Below, in pieces: positions 1 through 64,000 of a DNA stretch of 64,000 nucleotides. The notes under the pieces were generated by a model that worked only from the letters and a program-made list of their open reading frames with translations, did no database searches and was not told the origin of the DNA. The translations under genes and the position numbers were made by a program. The DNA is taken from positions 43,757,391 through 43,821,390 of the forward strand of contig CM060193.1 in assembly GCA_030549335.1 (NCBI GenBank), read 5' to 3'. Numbering within the stretch: the first letter of the stretch is position 1; each line of letters begins with the position of its first letter. The stretch is from Pontederia crassipes (lineage: Eukaryota > Streptophyta > Magnoliopsida > Commelinales > Pontederiaceae).

Positions 1-564
1 TTCTTAGCAATGACATCTTAATATCAATACTAAAAGGTTATGTGTACAAGAAGAACATCAAATGAAGAAAGATATGTTTGTTAGTGATGCTACTACTACA
101 ACCCCTACTCTCGAATCAGAATGATGTGATGTTCAATGCTATCAATATTTCATTTCACACCATTCAGTTATATTGTAGTCAAATAGTTCAAGTGAGTGCC
201 AAAAAAGGTTGCCAATGACATTCTCTAAATTTGGCTACCCCATAACATGTGAAGTAGACAGTGCCCTAGAGGCCGAGTCAGGACCCATAATCCTCCTAAG
301 ACATCATGCCAGAAGAGCACGATTGATGTTACCTAGATAGCGGATGCCTTGGCCCCTTGTGAAGTGGGTTGATAGATGCTCCATTAGGCCATAAGATGTC
401 CATCTTGCCAAAAACAGCAGCTTCTCAATTAATCTAGTTGTTGCTCTACTAGTGCTGGAAACCAAAGGATTTTTATGTAATAGTTTGTGAGGGACAAGAG
501 AATAGAACAAAGCTGGACTAGGCAACTCCGCCGTGACAATTAAATTCCAGCCCAGCAATCTGTG
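1..564. other. Unassigned stretch, no gene recognised
   Basis: Both strands contain only short open frames. A 92-codon frame on the minus strand (304-582) runs into the SINE tail and its translation is not recognisable, so I do not call it. No splice-bounded exon of the helicase gene further right was found here. Confidence 0.4.
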
Positions 565-737
565 CAACAACAACAACAACAACAGAGCCTTATCCCACTA
601 GGTGGGGTCGGCTACATGGAATTCGTTGATCCATGTTCATAAGATTCGACATGATTTTATGCTGGCTATCGGGGCCTAAACACAACCCTCCTCCTTTATC
701 CGGGCTTGAGACCGGCTATAAAATATAGGCGGAGTTT
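565..737 (-). mobile_element. SINE-like element with LINE-derived (TTG)n tail, copy A
   Basis: Read on the minus strand, this begins AACTCCGCCTAT, continues through GCCCGGATAAAGGAGGAGG, and ends with the box GACCCCACCTAGTGGGA and a TTG repeat. It matches the copies at 1288-1466 and 2059-2240 end to end. No target-site duplication is obvious, so it is probably older or its flanks have changed. The tail is shared with the RTE-type LINE that ends near 8533. The layout resembles the plant Au/TS-type SINEs; the family name is inference and a pol III promoter was not demonstrated. Confidence 0.75.
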
Positions 738-1164
738 GTATTAAATATGGTGATTCCAGAGCGGGAGGCCTAGATAAGAGATTGAAAGGACATTGATTGG
801 AGTGCAGAACTTTGTGGCAAGGAATGAACGAAGACTTGGCATGATTGATCTACAGGCCGCAAGTCACCCCATAAAGCACCATTAGGATGGCAACCCACCT
901 TGACTTCTAGCTAGTGCCCTTGATCATCGTAGGAGGGGAAGCACCTATCAAAAAATCCTTTGAGAATGCCGGCCTAACATGTGGCCCAAGTTCATTTGAT
1001 GTACAAATAGCATGGAGGCTACCATAACCATTTTTCACTATAGTTAAATTGCAAGCCCGAAGCATATATATAATGAAGTGGATGATCCGCATTGGTTTAT
1101 CCATTTGGAATTGAAACAGTTTAGCTTCCAGTGTATGTTTAAAGCCTCCAAAAGATAATTGATA
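738..1164. other. Unassigned stretch, no gene recognised
   Basis: Only short frames are present. The 87-codon minus-strand frame at 907-1170 has no recognisable domain. Nothing else stands out before the gypsy LTR begins. Confidence 0.4.
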
Positions 1165-1169
1165 CCTCA

Positions 1170-1777
1170 TGTAGCAGAGTACTATTAGCTTTAGAAAAAT
1201 CTTGATAGCTCAAATTATGAGGGGTTTTAGTTTCTTTTTTTATCTTCAGAAGATTTTTTAATGTTTTAATGTTTTAGGTTTTTAGCTAACTCCGCCTATG
1301 TTTTATAGTCGGTCCCAAGCCCGGATAAAGGAGGAGGGTTGTGTTAGGCCCCAACAGCCAGCGTAAAACCCTGTCGAATCTCATGAACATGGATCAACGA
1401 ATATGGCGTCGTATGATTCATGTAGTCGACCCCACCTAGTGGGATAAGGCTTTGTTGTTGTTGTTGTTTAGGTTTTTAGCTGTAGTCAAAATCTTTTGTA
1501 CAAACTCTATATTAGAGTTCTTTCCGCATGAATAAAATAATATTTTCGTCAAATTGAATTTTCACGGTGCATTCGTTGGATCCCAAAGAATTTTGGTGAA
1601 TTCTACAATAGTTCAATGATTATTTTTCTTTTCAAATTGAAGGAAGTGACTTGCGAATCGACATCATTGGTGGATTCCAAGGTTTTCAATGGATTCTGGG
1701 ATTGGTTATTCTGTCATTCACCTCATCTCATTGGCATCGTCACCTTGCCCATAGCCCATCTTTTGCAACTCTGCTGT
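1170..1777 (+). repeat. 5' LTR of the gypsy relic (contains SINE copy B)
   Basis: It aligns with 1960-2569 after the two SINEs are removed. Shared blocks include TTTTAGTTTC, the stretch ending GAATTTTGG, and a final block with GGCATCGTCACC / GCCATCGTCACC. Divergence is substantial, so the element is old. Confidence 0.65.
1288..1466 (+). mobile_element. SINE-like element, copy B, with 15-bp target-site duplication
   Basis: A 179-bp element running from AACTCCGCC to a TTG repeat. It is flanked by a perfect 15-bp duplication, TTTAGGTTTTTAGCT, at 1273-1287 and 1467-1481, which fixes both ends. It lies inside the left LTR of the gypsy relic. The last 60 bp match the LINE tail at about 8474-8533. 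Confidence 0.88.
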
Positions 1778-1959
1778 TAAGTGGTATCAAAATCGATTGA
1801 TCAGACTTGTAATTATCTTTAATTTGATCGTAAAAAAATAACAAAGCAAGATGTCCAGCTTCCTTTCATGTCATCATCGGTCAAAGTAGCCGCCACCCAC
1901 ATCTGAAACTCTTCACTCCATCCAAATTTGAGGACGAATTTTTTTTGAGAGGGAGAGTT
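1778..1959 (+). other. Residual gypsy interior: primer-binding site and polypurine tract
   Basis: TGGTATCAAAATCGATTGA at about 1782-1800 resembles the 3' end complement of initiator tRNA-Met. A purine-rich tract at 1946-1957 precedes the right LTR. Nothing coding survives between them apart from a possible C-terminal remnant of pol. Confidence 0.65.
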
Positions 1960-2569
1960 TGATGCAGCAAAGTTCTATTGATTTTAAAAAAAATCTTGAT
2001 TGTTAAGATTACGAAAAATTTTAGTTTCCTTTTTTATCTCATGAATATTTGTTTATTAACTCCGCCTATGTTTTATAGCCGGTCCCAAACCCGGATAAAG
2101 GAGGAGGGTTGTGTTAGGCCCCGACAGCCAGCGTAAAACCTTGTCGAATCTCATGAACATGGATCAACGCATGCGTCGTATGATCCATGTAGCCGACCCC
2201 ACCTAGTGGGATAAGGCTTTGTTGTTGTTGTTGTTGTTGTTGAATATTTGTTTATTATTTTAGGATTTCTTAGTTGGAGCCAAAACTCTTTTGTAATACT
2301 TGGTATGAATAAATTAAGATTTTGAAAATTTCCTTCGAACTGAATTGGTTCCTTTATTTGTGGATCAATGATGTTTTTGGTGGATTTCGAAGAATTTTGG
2401 TAAATCCTAGAATGGTTATTTTTCTTGTCAAATTGAAGCGAACAACTTGTAGATCAACACGGTTGGTGGATTCCAATGTTCTTGGTAGATTCCGGAATCA
2501 TTTGTTCGTCGTTCACCTTGCCTCATTGCCATCGTCACCCCCTACACCCATCTTCCATAACCTCGTTGT
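1960..2569 (+). repeat. 3' LTR of the gypsy relic (contains SINE copy C)
   Basis: Partner of 1170-1777. The 90-codon frame at 2322-2594 lies within this repeat and is not a gene. Confidence 0.65.
2059..2240 (+). mobile_element. SINE-like element, copy C, with 17-bp target-site duplication
   Basis: A 182-bp element of the same family as copy B, with a longer TTG tail. It is flanked by a perfect 17-bp duplication, TGAATATTTGTTTATTA, at 2042-2058 and 2241-2257. It sits in the right LTR about 15 bp (in LTR coordinates) from where copy B sits in the left LTR. The duplications differ, so the two insertions were independent events. Confidence 0.88.
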
Positions 2570-2851
2570 CTCACTATCTTATAGTGCAATATGATATTGT
2601 TGTCTAGGTCCCTAGGAACAAGGTTGTTGATATGGAGAATCTATGTAAACTCATTTTTTGTGCCTCTTAAATTTGTATCATAAATCGTAGATACTATGTG
2701 CCGAATAATTAATTAGATAATTATATATAATATACACCCATATAAGATCTTGAAGTATAAAAGCTACAAATGTTTATTTAAAATGACCTAACATGAAGCA
2801 TAAGTTATGATTGTAAACTATTTGTATGACCTAACATGAAAAATCCACTTA

Positions 2852-3103
2852 TTGTTTGGTTGTCGGGTGTCTCGAGAGGTTTGGTCTCGGACGAGCATTG
2901 TGGATTTCATACCTCCGGCTGTTGAGGATTTCTGGTGGGCTTTGAGGGGACTTTGCAAATTGGGCTGGAGAGTTCTAGTGGCGATCTTTTTGGCCGGTGC
3001 CTGCACCATCTGGGTACAGCACATCTGTGTTATTTTCTATGGGGAGACATGTAAGGTGGATAATATCACATTTTGTCTTTTTCGGGAGTTGGGTTTTGAT
3101 TAG
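2852..3103 (+). pseudogene. Possible remnant of an L1-type LINE zinc-binding C-terminus
   Basis: An 83-codon open frame. Its translation contains SREVWSR and later a Trp-rich part followed by a pattern like W..IW..., which recalls the zf-RVT region at the C-terminus of plant L1-like reverse transcriptases. There is no neighbouring RT in the same frame and the resemblance is short. It could equally be a chance frame. The copia element inserted right after it, at 3105. Confidence 0.25.
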
Positions 3104-3109
3104 TACTTG

Positions 3110-3364
3110 TGTGGAAAATTGTAGCAAAAAGTTCTATTATTTTCTATCTATTCAACCACTTATATACAAGACTTGAACCTTTAAACATATTAGGAAAGAT
3201 GAAATTTGGAAGGCTGGAATCAAATCCCATAATTATGGAGTAACCTGCTAGGAATAGGAAAGCTACCTATGTGCTCCTATTTCTAATAAATACAATATAT
3301 TGTCAAAAGGAAAGCTTCCTCAAATAAAATAGATCCTGCATGATCCTGCATATGATTTCTCACA
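3110..3364 (-). repeat. 3' LTR of the copia element
   Basis: On the plus strand it starts TGTGGAAAATTG and ends TTTCTCACA. It is paired with 5629-5893, with scattered substitutions and a short indel near the CCTGCAT repeats. A polypurine tract abuts it on the inner side. Confidence 0.9.
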
Positions 3365-3757
3365 CTCCCCCTCAAGCTGGTGAATAGGTAGTGTCCATTC
3401 CCAGCTTGGATAAAATAACCTGAAAATCGGTGTTAAACTCTTGGTAAGGGCATCAGCAAGTTGACTATGCATTGGCACGTAAGGTGTGCATATCAGTCCG
3501 CTATCCAATTTCTCTTTGATAAAGTGCCTATCAATTTCAATGTGCTTCGTCCAATCATGTTGTACTGGATTGTGAGCAATACTGATTGTAGACTTATTGT
3601 CACAATGGAGTCTCATGGGTCCTTCCCACTTAATTTTCAAATCTTGAAGAATGATCTTCAACCAAAGTAATTCACACATACCTTGAGTCATGGCTCTAAA
3701 TTTAGCCTCTGCACTTGAATGAGCTACCACATTTTGTTTTTTACTTCTCCATGTCAC
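3320..3757 (-). pseudogene. Copia RNase H domain
   Basis: The frame begins with TWRSKKQNVVAHSSAEAKFR, the strongly conserved copia RNase H signature (usually WkSkKQ..va.SSaEAEy). It continues with LWLK..L.DL, LHCDNKSTISIAHNPVQHD and a KHIEIDRHFI block, ending near QLADALTKSL. In an intact element these would digest the RNA of the RNA/DNA hybrid. The frame is offset from the RT frame upstream (3754-4482), so the polyprotein is interrupted between them. The domain itself looks fairly complete. Confidence 0.85.
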
Positions 3758-4482
3758 AAGGTTTCCACCAAGAAATGTGCAATATCCTGAAGTTGACCTT
3801 CTATCAACAATTGATCCAGCAAAATCAGCATTAAGTTTCCATTTCTTCTAAATAGAACGCCTTTTCCTAGTGTTCCCTTAAGATAGTGTAACACTCTATA
3901 AGCTGCTTGCAAATGAACTTCCTTCATATTATGCATACATTGACTAATCACACTCAATGCATATGGAATATCTGGCCTTGTATGAGATAAGTAAATAAGT
4001 TTTCCCACAAGGCGTTGATACATTTCTCTATCTACTCCAACATCTTCATCTATTGTCCCAAGTTTAAGATTAGGTTCCATGGGGTTACTTACTAGTTTGC
4101 ATGCTGGTTTACCAGTTTCTTTGAGATCTGTGATATACTTTTGTTGAGAGATAAAAATTTCCTTCTTAGAGTGAGCAACTTCCATTTCGAAAAAACATTT
4201 CAACCTCCCCAATGCCTTAATCTCAAACTCTTTAGCCAAGTATTGACTCAAGGCTTCCTTCATATCATTTCCTGTAATAATTATGTCATCAGCATACACC
4301 AAGAGGACTGTAACATTTACCGAAGAAGAGTGCTTAATAAATAACGTGTGATCCCCTTGACTTTGTTTGTATTCCATGGCTAGCAACTTTGCCTTGTATC
4401 TCTCATTTGATCTATCGGCTCTATATTTACCAACTTGCAGCCTACTGTCTTTTCTCCTTTGGGTAGCTTCATTAACTCCCAT
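3754..4482 (-). pseudogene. Copia reverse transcriptase, C-terminal part with YADD
   Basis: The catalytic LLVYADDIIITG is present (coding near 4290), as are the thumb/connection features SQYLAKEFEIKALG, FISQQKYI.DL and LVGKLIYLSHTRPDI. Just before the YADD block the frame runs from a fingers-type segment (RYKAKLLAMEYKQSQ) straight into GDHTLFIKH. The usual palm section with the first catalytic Asp is missing. Copia elements normally have similar G-Y-x-Q words on both sides of this gap, so deletion by recombination between them is plausible. The protein would not be a functional polymerase. Confidence 0.85.
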
Positions 4483-4967
4483 GTCTTGTTATTTTCTAAT
4501 GCCTCCATTTTTGCATTCATAGCTTGTTTCCATTTTTCATTGGATAAAGCCTCAGATAAAGTAGTAGGTAGGGTTATAGCATTTAGGCAAGTTCTTTTAT
4601 TGCTGATTGGAAAATAGACACGCATGTGTTTAGCAAGTTCACACACCTCACAATGAAAGCTTTCGACATCTAAATCCTTAAATAAAGAAGGAAATAGAAC
4701 TTTAATAACCCTAAAGGATGGATGTCCAAGTCGACAATGAAGTAAAACTTTGTCTTTATTGGATAGAATGAGCTCAAAGTTGAAGGAAGAAGACAATTTG
4801 CCCTTAATCATGTTCAACTGACTTGGTGTTTCAAGATAGTACAGGCCATTCCTTTCTCTAGCATGTCCAATCATCCTCCTAGAACTCTTGTCCTGAAATA
4901 TACAATAATTATTATAAAAAATGACATTGCAGCATATATCTTGGGTAAGTTTTTGTACAGACACCAA
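4380..4967 (-). pseudogene. Copia GAG-pre-integrase domain joined to start of reverse transcriptase
   Basis: The N-terminal half has the pre-integrase pattern LLHCRLGHPS followed by a zinc-finger-like C..C pair (CEVCELAKH). Directly after ISNKRT the sequence becomes the segment that usually opens the RT domain (LSEALSNEKWKQAMNAKMEAL). The whole integrase catalytic core that should separate them is absent, with the frame kept open across the junction. This is an in-frame deletion fusion. Confidence 0.8.
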
Positions 4968-5040
4968 ATTTGTGGATAATTTTGGAACATGAAGAACATT
5001 TCTTTTCTTAGGATTATTGATGGGCTAATTTTGACATCTT

Positions 5041-5610
5041 CAAACCTTGCTATAGTAGTCAAGGATCCATCAGCGGTGGCTATTTTTCTATTGCTTGGGC
5101 ATAGGGTATAGGTTGAGAAAATATTGGAGAAATATGAGTCGTGTGATCAATAGCTCCTGAATCCATTATCTAGAAGTTGGTAAAGGTTGTACCTGAGGTA
5201 TTTAATCCAATGGAAGATGGAAGTTCACCTGAATGCACCAAAGAACAAGTACTTTCATATTTTTCAAATTCTCCAAGACTATTAATCAATGATCTCAACC
5301 TATCAATCTCATCTTGATTGAAACCATTTGGCTCTTGTGGCAGTGGTGTCGATGCATTTTGCATTCCTACAGCATTATAGGTTTGCCCGTCTAACCTGTA
5401 AGAGGCATGAATATTCTGCAATGCTCTAGATTGTTGAATTTGGATTGCCTCTTCTAATTGAATTACTGTAGTAAATTCCTAGATCTTGAACATCTTGAAT
5501 GACAATATGTAGATAAACAATCCTTTCGAGAATGCAAGGATTACTGCATGGCAATGAAGGCCTCAAGTTTCACAGCAATGAAGGCTAGAAACAAGAATCC
5601 TAGAAAAGAG
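5041..5610 (-). pseudogene. Copia gag/protease remnant
   Basis: Minus-strand translation near 5165-5100 gives MDSGAIDHTTHISPIFS, the aspartic-protease active site of copia elements (DSGA.DH.T). The frame at 5421-5170 is the low-complexity gag-protease linker. Stops and frame changes break the region, and the nucleocapsid zinc knuckle is not visible. Confidence 0.7.
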
Positions 5611-5628
5611 CCTAAAGCTCTGAAACCA

Positions 5629-5893
5629 TGTGGAAAATTGTAGCAAAAAGCTCTATTGTTTTCTGTCTATTCAACCACTCATATACAAGACTTGAACCTT
5701 TAAACATATTAGGAAAGATGAAATCTGAAAGGCCGAAATCAAATCCCATAATTATGGGGCAGCCTGCTAGGAATAGGAAAGCTACTTATGTGCTCCTACT
5801 TCTAATAAATACAATATATTATCAAAAGGAAAACTTCTTAAAATAAAATAGATCCTGCATGATCTTGCATTATCCTGCATTTGATTTCTCACG
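5629..5893 (-). repeat. 5' LTR of the copia element
   Basis: 265-bp partner of 3110-3364. The primer-binding site lies immediately inside it on the coding strand (5628 downward). Confidence 0.9.
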
Positions 5894-5927
5894 ACTTGTT
5901 CTCTTCCTTTTTTGCCACTCTGCTCGA

Positions 5928-6576
5928 GAGCATACCACATGCACATGGTGTTTCTTTTCAGTGATATATATATATCCCCAAGTAGGAGCAGAATCGCATC
6001 TCAAGGAGAAGTTTTGGGCAGATATGGAGGGTTTGATTGAAAGTATACCAACAACCGAGAAAGTTTATATTGGGGGAGACCTTAATGGACATGTTGGTAA
6101 AGAGGCAGGACCACATGCAAGGGTTCATGGTGATTTTGATTTTGGGGAGTTGAATGAGGAAGGACAAATTATTATTGATTTTTCTTTAGCATACGACCTT
6201 AAGATTATCAACACTTGTTTTAGGAAGAGAGTAACATTTAATCACATACAAAAGTGGAACTCATAGGTCTCAAATTGATTTTTTCTTGATAAGAAATACT
6301 GATAAAAGACGTTGTACTAATTGCAAAGTAATTCCTGGGCATGGGGTGACTACACAACATAGATTGTTAGTTCTTGATATGCAAATGAAATGTATAAAAC
6401 CAAAATCTCGAACAGTTTTTGATCGAAAGATCAAGTGGTGGCAGTTAAAGGGGGAGAAGCGAGAGACTTTTAGAAGTAAGTTATTAGAGGAAAGTGTGTG
6501 GGAGTTAGAAGGAGATGCTAGTATCATGTGGGAGAATGTGGCAAAAAAGGTTGAAATGGTTGCTAAAGCATTTTAG
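5928..6576 (+). pseudogene. LINE endonuclease (EEP family), C-terminal part, frameshifted
   Basis: The first frame carries KVYIGGDLNGHVGKEAG with the GDxNxHxG motif of exonuclease/endonuclease/phosphatase LINE endonucleases, then GELNEEGQIIIDFSLAYDL. It stops at 6266. The continuation in another frame gives SQIDFFLIRN and GVTTQHRLLVLDM, holding the expected catalytic Asp and His. A single small indel near 6266 therefore splits the domain. The N-terminal strands with the catalytic Glu are absent. Confidence 0.8.
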
Positions 6577-6852
6577 GAGAATCAAAAGGTTTTGGACCAC
6601 GAGATAAGGAGACTTGGTGGTGGAATGAGGAGGTCCAAGAAAAGGTGCGTAATAAGAAGAATTATTTCAAGGCGATACACTTGGACAATAGTTCTGACAA
6701 TTGGGAAAAGTATCGTTTGGCGAAAAGGGAGGCTAAGAAGACAGTTAGTGATGCTCGTGCTAAAGCATATGAAGGGTTTTATAAGGAGTTAGGGATAGAC
6801 TGGTGAACAAAGGATTTACAAGATTGCAAGGAATAAAGAGGAGTCGAGAGAT

Positions 6853-8361
6853 TTGGATCAAGTAAGATGCATAAAAAATGAAGTTGGCAAGGTTTTAGTT
6901 ACAGAAGGAGATATTAAGAACAGATGGGAAGAATATTTCTATAAGCTATTTAATGATGGATGTGAAGGTTCCCGTTGTGATTTGGAGGACTTGACAGTTA
7001 CTGAATGTGAGCTTAATATGTCATTTTATCGTAGAATTAGAGTTTCGGAGGTTAGCGAAGCTCTTAAGAAAATGGAGAATGGTAAAGCCGTTGGACCGGA
7101 TGGTATACCGATTGAAGTTTGGAAATATTTAAGAGAAAAATGTGTGTTGTGGTTATGTAAACTATTTAATGAAATTTTACGGTCGAAAAAGATGCCTGAT
7201 GATTGGAGATTAAGTACATTAGTTTTTATTTACAAAAATAAAGGGGATATTCAGAATTGTGCAAATTATAGAGGGATTAAACTTATGAGTCACACAATGA
7301 AATTATGGGAAAAAGTGATTGAGCATAGATTGAGAATGAAGACTAGTATTTCTGAGAGACAATTTGGGTTCATGCCAGGAAGATCCAGTACAGAGGCGAT
7401 TTATTTACTAAGGGGGACGATGGAGAAGTATCGAAGTAGGAGAAGTGACTTACATATGGTTTTCATTAACTTAGAGAAGGCGTATGATCGGGTACTAAGG
7501 GATGTACTTTGGAAAGCTTTGCAAAAGAAGAGGGTGAGTGTTGCCTACATTAAGGTAATACTATATATGTACGATGGGTCATTGACTAGGGTTAGGACAC
7601 CCGGAGGTGAGACAAATGAATTTCCTATAGGAATTGGCCTACATCAAGGATCAGCTTTAAGTCCGTATCTATTTAACTTAGTTATCGATGCTATAACCGA
7701 GAGTATCATAGAGGAGGTACCTAAGTGTATGCTATTTGCGGATGATATAGTACTTTTAGCGGATTCAAGAGAAGAGATTAATATAAAATTGGAAATATGG
7801 AGAAATACGTTGGAGTCAAAAGATTTTCGTTTAAGTAGGAATAAAACAAAATACATGCATAGCAATTTCACAAATAAACAACTTAGAGACGATTTGAAAG
7901 TTAGGTTAGGGGAGGATATAATTCCTCAAGTGACAAAGTTTAAATATTTAGAATCAATTGTAAGACAAGATGGGGAGATTGATGACGATGTTAATCATAG
8001 AATTCAAGTTGGTTGGTGTAAGTGGAGGAAAGCCACTGGAGTTCTTTGTGATAGAAAAGTACCCAATAAAATTAAAGGAAAATTCTATCGTACTGCTATA
8101 AGACCGACAGTGTTATATGGTAGTGAATGTTAGGCTATGAAGGGACAACATGAACGTAAAGTGGGGATAGCCGAAATGAGAATGTTGAGATGGATGTGTG
8201 GTCATACAAGATTAGATAAGATTAGGAATGATCATATACGTGAACGAGTCGGAGTGGCTCCTATTAGTGAGAAAATGGTAGAGAATCGTTTGAGATGGTT
8301 TGGTCATGTTCAGAGAAGACCATTAGATGCGCCAGTAAGAAGAGTAGATCAAATAATCTGA
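6853..8361 (+). pseudogene. LINE reverse transcriptase, RTE clade
   Basis: A 426-codon open frame (6853-8133) has the non-LTR RT blocks in order: GPDGIPIEVWK, YKNKGDIQNCANYRGIKL, RQFGFMPGRSSTEAI, the first catalytic Asp region MVFINLEKAYDRV (consensus D replaced by N in the F.D.. position), HQGSALSPYLFNLV, and the catalytic CMLFADDIVLLAD. A TAG at 8131 interrupts the frame. The next frame (8137-8361) holds the RTE C-terminal signature MRMLRWMCGHTRLDKIRND and ENRLRWFGHVQRRP. It is inactive because of the N replacement, the stop and the upstream shifts. Confidence 0.88.
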
Positions 8362-8473
8362 AGTCCGATTAAAATAGGGAGAGGGAGGCCAAGGCGGACA
8401 TTTGACGAATTAATAGAGCAAGATCTATTGGTGAATAATATACCGAAAGGTTTGGTTACTAATAGAGCGGAAT

Positions 8474-8532
8474 GACGTCGTATGATCCATGTAGCCGACC
8501 CCACCTAGTGGGACAAGGCTTTGTTGTTGTTG

Positions 8533-8533
<1 letters not shown>
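8474..8533 (+). repeat. LINE 3' tail shared with SINEs
   Basis: The last 60 bp of the LINE, CGTCGTATGATCCATGTAG followed by the GACCCCACCTAGTGGGA box and (TTG)n. The same segment ends SINE copies A, B and C and makes up the whole of the short insertions at 17798-17857 and 25824-25868. Confidence 0.88.

Positions 8534-8572
<39 letters not shown>
8534..8572. repeat. (AT)n microsatellite
   Basis: About 19 uninterrupted AT repeats directly follow the LINE tail. Confidence 0.95.
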
Positions 8573-8574
<2 letters not shown>

Positions 8575-9740
8575 GGTTGACAATCAATTTCGGTAGTCAT
8601 CCTTTTCCTTCTCAAAAAAGGAAGTAAACGATTTTGTATGCTCATTTAGAAGTTGAGAATGACAATTAATAATCGTAAGCTAAATGTAAATGTCAAGACA
8701 TTTGGATGCTGGAACAGATTGTAAACGTCATTGAATATCCCCATCAAGCACAAGATGTAAAATTGCAGCAACATAAGAACACAATAACTTCACATAGGAG
8801 GGAAATTTTTTGTATGTTAATTTAGAGGTTGAGAATGCCGATTAAGCATGTCATATATGGCCAAACCAGAATGATAACAAGAAAACATCTTTGGGATGCT
8901 ATAGGAATCAAAACAACACTGAAATTCAGATATAAAAATTTTATAGGAATCAAACTTGCCATGTTTCATAGTTTAATGATCCAAAAATGCAAAAGAAATG
9001 AGTGGGTGAGGTAGGAGGCTAACTACCAGTGATCTGTTGGCAAGATGAGTGGCAAGGCATGATGGTGAAGCTAATATAGTGGCGAGGACGTGAGGTTGAT
9101 CAACGATTGGTTACAATCTCTGTGCATGGCAATGAGATTGATTTCTATGGCTTGGGGCTTTGGACCTCTGGCAGCGGATGCCAACCAATCAAAAGCAATA
9201 CGCTGTCAACGCCGGCAAGGCAAGGCTGCATAGTCAATGGCGGCAGCAGGGAAGACAAACCGGCGACTGCAGGGGCAGGCGATGCCAACAGGCATTGATT
9301 TGTTTCTGTTTTCTTTACCAAGAAATTCCGGTTAGGACTCTAGCTTCTTGATTGATTGATATCCTCATATTTCCCGCTTAGTATGTAGTCTCTGATTTCT
9401 GTTGCCACTGTGTTTTTAAATAGGTCCTATTTGATTCTTTTAGCAAAAGATAGTTTATATGTTCCCTCAAAGAAAATTGGAAGCTAAGGTTTTTATTTAT
9501 TTATTTCTGAAAGCACACTATAAGCACACAAGTAGTATACCTGTAGGAAATAATGTTGTAAAAGTTATACCAAAACAAGATGTTATATAACTTGGATCTT
9601 ATCTGATAATGTATTGCATCTTACTTGGATTACAAATGCGAATAATTGCTTGTATCGTGGTTTACCGAATACTGTATTTAGCAACTTATACTGGACTTCG
9701 ACAAATAGTATATGTGTGTAATTCAAATTCTCCATTTCAG
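8573..9740. other. Non-coding stretch, probably intron or 5' side of the helicase gene
   Basis: No convincing exon. There is a weak internal repeat: a block with TTAGAAGTTGAGAATG (about 8646) recurs near 8824. The AT-rich part before 9740 ends in a good acceptor (CTCCATTTCAG), so it is read as intron of the partial gene at 9741-11097. Confidence 0.5.
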
Positions 9741-11097
9741 TGCATGCATGGACCAAAATGTAAACTTGGTGAATATTGTACAATTGGAAGGAGGTTACAG
9801 GAAGTTAATGTTTTGGGTGGTCTAATTCTTCCTGTCTGGGGAACTATAGAAAAAGCATTGTCAAAGCAGGTATGACATCAAAACTCGTTGGTCTCATTTT
9901 TGCTGCTTCATCAAAACTTGTATTGTATGGCTCTTAAAACCATATGTATAATATGAATCAACTCTTCTCAAAAAATATATATATGAATCAACTGTTGAGG
10001 CTTTCTAATATTGAACTTCCACAATTGGAAATCCTGGGTGTTGTGACTTCTCGTTTTGTTTAACAAGTGTTGTGATAATTTAGTAAATCGTCGATATGGA
10101 TCTGCAAAACTATGCACCATTTAAAGCTCTTTAGATGAAAAAACTGAAGTGTCTTCTTTAGATAGTGTGATTCATGTGTCATGTAGGCTCTTGTACCACT
10201 AATATAAGTTGTCAGTAATTTGGTGCTTCCATTATGCAGAAAATATGTGCATCATGAATAATGCAGAATCAGTTGGCCTTTTAAATCTTAATGTAATAGA
10301 TGGATAGATGGATTTCTGTTAAGAAAGCTGTGAACGAGTTTCATAGCTAATGTCATATTTAATATTGACTAGTTTGGTTGATATTTTCAATGTTATAATT
10401 ATAATGTTTTTCCTGTTTATAGTAATTTCATATTGATGCTTAGCTTTTACTATTGGTAACATTCCCTGTTGTTTCAGAATTGCAATGCTCCATTCCAGAA
10501 AAGCTTTGGTGACTATTGGAATGAATGTTATAAATTATGGTATTAGATGCCTTAGTTATTGCGGAAAACTAGTAAAGTCGTGTTTAGAATGCTGTATTTT
10601 GAAATTGAATTATGTTTAACCATTTCAAGTATTATCTTTCATTTGACCTTTATATTAATTATTTTTCTTCACAGGCCCGCCAAAGTCACAAGCGTATACG
10701 TGTTGTTCGGTTGGAGACTACAACCAATAAACAACGCGTCGTCGGTCTTCTTATTCCAAATGTTGCTGTTGAATCCGTCATGCAAGGTTTGTCCAAAACA
10801 AGTTTTCTAACACTTTGGTCCAAAGAATCTAATTGTTTCAACTGGAATAATCATACATCTCTTGGCATTTCTCTGCATCGAAGAAATATTTGGCTCTAGT
10901 TATTTGTTGCATCTCAAACAAACCTAGTATTATATATACCAAAAACGAACAAACGTGGTTAGTTCTTATTTATTATTATTCTTGATCTCTTCCCTCGTCC
11001 TCTTTTCCTCTATAGGTATTTTACTCATGTTGCTTTTGATTGAATACGCTCATTTCTTTTGGCAGATCTATTATTGACCAGTGATGTTGATGGTTGA
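9741..11097 (+). CDS. FGT1: Strawberry-notch / FORGETTER1-type helicase, last three coding exons (partial)
   Basis: Three exons splice in frame: 9741-9869, 10675-10786 and 11066-11097, with acceptors TTTCAG, TTCACAG and TTGGCAG and donors CAG/GT and CAAG/GT. Exon 1 gives CMHGPKCKLGEYC, RRLQEVNVLGGLILPVWGTI and EKALSKQ. Exon 2 gives ARQSHKRIRVVRLETTTN and GLLIPNVAVESVMQ. Exon 3 gives DLLLTSDVDG and a stop. These match the extreme C-terminus of the plant Strawberry-notch homologue, which in Arabidopsis is FORGETTER1, a nuclear helicase-like protein that helps keep nucleosome occupancy low at heat-memory genes. Only about 90 C-terminal residues are present. The PHD, helicase and most of the SBNO region were not found upstream. 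The last residues differ from the acidic tail I would expect. It could be the true end of a gene whose other exons lie beyond the window, separated by the transposons, or a 3' gene fragment. Confidence 0.72.
9870..10674 (+). other. Intron of the helicase gene
   Basis: GT-AG intron of 805 bp between exons ending ...SKQ and starting ARQ.... It is AT-rich with a T-rich acceptor tract, and no inserted element is recognised. Confidence 0.7.
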
Positions 11098-11931
11098 TAT
11101 GGAGCGAAGTGGTGCTGGAAATCACCGGTTCCTAATACTACATTCTATTTTTTTGCGTTTTGAGAGGTGAAATTGGGTTCGTGGAACAAAATTGATTCCA
11201 AGCCTCTACGAAAACGAAGCAGGAGTCTGATTCTTTTTTGCAGAAACGACATGGCTTTTCCTTGTAAAGTGTTTACTGTTTCATGCCATAATAGGAATAT
11301 CTCATGTATAAAAGACGTTAGTTATCCAGCTGCCTTTATGATGGATTGGGGGGAATCCTTGATGAACATCATCTGTGCTCAATTTTTGTTGGATTATTTA
11401 TGTCCAAATTATTAGATCAAGGAAACCCTATTAATGATTTAGAAACTGAATTCCTTAATGTTAGATTATTATAGATTATTGTGTGTGTGTGTACGAAGGA
11501 AGATACGTGTAAATGATACAATACGAAGGAACACGGAGGACTCGAGTCAATAAGATTATTTTGACAGTGCACGTTATGGAGACTTGGCATTATTTGACGC
11601 ACCAAGGTTTGTTGAAATCGTTATTGTGCTTCGGTTTTGATTATGGAAGTCACTTAATGACCACTAAGATTTGAGTCATCCTATTCCTGCCGTTGAAATA
11701 ATGTTTGAAATTTATGTCTATTTTGCGTGTCCATGAAGGGGGGATTGCACATGTGACACTTGATGCCCCCTAATTTTTTTTTCTTTCTTGTCGGTCACGT
11801 TCTTTCAATCCTCTTCCGTTGTTTTTCATTTATTTTCCTGTTTTGCGTTATGTGGAACTAATTCCTGTCCTTTAAATTTTAAATGCCCAGCTCTCCATGG
11901 GAATGAGTAATAAGTGCTAACGATCACTTAA
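11098..11931 (+). other. 3' untranslated region and downstream flank
   Basis: This follows the TGA at 11095-11097. An 82-codon plus frame (11167-11415) and a 62-codon minus frame have no recognisable content. A short GT microsatellite lies near 11482. The nested inverted repeat begins near 11932. Confidence 0.5.
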
Positions 11932-12104
11932 ATATGGGAAAATCTTTGTTTAGATCATCCAGTTTTAGATTTCAATGTATGGATTATTCAACTTTCATTC
12001 TGTCAACATTGATGTCATTGATCCGTTAAGTTACATCATAATAATATTACTTATAATAATTTTATAAATATATACATAATTAATATTATATAATGTCTTA
12101 AAAA

Positions 12105-14035
12105 ATAGGGTTATTTCCTCAAACCTTTCTTGATTATAGCGATTTTTTGCATTTGCCTCCGACATTTGAACTTATCGTAGTGATCCCTTGAATTATGTCC
12201 AATTTTCTATTTTAGTTCATTCGTCAAGTTTTGTTAATTTTTATACTATTTTTTGATTTTTTTTATTTATGGAATGACTCATATCTTCAAATATTTTAAA
12301 ATGTAAAATAATATATTATAAAAAATAAAATAATAACAAGCATGCTCTTGTGTGTGATAAAATAATATATTATAAAAAAATGTGCGTCGGTATCACATGC
12401 TTGTGCATGTGGCTAGTGGTGTGTTGGCGCACGCGATTTTGCGATCTCACCGGTGACAAGATCGTAGAGGGGGTCCCCTCTTTTTGCTTTGCATTGTTGA
12501 TCGACATAGAGCAAGAAAGGGGGGTGTTGTCCCCCGTGCGATCTCATCGTCGGCGAGATCACATACATGGGCGGACCTACGTTGTCATCTATGGAGTCAA
12601 TTGACCTCAAAAAGTTTTATGTTTATTAGCTACTTAATATATATTTTTATTTCTAATAATTGATTATCTAAAAATTCCACTAAAGTATTTTTATTAATAG
12701 AATAACTTATCATAATAATTAGTGTCCTCCTGCATAACTATGAAAAGAAAATTTATTCTTTCTCCCTATCGTTCATTTCACCTTTCCATTCTATGCTCCC
12801 CTTCTTCTCTTTTATTTTTCTCTTTCAAAACTCGTTTCTTTTTTTAACTTTCTTCATGTAATTATCATTCATTAATAAATTATTCTAAGTCTATTTTTGC
12901 TTTACATTAATTTTCATCGGATCCCTCTCTGTACTCTTTAATTTATATTTTTATATGTTTATAGGTATCGATAAAATAATTAATATGAATTTAGTAAATT
13001 TACCAAAGCATTTTTAAATATTCTTACTCGTTTACTTAGATAATTAAAGTGAAACATTAATGTATAAGCACATGGAACAAAAATATTGACTATCATAATA
13101 TTAATTAGAAAACATAATCAATGAATAAAATTATGATAATTTATTATCTTAGATAATTTTATTTCAAATTACTTTCCATGAATTATTGGAGGTCAAATTA
13201 TTTTATTATTATTAAAAATAATTATAAGGTTTATTTCCTCAAATCATTTCTAAACTATCACGATTTTTCAGATCTAATCTCAAACTACGAATTTTGATTT
13301 TTAGGCCCCTGAACTATCACGATTTTTTCAATTTGATCCTTCCATTCAATTTCGTTGACTTCTCGATTATCTTTATTTTTTCGCATTTGTGAAAAGTCCA
13401 TTATACTCCTGCCTTAAGTATTAATCTATCTTTGCATAAAATAATATATAATAATGAATATAAAAAATAATTAAAAAATAAATAAGTAGGGAGGATGATA
13501 CCCCCCGTGTAATGGAATGATCAAATTGAAACAGTCGTGATAGTTTAGAGACCCAAAAAATTAAGTTTGTAGTTTGAGATTAGATCTGAAAAATCATGAT
13601 ATTTTAGGAGTGGTTTGAGGAAATAACCATAATTATAATTATTGTTTTCACTCATTATGCTAAGGGTCGTAGGTCCGCCTCTCATCGCAGATAAGGATGA
13701 TGTGCGTCGACCACACGCATAGTCAACGCACATTTTTATTTATTTTTATTTCTATAATATATTATTTCATCACACGCCATAGCATGTTGTTTATTTTTTA
13801 TAATATATTATTTTATATTTTAAAATATTAAAAGATACGAGAGAATGGCAATTTACTCATTCCATAAATCGATAAAATAAAAAATAATAGAAAAATTAAC
13901 AAAACTTGACGAATGAACTAAAATGAAAAAAGTGACAGTTCGTTACATTAAGTTCAAATGTCAGGGTCAGACGTGAAAAATCACTATAGTTCATGGAAGA
14001 TTTTAAAAAATAATCCTAAAAAATATTTGTGACAT
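12105..14035. repeat. Nested inverted repeat, middle pair
   Basis: The left arm (about 12105-12395) and right arm (about 13720-14035) are inverted copies: TTCATTCGTCAAGTTTTGTT near 12218 against its reverse complement near 13897, plus a shared AT-rich segment with AATAATATATTATA and a TGTGCGT word at the inner end. A further short inverted pair, GGCGGACCTACG (about 12572) and CGTAGGTCCGCC (about 13668), lies inside. Confidence 0.72.
13216..13650. repeat. Nested inverted repeat, innermost MITE-like element
   Basis: Arms of about 150 bp face each other around a centre of about 100 bp: TTTATTTCCTCAAATCATTT (13230) against its near reverse complement at 13608-13630, and CAGATCTAATCTCAAACTAC (13270) against GTAGTTTGAGATTAGATCTG (about 13570). 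The length and long arms suit a non-autonomous Mutator-like or foldback MITE; the class is inferred. Confidence 0.75.
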
Positions 14036-14675
14036 GTTAATAATTGAAAATTAATGCAAATTTATTATTATTCTATTTTAAAGTATTATTATTGACAAAG
14101 AAAATTATTCCGAATTGTGTTAGTATTAATTGACTACTAGAAAGTTTTTACTTATGTTTTAATTATTAATTTATATTTGCCATCAACCACTCTTATATTT
14201 TTTATTTTTATTTAAATTCCTTTTTTTAGCATTTTCCTGTTTTTCTTCATTTCTTGCTCCTCCATTTCAAAAACAAAAAGGAAAATATTAAAATAAGAAA
14301 GTAAAATAAAAAAAAATGGTTTATGATAAAATAAATTAATATATTATTAATAGCATTAAAATATAAATAAAATTTCACTATTAATAAATTAATATCAGAC
14401 ACGTTGGGAAATGGGAATCATTTTTATCAATAATAATATTTTAAAAGATAGTAAAATATATTTATATTAATATTTTAATTATTGGCATGTTACTAATATA
14501 TTTTATACATTACATAATATTCATTATTTATATAATTTAACATTTAATAATATTATTTTAATATTATTATGAAATAACTTAACGGCCAGTGACTTGGACG
14601 TTGACAAAAGTAGTTAATGACCCACACATTCACATCTAATTTGGATGATCTAAACAAAGATTTGCCAATATGCCA

Positions 14676-15260
14676 ATACTTGAATGATCTGTGAAGAGCT
14701 TTTATCCCCGTGGGAGTGCCACAGCTGTCCCAAACTTAGGTCAATAAGCTAAACTAAATAAGTCCACTACAACTTGGATCCTTCAATTTTCGGGCGTTGG
14801 TTGAGAAGGTTATCTTGTACAGCTATTTGAATGACCATCCAGCCCCCTCGAGGTGTTCGCTGCAAGCAAAGTTAACAGGCAATATGAGAATAAAAAAAAT
14901 AACCTTAAATTCGGCATAACAAAGAATATATGATCGATCTATCAACGCCCCCGCAACATGGCGCACATCGTTCACAGTTTTTTTTATGTGCTGTTCCTAT
15001 AATTTTTCGTCCTAATAGTAAAAACTTAATCAATTTACAAATATAACAAAAATAGATAGGAAAAAGATATCTTAAAAGGTGTGGTATCAATCCGATCACA
15101 CTGATGATGACCACCAGGTTAACGCGCCCAGCAGGAACAAAATGAGATGACACGCTTCCAGCTTTCTTGCAGCGTCAGTCCATTTATGATCGATGCCTTT
15201 GGCTCCTATTATTTCGAGCGCCTTACATCAGCTGTGGAATGAATGCAAAAGAGGTCTGAC
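14676..15260. other. Downstream flank of the trihelix/kinase gene
   Basis: Includes the 3' untranslated region of the minus-strand gene, whose stop is at 15261-15263. The 82-codon frame at 14905-15153 has no recognisable content. Confidence 0.45.
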
Positions 15261-19819
<4,559 letters not shown>

Positions 19820-20160
19820 GAATGGTAGATGAGGCGGCGTTAAAAATTAGGGTTACGGCGGCGGAATCGGGGACGGGAGGAAGGCGGAGGACGGGGAGAG
19901 ATTAGACGAGACGAGACGGGGAAGCAGACGACGTTAACGCCAGGCTGGCGGATCGTCCAGTCGAGGTGACTTAAATGGGTAACGGCAGGCTGCTCCCGTG
20001 ACTCCTCGGCTACGACTCCGTGACGGGCCAAAACGTCTCCGTTAAGTAACAGCGCGCATAAGGACATTTTTCCCTGCCTGATAAAGATACTGGGTGGGAT
20101 TCGGAAGTGGGCGGGTCCCACGAAGCACCAGACAACACCAGTTTTGGTTCCAAAAAGCAT
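19820..20160 (-). promoter_or_regulatory. 5' untranslated / promoter-proximal region of the trihelix/kinase gene
   Basis: GC-rich sequence immediately upstream of the ATG at 19819, becoming abruptly AT-rich beyond 20180. The composition step suggests the transcribed 5' leader lies here. No unambiguous TATA box was assigned. Confidence 0.4.
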
Positions 20161-21429
20161 TTCCGATGAACAACGACAACTAAAACGTCATTTTTTATTG
20201 AATAATAAATAAATATTAATATAATAAATAAATAACTATTCTTATATTCAGTTATTATTTTACAATTGTGATTGGTCAATGTTATCTCATCAAAATATAC
20301 AAAATCTCCGATTATTATGATTATTCTTTTCACGTGCTGGAAATATTTTATTTGGAAATTATGTGCTTTAATTTTTATTAATATTTATTATCTTCTTTTA
20401 TGTTTTCAATTGAGGAATAGATAGAAAAGTCGTAGAATGTGTTATTTTTTATAAGAAAAAAAAAATTATATTTCAATTTGATTTTCATACAAAATGTACA
20501 ACATTTCTAGAATAGAGAGATTGAATAGAAAAATTGAAGCAATCTATTAGTCATTCAATCTTTTACAATCCATCCAAATCCATAATGGAAGCGATCAATC
20601 TCTTGCAATTCATCCAAGCACGTACATCGATCAAAAAAGAGATGAATCATTTGACCAATAAAAAGCTGAAGTTATAGTTTTGGAGGGTCGCAATATATTC
20701 TTAGAGGACATTGAAAGCGGAATCGATCAAAGAAGTGCAATCACATGCATAAGAAAGATGATCGTTTGAGAAAATTCGACTTAAATGACCTCAAAGCATG
20801 AGATCATTTTGTCTTTTTTAGACAAGAAAGGTGCACCGTAAAAGCTTAAAATTCTTGTTTCACTTCCCATTGGATATCAAATGAACCACCATTCTTCCTC
20901 TTATTTACTAATGAGCTAGGGTTTGACATGATTAATGATGTGAGCGAAGAGGGGTTGGACGCAATCAAGCTCCATCCCTACACATGATATTATGATGGAA
21001 TTGTGGTAGTGCATGTCGACTCCACCCTTATTTCATATTGGTTTCATTTCCCAAGCGCAATTGGCAAAGGCGAAAAGTGTATTTTGCATAACATGAAAGA
21101 TTTTCAAAAGTTTTATTGAAAATTATTTTGACTATAGGGACAAGTATTTAGAAAACATGTCGTAACTATAAGCATTTCGCTTTGAAACAAATTTTCAATG
21201 ACAATGGAATTAATCATCAATGAAATAGTCTATGAATTCCACAATAGAATGACATCTAAAATAAAACATCATCATAATGTGAGAAGTTCTAGTTATAATG
21301 ATGTTGTTTTTCAAATTTCATATCGTCTATCTAATTAATTCAATTATTTTACAGATTTCCTATTAATATTCCCCTTATCAAAATTTATACCAGTGTCCTC
21401 CTATTTCTCATATGATATAGTCTTATGGT
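20161..21429. other. AT-rich intergenic stretch, no gene recognised
   Basis: No open frame with recognisable content and no clear repeat boundary. Confidence 0.4.
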
Positions 21430-21760
21430 AGCATGGTTTATGTGAACAATGACCTTGTTGGTCGAACCAAGCTAGTTTTTAAATCTATTCAATGTATTAT
21501 TGTTGGTTATGAAGATAGATAAAGTTAAGGTTTTATGCATAAATTCTACAATATTAATTTGGAACTCATAAATTTTTATGTATTTGTCATGTTACATTTG
21601 ATGAATCACAACAAATCATGCAAACTATGGATACTTTTGTCATGCCAATGGATACTTCCACTATCTCCACTTCAACAATCCATATTCCACAAGTTCATTT
21701 TCATAGTGATTTTGTTTTTCACACTCCTCAATTTGCGTAACTAGATCTTGTTGAAGATGT
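21430..21760 (+). pseudogene. Possible degenerate copia pol fragment
   Basis: Conceptual translation near 21430-21500 gives VYVNNDLVGRTKLVFKSIQC followed by IIVGYED. This recalls the copia post-integrase word pattern (VyvhN...GRtKLd.ra.KCiFvGY). It then hits stops, and a Ser/Thr/Ile/His-rich stretch follows. No LTRs or RT were found around it. The resemblance is short. Confidence 0.33.
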
Positions 21761-24700
21761 TTCATGGTGAAAGAATTATGGATATTGGTGGTCATCAACT
21801 AATAGAACTCTGATTAATCTTATTGTAATACTCAACCCATAATACCATAAAGTATTGTCACTTAAGAGACTCCATATATTCTTGTCATTTTACACCTTTG
21901 TGATTCCATTTGATATCCTCTACCTATATATGATGACTATATATTTTCAAAGTTGATTTTTATCAATATTATATCCATCATCTATTTCTAGTTAAATACT
22001 TATACTCCATATATCAATGATGACATATGGATTGATCCAATGTGTGATTGATTCAATGCATGATATTGATCATGCTTGACAATTTGTTCATTGGCCTAGG
22101 CACAAAAAATTGTTTTGCTCTAATTGAGTTTATAAAATCAAATATCACCGTATGACACTATTGTTAAATTTAAAGCTCACCTCATCTATAAGGAATTTAC
22201 TCAAATACGGTTAGTGATTTTTATCTAAATTTTAGTCATGTCATAAAGATTATCATTGTTCACCTTAGGATCAATTTTAACCTAGCTGACAAAATAATAC
22301 TAAAAAGTTCAAGTTGCAATAAGTACCTTATATTGAAGTTACGTGCATGAGGAGGTTTGCTTACTTTGACTTCCTACAAGATCTTGCATGTGTAAGTTGG
22401 AACCTACTACCAAATTGAATAGAAACAAGAATGGAAATGGAAATCTCCAAACCAAAGAGTAAAAAATAGTATGTAACCTTTAGGATAAAAGAACATTTTT
22501 AAATTCAAACCAATATCTCTAAAGATGTCTAGACCAATAACATGGCTTCTTCACCAAAAAATAGTAATTGTTGAAAATGTGAAGTAATCTTCTCATAGAA
22601 TAAGATTGATGCCATTTTATTCATACTGAGGCAAGGAGTTATTTCATTATTAATATTTTTATAGGTATACTTGCTTTTCAAATTTTCATTTTGAATTTGA
22701 TTTTTGCTCTTTTTTCTTTGGCCTGAGCCACATGATTCTTAGCAATAGGCTACTAAGGTCATGCGCATCTCCTTAATTTCATTGCCAATGATAAATGTGC
22801 TAGTAATATTAGTAAATTGCATATTTTTTATAATGAAATGATGAATAAGTTACTTTTATAAACTTAAACCCTCAAATTCTATCAGAATATGTAATTTTAA
22901 AAATAATTAGAATATATAAATAAAAGTTTAGTAATATGATTATATATATCACTATCAATGCATAAATAATTTTATTAAATAAAAACTAAAAAAAATAAAG
23001 GGAAGGACCTATACTTTTAAGAGAGAACAAGGTGACATTATGAAACATACATCTTTTGCATTTGATGTTTAGGTTAATTTTTTATAGTTTTGATCATTAA
23101 ATGTATTAATTTTATGTTTATTTTCTTAATTTTTTTTGTAATTACAAACTGTCCATTTTTAGTTTATTTTATTATGAGAATCATTACTTTGAAGGTGCAG
23201 AGTGATTGAATCAGAAAAGTATGAATTCAAATTCCAAATAATATATATGAACGAGTTATAGCAAAACCCAAACCAAATTGTCAACATACCATTCTCAATA
23301 AAAAAAATTCAATCAGCATTGAATTCTAAATTTTTGAATATCACTCCAACTTTGAACAAACCAAAGTTGGGTTAAAATATCAACAAAATACGATGAAGGA
23401 TTGTGACTTTTTGAATGATTTTTACGTGAATTTAAGCCAAAGAATCAACTTAAAACCCTAAGAGGTCATCGTCTCTATAAATACTAATAGATAAAAAATT
23501 CAAGATATTTGCAATCTTGAAGTTTTAAACTCTAGTGGCACGAGAAATAAGAGACCAATTACTATTGCATATCACTACAAATTAATTAAAAAGTTCAAGT
23601 CTTTTAGGCTTCAAGCGATATGTTTCAGCATAGTCTCGATCAAGACTTATTTTAGAAGTGTCATCCACTATATGGGAATTTGATTTATAATTTTGAATCT
23701 TTTTATTATATTTTTATCCTCAAAATTAGTGTCAAATTATTGTTTATAAAGTAGCTTCATTATTACAGGAAGACTGAATGTGAGCCCAATTTTATAATTT
23801 ATTTTAATATTTAAAATTTAGTGAACTGATCTCTACTTAATATGCTTATTATGTTTAATTATTGGCATATCTGCAATAGTTAGGCATGAGTTTTGTGTAT
23901 GATAATTGATGGAACACGCATCAAAATTTGTTAACTCAAAATTTGGGCCGCATCTGATCAAATCGGATTAGGTTTCGAAGCCACCTAGAGCCACGCTTTG
24001 GTGGCTCAAGCTTGAGTTGTTTGTATGCATATTTCCAAGTCAAACTCAGGTCAGGTCACATTTGACTCGGGTGGGGTTCCACCATGCCCAAGTCTATTTT
24101 TGACATTTTTATGTCATTAAGTATGAATTATAATTATTTTTTAGTAATCGATAACATAGATTTATATATGAAAGTATCATAATTAAGATATATTGAAATT
24201 GACTTATTTAGTTACTTTTATCTATTCCCAATTTAGGACAGTTAGATTGTCTTAATTAAAATTTATACTTCTAATGATCTTTCCATCACTTGAGTTATAA
24301 ACAAGATTTTATTATTACTTGGGAGATAAGGTGGGAACTAAATGTCTGAACTCTACTTTTCTCTCTTATTAATAAAATGTTTGAGTTTAAAAGAATGGCA
24401 TCATCTTTATTTTATTTCATTTTGGATCACAAATATATTTTTTCTCAATTAACTAACTAAGATTATAAAATAATTATGTGACTATTTCTCGTTGGATCGA
24501 CAACTTTTACTTACTCTTTATTACATAATTCAACTTAGTACACTTGTTATAATAATTACGTTCACAATTTATCATCGCCATCTTCTTAAATATGGACGAA
24601 GACCATGAGGTTTCATTTGAGTGGAGCGACACATTAGTGAGATAGAAAGCAGTCAAAAGAGAGATAAAATTATGATATAGAAAAATTATTTGTATGTGGT

Positions 24701-26749
24701 AACAATACTTTTAAAAATTGAAGGTTATGATTGTAAGTTCGCTAGTTTGATCAAATAGCTTAAGAGTAAAAAAAATACAAGTTGTAGCACACGTCTATTA
24801 TTTTCAGCTTCTAAGTTGTTTGAAATACAACCTATAAGAAAAAATTATACGCTTTGGACATTCATATTTTCTAAATTTACTCGTGTGTATACTTGATAAG
24901 TATAATTTAGGTTCTATTAGATTATGCCGTAAGCTTTTAGATAGAGTGAAACTTAGGCTCAAGTATCCCTCGCCCAAAACCTCAAGCTACGATAAGCTAT
25001 TTAGAATTCTAGAATCCTAGTTCTAGGAATAACTTCTATCAATGTTTGGCATAATCTATTGGATCAAGACCCAAAATTTTTGGCATAGTTCCACATGCTA
25101 AACACACTTTTACTAGTAAGGTTGGCCAACTTATATATACTTAGCCAAACAAACTTTTGGTTTTAGTTCTAATAATGTTTTCTCTATGGTTATCACCAGG
25201 AAGAAGTTTATACAGATTAAACACTTAAGTTTGAAACTATAAATTATTATCATTTGTTGGTTCATTAAAAAGCCATGTATACGTATTAAAATAAAATTCT
25301 CCATATAGTTTCACAACTTTCGAGTCGTACTTGAATTTTCTCATTGTCCGTATGGTCATTCATTATTTCTCTATAAGCGAGGTGTTAAATAATTGACCAT
25401 GAGAAACATGAGACACTAAGAAGTTCAACATCAAATATTTTGATCATTTAAAGTATTTTTCTTCAAGCTTAGGTGGATGTAACACTAACAAAGCTCATAT
25501 TGATTGAGCATATGTTTATTATTGACTAGTGGCTTAAGTTTAATATAGTTAATTGAAGTCTCACAACAAAAGTTATTTAAAGCTAATAGCAAGCATGTAT
25601 GACAATCCCTTTGAGTATTACAACATGATTGAAGCACTTAAGTACCTTATGCCTTGACGTGTCATCTTTGTTGTCGATACATGCATTCTCCTTCAACGAA
25701 TCATCTTGAAGACTCTCAAGCATATTTTAGATACTTAAAAAGGTTTGCACTTACTTAAAATCAAGATTGACATATTTCTCATGGATTGTCTTGTATAGTT
25801 TTTATTACAATGATTCGATGTTGTTTGCCGATCCCACCTAGTGGGATAAGGCTTTGTTGTTGTTTGTTTGATTCGATGTTGATAATTGTAACTCAAAAAA
25901 TTGGGTTTTATATTTTGTTGTCCTAATGTCATATATTGGAAGAGTGAAAAGCAACATAGTGTCTTAAGTCTAGCACAAAAGCATAGCACAATGATGTCGC
26001 CAAGACTATTAGTAAATCATTTGGATTCAATTCATTACTTTTTTTTCTTGGTCTTCATAGTCAAGACCATAATTTTCTCCTAAAAAAGGTCACAATGTTT
26101 TTTTTATATATGATTTTGTTATCAATCTTGTTTTTCATAACTTCTCTAAGCATGTCATCACTTTTATGCGTGATAAGGTTTGAAGTAATAGACTATTTGT
26201 TCCACATGTTTTTAGTGCAAGTCAGCTCGCAAAAATGTTCCTATTAAACCTACTGCTATGAGATCTTTTTTCACTATTTGTGACAAAGTGTGATCTTGAT
26301 ATGATGTGCTCAGTTTGGAGGTGAAATGATAAAAATAAACAAAAAATATGGTAATGGGTCATGGGTAATCACTTGTATCCCCATAGTATTTTTCACACAA
26401 AGTTTTATAATAATGAAATTCCTAGTGTTCACCTCTATTTGTTGAAAGCAAAATCCTAAACATAGGTGTATAGATATGCAATCTCTTGAATTGGGTTAAT
26501 TCATTCTTTTGATTTTACAATTATCGATCTTCCAAATTTCTAATCACTAGAAATGGTTGAATCGGAACAAAGGGTTTGCAAGTGAGCTAGCTTTGACAAG
26601 CGAAATCCAACTTGCAAGCTCTCATCATATATATCTTCTAGCCATCTCATGGCTAAGTGCTCCTTCAATATTAAATCATCATGCAAAATAGTTCTCAAAG
26701 AGATCAATTTCGGCATGTACGAACATGAATTACTAATCTAGTAGAAAGC
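21761..26749. other. AT-rich intergenic DNA without recognisable genes
   Basis: No long frame and no splice-supported exon. The only clear feature is the 45-bp LINE-tail insertion at 25824-25868. The short frames at 25735-25989 and 25901-26083 overlap that insertion and are not called. Confidence 0.45.
25824..25868 (+). mobile_element. Tail-only LINE/SINE insertion (45 bp) with 13-bp duplication
   Basis: TTTGCCGATCCCACC, then the conserved box and a TTG-type tail. It is flanked by TGATTCGATGTTG at 25811-25823 and 25869-25881. It is even shorter than the insertion at 17798, keeping little more than the last 40 bp of the LINE. Confidence 0.82.
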
Positions 26750-26999
26750 CTTGTTAGTAGGGGTGGCAAAAATCCCCGGAGGTCGGGGATCCCCGCGGGG
26801 GATTCCCCATTCGGGTCCCCGTTTACGGGGAATTTTCTCCCCGCGGGGACGGGGACGGGCGCAAAGATGACCCCGAAGTAAATTCGGGGATTTATTGTAT
26901 TAATTTGAACCCTTGGATCATTGTCTAATTATTAATAGCCATTAGATTTATAAGTAAAATTCTATTTTTTAAATGATTAAACTCTAAAAGACTAAAACC

Positions 27000-28639
27000 C
27001 TAATGTGAGTAATGTCCATTGTCCACCCGTCCAAAACGTCCATCACCCACTTCCCTCCCTGCCTCCTGCTACTGCGGCTGCTGCCCCCTGCCTACCCCTG
27101 TTGCAACTTGCCTGTGCCTTCGTAGTCCGTCCACCACCATTCACCAGTTCGAACATCCTTGGATCTTCCACATAGCCGGATCTTGCACAACGTCACGGGT
27201 CGCCGAATCTTTCTATGGTATTTCTTTTTCCTTTATTATTTTTAGTCTCTTCTAATATTTCTACTTTTCTATACTGATTTATGAATCGATTCCTCCACCG
27301 TTCCCCTTTTTCTCTCCTCAATGTGAACTGTGAAGCCTCCCGATTGATCTTCCTCCTAGAACCAAGACACATCGCCTCGCCACGACGCCACCTCCCTTCC
27401 ATCACCACAACATCGTCGGATCTCCCATAACAACGTTGGATCTTTTACGGTACTTTTTTCCTTTACTATTTTTCATCTCTCCTACCGTTTCCTACTTTCC
27501 TTTACTATTTTTTGATCTTCTACAAATCTTCTATTATTTTTCACCACAATATGTTAAAACTTCAACATTTTCTCTATGGTTTCCCCTTTTCTCTCCCTTA
27601 TGTGAAGCATCTCGGTTGATCTTCCCCTTAGGACCTCACACGACTCCATTGGCTCTCAAGGGAAGATAACAGGCTGTTGTAGTGTTGTTGCTCATTCAGG
27701 AAGGGGAGTCCAAGTTTCAGAGGAAAGTGGACAGCGAAAGAAAATTTCCTATTGCATAAAAGTAGGAGGATCTGTTGGATCAAACATTAGATTACATGAT
27801 CTACTTAAGGGTGGCATGTAAAACATTTAATTAATCAAATTAGCCTCAATATCTTTCTATTCACAGAAGGATGGATTACTTTTATTGCGGCTTTCTGCTG
27901 GTACAATGATTATGTGGTTGTTTTGTTATTATCTTCATCAATATCATGCTGCCCATGTTCTGTAAATCCTAATTAAAGTGCTAGTGATCATGTACTTGAT
28001 GTTAATGACTCGTACTAGGAGTTAAGAAGCCTTATAGAAACATATTGGATGCTGCCATGCTCATAGATTTTCTGATCATGCACTGAATTGGTTGTTCTGA
28101 TGTATATGTATTGATCTTGAATGTTAATGCTTCTAAATAAGAATGGACAAGCTAATGGGATGCATCTTTTAAGAGGTTTATTTAAATATTAGGTGTTGTC
28201 TACACTCTTTTTTGTATAGTTCATGCTACTTAATCTTAAATATAATATCTTGTTGGTCATTGATGGAAATCATGTGTTGTTTTCCTAGTTTCCTTATTTA
28301 TGATTGGAATGGTCCTCATATGTTACTGTGACATGCCTGAAATGAATATAATTATTTTACTATTGTACATGGACTAACACTTCTGATTTCTGAACAATGT
28401 GTTCATATCAAAATTAAACTAGTTGATGTCCATATCAAAACTAAAATGGTTAAGGGCATGTTTGGCTAAAAAGAATTTTAGCTCTTCAATTATGAAATTC
28501 TATGTTATGTTCATTTTTAAAAAGTATCATTCCATAGTATAGAAATATGTAGGAAATGATTCTAAAGGTGTTTGTAAAATTCTATGGTATGTTAATTTTT
28601 ACTTTATCCAACTATTGTATTTTTGTTTCTTATTCAGAA
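27000..28639 (+). other. 5' leader/intron region of the hAT element
   Basis: Includes a pyrimidine-rich block (27019-27670) with short frames of low complexity, then AT-rich sequence ending in the acceptor TTATTCAG just before the transposase ATG. I read it as untranslated leader plus intron. Confidence 0.45.
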
Positions 28640-30766
28640 ATGGGAGGTGATGATCAATCTGTTAGTACTCCTATAGGAACTAGTACTCCTATAGGAAGCA
28701 ATCAAGAAGAGGATATAAAAAATCAAATTGCTCAATCTCAAGTAAATGAGAATAATGGACAAAGTTCAGAGGCAGGAAATGAGAAGGAGCAAGGAAGTCC
28801 AAATGGGCCTAACTTCAGGAGCATGGACACACTTTCACAGAATAAAAATAGAAGAAAGTTTCGTGCTATATGCAAATATTGTAAAAGAAAGTTGGGTGGT
28901 GAGACAAAACATGGAACAAAGCACTTACATGATCATATTAGGGTGTGTAAACTTCGTACAATAAGAGGTCCAAAGCAATCAACATTGAAAACACTTGCCG
29001 AATCACATTCTGTAGAAGATTATGGTAATACATTTATTGTTAGAAACTACTCATTTAATCACGATGTCGCAAGGAAAAAATTTGCAAATATGATTGCATT
29101 ACATGAGTATCCCCTTTCAACTGTTGATCACATTGGCTTTAAGAGATTCTGTGGCGCATTGCAACCCATGTTTAAAGTAGTTTCACGTAATACAATAAAG
29201 AGTGACATCATGTGTTTATACAATGCTGAAAAGATCGACATCAAATCTTTTTGAAAAGAATTCAAGTCGTATTGCCATTAGTACTAACATGTGGAAGTCA
29301 AGCAATCAGAACAAATGTTACATGTCTCTTACAGCTCATTTTATCGATGATACTTGGACTTTACAATATCGACTTGTGAGGTAATCACTTAACCACTTAA
29401 GTGTGACATTATTTTATATTATTTTAAAATTCATAATGTAGTATGCTTTGTTCTTTTCCTAATTAGGTTTCTTTATGTGCATGCGCCGCATTCTGCAAGT
29501 AATCTTTCTCGTGTTTTGGTTGAGTGCCTATAGGATTGGAACTTAGACCAAAAGTTATCAACTTTAACAGTTGACAATTGTAGTACTAATGACGCCATGA
29601 TTCCATATATTTTTGACAAAATTCCATCTACTTCTTTCATTTTGGGAGGACGCTTGTTTCATATGCGATGTTGTGCTCACATATTAAATTTGATTGTCAA
29701 AGATGGGTTGTAGACAATTAATGATTCTTTGCTGAAAATTAGAGTGAGTGTTAGTTACTGGGTTGCAACACCGAAAAGAGAGGAAAAGTTTAAGGATACA
29801 TGCAGACAGCTGAACATTACATATACAAAGAAGCTTTTTCAAGATTGTAGGACCAGATGGAATTCTACCTTTTTTATGTTGACATCTGCATTGCCATATC
29901 AAGATGTCTTTTATCGCCTAAAGCAACGAGATTCTGAATTTACTTCTTGTCCTAGTGCTGAGAATTGGAAAATGGTTTTTGAAATATGCAAAAAATTGGA
30001 GGCATTTTATAATATAACCGAGTTATTCTCTGGCTCCAATTATCCAACTGCAAATGTTTATTTTCTTAAAGTTTGTGAAATCAAATTATTTTTAAATGGG
30101 TGGCTTTCTTCTTCTAGCCAAGTCATAAAAGTAATGGCTTTAAGTATAATTTCAAAATTTGATAAGTATTGGAATGTGATCAATGGAGTGATGGCAATAG
30201 GAGCTGTTTTAGATCCTAGATATAAGATGAAGCTATTGAATTATTTCTTTCCACAAATTTATGGAAGTGAAAGCAACAATGAACTGTTGAAGGTGAAAAA
30301 ATTGTGTGAAGATCTGCTCCTTGAGTACCAAGCTAATGATAAAAGGAATACTTCTTCTAGCAATGATTTTGCATCTTCATCTGCCATGAAAATAGGTTCT
30401 TCACCAAAGAAACAAAAGTGGGAATGTGCTTACTTTCAATTTGTAGAAGAAACTTCTTCGGAAAATAATTTCAAGTCAGAATTAGAAAGTTATTTAGAGG
30501 AGCCAGTTATCATTCACAAATCAAGTGATGGAACATTTGACATTTTGGATTACCAAAAACAAATTGGAGTGAAGTATCCCACTTTACAAAGAATTACAAA
30601 AGATTTTTTAGCAATTCCTATTTCGACAGTTGCATCGGAATCTGCATTTAGTACTGGAGGTTGTGTTTTGAGTCAACATAGTAGTGCACTAAAAGAAGAC
30701 ACACTTGAGGCATTGATGTGTTATCAAGATTGGTTTAAAAATACATTAAAAAGTAATATAACTTAG
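28640..30766 (+). pseudogene. hAT transposase (BED zinc finger, hATC dimerisation domain), broken
   Basis: The ATG at 28640 directly follows an acceptor (ATTCAG). The N-terminal part holds a BED-type finger (RAICKYCKRKLGGETKHGTKHLHDHI). The frame shifts near 29245. The next piece has AISTNMWKSSNQNKCYMSL, where the first catalytic Asp of the hAT triad (usually TTDxW) is Asn. An intron of about 80 bp begins after RLVR (GTAATC) and ends CTAATTAG. After it come LTVDNCSTNDAM with the second Asp, then CCAHILNLIVKDGL. In-frame TAG stops lie at 29531-29533 and 29711-29713. The C-terminal half is open (29729-30766): RTRWNSTFFML, AVLDPRYKM, then the hATC block LQRITKDFLAIPISTVASES. The element cannot make active transposase but its ends could still be mobilised. 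Confidence 0.9.
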
Positions 30767-31964
30767 TATGCATCATTATCATGGCTCAATTATTCTTTAA
30801 ATTTAACATAATCTTATCTTCTTTGTTAGATTCTTCAAAAGCAAGTGCTCAATATGAGACAATTAATGATGATAGAGATGTGGATGACTAGAGATGAAAA
30901 TGTGGTAAAAAAGTTTCATCTTTGTGATAATTTCTTTAAGTTCTTTGTTAAAAATATTCATTATTTATTTTTGCAAGAAATTTGTAAAAGGTGGAAGAGA
31001 ATATGAGAATGTGGTAAAATAATGTTTTCAATGTATCTTTTAATTATTTTATTTCTTAAAACATATTTATCAATTCCTCTTATCAAGCTAAAAAACATTC
31101 TTTCATTTCTAAATTACCAATGTTTTTCGTGTGTCTCATACTCTCATGCACCATTATTTGTTAAAATATACTTATGAACTGTATTTTTGTAGGAAACTTC
31201 AAGTATGGCAAGGAGGAAGATGAAGACATGAGGATTTCAAATAATGGAGATGATATCTTTATGTTGTGGACTGTATTGTTGTTGTAACTTTTATATGAAT
31301 TAAATTCTATTCATAGTTGACATTTGTTAGAATTGGTTAAGCCTTAGTTTTTGGTATGTGACAAGTTATTATTGATAGATCTTTTCCACTAATGATTTTA
31401 GTTTTTATCCTTCTGCCAAATGGATGTTGTATGAATCATATATGGAGTTGTTATTGTCCTTGTGTATCATGCTAATTACTATAATTATTCTACAAAATCT
31501 CAAAGGTATACATGGCAGGCCAAGCTTTGATGTTAGGTTATAGAGGATTAGAGTCAAACTGCATGAATATGGCATATATGAGATAATATGTTATTTATAT
31601 GGCAAAGAATTTAGTTAGTATAAGAATTAGTTTATCTGTAACTTATGGTCAGATTCTTCAAAAGTTCTTTCTATTCCCATTTAGTGGGCATTGATTTGTT
31701 TCTTCGTTTATTGTGATATCAAGTTGCTGATGGATGATGCCACTTTTTTATTCCAAGTATGTTATTCAAATATGTACTTACAAAGGAAGCATTTGTGTCA
31801 TATATGTTCAACATTATAGCAAATTCGGGGTCCCGTCGGGGATCGGGGATCGGGATTCACGCAACCCCGAGTCGGGGATCGGGGGCGGGGATCAGCCAGT
31901 GGGGTCGGGGCGGGGACTATAGCCCCCGCCCCGAATGGGTGCGGGTGCCACCCCTACTTGTTAG

Positions 31965-32706
31965 GTGGCAAGAACTATTTAATTTAGATAAATTCTTATT
32001 TTCTATTGGTTATTTTTTAATGATGAACTATAAAGTTGATCTTACATTTTAGTTCGTAGAGTGTTTTGATAAAATTTGAGAACTAAAAAGGTAATTTTAC
32101 TTCTTTTAAGGAGATACGAATATTAAATTGAACCAAAACATATGATAAATGATTATTAGTTATTTTGAATATTTTGAACATTTTTTTTATAATTAATAAT
32201 ATCAAGTTGCTTTAAAATAATAATAATAATTAGCTATTTTGATAAATAACTTACTTAAACATATATATATTTGTGTAATAATATATTAATTAATAACTTC
32301 ATGGCTTAAATAAACTAATGATAATTTAATCAAAGTGATTCAATAATAATTTAAGTATTATAACTTCAAAAATAAAGAAAATATGGAAAATAATGTAAGA
32401 ACAAAACATAAACATTGAAATGCAAATTGATGTCAATTATTACTTTACTTTAATATAAAAATACCTAACTTGAAATTATAGTAATTAAGAAGTTCACATA
32501 TTAAATAAAATAATTGTGACTTAATTAAAAAGATGAGTTACTTAAATTTAACCCGATAAATAATTTAACTTCATGGTTTAAAGTAAAGTTGTTAAAAGGA
32601 AATGTGTCTTAATAAATGAAACAAAAAATGACAAATAATGTAAAAAAAATAAGTGTAGTAAAACACATTAGAAAGAGATTGTCGGAGGTAGACTTGCCTC
32701 AAAGAG
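31965..32706. other. AT-rich intergenic stretch
   Basis: Simple AT-rich sequence with no gene or clear repeat. Confidence 0.5.
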
Positions 32707-34453
32707 TTGAGTGGATTCCATGAAACTTAAAGCAATCAGTTTTCAATTAATTATCATAGTGTATGAATGTGAGAACTTTAATTCTTGGTAGTTATTGAGA
32801 ATTAATTGATTAGAAGAAAAAAAATATATTTAGTGTTTTGATGATAATTATAATGATGAAGAATTAAAAATTTAATTAGACGAATAAGTTCATAGGTGTT
32901 TGAACAAAAAAAGATATTTTATAGGATAAAAATATCAAATTGGTTATTATTTTTAAATTAATAAGATAGTTTAATCAATAATATCAAATTACCCTTATTT
33001 GATATTATTAATTAAAATATTTATTAACTTAAACAAGGTAATTTTATATTATTAATAAAAAGCTCATATGCAATCATTATACAAGTATTAATATCATATA
33101 ATGTAAAGAAAAAATAATTACTTCAACTAAAATTTACGGATATTATTAAAAATTATGTGTGGCACTGGAAGATCAAAATAACAAATAAATATGAAATTAA
33201 TCTTAGTTTCAAAATTCATGCATAAAAGGTCTTCCCAAATAATACAAAATTAATATATTATAACATAAATAAAAAAGTTATTGCAATAATTTGTTGCTTT
33301 AATAACAATAACAACAACAACAATAGTAATAATAATAATAACATTTCTAATTAGTAATTTTATTATTCATTAATATAATTATTTTAGTTTTATTGTATAT
33401 TTATACTAGTTAAACTATAACTAATAATAAAGAAATAAATATTTATTATTAAATCAGAATAATAATGGAATTGTTAAATTATATGATGATATATAATATA
33501 TAAACTAATTATATATATGTATATATATACATCTTTAAGGCCTTATATATATATATATTTATTTATTTAAAAGTAGGTGGGACTACTTTTTAAACTTATA
33601 TATGTTAATTGAGTGGATTCCTTGAAACCTAAAACAACCAATTTTCAATTGATTATCCATATTAGTGTATGGATGTGAGAACTTGAATTCTTGGTAGTTA
33701 TTGAGAATTAATTGATTAGAAGAAAAAAAGATACTTATTTAATGTTTTTTATGATAATTGTAATGATGAAGAATTAAAAAATTAATTCGATGGATAAGTT
33801 CATAGGTATTTGAACAAAAAGTATAAACAAAAAAGATATTTTTATAGGATAAAAATATAAAATTTATTATTATTTATAAATATATTTTAATTAATAAGAT
33901 AGTTTAATCAATAATATCAAATTACCCTTATTTGATATTATTAATCAAAACATTTATTAACTTAAAAAGGTAATTTGATATATTAATAAAAATTCTCATA
34001 TTCGATCATTATACTAATATTAATATCATATAATGTAAAGAAAAATATTTACTTCAACTAAAATTTCTAGATATTATTAAAAAATATGTGTTGCATTTGG
34101 AAGATCAAAACAATAAATAAATATGAAATTAATCTTAGTTTTAAAATTCATGAATAAAAGGTCTTCCCACAATAATACAAAAGTATTATATTATATCATA
34201 AATAAAAATTATTTAATAATATAATAATAAAAATAACATTCTTCAATTAGTAATTTATTATTGATTAATATAATTATTGTGCATATTTATGATTTTAAGT
34301 TTACACTAATCTCGTGTAATTATTACAAATATTATTTTAGTTTTATTACACTATTTATACTAGTTAAACTATAATTAATAATAAAGAAAATAAACATTTA
34401 TTATTGAATCATAATAATAATGGAATTGCTAAATTATATGATGACATATAATG

Positions 34454-34495
<42 letters not shown>

Positions 34496-34555
34496 TTAAG
34501 GCCTTATATATATTTAAAAGTAGGTGGACCTACTTTTTAAACTTAATATGTTAAT
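32707..34555. repeat. Tandem duplication of a ~0.9-kb AT-rich unit
   Basis: Unit 1 runs from TTGAGTGGATTCC at about 32707, unit 2 from the same words at about 33609. Both proceed through TTCTTGGTAGTTATTGAGAA, GATGAAGAATTAAAAA, AAATTCATG.ATAAAAGGTC and end with ATCTTTAAGGCC and AAAAGTAGGTGG.CCTACTTTTTAAAC. They differ by many small indels, so the duplication is old. Each unit holds the near-perfect hairpin AATAATATCAAAT / ATTTGATATTATT. An (AT)n microsatellite expands near 34456-34492 in unit 2 only. Confidence 0.88.
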
Positions 34556-36673
34556 TTTTTTAATAAAATGGTTTGATTAAATTCTTGCTTTTGAGACAAT
34601 GAATTGGGTGTGACATGAGTTTTTTTTTTCTCAACTTTGTTTGGGTGGACTTCGAAAACTAGGGTAAGTTATGAACGTCTGTTTCATTCTAATTTTCAAT
34701 TTGATTCACCAACTAACCACACCCATTTACTAACAATAAAAATTCGTTCATGATAACTGAATGAATAACTATAATAAATGTTGCAAAACTAAAAATGAAA
34801 AAAAAATAATCTAATGCGAAAAAAAGGAAAAAAAAGCTAGTGTGTGTAATGTATCACATATATATATGCTAAGTTATTAATAGACCACTAATGATAATTA
34901 TACATGTAATGCTGAATTTAAATTAATCTTATTGTCATCTCGCACTAATTATGCATTTTAATTATATTTAGTTCACAATAATTGTACATATTTTCTGTTA
35001 ATTGATTCTTTCCATGTTTGATATTATTTTCAAAAATCAACAACTAATTTGGACCTTGATTCTTTTAACTAGTAAAAAACAATTCTAAATTAATTATTCT
35101 TTTAATTAATAGGCTTATATCTTAAAAAGTTAAAACAAAAAATATTATTATTGTTGTCTCTATTATGTTTTAGGTCCATCATTCCTTGAACGGCTCTTCC
35201 ACTCGCTAGCACATCAAGGGGCTATTTGAAAACTGAAATTGGAATTCTTATGAATTTCGAGTGAATAATTGAATTGATATATTAGTGGAATTTGATGATG
35301 AAAATTAAAATAGTTGATGTGATAGAAAAAAAAGTAAATGTGATGTGCTAATTTTAGTGTGTATTTGAATTAAAAATATGATTATAAATATATATTAAAA
35401 AATTATGCAAAAATATTGTTTAAAATATATTATTTAAATATAAAAAGCATTTTTTAATAATTCATATTTAATGAAATATTAAAATTTTAATAAAATAATA
35501 AATAATATGACATTAATACTTTATTATTTATACTTTATATATAATAAACATATTAATTTATATGAGAGAGGTTAAAAAAGAAAAAAAGAGTTTGAATAAA
35601 AAAGAAAAATGTCAACTCAAAAAAATGAAAAAAAACCAAGTGACCCTGGTTGAGAGCCATTAAATACGACCTGATTCCGCCTCAAACATTGAAGTGTTTC
35701 GAGAATCGAGTGAAATCAATGGATTGATTTCACCCTATTTTAATTGTCAAATACCCCTAATATTTGTTCATGACCAAATAAACGAACAAATTATAAGTTA
35801 ATGTTGTAAGCCCAACCCGTTTCCCCACTCAATACTCCAACTTACTCCGGCCCAACAACTCATTTGGTCCCTTGATCGGGTGGTTACAGTAACAGCTAAA
35901 AAATCTCTTTCTCCAGACGATCCAAAAGAGACACATCTTTTTGGCTGCCGAATTCTATTGGACGTCATATGTTAATCTCACTTTATAAAAAACTTATAAT
36001 CTTCTTAATTGTTTATGGTAATGTTGATTTTCTTTCCTTTTTAGACTCCGTGAATCTTGGTTTTCCTTTTACTTCTGTTTTAACATTTTCCGTTTATTTT
36101 TCTCTATTTCCTTAGTTTTTCCCCCCTTTCGTAACTCAATATTAGGTGTCTCTTTTTTCTTTCTTTCTTTCTTTCTTTTTCCTATTCAACTTTCCATCTT
36201 CCTCGTAAAATGAAAACTTTACGAATCATATTGTAATTTCCTTATTAAATCAAGTAAGTATTTTCAAATTATCTTTTGTGTCCATTTAAATATTTGTTTT
36301 CCTCTCCCTAATTCCATCTTTCCAAATTTTTTATCTCTCCTTTGGCATTTTTTTCTCCAAACTTTTTTTTTCTCTTTGGATTCAAGGTAAGGACTTAAAG
36401 GATTAAATTAAATATTAAGTATAATAAATTTACATGAGCAAAAATACATAAATGGTTAATTTTAATTTATTTTTTAACTCGCAATTTAAATTAGTGTGAA
36501 TTATCATAAAAATATGTTTAGGGTTGGATTGTTTTTTTCTAGATAGATTTAAGATTTTTTTTTCCGAGTAAAATACACTTCGTTTGGCTTCCTTCCTCCC
36601 CCTCCTGTTTACGGATAACGTTGGGGCGCGGTCGTAATAAAACTACTCGCGGGATCGACGCAGCAACCGGCCA
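34556..36673. other. AT-rich flank and upstream region of the TAB2 gene
   Basis: No gene. A short CTTT microsatellite lies near 36158-36178. Composition changes sharply to GC-rich from about 36605, close to the start of the TAB2 gene, so the promoter and 5' leader are expected between about 36000 and 36673; no specific element is assigned. Confidence 0.4.
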
Positions 36674-39600
36674 ATGGCGACGGTTTGTCTCAATTCGCGG
36701 CTCCCGCGAATGGGACTTCCCAGGCGCCGTGCCACCGCCGTCGCCGCCGTATCCTCCTCCTCCTCCTCCTCCTCTTCCTCCCACCCTCAACAGCTGTCCA
36801 CCAAGTCCTCCGCCGCCATTGTTTCCCCAACTCTCCGTGCCGTCCTCCGATCCTCCTCCTCGGCCGCCGCCCCCGCACGGCGTTTTCCGACGCCTCATTC
36901 CATCTCGACCGCCGCCAGCGACGAAGGCCTAGAAGAAGAAGAAGAAGAGGCACAGGAGGAGGAGGATGAGTACGACGTGGACCCGTGTGCGGAAGTGCGG
37001 TTCCTGGACCCGTCGGCAGAGCCGGCGAGTATCGGGGACTGGGAGCTGGACTTCTGCTCCCGCCCCATCCTCGACGACCGGGGCAAGAAGCTCTGGGAGC
37101 TGGTGGTCTGCGACGCGGCCCTCTCCCTCCAGTACACCAAGTACTTCCCCAACAATGTCATCAACAGCGTCACCCTCAGGGATGCCATCGTCTCCATCGC
37201 CCAAATCTTGGACGTTCCTTTGCCCACCAAGATGCGCTTCTTCAGGTTGGCTTGGGAGGTCGGTGATATGGCCGCCATCCCTCCTCTCCTCTCTTCTCAA
37301 TCCAATCTTTCAGTACCAGCCACTTTCTTGCAGTATCACTTGTTAATGAACTGACTTCCTCAATCATAGGTCACAGATGCAAACGATTATTACTAAAGCC
37401 TGCAACGAGCTGGGCATCAAACCAGTTCCTAGCAAGCGAGTATGTCACCTCCTTGCTCATTGTCTATATTCCATTGCTGTTGATACATTCTGTGACTTAG
37501 AACAGGGTAATCCCATCAAAGAATAAAATGATGAAATACTATTCGATTTAAGATCCCAGAATATTATCATCATCGTCAGAATTTTGGTGTTGGATGTTAC
37601 ATTTAGAAAACATAACTGAAGTAATAAATTAATGGAGATAGTAGTTTACCTCATGAATTGAAATCTATCTGATTCTGAACTACACAAATGAAATTAGGTG
37701 TTATGGCTAAGTAGTAAATTTTGGTAATGGAACCACAAATTTGGTTCTTTTATCATGAGAGAGTTCTTATTCTTTATCATGTTTTCTTTGCTGTTAACCC
37801 TGGTATCTTGAAGGCTATTAGCTTCTTAGTAATTCAGTCTTAGGTGTAAAGGCTTAAAACTCTCCCAACAATAGCGACTCCAGAGGTTCAGTTGCATATA
37901 AGAATATTTCTTTGCTTAATAACACAAAACAAAGTTAGGAAACAGAAACGGTAGCATTAAGTATAATTCTTGTGAATGATCACTTTATAGCATGTCAACT
38001 GCAAACAGCAACAAATATGTCTCTGCTTACGTTTGATGATTTCCTTTCAAATTACTACTCTGACAACAATGAACATTTTGATTTGAGTGGTGACAATGTA
38101 ATGATTTACAGTGTGTATCACTACTCTTGTGGCTGGAAGAGCGTTATGAGACGGTATATACAAAACATCCAGGCTTTCAACAAGGATCTAAGCCACTTTT
38201 AGCTTTAGATAATCCATTTCCAATGGAGCTTCCAGAAAATCTCTTTGGCGAAAAGTGGGCATTTGTTCAATTACCATATTCTGGTATTATACCCATAAAA
38301 TCCTTGAAAATAGTTGTGTTATATAACATGGTCTTTCATTTCCTTTCACTGTATGCTTTATAAGTTACTTTTGGTTTGTCATGAATATATTATTCCTATT
38401 TTTTTGTGATTACTTACTTAAATTGGAATGTTTTTACACTAGATACTAAAATACTCCTTGTTAGATCTTGTTCAGCCAAAATATTTATGCCAGTGATGAT
38501 GGATGATAAAGGAAGTTCAAAAACCTTTATTGTATCACCATGCATCATAAGACCTTGCTTCATTAAGAAAATGTTTATGAAATAAACATTCATGAATTGA
38601 AATGTCAGCATGTTTCTGTTAGTTTTAAGTCACTGTGTCAAAACTTGGCAAGATTCTATTATTGTCAGATACCTGCTTGGATCTATGAGAGTCCATACTT
38701 TCGCAATCTAAAACACGAGTTGTTCTGTAATAGATGATATCAGATTCTTGGATAATCTTTGCCCACAGTTGCATCTTTCAGCAGTAGTCCTGCCTGCTTG
38801 CCAGTTCATCAATTTCTCTTGCATCACTTTTTTGTCTAGGATTTTTTTATGCCGTTACACAATTCCCATGCAGGGCAAGATGAACAGATAGATATTTATC
38901 TTAAAATGGTTTTTATATCTTAAGAATGGATCCTAGACCTCTACTTTGAGTCACTGTCAACGTAGACTAAAGGAAAACAACATATAAGTTAGCATAATGA
39001 CATGTTTAAAACAGATGTGTCCATTGTTAAACAACTTTGATGGTCATCCTTTTTCTTCTCAAAAAAAAAAAAACTACGAGAAGAACTTTTGCCTGCAGCT
39101 TTTTTTTTTCTTTGTGAAAGCAGGTCACCTGCATTTTATTGAATCCATGGAATACTTCTTTATGATTTGTTGCTCAATCTTGATACAAGTTTTGCATAAG
39201 AGAATCTTCCACTTTATGCTCAGCTGTTCGTGATGAAGTATCATCGTTGGAAACAAGGTATGCCTTTGGTGGAAGTCTAGACTTAGAACTCCTGGGCATT
39301 GAGATTGAGGATAAGATGCTAATCCCTGGGCTTGCTGTTGCATCTTCGCGTGCTAAACCCTTGGCAGGTATCATGACCATAGGATCGTGTACAGTTGAAT
39401 TATATAGTTGATTCTTCTCAATAACTTATATGGTAAGTAGTTAGTCAGTTTGTATCAAATTGGTTTACGAAACAAATGTATACTCCCTCTCAAAAAAAAG
39501 AAAAAAGAAAAAATGTATGTCTCCTATAAGAAAATTGCAAAAGAGGACATTAGTCTAGATTTCCTAATTGGTGATGTGAGAGTATCGCCATCTGTTCTTA

Positions 39601-39913
39601 GAAGTCCCCAGCAGCATGTTGAAATGTCTAATGGAAACTTGTCTCGTGGCCAGCATGGATGAATGGTCTAGAGGTTTGCTCCGTTGAAGCAGATGTCGGG
39701 CGGGCTTGCTTGATTTTGTCTGTGGGGGTTTCTACCAGATATGTATACGCTACCTACAAGAAAAATGCAGCAACAACACAAGAGGCCGAAGCTTGGGAAG
39801 CTGCAAAGAAGGCATGCGGAGGTCTTCATTTTCTTGCTATTCAAGAGAGTTTAGATTCTGAGGACTGTGTCGGTTTTTGGCTCCTCTTGGACTTGCCTCC
39901 ACCACCAGTGTAA
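36674..39913 (+). CDS. ATAB2: TAB2/ATAB2-type plastid RNA-binding translation factor
   Basis: Five exons join in frame: 36674-37245, 37370-37439, 38112-38283, 39224-39367 and 39654-39913 (1,218 bp, 405 residues). All introns are GT-AG. The N-terminus (residues 1-80) is rich in Ser, Ala and Arg with few acids, as in chloroplast transit peptides, and is followed by an acidic run of Glu. The conserved body includes [127 protein letters not shown] and the terminal [13 protein letters not shown]. In Chlamydomonas, TAB2 binds the psaB 5' leader. Arabidopsis ATAB2 is needed for translation of photosystem I and II subunits and acts in the chloroplast. Exon 1 is far more GC-rich than the later exons. 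No break was seen, so the gene is likely functional. Confidence 0.93.
37440..38111 (+). other. Intron 2 of the TAB2 gene
   Basis: A 672-bp GT-AG intron ending TTTACAG. The short frame at 37972-38202 crosses its end and is a shadow. Confidence 0.85.
38284..39223 (+). other. Intron 3 of the TAB2 gene
   Basis: A 940-bp GT-AG intron, AT-rich, ending TATGCTCAG. No inserted element is recognised. Confidence 0.85.
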
Positions 39914-40735
39914 ATGGCGAGAGACCTATTTAATTTGCTTGTCCTTTATGATTTGCGTTCCTGGTGTTGTGCACAAGGATTCTTGGAGCGCAGTGCCCAG
40001 CGTTGTGCATAAAATGAAAGCAAAGCAACTACGGGGCATTATTTGTATCATCATTTATTTATTTATGCTCTTCGTCCTTTAAGACTTTTTTTCTCTTTCT
40101 TAAGACTATTTGTTAAAAAGGAAAGAGACAGCTTCTGGTAATGTCAAATTATTGTACGCGCAGATATCTACTTTTGAGCAATTGCGCTTCCAAAGGGGTT
40201 TGTTTTCTATTTCCTACTCATCTTATTTTTGCCTTATATCTACTAAACGTTGGAACATTTCATGATTGAAGCTATTTAATTTATAGTTTTTTTCTTATTT
40301 CTTTTAGATTACTTAGTCTCCCTTGGATTACAACTGCATTGATTAGTATTATTTTAAGAAACACATTATCACTTAACTAGGAAATTTGTTTGATTTCACG
40401 CAATTATAGATATTTATTTCAACATGGATATTTATTTTGATAATTTATTGAAATGTACATAACATTTTCAAAAGAAATATTATATTCCTGCAATACATAT
40501 TCCATGTTCTTTTAAAACTTAGTAGAACGTATCAAATCGTAAAACAATCCTAATATCAATATTGTTATTAATTCAAAATATTATATCATCAAAATATCCC
40601 TATCTTCACTATCGTTGGATCTTAAATGGATGATAGATTTAGATGGGGGCGATTCAAAATAAAATAGGCCGCTGATTTACTTGGGTTTGAAAAAAAATCG
40701 AATTTTGTTGGTTAACTCGACTTCCCCTTTCTCCT
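39914..40735. other. 3' flank of the TAB2 gene
   Basis: 3' untranslated region followed by AT-rich intergenic DNA. The 71-codon frame at 39867-40082 overlaps the last exon in another frame. Confidence 0.5.
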
Positions 40736-41300
40736 CCGTCAGCGACAAGGTCTGAGCGGCAGCGAGCATCGACACCCAACATCGAGCAGTGGCAAGAGTC
40801 GTCGATGTCGATCGAGCAGTGACAGTGGGCAATGGCAGCGGCAAGATCTATCATCGACGTCGAATGAGCAGCGACAACAGCAGTGAGTAGAGGCAGCAAC
40901 TGTGGCAAGATCGTCAACATCGATCGAACAACGGCAGCCGTAGTGAACAGTGGCAACGGGCAGCGGCAAGATCTGTCGTCGACGTCGATCGAGCAGCGGT
41001 TTGCATCGGTAGCGGGCGAAGAAGGACGTCAGCCGGCGCGAGCCGCGGCAACGGCAGCAAGCGAGGAAGGATTTCAGCCGGCATGAGCCACGGCACCGGC
41101 AGCGAGCATCGACGACGGCCAAGATCTATCGTCGACGTCGATCGAGCAGCGGCAGTCGCAGTGGTAGCGGGCGAGAAAGGAGGTCACTGGTGCGAGCTGC
41201 AGCAATGGATGCGAGCGGCGGCGGCGGCAGCCAAAATGTGTGCGCGGCAAGATATGTCGTCGACGTCGCGGCAACAGGGAAGGAAGGAAATCGGCCGGCT
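40736..41300. repeat. GC-rich degenerate repeat built on GACGTCGATCGAGCAGCGG words
   Basis: The words GTCGACGTCGATCGAGCAG, AGCGGCAGC, AAGATCTATCGTCGACG and GCGAGC..CGACG recur at irregular spacing. The open frames on both strands (up to 127 codons) come from this repetitive, stop-poor composition and show no domain. It is sharply bounded by AT-rich DNA. Confidence 0.6.
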
Positions 41301-41535
41301 AGATCTATGCAAGTCGAACATAGGGAAGAAAGCCTATGATTCGTACCGATTTTTTGTTGTCGGATTTTTTTCTGTTAAAGCGCGCCAAAGTTAGATGAAC
41401 CACCTTTATCACCGTCAAATGCGAATAGGACAGTCGCGCAGGGAGGGGGAGGATGGCCGTCCCTTTTTAAATATGGAGGACGTCCATTAATTAATTAATT
41501 AATTATTATTTCTACACGTTTTTTAAAGTCTGATT
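41301..41535. other. Short spacer
   Basis: Nothing recognised, apart from a short ATTA repeat near 41487-41505. Confidence 0.4.
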
Positions 41536-41538
41536 ATG

Positions 41539-41795
41539 CGCAGGAATCTACTTGGGGCCGGAGTTAGATAGCTATAAAAGGCTATCTATCGATCGATTAG
41601 GTGGTAATCATCAAAACATTGCTTTTAACTCACGCAGGAATCTACTTGGGTCGGATCCTCGTAGCTATAAAAGGCCATCTATCAATGGTTCAGGTGGCAA
41701 TCATCAAAACACTGCTTTTAACTCGCGCAGGAACCTACTTGGGTCGGAATTGGATCCTCGTAGCTATAAAAGGCAATCATCAAAACATAGCATAA
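41539..41795 (+). repeat. Three-copy ~95-bp tandem repeat containing TATAAAAGG
   Basis: Each unit reads GCAGGAA(T/C)CTACTTGGG..., then TAGCTATAAAAGG, then AATCATCAAAACA.TGCTTTTAA. Units start near 41540, 41634 and 41729; the third is shorter. The first and second units also share a CATCTATC/CTATCTATC block after the TATAAAAGG. Confidence 0.85.
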
Positions 41796-42472
41796 AATAC
41801 AAAAAATACAAAAAAAGACAGAATAAAATTCACAGTATACAATAAATAACTAAATACAAAAGTAGAAGAAGTCACTTTATTTCTAAAAACTTATAAAATG
41901 ACAGATGGCATTTTTTCAATCAAGCCTCCACTTAGAATATTAGTCTTAAAGAGCTTTTTATCATTATTAAACTAATTTAGATAGGTGATGTCAATAAAAA
42001 AGGAACAATTTTAACACAAAGATATAACTATGTGCATAATATTAAAATAAATTATTAAAGATAGTGGCAATCTCGGGCGAATTGGGGACAAAGACAACGT
42101 TTTCAGGCGAGCAGGTGATGGGCGCCTAGGCCACCTCGAGGTCATCGGAACCTTCGACTAAGTCGTCGCTCACTTCAGGGCAGCGGCGACTGGAGAAGGT
42201 AGGCAACGATGGCGATGTTCGTGAGAAGGACGATGCAGCGTTCGAAGATCGGTTTAGATCCAGTTTAGCATGCGCACAAACTATTGTAGCCATGGGATGA
42301 AATACGATGACTTTCAAACTAGGTAAGGCGATCCTACCCACTTGAGTGGGTAGAGTGCCATTAAATCTTTTTTTTAAGGAAAATAGACTCTTTTGTGCCC
42401 ATCAGATGGTCGGCACAACCGGTTTGGCAGGGAAAAAGTTGGTGGTTCAACAAGAAAAAAATTTGACAGTTC
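41796..42472. other. Intergenic stretch
   Basis: AT-rich, then a GC-richer block (42060-42310) with a 71-codon minus frame lacking recognisable features. No gene is supported. Confidence 0.4.

Positions 42473-42500
<28 letters not shown>
42473..42500 (+). repeat. Run of 28 consecutive G
   Basis: An uninterrupted poly-G tract directly before TTATAAAGGTGTA. The paralogous site at about 49890 has only 7 G before the same TTATAAAGGTGTA. Confidence 0.9.
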
Positions 42501-42503
<3 letters not shown>

Positions 42504-42513
42504 TAAAGGTGTA

Positions 42514-42700
42514 GGCTGCGTTTGGATAGCCCGAACAATCCAGAACATTTGATTGTTCTGCCAAACACAATCAAATGTTCTGGTGGGGCCCACCGGAGCA
42601 TTTGTTCCAGTCAACGCAGTATGTTCGCAAATGTTCTCAGAAAAAAAGTTCTCGCATTGCGCGAGAACTTTGCAAATGTTCCGATGGAAGCCGAACCACC
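42514..42700 (+). promoter_or_regulatory. Left end of the Harbinger element with subterminal GTTC/GAAC words
   Basis: After the terminal repeat the sequence contains many GAACA, TGTTC and GTTCT words in both orientations, including AAAGTTCTCGC/GCGAGAACTTTG, which forms a hairpin around 42647-42673. Similar words fill the right end (49280-49438). These are candidate binding sites for the element's proteins. Confidence 0.6.
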
Positions 42701-43649
42701 TCGAATCCCATGCCGCATTTTGCCCCAAATCTATTGTACTATCGTCTCGTCGAAGAAATGTCTATTGCTTCATTGCTATCCGAAATCGCTCGCTCGCCCC
42801 TCTCTCCGACGACGTTCGTCAGACGCACGACGGCGGACGACGGCAAGAACGCCGAAGATAAGCCACAGGTGAGATCTCTTTCCTTTTCCGATAGTTTTTC
42901 CACACCTGCTAAGATTGCTCTCGTTCCATGAAGTTTTCCTTCATCGTCTTCGTCGTCCGATAATGTAATGCCGGATTTGGTGGTTTAGGGTCGATCTGTT
43001 TCCGCGGTTCGACGTTCGTCGATGATCGTTGGATTATATTACCACATTGGGTCCTTTTTGTGTCCGACGAAAGTAGAAGCATCCTAGGGTTTCATTATGT
43101 CATTCTGTCAAACATTGATCCCTATCTTTTTTTCGTCGACTATAGCTGCCGGAATATTGTACACACAACCTCTCTCTCTTTGATCGGTCGTCCCCCCCTC
43201 TCTCCCCAAGGAAAACTCTAGCCGTGAAAGAAAACGTCGAGGACCTTAGCTTTGCCTATGATAACCGCCTTTTGATGGTCGGCCGCTCTCTGCCAACTCT
43301 ACTCAGTCAGGCAGCCCCACCGGAGTCTTCACAGCCCAAGCCCCCAACTCTTCTTCTCGATCAACGGCCACCGTCTTCAGATCTGCGATTTCAGACCTGC
43401 GATTTCAGATCTGGTGACATACTTGCAAATTCTGATTTCCAACTGCAATTCATGTCCACGGTCATGTCATGATGCCGGCAGGTTGCCGTTAATTTATCTT
43501 TAAGTATGATGAAGTTTGTGCAAATTTGTGCTGAAATGTTAGTCGGCAGGTTTCTAACTGCAAATAATGTCCACGGTCATGTCATGTTTGGCGGCAGGTT
43601 GCCGTTAATTAGTCTTGTTTGGTTTTGTTTGTGCAAATTGGTGAGATTT

Positions 43650-43895
43650 TATAATGCTAATTATGATTCTATCTATATCTTTGTTGTTTATATATTTGAT
43701 TTCAATTTCTGTTTTCATCATTGCAATCTATTTGCTTTGTTATAATGTTATCATGTTAATTATGATTCTATCTATATCTTTGTTGTTTATATATTTGATT
43801 TCTATTTCTGTTTATATCTTTGCTTTCTATTTGCTTTGTTATAATGTTATAATGTTAATTATGATTCCGTTTATATCTTTGCTAAATCTATTTGC
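43650..43895 (+). repeat. ~98-bp tandem repeat inside the Harbinger element
   Basis: Two full and one partial copy of a unit running TTAATTATGATTC.., TATATCTTTG, ATTTGCTTTGTTATAATGTTA. The 98-codon frame over it is repeat-derived. Confidence 0.85.
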
Positions 43896-44869
43896 TTTAG
43901 ATACATTTAAGCCTGCAGCTGTGTGGATGCTTAGCCAGATGATTCTGTGATTTATGCATTTCTGTATAAATCGTATTCATGTTAGGTGCAAGGATTAGAG
44001 AAATTGTGGATTCCTTCTGGAGTCCTTAATGTTTGTTATGATTGGTTTAGTTTGTTACAGCTGGTTGGTTATTATGATATTTGTTATGATTGAATTAGTT
44101 TCTCACATGCTGGTTGGTTAAAAGGATTTTTTCCCTTCTTTTTTTCCCACAACACTTGGCCTCTCAGTGTGGACTCACCTTCATGAAACCTTTGGCAAGT
44201 GATTGACAATTTTGGACAATTACCTTGCAAGGGGCCATCTACTTTTAACCATTATTCGTCTGACCTTTTGTACTCACCTTGCAAGGGGCCGTCCTGAAAA
44301 TGTTTAACTTCTGATTTCTTGATAACAGTTTGCCGTCGAGGCGTACCTCGTGTTGCATTACATTTTTCTTCGATAAGGCACTTGGGTTAATTTCTTACAA
44401 TTGAATGTCCCCGTAGCTTGCGAGAGAAGGGCCGATCCCGCATTCTCCACCGTGACGACGTTGGAGCTTTCAAGGAGCATTGAGGTACATTATCGGTGTT
44501 TTAATTTATTTCATTTTCATGCTGAATACTGAACATAGCATAGCAATAGCAATATTATATACATTCTCGGTGTTTTAGTACTATCGTCACAGTAATATCA
44601 ATATTATGTTAATTCTTGCACCGCATGTTGCTATATACGTTGATCCCTAATTTCTTGAATCGCATTATCATGTTCTGATTGAATCAGTTTATAATGACTT
44701 TGCCATATCAGTTCAATAGGACTAATTAACAAAGTGCTATATCGTGCGACAATACTAGAACATTTATGTATGATATCTTATAGACAGCCATGTGTTCGAA
44801 TATTACATTTATGTATGATATGCGAACACTTTCCAAAATTTATTCATTTTGGTGTTCTATATACAACCA

Positions 44870-45832
44870 TGAGTTCCAATAAAGGAAAAAAAAGATCAAC
44901 TCTTCAGAGAAGGCACGATCCAGCCATTGGTCGCTAAATATGGATGCCTTCTTCGTTGGGATGATGATGCAAGAGAACGTGGATGGTTATTTCCGGGGTA
45001 ACACATTTGCGCCAGAAGAGTGGAAAAGGATGTGCAACAGGTTCAACGGGCACTTTGGTGAGTGAATGGCTATCGAGCATATGAAGAATCATCTCAAAGT
45101 GATGAAAAGAAATTTCGAGTTGTGTCGGACTCTTGCAAACAAGAGCGGATGGGGATGGGATCCGGAGAAGTGTATGCCACAGCCACCGAAAGAGGGAATG
45201 TGGGAGGAAGTGATAGTGGTGAGCAGTCGTGCTTTTCTAAATCTCTTTCCACCCAACACTAAGACCATCGGTTTGTACTGACGTTTCCATCTTCACTGTA
45301 CCAGGTTAACAAAGATTACATGAGGGTGAAGAACAAAATGTTTCCTCATTACGACGACTTCGTCTTCTTGTTTGCCAAGAACATTGCCACGGGCAAAGAG
45401 GCATGTACGACCACCAAACTCATTGACTTAGAGGAGGAAGAAGATAGCTCCGACGCTAACATTATTGACATGACCACACCCACCGCTTATGGAGTAGAAA
45501 AACAAAACAACGATGATCCTACCGAATGCAGATTACCAAGTTCTTATGGAACAACTTCTTCGGGCAAGAGAACCAGGTCCATTTCCATTCCAATCACGTC
45601 GAAGAAGAAGAAAAGTGTTAAGGGTGTGGATTTGGTTGTACAGGAGATAGCTTTGAAGAAATTGAAGCTCATTGAAGATTTGCTGGCCGTACAACAGAAT
45701 AAGAATCCTTTCTCATTGGCCGATCAGTGTTGGGCGAAGCTGGAAGAGAGGCTGCCCAACCTTCCCTTGAATGTGAAGTTGGCGGTCGCTGATGCATTCA
45801 AAGATGAGAAAGAGTTGTTGACGTTCATGTGA
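44870..45832 (+). pseudogene. Harbinger ORF1: Myb/SANT-like DNA-binding protein, broken
   Basis: A basic leader (ATG at 44870, MSSNKGKKRSTLQRRHDP) stops at 44937. The domain continues in another frame from 44940: MDAFFVGMMMQENVDGYFRG, EEWKRMCNRFNGHFGE. An in-frame TGA (45063-45065) is followed by MKNHLKVMKRNFELCRTL, GWGWDPEKCM, MWEEVIV. An intron 45219-45304 (GTGAGC...TACCAG) leads to NKDYMRVKNKMFPHYDD. This is the Myb/SANT-like (MSL) fold found in PIF/Harbinger ORF1 proteins, which partner the transposase in binding element ends and entering the nucleus. The second half has an acidic run, a basic patch SKKKKS and a Leu-rich C-terminal helix region (LKLIEDLLAVQ). One frameshift and one stop disable it. 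Confidence 0.82.
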
Positions 45833-45862
45833 TGCGACGATCAAATGCTTTAGACATGGATA

Positions 45863-46225
45863 ATGAGAAAGGTGTCAGAGTACTATCGTCTCCCCCCTCC
45901 GGCACCGTCGCAAATGCCGTTCACAACCTTCTCAACTGAGGATCCACAACAACCGCGTGCAGCACGTGGGGTACCACCGGTCACTACTACGGTCACATTT
46001 ACAGCATCACCAGCGTACCCCCCTTCTGATTTCCGTCCGTCCTTTGGAGCCGGTAGTATGCCGAATCCCTTTGCTACGTTCCAAAGCTCGCCGAATCCGT
46101 TTTGTAGTCCGAGCAAAGTAATGCGGCCTACAGAAGGGAGTTTCGCATTACCTTCTCGACGTTTCATTCCACCTAGGGCGAGTGGCGAGGGGGTTGAGGA
46201 GGAAGATTTGAGCGGGGAAGAGTAG
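45863..46225 (+). CDS. Pro-rich ORF of unknown function within the Harbinger element
   Basis: 120 codons in the same frame as the end of ORF1 but after two stops (45833 and 45851). The translation is rich in Pro, Ser, Phe (PPPAPSQMPFTTF, NPFATFQSSPNPF) and ends in an acidic tail (EGVEEEDLSGEE). I recognise no domain. It may be a former C-terminal extension of ORF1 cut off by stops, or an untranslated spacer that happens to be open. The opposite strand is also open (45883-46167), which weakens the case. Confidence 0.35.
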   Translation: MRKVSEYYRLPPPAPSQMPFTTFSTEDPQQPRAARGVPPVTTTVTFTASPAYPPSDFRPSFGAGSMPNPFATFQSSPNPFCSPSKVMRPTEGSFALPSRRFIPPRASGEGVEEEDLSGEE

Positions 46226-46471
46226 ATCTGTTATTAGTAGTATGCTCGAGTTATCTTTAGATCCATGTACTTTTTTCTTAGCATGTTGCTTTATGTAAGA
46301 TATTTCGTCGAATATTGTAATCTATTTAGTAGCAGTATGGCGCCTGTGCTTTGAAACACTCACCAGACTTTGTATTTCTTAATTTATGACTTAGACGTTT
46401 AATTATGTTGTGATGAATTTACTTTTATGACTACTCATTTTTTATTGCGCGTTATATCAGCTTGTGTTAAA

Positions 46472-47796
46472 TGGCAGATGAATACTGAACAATTGTTGTC
46501 CTCCTTCGTTGAGGGCTTGATTTTCGACGAACTTCATGAAGACGTCGTGGATGATTCATCAGAAGGTCACGTCGATGAGGCAAATGGGACACCGACCTCC
46601 GTGTGCATCCTGAAGCTACCCTGTCGGACATGCCCGTTCACTGGAGATCAAGCCGTTAATGAAATATTGAATGGCCATCCGAAAAGGGGTATCATCATTT
46701 CGGGGTTGAAAACACAACTTTTATGATGTTGGAGGAGCTACTTGTTTCTCGTGGACTTCTTGCATCGACAAAGTATGTCAGTGCACGGGAACAACTGGCC
46801 ATCGTTTTATTTGCGATTCACAGAGATGAAACAAATAGGGACATACAAGAGGAGTTTCAGCACTCTGGTGAAACAATTTCACGGCACTTCAGGAATGTCT
46901 TGAAAGCTATTTGTTCATTAAGCGACGAGTTCATAGTAATGCCGGGTGAAGATGTAGGTGTTCACCCTCGAGTGCGGGACAATCGCAGATTCTATCCGTA
47001 CTTTGCGGTAAGTGATATTGCGTGCACTTGTAAACCAAAATTATAGTTGAATATTTTCATTAACCTTCATTGAATTCTCAATACAGAATGCGTTAGGTGC
47101 TGTCGACGGAACTCACATCCCAGCTCATGTACCAAAATTGAAATCAGTGCCGTATCAAAATCGTAAAGGTTTTCTCTCACAAAACGTCATGGCAGCCGCG
47201 TCTTTTGACCACACCTTCTTATTCGTTTGTGCTGGTTGGGAAGGTTCAGCAGGCGATATGAAGGTCTTGAGGTGGTGCTTCGAAAGGAAGGAATTTCGCG
47301 TACCCGACGGTAGGCATTTGTAACCCTTATTTTCGAAACGTTGCTTGTAGGAAAGTACTTTCTTGTGGACTCAGGTTATGCGAATTTCGACAAGTTCATA
47401 GCACCCTATCGAGGAGGCAGGTATCATATGGGGAATTGTCATGCGAAGGACATTTTTAATCACTGGCATGCTCAGTTGCGGAATTGTGTGGAAAAGTCAT
47501 TCAGAATTCTGAAAAAAAGGTTTCGGATACTTCGTAGCCCCATGCAATTTCCGTTGAAGATTCAAAAGTACATTGTCATAGCATGTTGCATAATACACAA
47601 CATCATAAGACGTCATCAAGGAGGCGACAAGTACTTCAATATGACGATCGAGCCCGAACCTGAAGTGGTCCGTGCGGGTGACTTGACACCTTCTGTGCCC
47701 GCCTCATCAACCGAAAGAACAAGAGGCGACATTCTTCGGGATGGTATAGCAGCTAGGATATGGGCTGATCATCGAAGGCGTAGACGTAAGACTTAA
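46472..47796 (+). pseudogene. Harbinger transposase (HARBI1-like, DDE_Tnp_4), frameshifted
   Basis: The N-terminal frame from 46472 contains LPCRTCPFTGDQAVNEILNG then HPKR and loses frame near 46690. The body continues in another frame as FGVENTTFMMLEELLVSRGL, HSGETISRHFRNVLKAI and RRFYPYFA. Intron 47008-47096 (GTAAGT...TACAG) precedes NALGAVDGTHIPAHV with the first catalytic Asp. FVCAGWEGSAGDMKVL has the second. Intron 47310-47350 follows GTACCCGACG, then GKYFLVDSGYANFDKF, APYRGGRYHM and NCVEKSFRILKKRFRIL with the catalytic Glu. The stop is at 47794. All three acidic residues remain. The single visible defect is the small indel near 46690, after the start region. Confidence 0.9.
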
Positions 47797-48116
47797 CTTA
47801 TAATTAAAATAGTTATCGCGACTCGTCTACTACTAAATGAAACTTTTACATATATATACTATATGTGACCTATCCTAACATATCTTGCTTATCTCACATA
47901 TTTTATTTACCATGAGGTGCTTGTCACTTTTCTTAATATTTTATTTAGCATGAGGTGCTTGTCACTTTTCTTAATTTTGTTTAGTTGCATGAACCGCCTT
48001 TTTGGTTTCCTGTCGAATATTTGTTGCCGTCAGGTTATCCTTTTTAGTTTGCCGACAATAATTCAATTTGTTCACTCACGCTATTCATGCAGGACACCTT
48101 ACCACAGAGGATTAGG

Positions 48117-48515
48117 ATGGCTACCCGTAGATTTTATGTTGTATATGAAGGTTGCAAACCAGGTATATATAACACCTGGTCTGAATGTCAAGCACAAGTG
48201 TCAGGTTATCCTTATTGTGTGTACAAGAGGTTTGACTCCTTTGATGCAACCGCAGCTTCCCTTTTAAAGTATTGTGAAATGCAGGACGACAATTACACGA
48301 AGCTACCAAACAATTATGAACTACCTATTAAACATCGACATGTTATTTTGCCATCTCAAACTCCATCCTCTTCAGTTTCTAATGTTGAACAGCCACTCCA
48401 AAATTTTCAGTGTGGATGCAATTGTCGAAGGAACCTCGTACTACTTATCTTTGTGTGTGCATTGTTGTTCTATGTTGTAGCTAAGATTGCTTGTAATTGT
48501 GGTAGCAAGGTGTGA
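48117..48515 (+). CDS. Extra Harbinger ORF: RNase H1 N-terminal (viroplasmin-like) domain plus membrane segment
   Basis: A 132-residue open frame 321 bp downstream of the transposase, same strand. Residues 4-50 (RRFYVVYEGCKPGIYNTWSE, CQAQVSGYPYCVYKRFDSF) match the RNase H1 N-terminal/Cauli_VI fold, which in RNase H1 binds RNA/DNA hybrid or duplex RNA. A polar Ser/Thr/Pro linker follows. The C-terminus has FQCGCNCRRN, a hydrophobic run LVLLIFVCALLFYVVAKIA and a final CNCGSKV, i.e. a likely tail anchor bracketed by Cys pairs. There is no RNase H catalytic domain. I chose the start at 48117 because MATRR leads straight into the domain and the upstream CATGCAG/GACACC looks like an acceptor. The frame has no lesions, unlike its neighbours. 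Its function in the element is unknown; targeting to a membrane and binding of nucleic acid are inferences. Confidence 0.7.
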   Translation: MATRRFYVVYEGCKPGIYNTWSECQAQVSGYPYCVYKRFDSFDATAASLLKYCEMQDDNYTKLPNNYELPIKHRHVILPSQTPSSSVSNVEQPLQNFQCGCNCRRNLVLLIFVCALLFYVVAKIACNCGSKV

Positions 48516-48960
48516 GTTAGACCATGCACTGATGTCATTTTGAACATGGACGTGTTGCTGTGCTGTGTGGATGCTAAGATTGCTGTGCAAACTGATGTCA
48601 TTTTGACCATGAATTTGTTGCTGCGATGTGTGCACTACGTTTGTATTCAAATATATTTTCGTACTCTCATTGTGATGTAATCTAAGATGTGCTATGATAT
48701 GCTGTTATAACTTGGTTGTGCTTGTTGTTGAATTTAAGTGTTGTTGCGTTTCGTTGGGAAATGGATGATTGTGTTTGTTCATGACATGCTCCTCATATTT
48801 TATTGTAGAATTATTGTGTATGTTTAATTATGTCAGTGTGGATGGACTTGTCGAAAGAACATTAATCTCTCTCTTTTGTGTGTGCAATCCCATATATTTC
48901 TCAGCCAAGATTACATCCAATTGTGGCAGCAAGAATTCGCGTAGACCATGCGATGTATAC
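48407..48960 (+). repeat. Degenerate duplication of the tail-anchor coding segment
   Basis: The segment 48407-48535 (from CAGTGTGGATG through TTTGTGTGTGC and TAATTGTGG.AGCAAG to TAGACCATGC) recurs at about 48834-48955 with substitutions and small gaps. The second copy would read QCG.TCR... and SNCGSK but is frame-disturbed. Between the copies there is also a shorter repeat (ACTGATGTCATTTTGA) at 48529 and 48591. Confidence 0.75.
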
Positions 48961-49279
48961 TACTGAATTAAGTCCTGCTATGTGCTGTGATAAATGCACT
49001 GATTCTTTTTTCAAATTTTTTTTCGTAAGCTATATACTGTCGTAAACTGATACGTGTTGTGATCTCTATCATGTTGTTACTAATCTTCTCCGAGCTCACT
49101 TACCCCAAATGGTATGTTCTAATTTCAGAATTGGTTACCAGATGAATTCGTTCAAGTTAGGTGTTAAATACTATCTAGTTTTTTCGCAAAAATTTCATTC
49201 GTTAGTCATGTGTTCGATACAGTTTGATACGGCAGAGAAGGTCGTTTCCATTTTGGTGCCAGGCGAGCGAACTTCTCCA

Positions 49280-49438
49280 AACGGGCAAGAGAACAAAATG
49301 GAACTTTGCCGTCACGTCTTACCCAGAAGTTCGCACGAGATGAAGAATTTGTCCAAACGTAATACTAGAACTTCTGAGTCAAATCAAAGAAGTTCAAAGA
49401 ACTAATGTTCTCAAGTTCTATAGGAGCCAAACACAGCC
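49280..49438 (+). promoter_or_regulatory. Right end of the Harbinger element
   Basis: AGAAC, GTTCT, GAACTT and AAGTTC words cluster between 49265 and 49420, then GGAGCCAAACACAGCC ends the element. It mirrors the left end in motif type but not in exact sequence. Confidence 0.6.
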
Positions 49439-50385
49439 GTAAGGTTTTTCTTGCTCTCTCTCCCCACACGGCGGATGCCTTCCTCGCGCGGCGTCCCGCT
49501 GCCCCTTGCGCGACAACCTTGAGCATAAGATCTCGTCCTTCGCCGACCGCCGACCGTCGACCGTCGACCATATCTACGCGTGAGAGGGCCCGACCCAATT
49601 GTCGGCGAGCATATCCCCACGGTCCTGACCTCGAGCACCCCACCTCGAGCTCGCCGAATGCTGCCGACCTCCTATCACCCCCGTCGTGGTGCTACGACCT
49701 CCGCAACGACCTCCCGCGACCCCACACCACCACTGAGCGCCGCCGCATGCCGCACGCCGAGCGCCGCCGCATGCCGCACCTCGACCCCTCCACACGCCAC
49801 CGCCCCATCGTTGTCGAGCTCTCCCGCTCTACCGCCGAGCCCGCCCGCCCCGCTGCTGATACATGGAGATCTCCCGCTCTGCCGATACATGGGGGGGTTA
49901 TAAAGGTGTAGGGTTTTTCTTGCTCTCTCTCCCCAAGCGGCGGATGCCTCTCCCCTGCTCTCTCTCTCTCCGCGTGGCGGACGGCTGCGGAGACAATTGT
50001 TCTCTCCTCGCGCGGTGCTACATCCCGCTGCCCCTTGCGCGACAACCTCGAGCATCGGATCTCGTCCTTCGCCGACCGCTGACCATATCTACGCATGAGA
50101 GGGCCCGATCCAATTGTCGGCGAGCATATCCCCATGGTCCTGACCTCGAGCACCCCGCCTCGAGCTTGCCGAATGCTGCCGACCTCCTATCACCCCCGCC
50201 GTGGTGCTACGACCTCCGCAACGACCTCCCACGACCCCACACCACCGCTGAGCGCCGCCGCATGCCGCACGCCGAGCGCCGCCGCATGCCGCAACTCGAC
50301 CCCGCCGCACACCACCGTCCCATTGTCGTCGAGCTCTCCCGCTCTGCCACCGAGCCCGCCCGCCCCATTGCCGATACATGGAGGC
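49439..50385. repeat. GC-rich ~0.47-kb tandem duplication flanking the Harbinger element
   Basis: Unit 1 starts at about 49441 (AGGTTTTTCTTGCTCTCTCTC) and unit 2 at about 49911 (GGGTTTTTCTTGC). Both contain GAGAGGGCCCGA, CAATTGTCGGCGAGCATATC, GCCGACCTCCTATCACCCCC and GAGCGCCGCCGCATGCCGCA, and end GATACATGG. Unit 1 lacks about 60 bp near its start. The many overlapping open frames on both strands are composition artefacts shared by the two units; none is called as a gene. Confidence 0.85.
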
Positions 50386-51549
50386 AATCTAGGATCGCGA
50401 TTGTTCCATTCTATAGATTTAATTTTGTTGATTTAGTGACATTGTATCGTAGGACTGATGTATGTATTATGATCCGAATTATATTGGTTTAGTGACATGG
50501 AGCTTGTGAAGCCTATTACTATTTGATCAAGAATGCATTAACATGGATTCTTTCGTGTTACTATACGATCCGAATTCGATTCTAATGAGATTGTATCATT
50601 GTATCATAGGATTGCATCATAGCTATATTTCGTGTTTGTATTCGAATTCAATTCTAATGAGTATGGTAGGATGGCAGTCGAGATTGTATCCGAATTCCCA
50701 AGATTGTTTCCTGTTAATGCAAATCGATGATGGCTTCAAAGCTATATTTCCTTCTTAAAATCTTCTGATGAATTTTTCATTATTAAATAAGTTATCATTA
50801 TTTTTTATTTTTCTCATAATTGTCTTTAATACTTAATTTTTTTACTCATTTTCCTTTTAATATATTTATAGATATAGAATATAAATGAATTTAGAATATA
50901 AAATAGATGAAATTTAATAAAATTACATTATGTTAACTTTCTATCCGAGATATAACTAACTAGTTTTAACCATAAGTATAAATTTTGGATTACATCTTGG
51001 ATTCACAAAAAAATCATATTTGTAAAAAGGACATTTACAATTTTTTATCATTATAATATTATTCATAAAAATATTTTTTTCCTGAAAAGTACATTTAAAA
51101 ATTGTGAATGATTAGTATTCTAAGTTCTAACAATTCACTTATTCTTTTTCTAATCATATTTCCTTTTTTTCTCACACTTCTTGTATTCTATATAAATCAA
51201 ACATCCATTACTTGTATCATTATTTTTTTATTATATGTTTTAAAGACTATGCACTAATTTAAAAATTATGAAAATAAGAACATAAAGATATATGTGTCTT
51301 AGGATAATATTAAGATATATAATATTGTTAGTATATTATTGATTAACATTAGTACTATATATACACTAACAATATAAAATTAAGCTATATAATTTTAAGA
51401 TATATGTGTCTTTTATAATATGTCTTTTTATATTTTTAAAGTTAATCATTATTTAGAAATTTTACTGCACAATAATTAAGAATGCATTAATATATAATTA
51501 TTTATTATTATAAATAAAAAATAATGAAATATAATACAACAATGTGATT
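50386..51549. other. AT-rich intergenic stretch
   Basis: No gene. A weak repeat of GATCCGAATT.GATTCTAATGAG words lies near 50560-50660. Confidence 0.5.
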
Positions 51550-52160
51550 AATAATTTAATATTATTATTACCAACGGATCTCGCCTTCATAGACCTGTCG
51601 ATAACTATTATATTATATTATATATAAAACATATGATTAATATTTTAATATTATTATTACTGACGGGTCTGATCTTTGGTATTAGTGCCATATCACTCAA
51701 AGGATAGAACCATTGGTAACTATTATTACCGACAGTTTGGCCTTCGATATTACTTACGGATCCCCGTCCGTCAGTACTACCAAAGGGTATACGGATCGAT
51801 AACTATTATTACATTATTATATAATATAATATAAAACATATGAATGATATTTTAATATTATTATTACCCACTCTGGCTTTCGATATTATCGACGAATCTT
51901 CATATGTCGGTACTACCAAAGGATAGATCTATCAGTAATTATTATAATATTGTATATATAATATAATATAAAACATACACTTAATATTTTAATATTATTA
52001 TCGATGGGTCCGGCCTTTGGTAAATGATAAATCCATCAATAATTATTAATATAATATAATATAAACATATTATTAATGTTTTAATATTATTATTACCGAT
52101 GGATCCAGCCTTCGGTAATATCGACGGACGAAGATTCATTGGTACTATGGAAGAGTAGAC
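51550..52160. repeat. Degenerate array of TTTTAATATTATTATTACCGACGG modules
   Basis: The module ATATTTTAATATTATTATTA followed by a variable CGA(C/T)GG(A/G)TC..GCCTT(C/T)G block recurs near 51553, 51638, 51843, 51980 and 52075, interspersed with TACCAAAGGATAGA.C words and ATATAATATAATATAAA.CAT blocks. The spacing is irregular. Confidence 0.7.
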
Positions 52161-52900
52161 CCATCGGAAAGTCAAATTTCTCCCATCCATCCTTCCCGCC
52201 TAATTTTCTCTCTCTCACTATATCTCTTCCTCTCCCCTATCTCTCTTTCCATCTCTCCCTCTCCCCTCTCTCTCTTTCACTCCCACGGCTCTGGCCTCCC
52301 TCTCCGTCTCCCGCTCCTCTGTTGAGTCCGACAGTCCGTAGGCTGGATCAACTATAGGCAGGTGCTAGATCCGGCTTGCAAGCGGCTAGATTTGGCGCCT
52401 GTGGTCGGATTCGGCTCCTGCGGTTGGATCAGGCCTATAGGTGTCCGAATCGAGCACCCACAGTCGGTTCCGGTTTGAAGGTGGCTGGATCCAGCACTTG
52501 CAGTCAGAACTCTCTTTCCTCCCTCTCTCTCGCTTCCCCTCTCGACAAAGATTGGCCTGTCGTCGAGGACGGGTTCACCCTATTCAACGGGAATGCTCCT
52601 GTCAAAACGTCCAATGGGATTTTCATCGGAACCTCCGATGAGATTTCACCATCGAAGCCTTCGATGGGAAGCCCACCGTCGGAACCTATGTACCATTGGA
52701 ACGTCCAGCGGGTTTTCCCGTCGGAGGTTTCGACGGTACACACAAACTTTCAATCGAAAGCTTTCGGTCGTCCAAAACTCGACCGATTGTCCGGTCCATA
52801 TCCCGATCATGATCCTTGGTCGATCGAAATGGGTTTTCGATCGACCATCTAATCTTGTTCTAGTCTCAATATTTCAGATTGATAGCTCTATCCGTGGATC
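52161..52900. other. CT-rich tract followed by a TCGGA/TCGATGGG-motif-rich segment
   Basis: A CT-rich stretch (about 52195-52320) is followed by sequence dense in CATCGGAACC, CGATGGGA, CCGTCGGA and related words (52590-52740) that echo the array just upstream. The open frames over it (up to 158 codons) show no domain. It resembles a transposon subterminal region but no CACTA-type terminus was found beside it. Confidence 0.35.
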
Positions 52901-55290
52901 GAATCGTCTGATCTAGTAATTGTAGCCGAATTCATGTCCCGACATATCCAAATCGGGCGACTGATCGGATCAGATGTCCCAAAGAGATTCGGACGTCTGA
53001 TATGAGGATTGGTCGTCCGTTTTAGTCAGCATAATATTGTATTTTCAATCACTTTTTAAGCATAAACATAGATATAAACATCTTTAAACATTTTCCTATC
53101 ATATGCATTTGTATAGACATAGACCCAAAATCCGACCTTTTTCTCATGCATCGTAATAAGTCCAAATTTTTAGAAAATCATATCACAATCTATTACAGAA
53201 GCAATTCTCATATCAAATGCATAAATGAATTCCCTTTATATCTACTTAAACATGTATCAATAATCCTATCAATCATTAAGTCAAACATGGCATATGATCT
53301 AATCTATATCACTCGACCATAATAATAAATCAGGGAAAATCATATCATACAACTCCATAAGGTAAAAAAGCATGATCAGCAAACATACTAGCATGTATCC
53401 TAATCTTAGCCTTGACCATAAAGCATGCAAATTCTTTTATAGGAATTAAAAAACCAGTCGTTAGAACATATCCGAATGCCACCTAAATGAGCAAAAAATT
53501 GAACTATATACTACCCGGGAAGCAGGATTCTTGCATCATAACCAGCCATAGAAGGTATGTTATTAAAATAATCATAATTCACGTCCAGAACTCATAATAC
53601 ATGAAGGATAAAATATCTAACTCAATCAACATTTCTTCATATCTAATGCGTTGAAGGTTAAAATGTCCTTCCATTAGAAAGGATGGAATTTCTTTGGCTT
53701 TATATGTTACATAACGAAGAAAAATAAAAACTGCATGCACATATCACCCATTTTGACAATGTCTTTTTACAAGGGCAGGTGATGGAAATTTGGGAATGAG
53801 ATTCCGCATCTAACGCTAAGGGACGGATTAAGAATTTTTTTAAAGGGGGCCAAGCCAAGTCATATTATAAAAATAATAAATTCTAAATTAATATTAAATA
53901 TTTATAGATAATAAATAATATCCAGTGCAATTGCCCTTAATTTAATCTATGGGGCCAAAGCCAAACTGTTCCTTCCTACATCTTAATTCTTAGGCTAAAC
54001 TTAATTTCTCTTTTATGGCTCAATTTTAAATTATAACCATTAATATCTTCCTTATGCAAGTTTTTACTTTGTACGTATAGGTGGCACGTAAAAGAGGTTT
54101 TTAAGCATAACTATTACTAATAATTATTTTATATTTTATCATGTTTTGACGTGATGATATTCAAATTAAAATGGAGATAACATATTTGTTCTATTTTAAA
54201 TAAAAGGAACAATGAAAACTAAACTCGAAAACTCTCTCTCATCCTTTATTTTTTTTCCGTTCAAAGACCTTACGTCATTTGGAATGATCGGATCCAACAC
54301 CATGAACAGCTCACACGAATCTCATTTAAATCTTGTGAGGCTTCCATTTCTTTTCTTTTCTTTTTTTTTTGTCTCATTTAAACCATATAAAGGAACCAGC
54401 GAGTGAGATGGAAGATAGCTTTTTTTCTTTTATTTTTTTCCATTTTATCAGCTATTAGCAATACATTATCGGCTTAGGGGCACTAGGCTTTTAGAAAGGA
54501 CCATTTATATGACAGCGAATGAGGGTGACATCACTGTCAGGAATTTTCTGTGGTAGAGGCTGGAGTTGGCAGAGTTGCCAGCCACCGGGAATCACTGGGA
54601 GAGGTGGGAGAGGGAGCTTTTTTTCGAGCGCTATTTTACACAACAAACTTTCTTTTGTTTTTCAGCGGAATTCAGATATTTTGAAACTGTTTGGTTTAAG
54701 AATATAGATAAGGTGATTATATTATATTGAATATGATATTTTTTTACATTTATTCTTAGTTGTTAAAAATATTATTCTAATAATGATGAAATTATTATTC
54801 CTATTAGTATTTCGATGATATAAAAGAAGTTAAGAATAAATATCACAAAATGACCAATATGTCCTTTATATTAATTTTAAGATAACATAGATAGAAAAAA
54901 AAATTATTTGGTTGTCAGACTAATTTCATTCAATTTAGTTAGTCAGCTACAGTAAAATTACTTTATTATACTTTAACTTTTAGATGGAATATCTTGTATT
55001 CCACTAAATTTGTAGAATACAATATTTTGGTAGACAAACTTTCGATCATATTTGTTGAGGGTAAATCACCGATGATTGATGAACAATCAAAACAACGAAA
55101 GAGAGAGAAGATTAACAAGAGATAAACATCCACGGACAAAGGAGGAGGCCGTCGTCAGAGAAAATTCGCTATGAGAAAAAGAGATCATGATAAAATCCTA
55201 ACTCTCATAACGGCCCAAGACCTCTGTTTCCGCCACGAGATCCTCATTTTTTTTCTCATTTTTTCTTTTATAATTTTGGTTATAGAATAC
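52901..55290. other. AT-rich intergenic DNA
   Basis: No gene recognised. The frames at 54212-54406 and 54519-54707 have no recognisable content. A fragment with GGACGGATTAAG and GGGGGCCAAGCC near 53820-53855 looks like a transposon end but lacks a partner. Confidence 0.4.
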
Positions 55291-55294
55291 ATAC

Positions 55295-58200
55295 TTAACC
55301 ATACTTGGAATATGTGTTGACAAGTTGATGATTTTATTCTTATTCTATTATTGTTTGGCACTTTTTAGAAGAATAAGTAGATACTCTACTAGATAATCTA
55401 CTACCAAACAACCCCAACCTTATTTCTATATATCCTTTCACATTATCCATTAGAGTAGGTGCTACTGCTGAGGATTTTCTCAGTCAAGTTCCAAGGAAGT
55501 CCTCGTTACTTACAAATAGAGTCATAGTTTTATTACTCCAGTAATATCTAAATCTCAGAATATATTTTTAAACTATTAAATTTACACTATTAGTATATTC
55601 CTTATGCAGTATTATTATATATTATTTTTCTACTGTGTCTATGTATATATATTGTCTTGATCAAATAAAACATTCTAAGCAATATTAAAATTCGCATGTT
55701 TATTATGTACTCAATTTTTTTATAGTTTCAAAAGGAATACATTATAACCTTAAATAATTTTTCAATACAATTTTATATCAAATGTTGCCACATATAAACA
55801 TATGCATAAAGTTTTATATAAACATATACATAAACATATATACTATCACATCTCCATTTATTTCATGTCTCATATTTTTCTATTACTTTTTTTGAAATTG
55901 CGGAGCCGCGGAGGACATTATTCGATCTTTTCGTAGAGTAGTTTTCCCACCAAGTTACGAAGAGCAACAATCCTTCGCTTTTGCTTTCAGGTATTGTGTT
56001 CATCTGTTTCAGCAGCTGAACCTTACATATATGTATTAGCAAAAGTTTAATTTTTGGGAAACGAATTACATGTAAAAAATTCTAATACTTTTAAAAATTA
56101 GAATAAAATACACAAATCAATATTCTAACTTCAAAAAACAAAAAAAAACAAACCCTCGTCCCAAATCAGATTACATAAGATGATATCAAATGATAATATT
56201 TAAGTTTAGTATAAATTTTGTTAAAATTATAATTATAATTCTTACATGCATATGAATTATTTTCAAGTTATTATCTAGATTTGTTTACTACTATCCTTTT
56301 CATAATCTTTCTCATCTATTTCTATGCTTAAAATTTTGTCATGTGATCTTATATGATCATATTAATCATACTTGAAATCTGTTTTAATAAGTTGATGATT
56401 TTATTCTTATTCTACTATTGTTTGACACTTTTTAGAAGAATAAGTAGATATTCTAATAGATAATGTACTACAATACAACCCAATGTCATTTATATATATC
56501 ATTTCACATTAGCTTAGGTGACTTTTGAGGATTTTCTCAGTCAAGTTTCGAGGAACTCCTCCTTAGACATAGACCCATACTTTTACTACTCCAGTAATGT
56601 CTAAATCTCAATATATATTTTTAAACTATTAAATTTACACTATAATTATATTCCTTATGCAGTATTATATATTATTTTTCTGCTATGTCTATTTGTATAT
56701 ATTGTCTTAATCAAATAAAATATTATAAGCAATATTAAAATTCACATGTTTATTATATACTCAATTTTTTAGTTTCAAAGGGAATACATTATAACCTTAG
56801 ATAATTACTCAATACAATTTTATATCAAATGCTGCCACATATAAACATATACATAAAAACATACATAGTCCTATACTATCACATATCCATTTATTTCATG
56901 TCTCATATTCTCCTATTATTTTTTGTTAAAATTGCAGAGCCATGGAGGACATTACTCGATCTAGGAGTTTTCCTACTAAGTTACGAAGAGCAACAATCCT
57001 TCTCTTTTTCTTTCAGGTACTGTGTTCATCTGTTTCAGCAACTAAACCTTACATATATGTATTAGCAAAAGTTTAACTTTTGGTAAACAAATTACATGTA
57101 AAAAACTCTAATACCTTTAAAAATTAGAATAAAATACATAAATCAATATTCTAAATTCAAAAACAAAAAACACCCTTATCCAACTTAGATTATATAAGAC
57201 GATAGCAAACTATAGTATTTAAATTTAGTACAATTTTTGTTAAAATTATAATTATAATTCTTACATACATATCAATTATTTTTCAAATTATTATCTAGAT
57301 TTATTTACTATTATCATTTTCATAATTTTCCTCATTTCTTTTTATGCTTAATATTTTGTCATTTGATCTTATATGATCATATTAATCATACTTTGAATAT
57401 GTGTTGACAAGTCGATGATTTTATTCTTATTCTATTATTGTTTGACACTTTTCAGAAGAATAAGTAGATATTCCACTAAATAATCTACTATCAAACAATC
57501 GCAATGTCGTTTCTATATATCCTCATTAGGGTAAGTGTTGTTGTTGAGGATTTTCTCAATCAAGTTCCAAAAAACTCCTCATCGCTTATCGATATATCCA
57601 TAATTTTATTACTCCAATAATGTCTAAATCTCAGTATATATTTTTAAACTATTAAATTTTCACTATAATTATATTCCTTATGCAGTATTATATATTATTT
57701 TTCTACTGTGTCTATGTATATATATTGTCTTGATCAAATAAAACATTCTAAGCAATATTAAAATTTGCATGTTTATTATGTACTCAATTTTTTATAGTTT
57801 CAAAGGGAATACATTATAACCTTAGATAATTTTTCAATATAATTTTATATCAAATACTGTCACATATAAACATATGCATAAAGCTTTATATAAACATATA
57901 CATAAACATACATAGTCCTATACTATCACATCTCTATTTATTTCATGTCTCATCTTCTTCTATTATTTTTTTTTTGAAATTGTGAAGCCGTGAAGGACTT
58001 TACTCTATTTTTTTGCAGAAGAGTTTTTCCACCAAGTTAGAGCAACGATCCTTGATTTTGCTTTCAGGTATTGTGTTCATTTGTTTCAGCAACTGAACCT
58101 TACATATATGTATTAGCATAAGTTTAATTTTTGAGAAAAATATTACAAGTAAAAATTCTAATATCTTTAAAAATTATAATAAAATACATAAATCAAATGT

Positions 58201-60540
58201 TTTAACCTAAAAAAACAAACAAAAAAACACCCTCATCCCAACTCAGATTATATAAGACGATAGCAAACGATATTATTTAAGTTTAGTATAATTTTTGTTA
58301 AAATTATAATTATAATTCTTACATACATATGAATTATTTTGCAAATTATTATCTAGATTTGTTTACTACTATCCTTTTCATAAATTTTCTCATCTCTTTT
58401 TATTTTTAACATTTTGACATTTGATCTTATATGATCATATTAATCATACTTGGAATATGCGTTGACAAGTTGATGATTTTATTCTTATTTTATTATTGTT
58501 TGACACTTTTTAGAAGAATAAGTAGATATTCTACTAAATAATCTACTAGCAAAGAAGCACAATGTCGTTTCTATATAACCTTTCACGTTAGCCGTTAGGG
58601 TAGGTGTTGTTGTTGAGGATTTTCTCAGTAAAGTCCCAAGGAACTCCTCATCCCAGTAATGTCTAAATCTCAGTATATATTTTTAAACTATCAAATTTAC
58701 ACTATAATTATATTCCTTATGCAGTATTATATATTATTTTTCTGTTGTGTGTATGTATATATATTGTCTTGATCAAATAAAACATTCTAAGGAATATTAG
58801 AATTCACATGTTTATTATGTACTCAATTTTTTTATAGTTTCAAAGGGAATACATTATAACCTTAGATAATTTCTCAATATAATTTTATATCAAATACTGT
58901 CACATATAAGCATATGCATAAAGCTTTATATAAACATATACATAAACATACATAGTCCTATACTGTCATATCTTCATTTATTTAATGTCTCTTCTTCTTC
59001 TATTATTTTTTTTGAAATTGCGGAACCGCGAAGGACATTACTCGATCTTTTTGCAAACGAGTTTTCCCACCAAGTTACGAAGAGCAACAATCCTTCGCTT
59101 TCGTTTTCAGGTACTGTGTTCATCTATTTCAGCAACTGAACCTTACATATATGTATTAGCATAAGTTTATTTTTTGAGAAACAAATTACATGTAAAAAAC
59201 TCTAATATCTTTAAAAATAGAATAAAATACATAAATCAAATCCTTATCTTAAAAAAAACACCCCCCATCTCAATTCAGATTATATAAGATGATAGCAAAC
59301 GATAATAATTAAATTTAACATAATTTTTGTTAAAACTATAATTATAATTCTTACATACATATGAATTGTTTTGCAAATTATTATCTCGATTTGTTTACTA
59401 CTATCCTTTTCATAATCTCTCTCATCTCTTTTTATACTTAAAATTTTGTCATGTGATCTTATATGATCATATTAATCATACTTGGAGTACGTGTTGACAA
59501 GTTGATGATTTATTCTTATTCTATTAGTGTTTGTAACTTTTTAGAAGAATAAGTAGATATTCTAATAGATAATCTACTACCAAATAATCCCAATGTCGTT
59601 TCTATATATCCTTTCACATTAGGCATTAGGGTATGCACTGTTGTTGAGGATTTTCTCAGTCAAGTTCCAAGGAACTCCTCGTCGCTTATAAATAGACTCA
59701 TAGTTTTGTTACTCCAGTAATGTCTAAATCTCAGTATATATTTATAAACTATTAAATTTACACTATAATTATATTCCTTATTCAGTATTATATATTATTT
59801 TTCTTATGTGTCTATGTATATATACTATCTTGATCAAATAAAACATTCCAAGCAATATTAAAATTCGCTTGTTTTACTCAATTTTTTATAGTTTCAAAGG
59901 CAATACATTATAACCTTAGATAATTTCTCAATATAATTTTATATCAAATATTGTCACATATAAACATATGCATAAAGCTTTATATAAACATATACATAAA
60001 CATACATAGTCCTATAATATCACATCTCCATTTATTTCATGTATCATCTTCTTCTATTATTTTTTTTTGAAATTGCGAAGCCGTGAAGGACATTACTCGA
60101 TCTTTTTGCAGAGGAGTCTTCCCACCAAGTTACGAAGAGCAACGATCCTTCAATTTTGCTTTCAGGTATTGTGTTCATCTATTTCGACAATTGAACCTTA
60201 CATATATGTATTAGCATAAGTTTAATTTTTGAGAAACAAATGACATGTAAAAAATGTAATATCTTTAAAAATTAGAATAAAATACATAAATCAAATATTC
60301 TAACTAAAAAACAAAAAAAAACACCCATCATCCCAGCTCAGATTATATAAGACGATAGCAAACGATAATATTTAAGTTAGTATAATTGTTGTTAAAATTA
60401 TTATTATAATTCTTACATGCATATGAATTGTTTTGCAAATTATTATCTAGATTTGTTTGCTACTATCCTTTTCATAATCTCTCTCATCTCTTTTTATGCT
60501 TCAAATTTTGTCATGTGATCTTATATGATCATATTAATCA
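55295..60540 (+). repeat. Five-copy tandem array of a ~1.05-kb unit
   Basis: Units start near 55310, 56385, 57405, 58460 and 59500, each opening with TTGACAAGTTGATGATTTTA and AGAAGAATAAGTAGATA. They then pass through GAGGATTTTCTCAGTCAAGT, AATGTCTAAATCTCAGTATA, CTTGATCAAATAAAACATT, ACATATAAACATATGCATAA, a conserved GC-richer core (GAAGGACATTACTCGATCT.., ACCAAGTTACGAAGAGCAAC) and TCAGCAACTGAACCTTACAT, to ATGATCATATTAATCAT. The last unit ends abruptly at about 60540. Copies differ by scattered substitutions and indels. Confidence 0.92.
56942..57076 (+). CDS. Small ORF in tandem unit 2 with signal-peptide-like start
   Basis: 44 codons from an ATG that exists only in this copy of the array. The translation opens MEDITRSRSFPTKLRRATIL, has a hydrophobic run LLFFFQVLCSSVSA resembling a signal-peptide core and cleavage site, and ends YIYVLAKV. 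In the other four units the ATG is CCG/GTG and an extra stretch of about 8 bp (TTTTGCAG-like) puts the downstream part in another frame. It is probably a chance frame or a relic of an exon. Confidence 0.15.
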   Translation: MEDITRSRSFPTKLRRATILLFFFQVLCSSVSATKPYIYVLAKV

Positions 60541-60807
60541 TGAAACTTTCCACGAGAAGAGCATCCTCGTCGACCCATATGACATGAATCAAGCGTTGCC
60601 GCTAATCCACGGATGAACGACCTTCGTTGTGCAGGACATGGTATGAAGCAATAGTCGTTTCACCCAATATATATATATATATATAATATGTTATTATAGC
60701 TGGAAAGTCTTATATATATATATATAATATGTTATTATAGCTGGAAAGTCTTATTTATTGTGGTCGTCTCACGCCTTTTCAGATTCTCCTAACTTAGGAT
60801 TTCAATT
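60541..60807. other. Spacer between tandem array and CACTA element
   Basis: Includes a short GC-richer segment (60541-60640) that breaks the array, and a 45-bp tandem pair with TATAATATGTTATTATAGCTG at about 60685 and 60728. No gene recognised. Confidence 0.5.
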
Positions 60808-60941
60808 TTTCACTACAAGAAAATTGGCGATTAGCGACGCCATGTAGCGCCTCAAAAATATGTGACGCTATAAAGATGCCACTAGCGCCTTCATTGCGCT
60901 TACTTAGCGTCACTAGAATCAGACGCCACTTGCCTCTCAAT

Positions 60942-61925
60942 AGCGTCTTCTTAGCTACTCAGAGAGTTGACGTTAAAAGTAGCGCAATCAAAACGCTACG
61001 TAGACGTTATTATTTCCCGCTAGGAACCGCAAATGCGCGGCAATACCTAGCGCCGTTATGGCATCGACAACTTTAGACGTGAAGCTAGCGTCACATGTAT
61101 GAAGACTCTAAAGCGACGCTACATGGCGTCTCAATCAAAAGAGATGCTAATGAGACGCTACAGTATATATTTAAACACTATATTATATATACTATATGTC
61201 AATCAATAAATTCATTAAATATTATATTAGTATTAATTACACGATTATCAACATATTATCAATAACATAATATCAACATATAGATGTATTAATTACACAA
61301 TTTTATATATATATATATATATATGTATTTTTACATGATAAGAGTGTTCCTAAATATATAAATTTTTACCTATATTATCTATGTTATCTATATATATATA
61401 ATATCTTAATTATGCATATATCTTAATTATGCGTCTTCTTAGCTATTCAGCGGGTTGACGTTAACTCTCTAGCGCAATCGAGACGCTACGTAAACGCTAT
61501 TATTTCGCGCCACTATTCTTAATGCACGGCAGCACCTAGTGCCATTTTGTCGTCGACCACTTTAGACGTGACACTAGCATCTCATGTTTGAAGACTCTAA
61601 AGCGACGCTATATGGCGTCTCAAACAAAGGAGACGATAATGAGACGCTACTGTATATATTTAAACACTATATTATATATATACTATATGTCAATCAATAA
61701 ATTCATTAAATATTATATTAGTATTAAGTACACGATTATAAACATATTATCAATAGCATAATATCAACATATATATGTATTAATTACATGATTATATATA
61801 TATATGTATTTTTACATGATAAGAGTGTTCCTAAATATATAATTTTTTACCTATATTATTTATGTTATGTATACATATAATATATATATATAATATCTTA
61901 ATTATGCATATATTATTATTATATA
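60942..61925 (+). repeat. ~490-bp tandem duplication in the CACTA subterminal region
   Basis: The first copy begins near 60942 (TCTTCTTAGCTACTCAG) and the second near 61431 (TCTTCTTAGCTATTCAG). Both contain GAAGACTCTAAAGCGACGCTA and the AT-rich part with TATATTTAAACACTATATTA and TACATGATAAGAGTGTTCC. Confidence 0.85.
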
Positions 61926-62859
61926 CTTAATCATGGGATTACGATGGTTGATTAAGTGAGTGATATGTTAGCGTCACAGACACACAATAGCGTCCACCTA
62001 GCGTTTAACGAGCGCCGCAGCTGTTGTCAACGCTATGATGACACTATGGGCGTCTCTCTAGCGTCGCATGTTCGAGACGTCATATTATTTTAGACGCTAG
62101 TTCGGTGTTACGGTGTCGCTAAATGCATCTAGCGACTTAATGGCGTCTCTATTGCGCCTCCTAAGCCGACTTTATACCCCTCGCTCAATCGGGCACATAT
62201 AGACATATAAATACGCATATATGCTGATACCTATATATAATAAATGCATATATACATCTTATTATAACCTAATCTGACACATATAAACAAATACACATAT
62301 ATATATTCACTTCGAATACATATACATATACATGTTATCTATATATATATGACTCGCACATGCATAGACATATACATACACATATATATTTATAATACAT
62401 ATAAACGAAACACATTGTTGTAACTTAATCTCTCACACGTAGACATATATATACGTACGCATATATTACATATGTATATATATACACACAATTGTGTTAT
62501 ATACACATATACATACATATTTATAATTTTGTATACATACATGATAGATTATCGGAAGAAAATAAAATCATTGGAACGGGGCATAATGTGATGAGACGTT
62601 ACATTGATAAATAAAATTTCATGCATATTAAAAAAATTTGAAAAACTTTTAATCAGCGTCTCAATGGCGTCTCGATGTTGAGACGCTATACAATGGAGAC
62701 GCCCCAACGACGCTATGGTGTCGCTACGTTGTCTTAGGCACACATTAGCTTCTCTATAGCGCCGCTCTAGCCGAATTGTAACAGTGTCGGTGCCTATATG
62801 GCGTCTACTTAGCGTCTCGATTCCTTGCGACGCTAAAAAGTTACTTAAATCCCTAACCC

Positions 62860-63480
62860 CTCTTCTTCGTTTTCACTTTTACTGTTTACCATCTCCCTTC
62901 GTCCCGCCCGACGCGCCCCGACGCCCGACCACCGACGCCCGACCTCTGACGCCCTCCACTGCCACCTCTGCCCTTCGCCCGATGTCCGACGCCCGACGAC
63001 CGCCCTCCACCGCCGACGCCGCCCTTCGCCTCCGCCGCCCTCTGCATTCGATCGTCGCCCTTCGCCGCCTCCTTCTCCTTCTCCGCCCTCCCCGACGGTT
63101 CACCTCCGTGGTGCCTCCCTCCGCCGCGGTTCGCCTCCACCGCCCTCCGCTCTTCGCCTCCGTCGCGGTTCGCCTCCGCTGCGATTTGCCCTCCGCCGCG
63201 GTTCGCCTCCGCCGCTCTTCGCCTCCGATGTGGTTCGCCTCCACCGCGGTTCGCCTCCACCGTCGTCCGTCGTGTCCTCCGCCGCCTCGTCCGCCCTCCG
63301 CTACCCTCCGCCTCCACCGCCGCCCGTCGCGTCCACCGCCGCCTCGTCTGCCCTCCGCCGCATACTCCCTCCACCGTCGCCGACGTCCTCCACCGCCGCA
63401 GACGTCCTCCTCCGCCGCCACTGCCCACCGCCTCCATCGCCGTCTCGGCCGCCCTTCGCCGAAGGTACTAGCCCGCCACC
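62860..63480. repeat. GC-rich CCTCCGCCGCGGTTCG-type low-complexity block in the CACTA element
   Basis: Irregular repeats of CGCCTCCGCCG, GGTTCGCCTCC and CGTCCTCC. Open frames of 180-235 codons exist on both strands because of the composition. The translations are Arg/Pro/Ser or Gly/Arg repeats with no domain. It may be leader sequence of the element's transcript. Confidence 0.6.
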
Positions 63481-63483
63481 ATG

Positions 63484-63960
63484 TAAATTAAGTTAATTAT
63501 TAATGCATGAAGTTAAATTAAGTTAATTATTCATGTTAAGTTAAGTATTACTTATTCATGTTATTATCATATTAAATTAAGTAGTACTTAAGTGAATTAT
63601 CATCTCTTTGGATCAAGTTAGTATTACTTATTAAGTATAATATTAAGTATCATCTCTTAGGAATTAAGTTAAGTATTACTTAAGTTGAGTATTACTTATT
63701 CATGTTATGAATTAACTTAAGTAATACTTAGGTTAATTATCATCTCTTTGGATCAAGTTAATTAGTATTACTTATTAAGTATTACTTAAGTTAACTTATG
63801 TTAATTGTTAAGTTAACTTATGACCTAATTCATGTACTTAAGTTAAGTATTACTTATTCATGTTATGAATTAAGTTAAGTAGTACTTAAGTTAAGTATTA
63901 CTTAAGTTAAGTTAACTTATGTTAATTGTTAAGTTAACTTATGAACTAACTCATGTACTT
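63484..63960. repeat. Degenerate minisatellite of TTAAGTTAAGTATTACTTATTCATG
   Basis: Words TTAAGT, AGTATTACTTA, ATTCATGTTA and TTATCATCTCTTTGGATCAA recur many times in changing order. The word TTAAGTTAAC is partly self-complementary, so the block can form hairpins. Confidence 0.75.
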
Positions 63961-64000
63961 CCACATTCTTGATGATAAAATGAGATTATGATTCGACGAT

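Follow-up and report, generated by a model that had tools for sequence, protein, structure and literature searches.

The transposons of the PIF/Harbinger superfamily and their kin are described, in the available parts of three reports, as having two open reading frames (ORFs), one for a transposase and one for a Myb/SANT-like protein (PMC4482050, PMC4565680, PMC2528002). The plant members PIF, Ping/Pong and Pifvine have a DDE_Tnp_4-type transposase, a Myb/SANT-like partner, short terminal inverted repeats (TIRs) and target-site duplications (TSDs) of 3 bp, and a length of 5-7.2 kb is given for the grapevine PIF families in the available text of PMC2528002. The YqaJ ORF of ISL2EU, which according to the accessible part of PMC4482050 takes the position of the Myb protein, is an accessory transposon gene like the one presented here, but its protein is unrelated and replaces a partner that is retained here. 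The same domain is present in capE of the Helitron helpo1.3 of Pleurotus ostreatus, a PF01693 (viroplasmin) gene on a DNA transposon; it belongs, however, to another transposon class and another kingdom, and is presented in the accessible text as a captured gene with a nuclease-like neighbour rather than as a regular component of the lineage (PMC4289320).

The window analysed in this study is a stretch of 64,000 nucleotides of the Pontederia crassipes genome (assembly GCA_030549335.1, contig CM060193.1, positions 43,757,391 to 43,821,390). It contains an element that resembles the plant PIF/Harbinger transposons in its transposase type, Myb/SANT-like partner, short TIRs and 3-bp TSDs, and the grapevine families in its length. 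It differs from them by a third protein-coding gene, here named ORF3, where two ORFs are described in the accessible text of the papers cited above, and by TSDs that are A/T-centred and mostly not TTA or TAA. We consider it very probable that a large PIF/Harbinger-type lineage of this genome has in ORF3 a real third gene that is under selection. A preliminary description, made from the sequence alone, had reported an uninterrupted 132-residue frame on the transposase strand inside the element and had regarded it as a non-standard module; the frame was found open and enclosed as described, and the two-ORF accounts agree with the second point. Among the matches listed from the open-licence literature, Repbase being outside this search, no paper linked Harbinger elements with an RNase H1 N-terminal/viroplasmin ORF, and ORF3 is provisionally considered a so far undescribed Harbinger component. 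The coordinates of all features are presented in Table 1.

Table 1. Features of the element and of its insertion site (positions in the window)
Feature	Position	Strand	Basis
PIF/Harbinger-type element (broad sense), 6925 bp	42514..49438	+	termini, GTA duplication, match limits of copies
Target-site duplication GTA, left	42511..42513	.	GTA on both sides of the element
Target-site duplication GTA, right	49439..49441	.	GTA on both sides of the element
5' terminal inverted repeat, GGCTGCGTTTGG	42514..42525	+	
3' terminal inverted repeat, reads CCAAACACAGCC on the + strand	49427..49438	-	
Empty site: element-free host paralogue of the insertion site	about 49893..49950	+	
Gene for the first Harbinger protein (Myb/SANT-like), in two pieces, 45066-45278 and 45320-45829	45066..45829	+	Myb_DNA-bind_3
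DDE transposase gene, pieces about 46478-46720, 46723-47010, 47087-47308 and 47428-47796	46478..47796	+	DDE_Tnp_4
Predicted 3' splice acceptor, ..TTCATGCAG/GACACC, 24 nt 5' of the ORF3 ATG	48091..48092	+	
ORF3 (third gene), 132 aa	48117..48515	+	open frame, homologues, codon models
RNase H1 N-terminal (putative hybrid/duplex-binding) domain, aa 6-43	48132..48245	+	PF01693
CGCNC motif, aa 99-103	48411..48425	+	
C-terminal hydrophobic helix, tail-anchor-like, aa 107-125	48435..48491	+	hydropathy, predicted model
CNCG motif, aa 126-129	48492..48503	+	

The boundaries of the element were compared with those of its 20 nearest copies, which were picked via ORF3 similarity. The match started at 42512-42514 in 14 of these copies and ended at 49436-49450 in 14, and every copy had at least one window-like Harbinger terminus. 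A perfect 3-bp TSD was present in 14 of the 15 elements with both ends located, the window counted, and the exception was L023. The middle base was A or T in all 14 perfect duplications, of which just 3 were TTA or TAA. GTA, ATA, TAG, CAA, TAT, ATT, AAA and TTG were among the duplications found in the window and 13 copies, a wider range of targets than the TWA given for the strict PIF/Harbinger group in the available part of PMC4482050. Since the duplications are mostly not TWA (that of the window is GTA), the element is classed in the broad PIF/Harbinger superfamily (PHIS) only, with a Harbinger-type DDE transposase, a Myb/SANT-like second protein, and TIRs with a short A+T-centred TSD; "Harbinger" is used throughout in this broad sense.

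Two repeats were observed in and beside the element. At 49439-50400 the host DNA into which the element inserted forms a tandem duplication (300 bp with 93% identity, at 49555 and 50070); the element lies at the edge of one repeat unit, and the other unit is the empty site. Within the element, towards its 5' end, there is a tandem repeat of about 99 bp, at 43646-43881 in the window and at about 2497-3231 in L010. Its copy number differs among the element copies, with more matching stretches in L010.

The Myb and transposase genes both lie upstream of ORF3 on the same strand. The score of Myb_DNA-bind_3 on the first Myb piece was 23.0 bits, slightly below the cut-off of 23.6, and the homologous piece of L033 was matched with 66 bits (6.4e-18). 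DDE_Tnp_4 was matched at 47087-47308 (1.6e-6) and at 47428-47793 (9.3e-10). Plant_tran was also hit in the profile searches, in line with a plant genome. The first two transposase pieces are in different frames in the window copy, and small introns seem to lie downstream of them. Neither gene has a continuous reading frame in the window copy, although its ORF3 is intact; with its transposase and Myb genes decayed, the window copy is probably not autonomous. More than 200 of the 303 transposase residues were retained in 17 of the 20 nearest copies, and more than 190 of the 241 Myb residues in 17 of 20.

Elsewhere in the window, long frames were observed at 3754-5024 (-), 6799-8133 (+) and 28553-30766 (+), which by eye resemble, in that order, the remnant of a Copia-type polyprotein, the reverse transcriptase of a LINE and the transposase of a hAT element. 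An AT-rich irregular repeat array at 51500-52120, with families of 47 and 79-83 bp and recurring CCGACGGATCC-like words, perhaps represents the subterminal repeats of another transposon.

ORF3 consists of 132 codons without a stop, and the opposite strand is stop-rich. The RNase H1 N-terminal/viroplasmin-like domain that had been recognised by eye was confirmed by profile search, PF01693 (Cauli_VI) being matched by residues 6-43 with an E-value of 4.1e-15 and 56.2 bits (cut-off 21); PDB entry 1qhk was matched at 2.7e-10. Unlike RNase H1, ORF3 continues after the domain with a linker and ends in a hydrophobic helix, and PF01693 was the only Pfam match of the 132 residues at E-values up to 1, with no RNase H catalytic domain found, so that ORF3 does not qualify as an RNase H1 enzyme. 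PF01693 was also detected in all 16 aligned ORF3 proteins (E up to 0.01), the most distant of which have 35% identity to that of the window. In this alignment 16 columns were invariant (M1, Y7, V9, Y10, E11, G12, K14, Y18, C24, V28, G30, Y31, C34, F39, D43 and Y52), all of them within the first 52 residues. Near-invariant positions include W21, Y36, K37, C99 and C101, and the length of the linker is variable. Six far relatives, with 35-41% amino acid identity to the ORF3 of the window, were all fully open. Weak matches to CX9C and CoV_S2, each in one of the 16 aligned proteins, were taken as chance. A scan of IMG/VR for viral relatives with the 16-protein alignment returned 33 pattern matches, none of which was confirmed.

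The hydrophobic C-terminal segment had been described as bracketed by CGCNC and CNCG. This was seen in the window, and the segment itself was a general property of the family, but the exact cysteine flanks were present in close copies only. Residues 107-125 are the best 19-residue hydrophobic stretch of ORF3 (mean Kyte-Doolittle value 2.79) and end 7 residues short of the C terminus. The tail was scored in 24 of 27 loci (L012, L017 and L021 were left out, and in L021 the frame is broken within the tail). It was the best hydrophobic stretch in all 24 proteins and lay 6-13 residues from the C end; the best 19-mer had a mean of 2.31-3.28 in the tails and of at most 0.74 elsewhere in the same proteins (n=24). 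All 24 thus have the feature that characterises tail-anchored proteins, a lone hydrophobic segment in roughly the last 30 residues, and we infer from this pattern that ORF3 would be inserted in a membrane by its tail.

A YAG/G acceptor-like site 24 nt 5' of the ATG was found in 16 of 21 close copies, the window counted; it was altered in 4, and L027 was not assessable. All six far relatives also had such a site, at 24, 3 or 28 nt 5' of the ATG. As the site recurs in both the close copies and the far relatives, ORF3 is probably spliced.

An AlphaFold2 model of ORF3 was built from 16 relatives. The modelled domain was superimposed on 3bsu, the human RNase H1 hybrid-binding domain solved with RNA/DNA, with an rmsd of 1.2, a TM-score of 0.86 by target length and an E-value of 9.9e-4. 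The confidence of the model was moderate overall (mean pLDDT 65.3, pTM 0.41), being fairly good in the domain and in the helix at the C end (residues 104-131) but not in residues 60-102. The nucleic-acid contacts of human RNase H1, Tyr29, Trp43, Phe58, Lys59 and Lys60, correspond to Tyr7, Trp21, Tyr36, Lys37 and Arg38 of ORF3, and the equivalent of the RNA-side Arg52 of the human protein is an invariant Gly. In view of the predicted fold and the retained Tyr, Trp and Lys contact positions, the ORF3 domain may be expected to bind duplex nucleic acid, either dsRNA or an RNA:DNA hybrid.

The occurrence of ORF3 was examined in the window's own genome, a single genome of 1.13 Gb. ORF3 matches from three queries and PF01693 were merged, as were transposase matches from two queries. 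Each search list held the best-scored 150 of 377 to 951 candidates (150 of 394 in one of the ORF3 searches), so that the absence of a match is weak evidence. The matches listed comprised at least 262 ORF3 loci and at least 209 transposase loci. A same-strand transposase lay upstream of 122 of the 262 listed ORF3 loci and a convergent transposase downstream of 34, and neither of the two remaining orientations occurred at any of them; 106 were without a transposase among the matches listed. Conversely, ORF3 was within 6 kb of 156 of the 209 listed transposase loci, compared with 0.7 (maximum 4) on random placement in 200 trials with the 245 ORF3 loci of an earlier union. In that union the distance between the two genes was 130-2233 bp in the same-strand order (113 loci) and 1024-5315 bp in the convergent order (34 loci). 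In a smaller earlier comparison of two best-150 lists, a transposase adjoined 69 of 150 ORF3 matches. No stop was present in 97 of the 150 ORF3 matches of one best-150 list, some of which were partial (hand count). For 53 of the 209 listed transposase loci no ORF3 was found nearby among the matches listed, which indicates that ORF3 may not be essential.

The convergent order, ORF3(+) - transposase(-) - Myb(-), was read directly in two loci. The convergent-order Harbinger-type elements observed are L029 with L035 and L030 with L036, and their transposases are about 60% identical to that of the window (59% and 61% over the pieces compared). Two of the six far relatives of ORF3 lie in convergent-order Harbinger-type elements, and three have Myb and transposase genes upstream. 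As both the convergent and the co-oriented arrangement recur, ORF3 has been kept in two gene orders. The preliminary description had named two occurrence patterns that would count against it, homologues that are ordinary host genes only and a lack of other Harbinger copies with the ORF. Neither was observed: 156 of the 262 listed ORF3 loci were within 6 kb of a transposase, and at least one Harbinger terminus was present in each of the 20 nearest copies, with two far relatives in elements of the other gene order.

Possible duplicated segments were also noticed. Two large contigs each have, close to an end, an element remnant of identical score (G000:C7:74940-76006 and G000:C8:78172246-78173417), which suggests a duplicated subtelomeric segment, and C2:43157539 and C24:4389479 resemble a second duplicated pair.

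Selection on ORF3 was estimated by two methods. By pairwise counting in 21 copies, dN/dS was 0.46 for ORF3 as a whole, 0.25 for the domain, 0.77 for the linker and 0.59 for the tail, and it was 0.48 in the 11 open copies. The corresponding controls were 0.92 and 0.91 for off-frame readings, 1.04, 0.60 and 0.95 for readings of the 3' flank, and 0.17-0.33 for transposase pieces. Codon maximum likelihood on the tree gave an omega of 0.52 for ORF3 (2dlnL against 1 of 27.0) and of 0.37 for the domain (25.1); the values for the linker (0.67, 2dlnL 3.7) and the tail (0.62, 2dlnL 3.0) were not significant at 0.05. The off-frame controls were 1.31 (2dlnL 3.9) and 1.05, the 3' flank gave 0.90-0.96, and the comparison genes 0.34-0.57 (transposase) and 0.42 (Myb). 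The decay of many of the copies would be expected to bias all these values towards 1. Purifying selection therefore acts on the whole ORF3 frame and on the domain, and the dN/dS near 1 that would have told against the earlier proposal was not obtained. A chance frame of 132 codons was ruled out by the homologues in the same genome, by the use of two of the four possible arrangements and by an omega significantly below 1.

The identities to the window differed between the genes of the same element. L016, L020, L026 and L027 are 69-76% identical to the window in the transposase, 57-61% in Myb and 70-82% in ORF3. For L034 the values are 87% for the transposase, 83% for Myb and 56% for ORF3, the last over 57 aligning residues, and for L033 they are 78% for the transposase and 42% for ORF3. 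Between distant lineages ORF3 diverges far more than the transposase, although exchange is mixed into this difference. Trees of the transposase and of ORF3 were built from 22 of 27 loci each (L012, L017, L021, L023 and L032 were omitted as short or gappy, L012 by choice). In the transposase tree L033 grouped with L016, L020, L026 and L027 (96/89), and L031 and L034 grouped with the window group (99/96). A single clade of the holders of window-type ORF3 was rejected by the transposase tree (AU p 0.00153), and both transposase groupings were rejected by the ORF3 tree (AU p 2.07e-6 and 1.52e-5); the tested groups were named after the identities were known, which the p-values take no account of, and the likelihood differences were 59-79 units. 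The ORF3 tree had weak resolution among close copies, with an unsettled bootstrap and a long-branch warning. Since the trees conflict, ORF3 has been exchanged between lineages and moves partly independently of its transposase. A step in similarity was present between the transposase stop and the stretch just 5' of ORF3. The conflicting loci (L016, L020, L026, L027, L031, L033 and L034) are accordingly read as cases of 3'-end module exchange between lineages.

As a leading guess, ORF3 might act against host RNA silencing, a role that we regard as possible rather than probable and that is suggested by analogy with the caulimovirus P6 protein (viroplasmin). P6 suppresses silencing through DRB4, as stated in the available text of PMC5670102, and duplex RNA binding by its 40-residue motif, the feature in which ORF3 is like it, is known from a reference title in that paper. 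The same source, as far as available, maps silencing suppression to residues 80-110 of P6, with other regions possible (PMC5670102), so suppression may reside outside the domain shared with ORF3. Whereas P6 is large, multifunctional and found in inclusion bodies, ORF3 is a small protein that ends in a hydrophobic tail; as the two have no more than the domain in common, the parallel is a functional analogy. In the proposed mechanism, the N-terminal RNase H1-type domain would bind dsRNA or an RNA:DNA hybrid, and the single C-terminal helix would insert the protein in a membrane from the cytosolic or nucleoplasmic side as a tail anchor. At the membrane ORF3 would capture double-stranded or small RNAs of the element, this capture would blunt host silencing of the element, and blunted silencing would favour the exchange and retention of fit ORF3 versions. 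Taken as a whole, the statement that ORF3 is a selected third gene encoding a tail-anchored, duplex-binding accessory protein, with silencing as the leading guess for its role, falls somewhat short of being probable. Counting against it are the non-significant constraint on the linker and on the tail taken singly, the stronger divergence of ORF3 than of the transposase between distant lineages, the 53 of 209 listed transposase loci with no ORF3 nearby among the matches listed, the 3'-flank reading of 0.60 in the pairwise counts and the moderate confidence of the model.

ORF3 might instead aid transposition, anchored by its tail at the ER or nuclear envelope while the domain holds RNA:DNA hybrids or duplex ends, so that the element or its mRNA is positioned for the transposase/Myb complex. 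The occurrence of only two ORF3-transposase arrangements among the matches listed is concordant with such a role, as are the similarity in fold to a hybrid-binding domain whose structure includes RNA/DNA and a constraint on ORF3 similar to that on parts of the transposase. However, two element proteins are described as needed for mobilisation in the superfamily in the available part of PMC2836001, ORF3 is exchanged independently of the transposase, and 53 of the 209 listed transposase loci have no ORF3 among the matches listed; we consider this role unlikely, though worth keeping in view. The exchange itself would fit a semi-independent selfish module that rides on Harbinger-type elements, passes from one of their lineages to another when 3' ends are exchanged, and brings along a splice signal and perhaps also a promoter. 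Besides the conflict between the transposase and ORF3 trees, the jump in similarity between the transposase stop and the region 5' of ORF3 and the acceptor-like site in all six far relatives, in both gene orders, argue for this explanation, but no ORF3-only mobile form was seen among the loci examined. It appears improbable, though it too is worth keeping in view.

The remaining explanations deny ORF3 a role in the element. A host-gene fragment acquired by transduplication and passively carried would have precedents, as one plant PIF family is reported to contain foreign sequence in its long 5' region (PMC2528002, available text) and the capture of a PF01693 gene by a Helitron of a fungus is described in the accessible part of PMC4289320, and host RNase H1 has the same domain. 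An omega of 0.52 against off-frame values of 1.05 and 1.31, fully open frames at 35-41% identity, and one architecture in two gene orders speak against it, and this explanation is largely rejected as very improbable. The 106 of 262 ORF3 loci without a transposase among the matches listed could also be read as members of a host gene family, in or beside which Harbingers had inserted by chance. For the lineage of the window this reading is rejected as almost certainly wrong, as termini enclose ORF3 in 15 elements, 14 of them with a perfect duplication, and the listed loci with a transposase fall into two arrangements (156) with none in the other two. The preferred reading remains that of a selected third gene of the element.

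Accessory genes on other mobile elements offer a comparison. VANC of the VANDAL elements is an anti-silencing accessory protein that is unrelated to ORF3. Bdelloid LTR elements reportedly carry additional ORFs, which are accessory genes like ORF3 with unrelated proteins. That plant PIF/Harbinger-type transposons in general hold a widespread, overlooked third gene, an exchangeable module with a caulimovirus-type domain encoding a tail-anchored, anti-silencing binder of duplex RNA, is a tentative and rather doubtful generalisation.

If ORF3 is what it appears to be, a transposon superfamily known for two proteins has a selected third protein in at least one genome, where it lies beside 156 of the 209 transposase loci listed. 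Accessory proteins of DNA transposons would then include an unexpected class, a membrane-tailed duplex binder, which would be a candidate for an anti-silencing factor. Some of the plant proteins that are annotated only as "RNase H1 N-terminal domain-containing" may accordingly be transposon genes.
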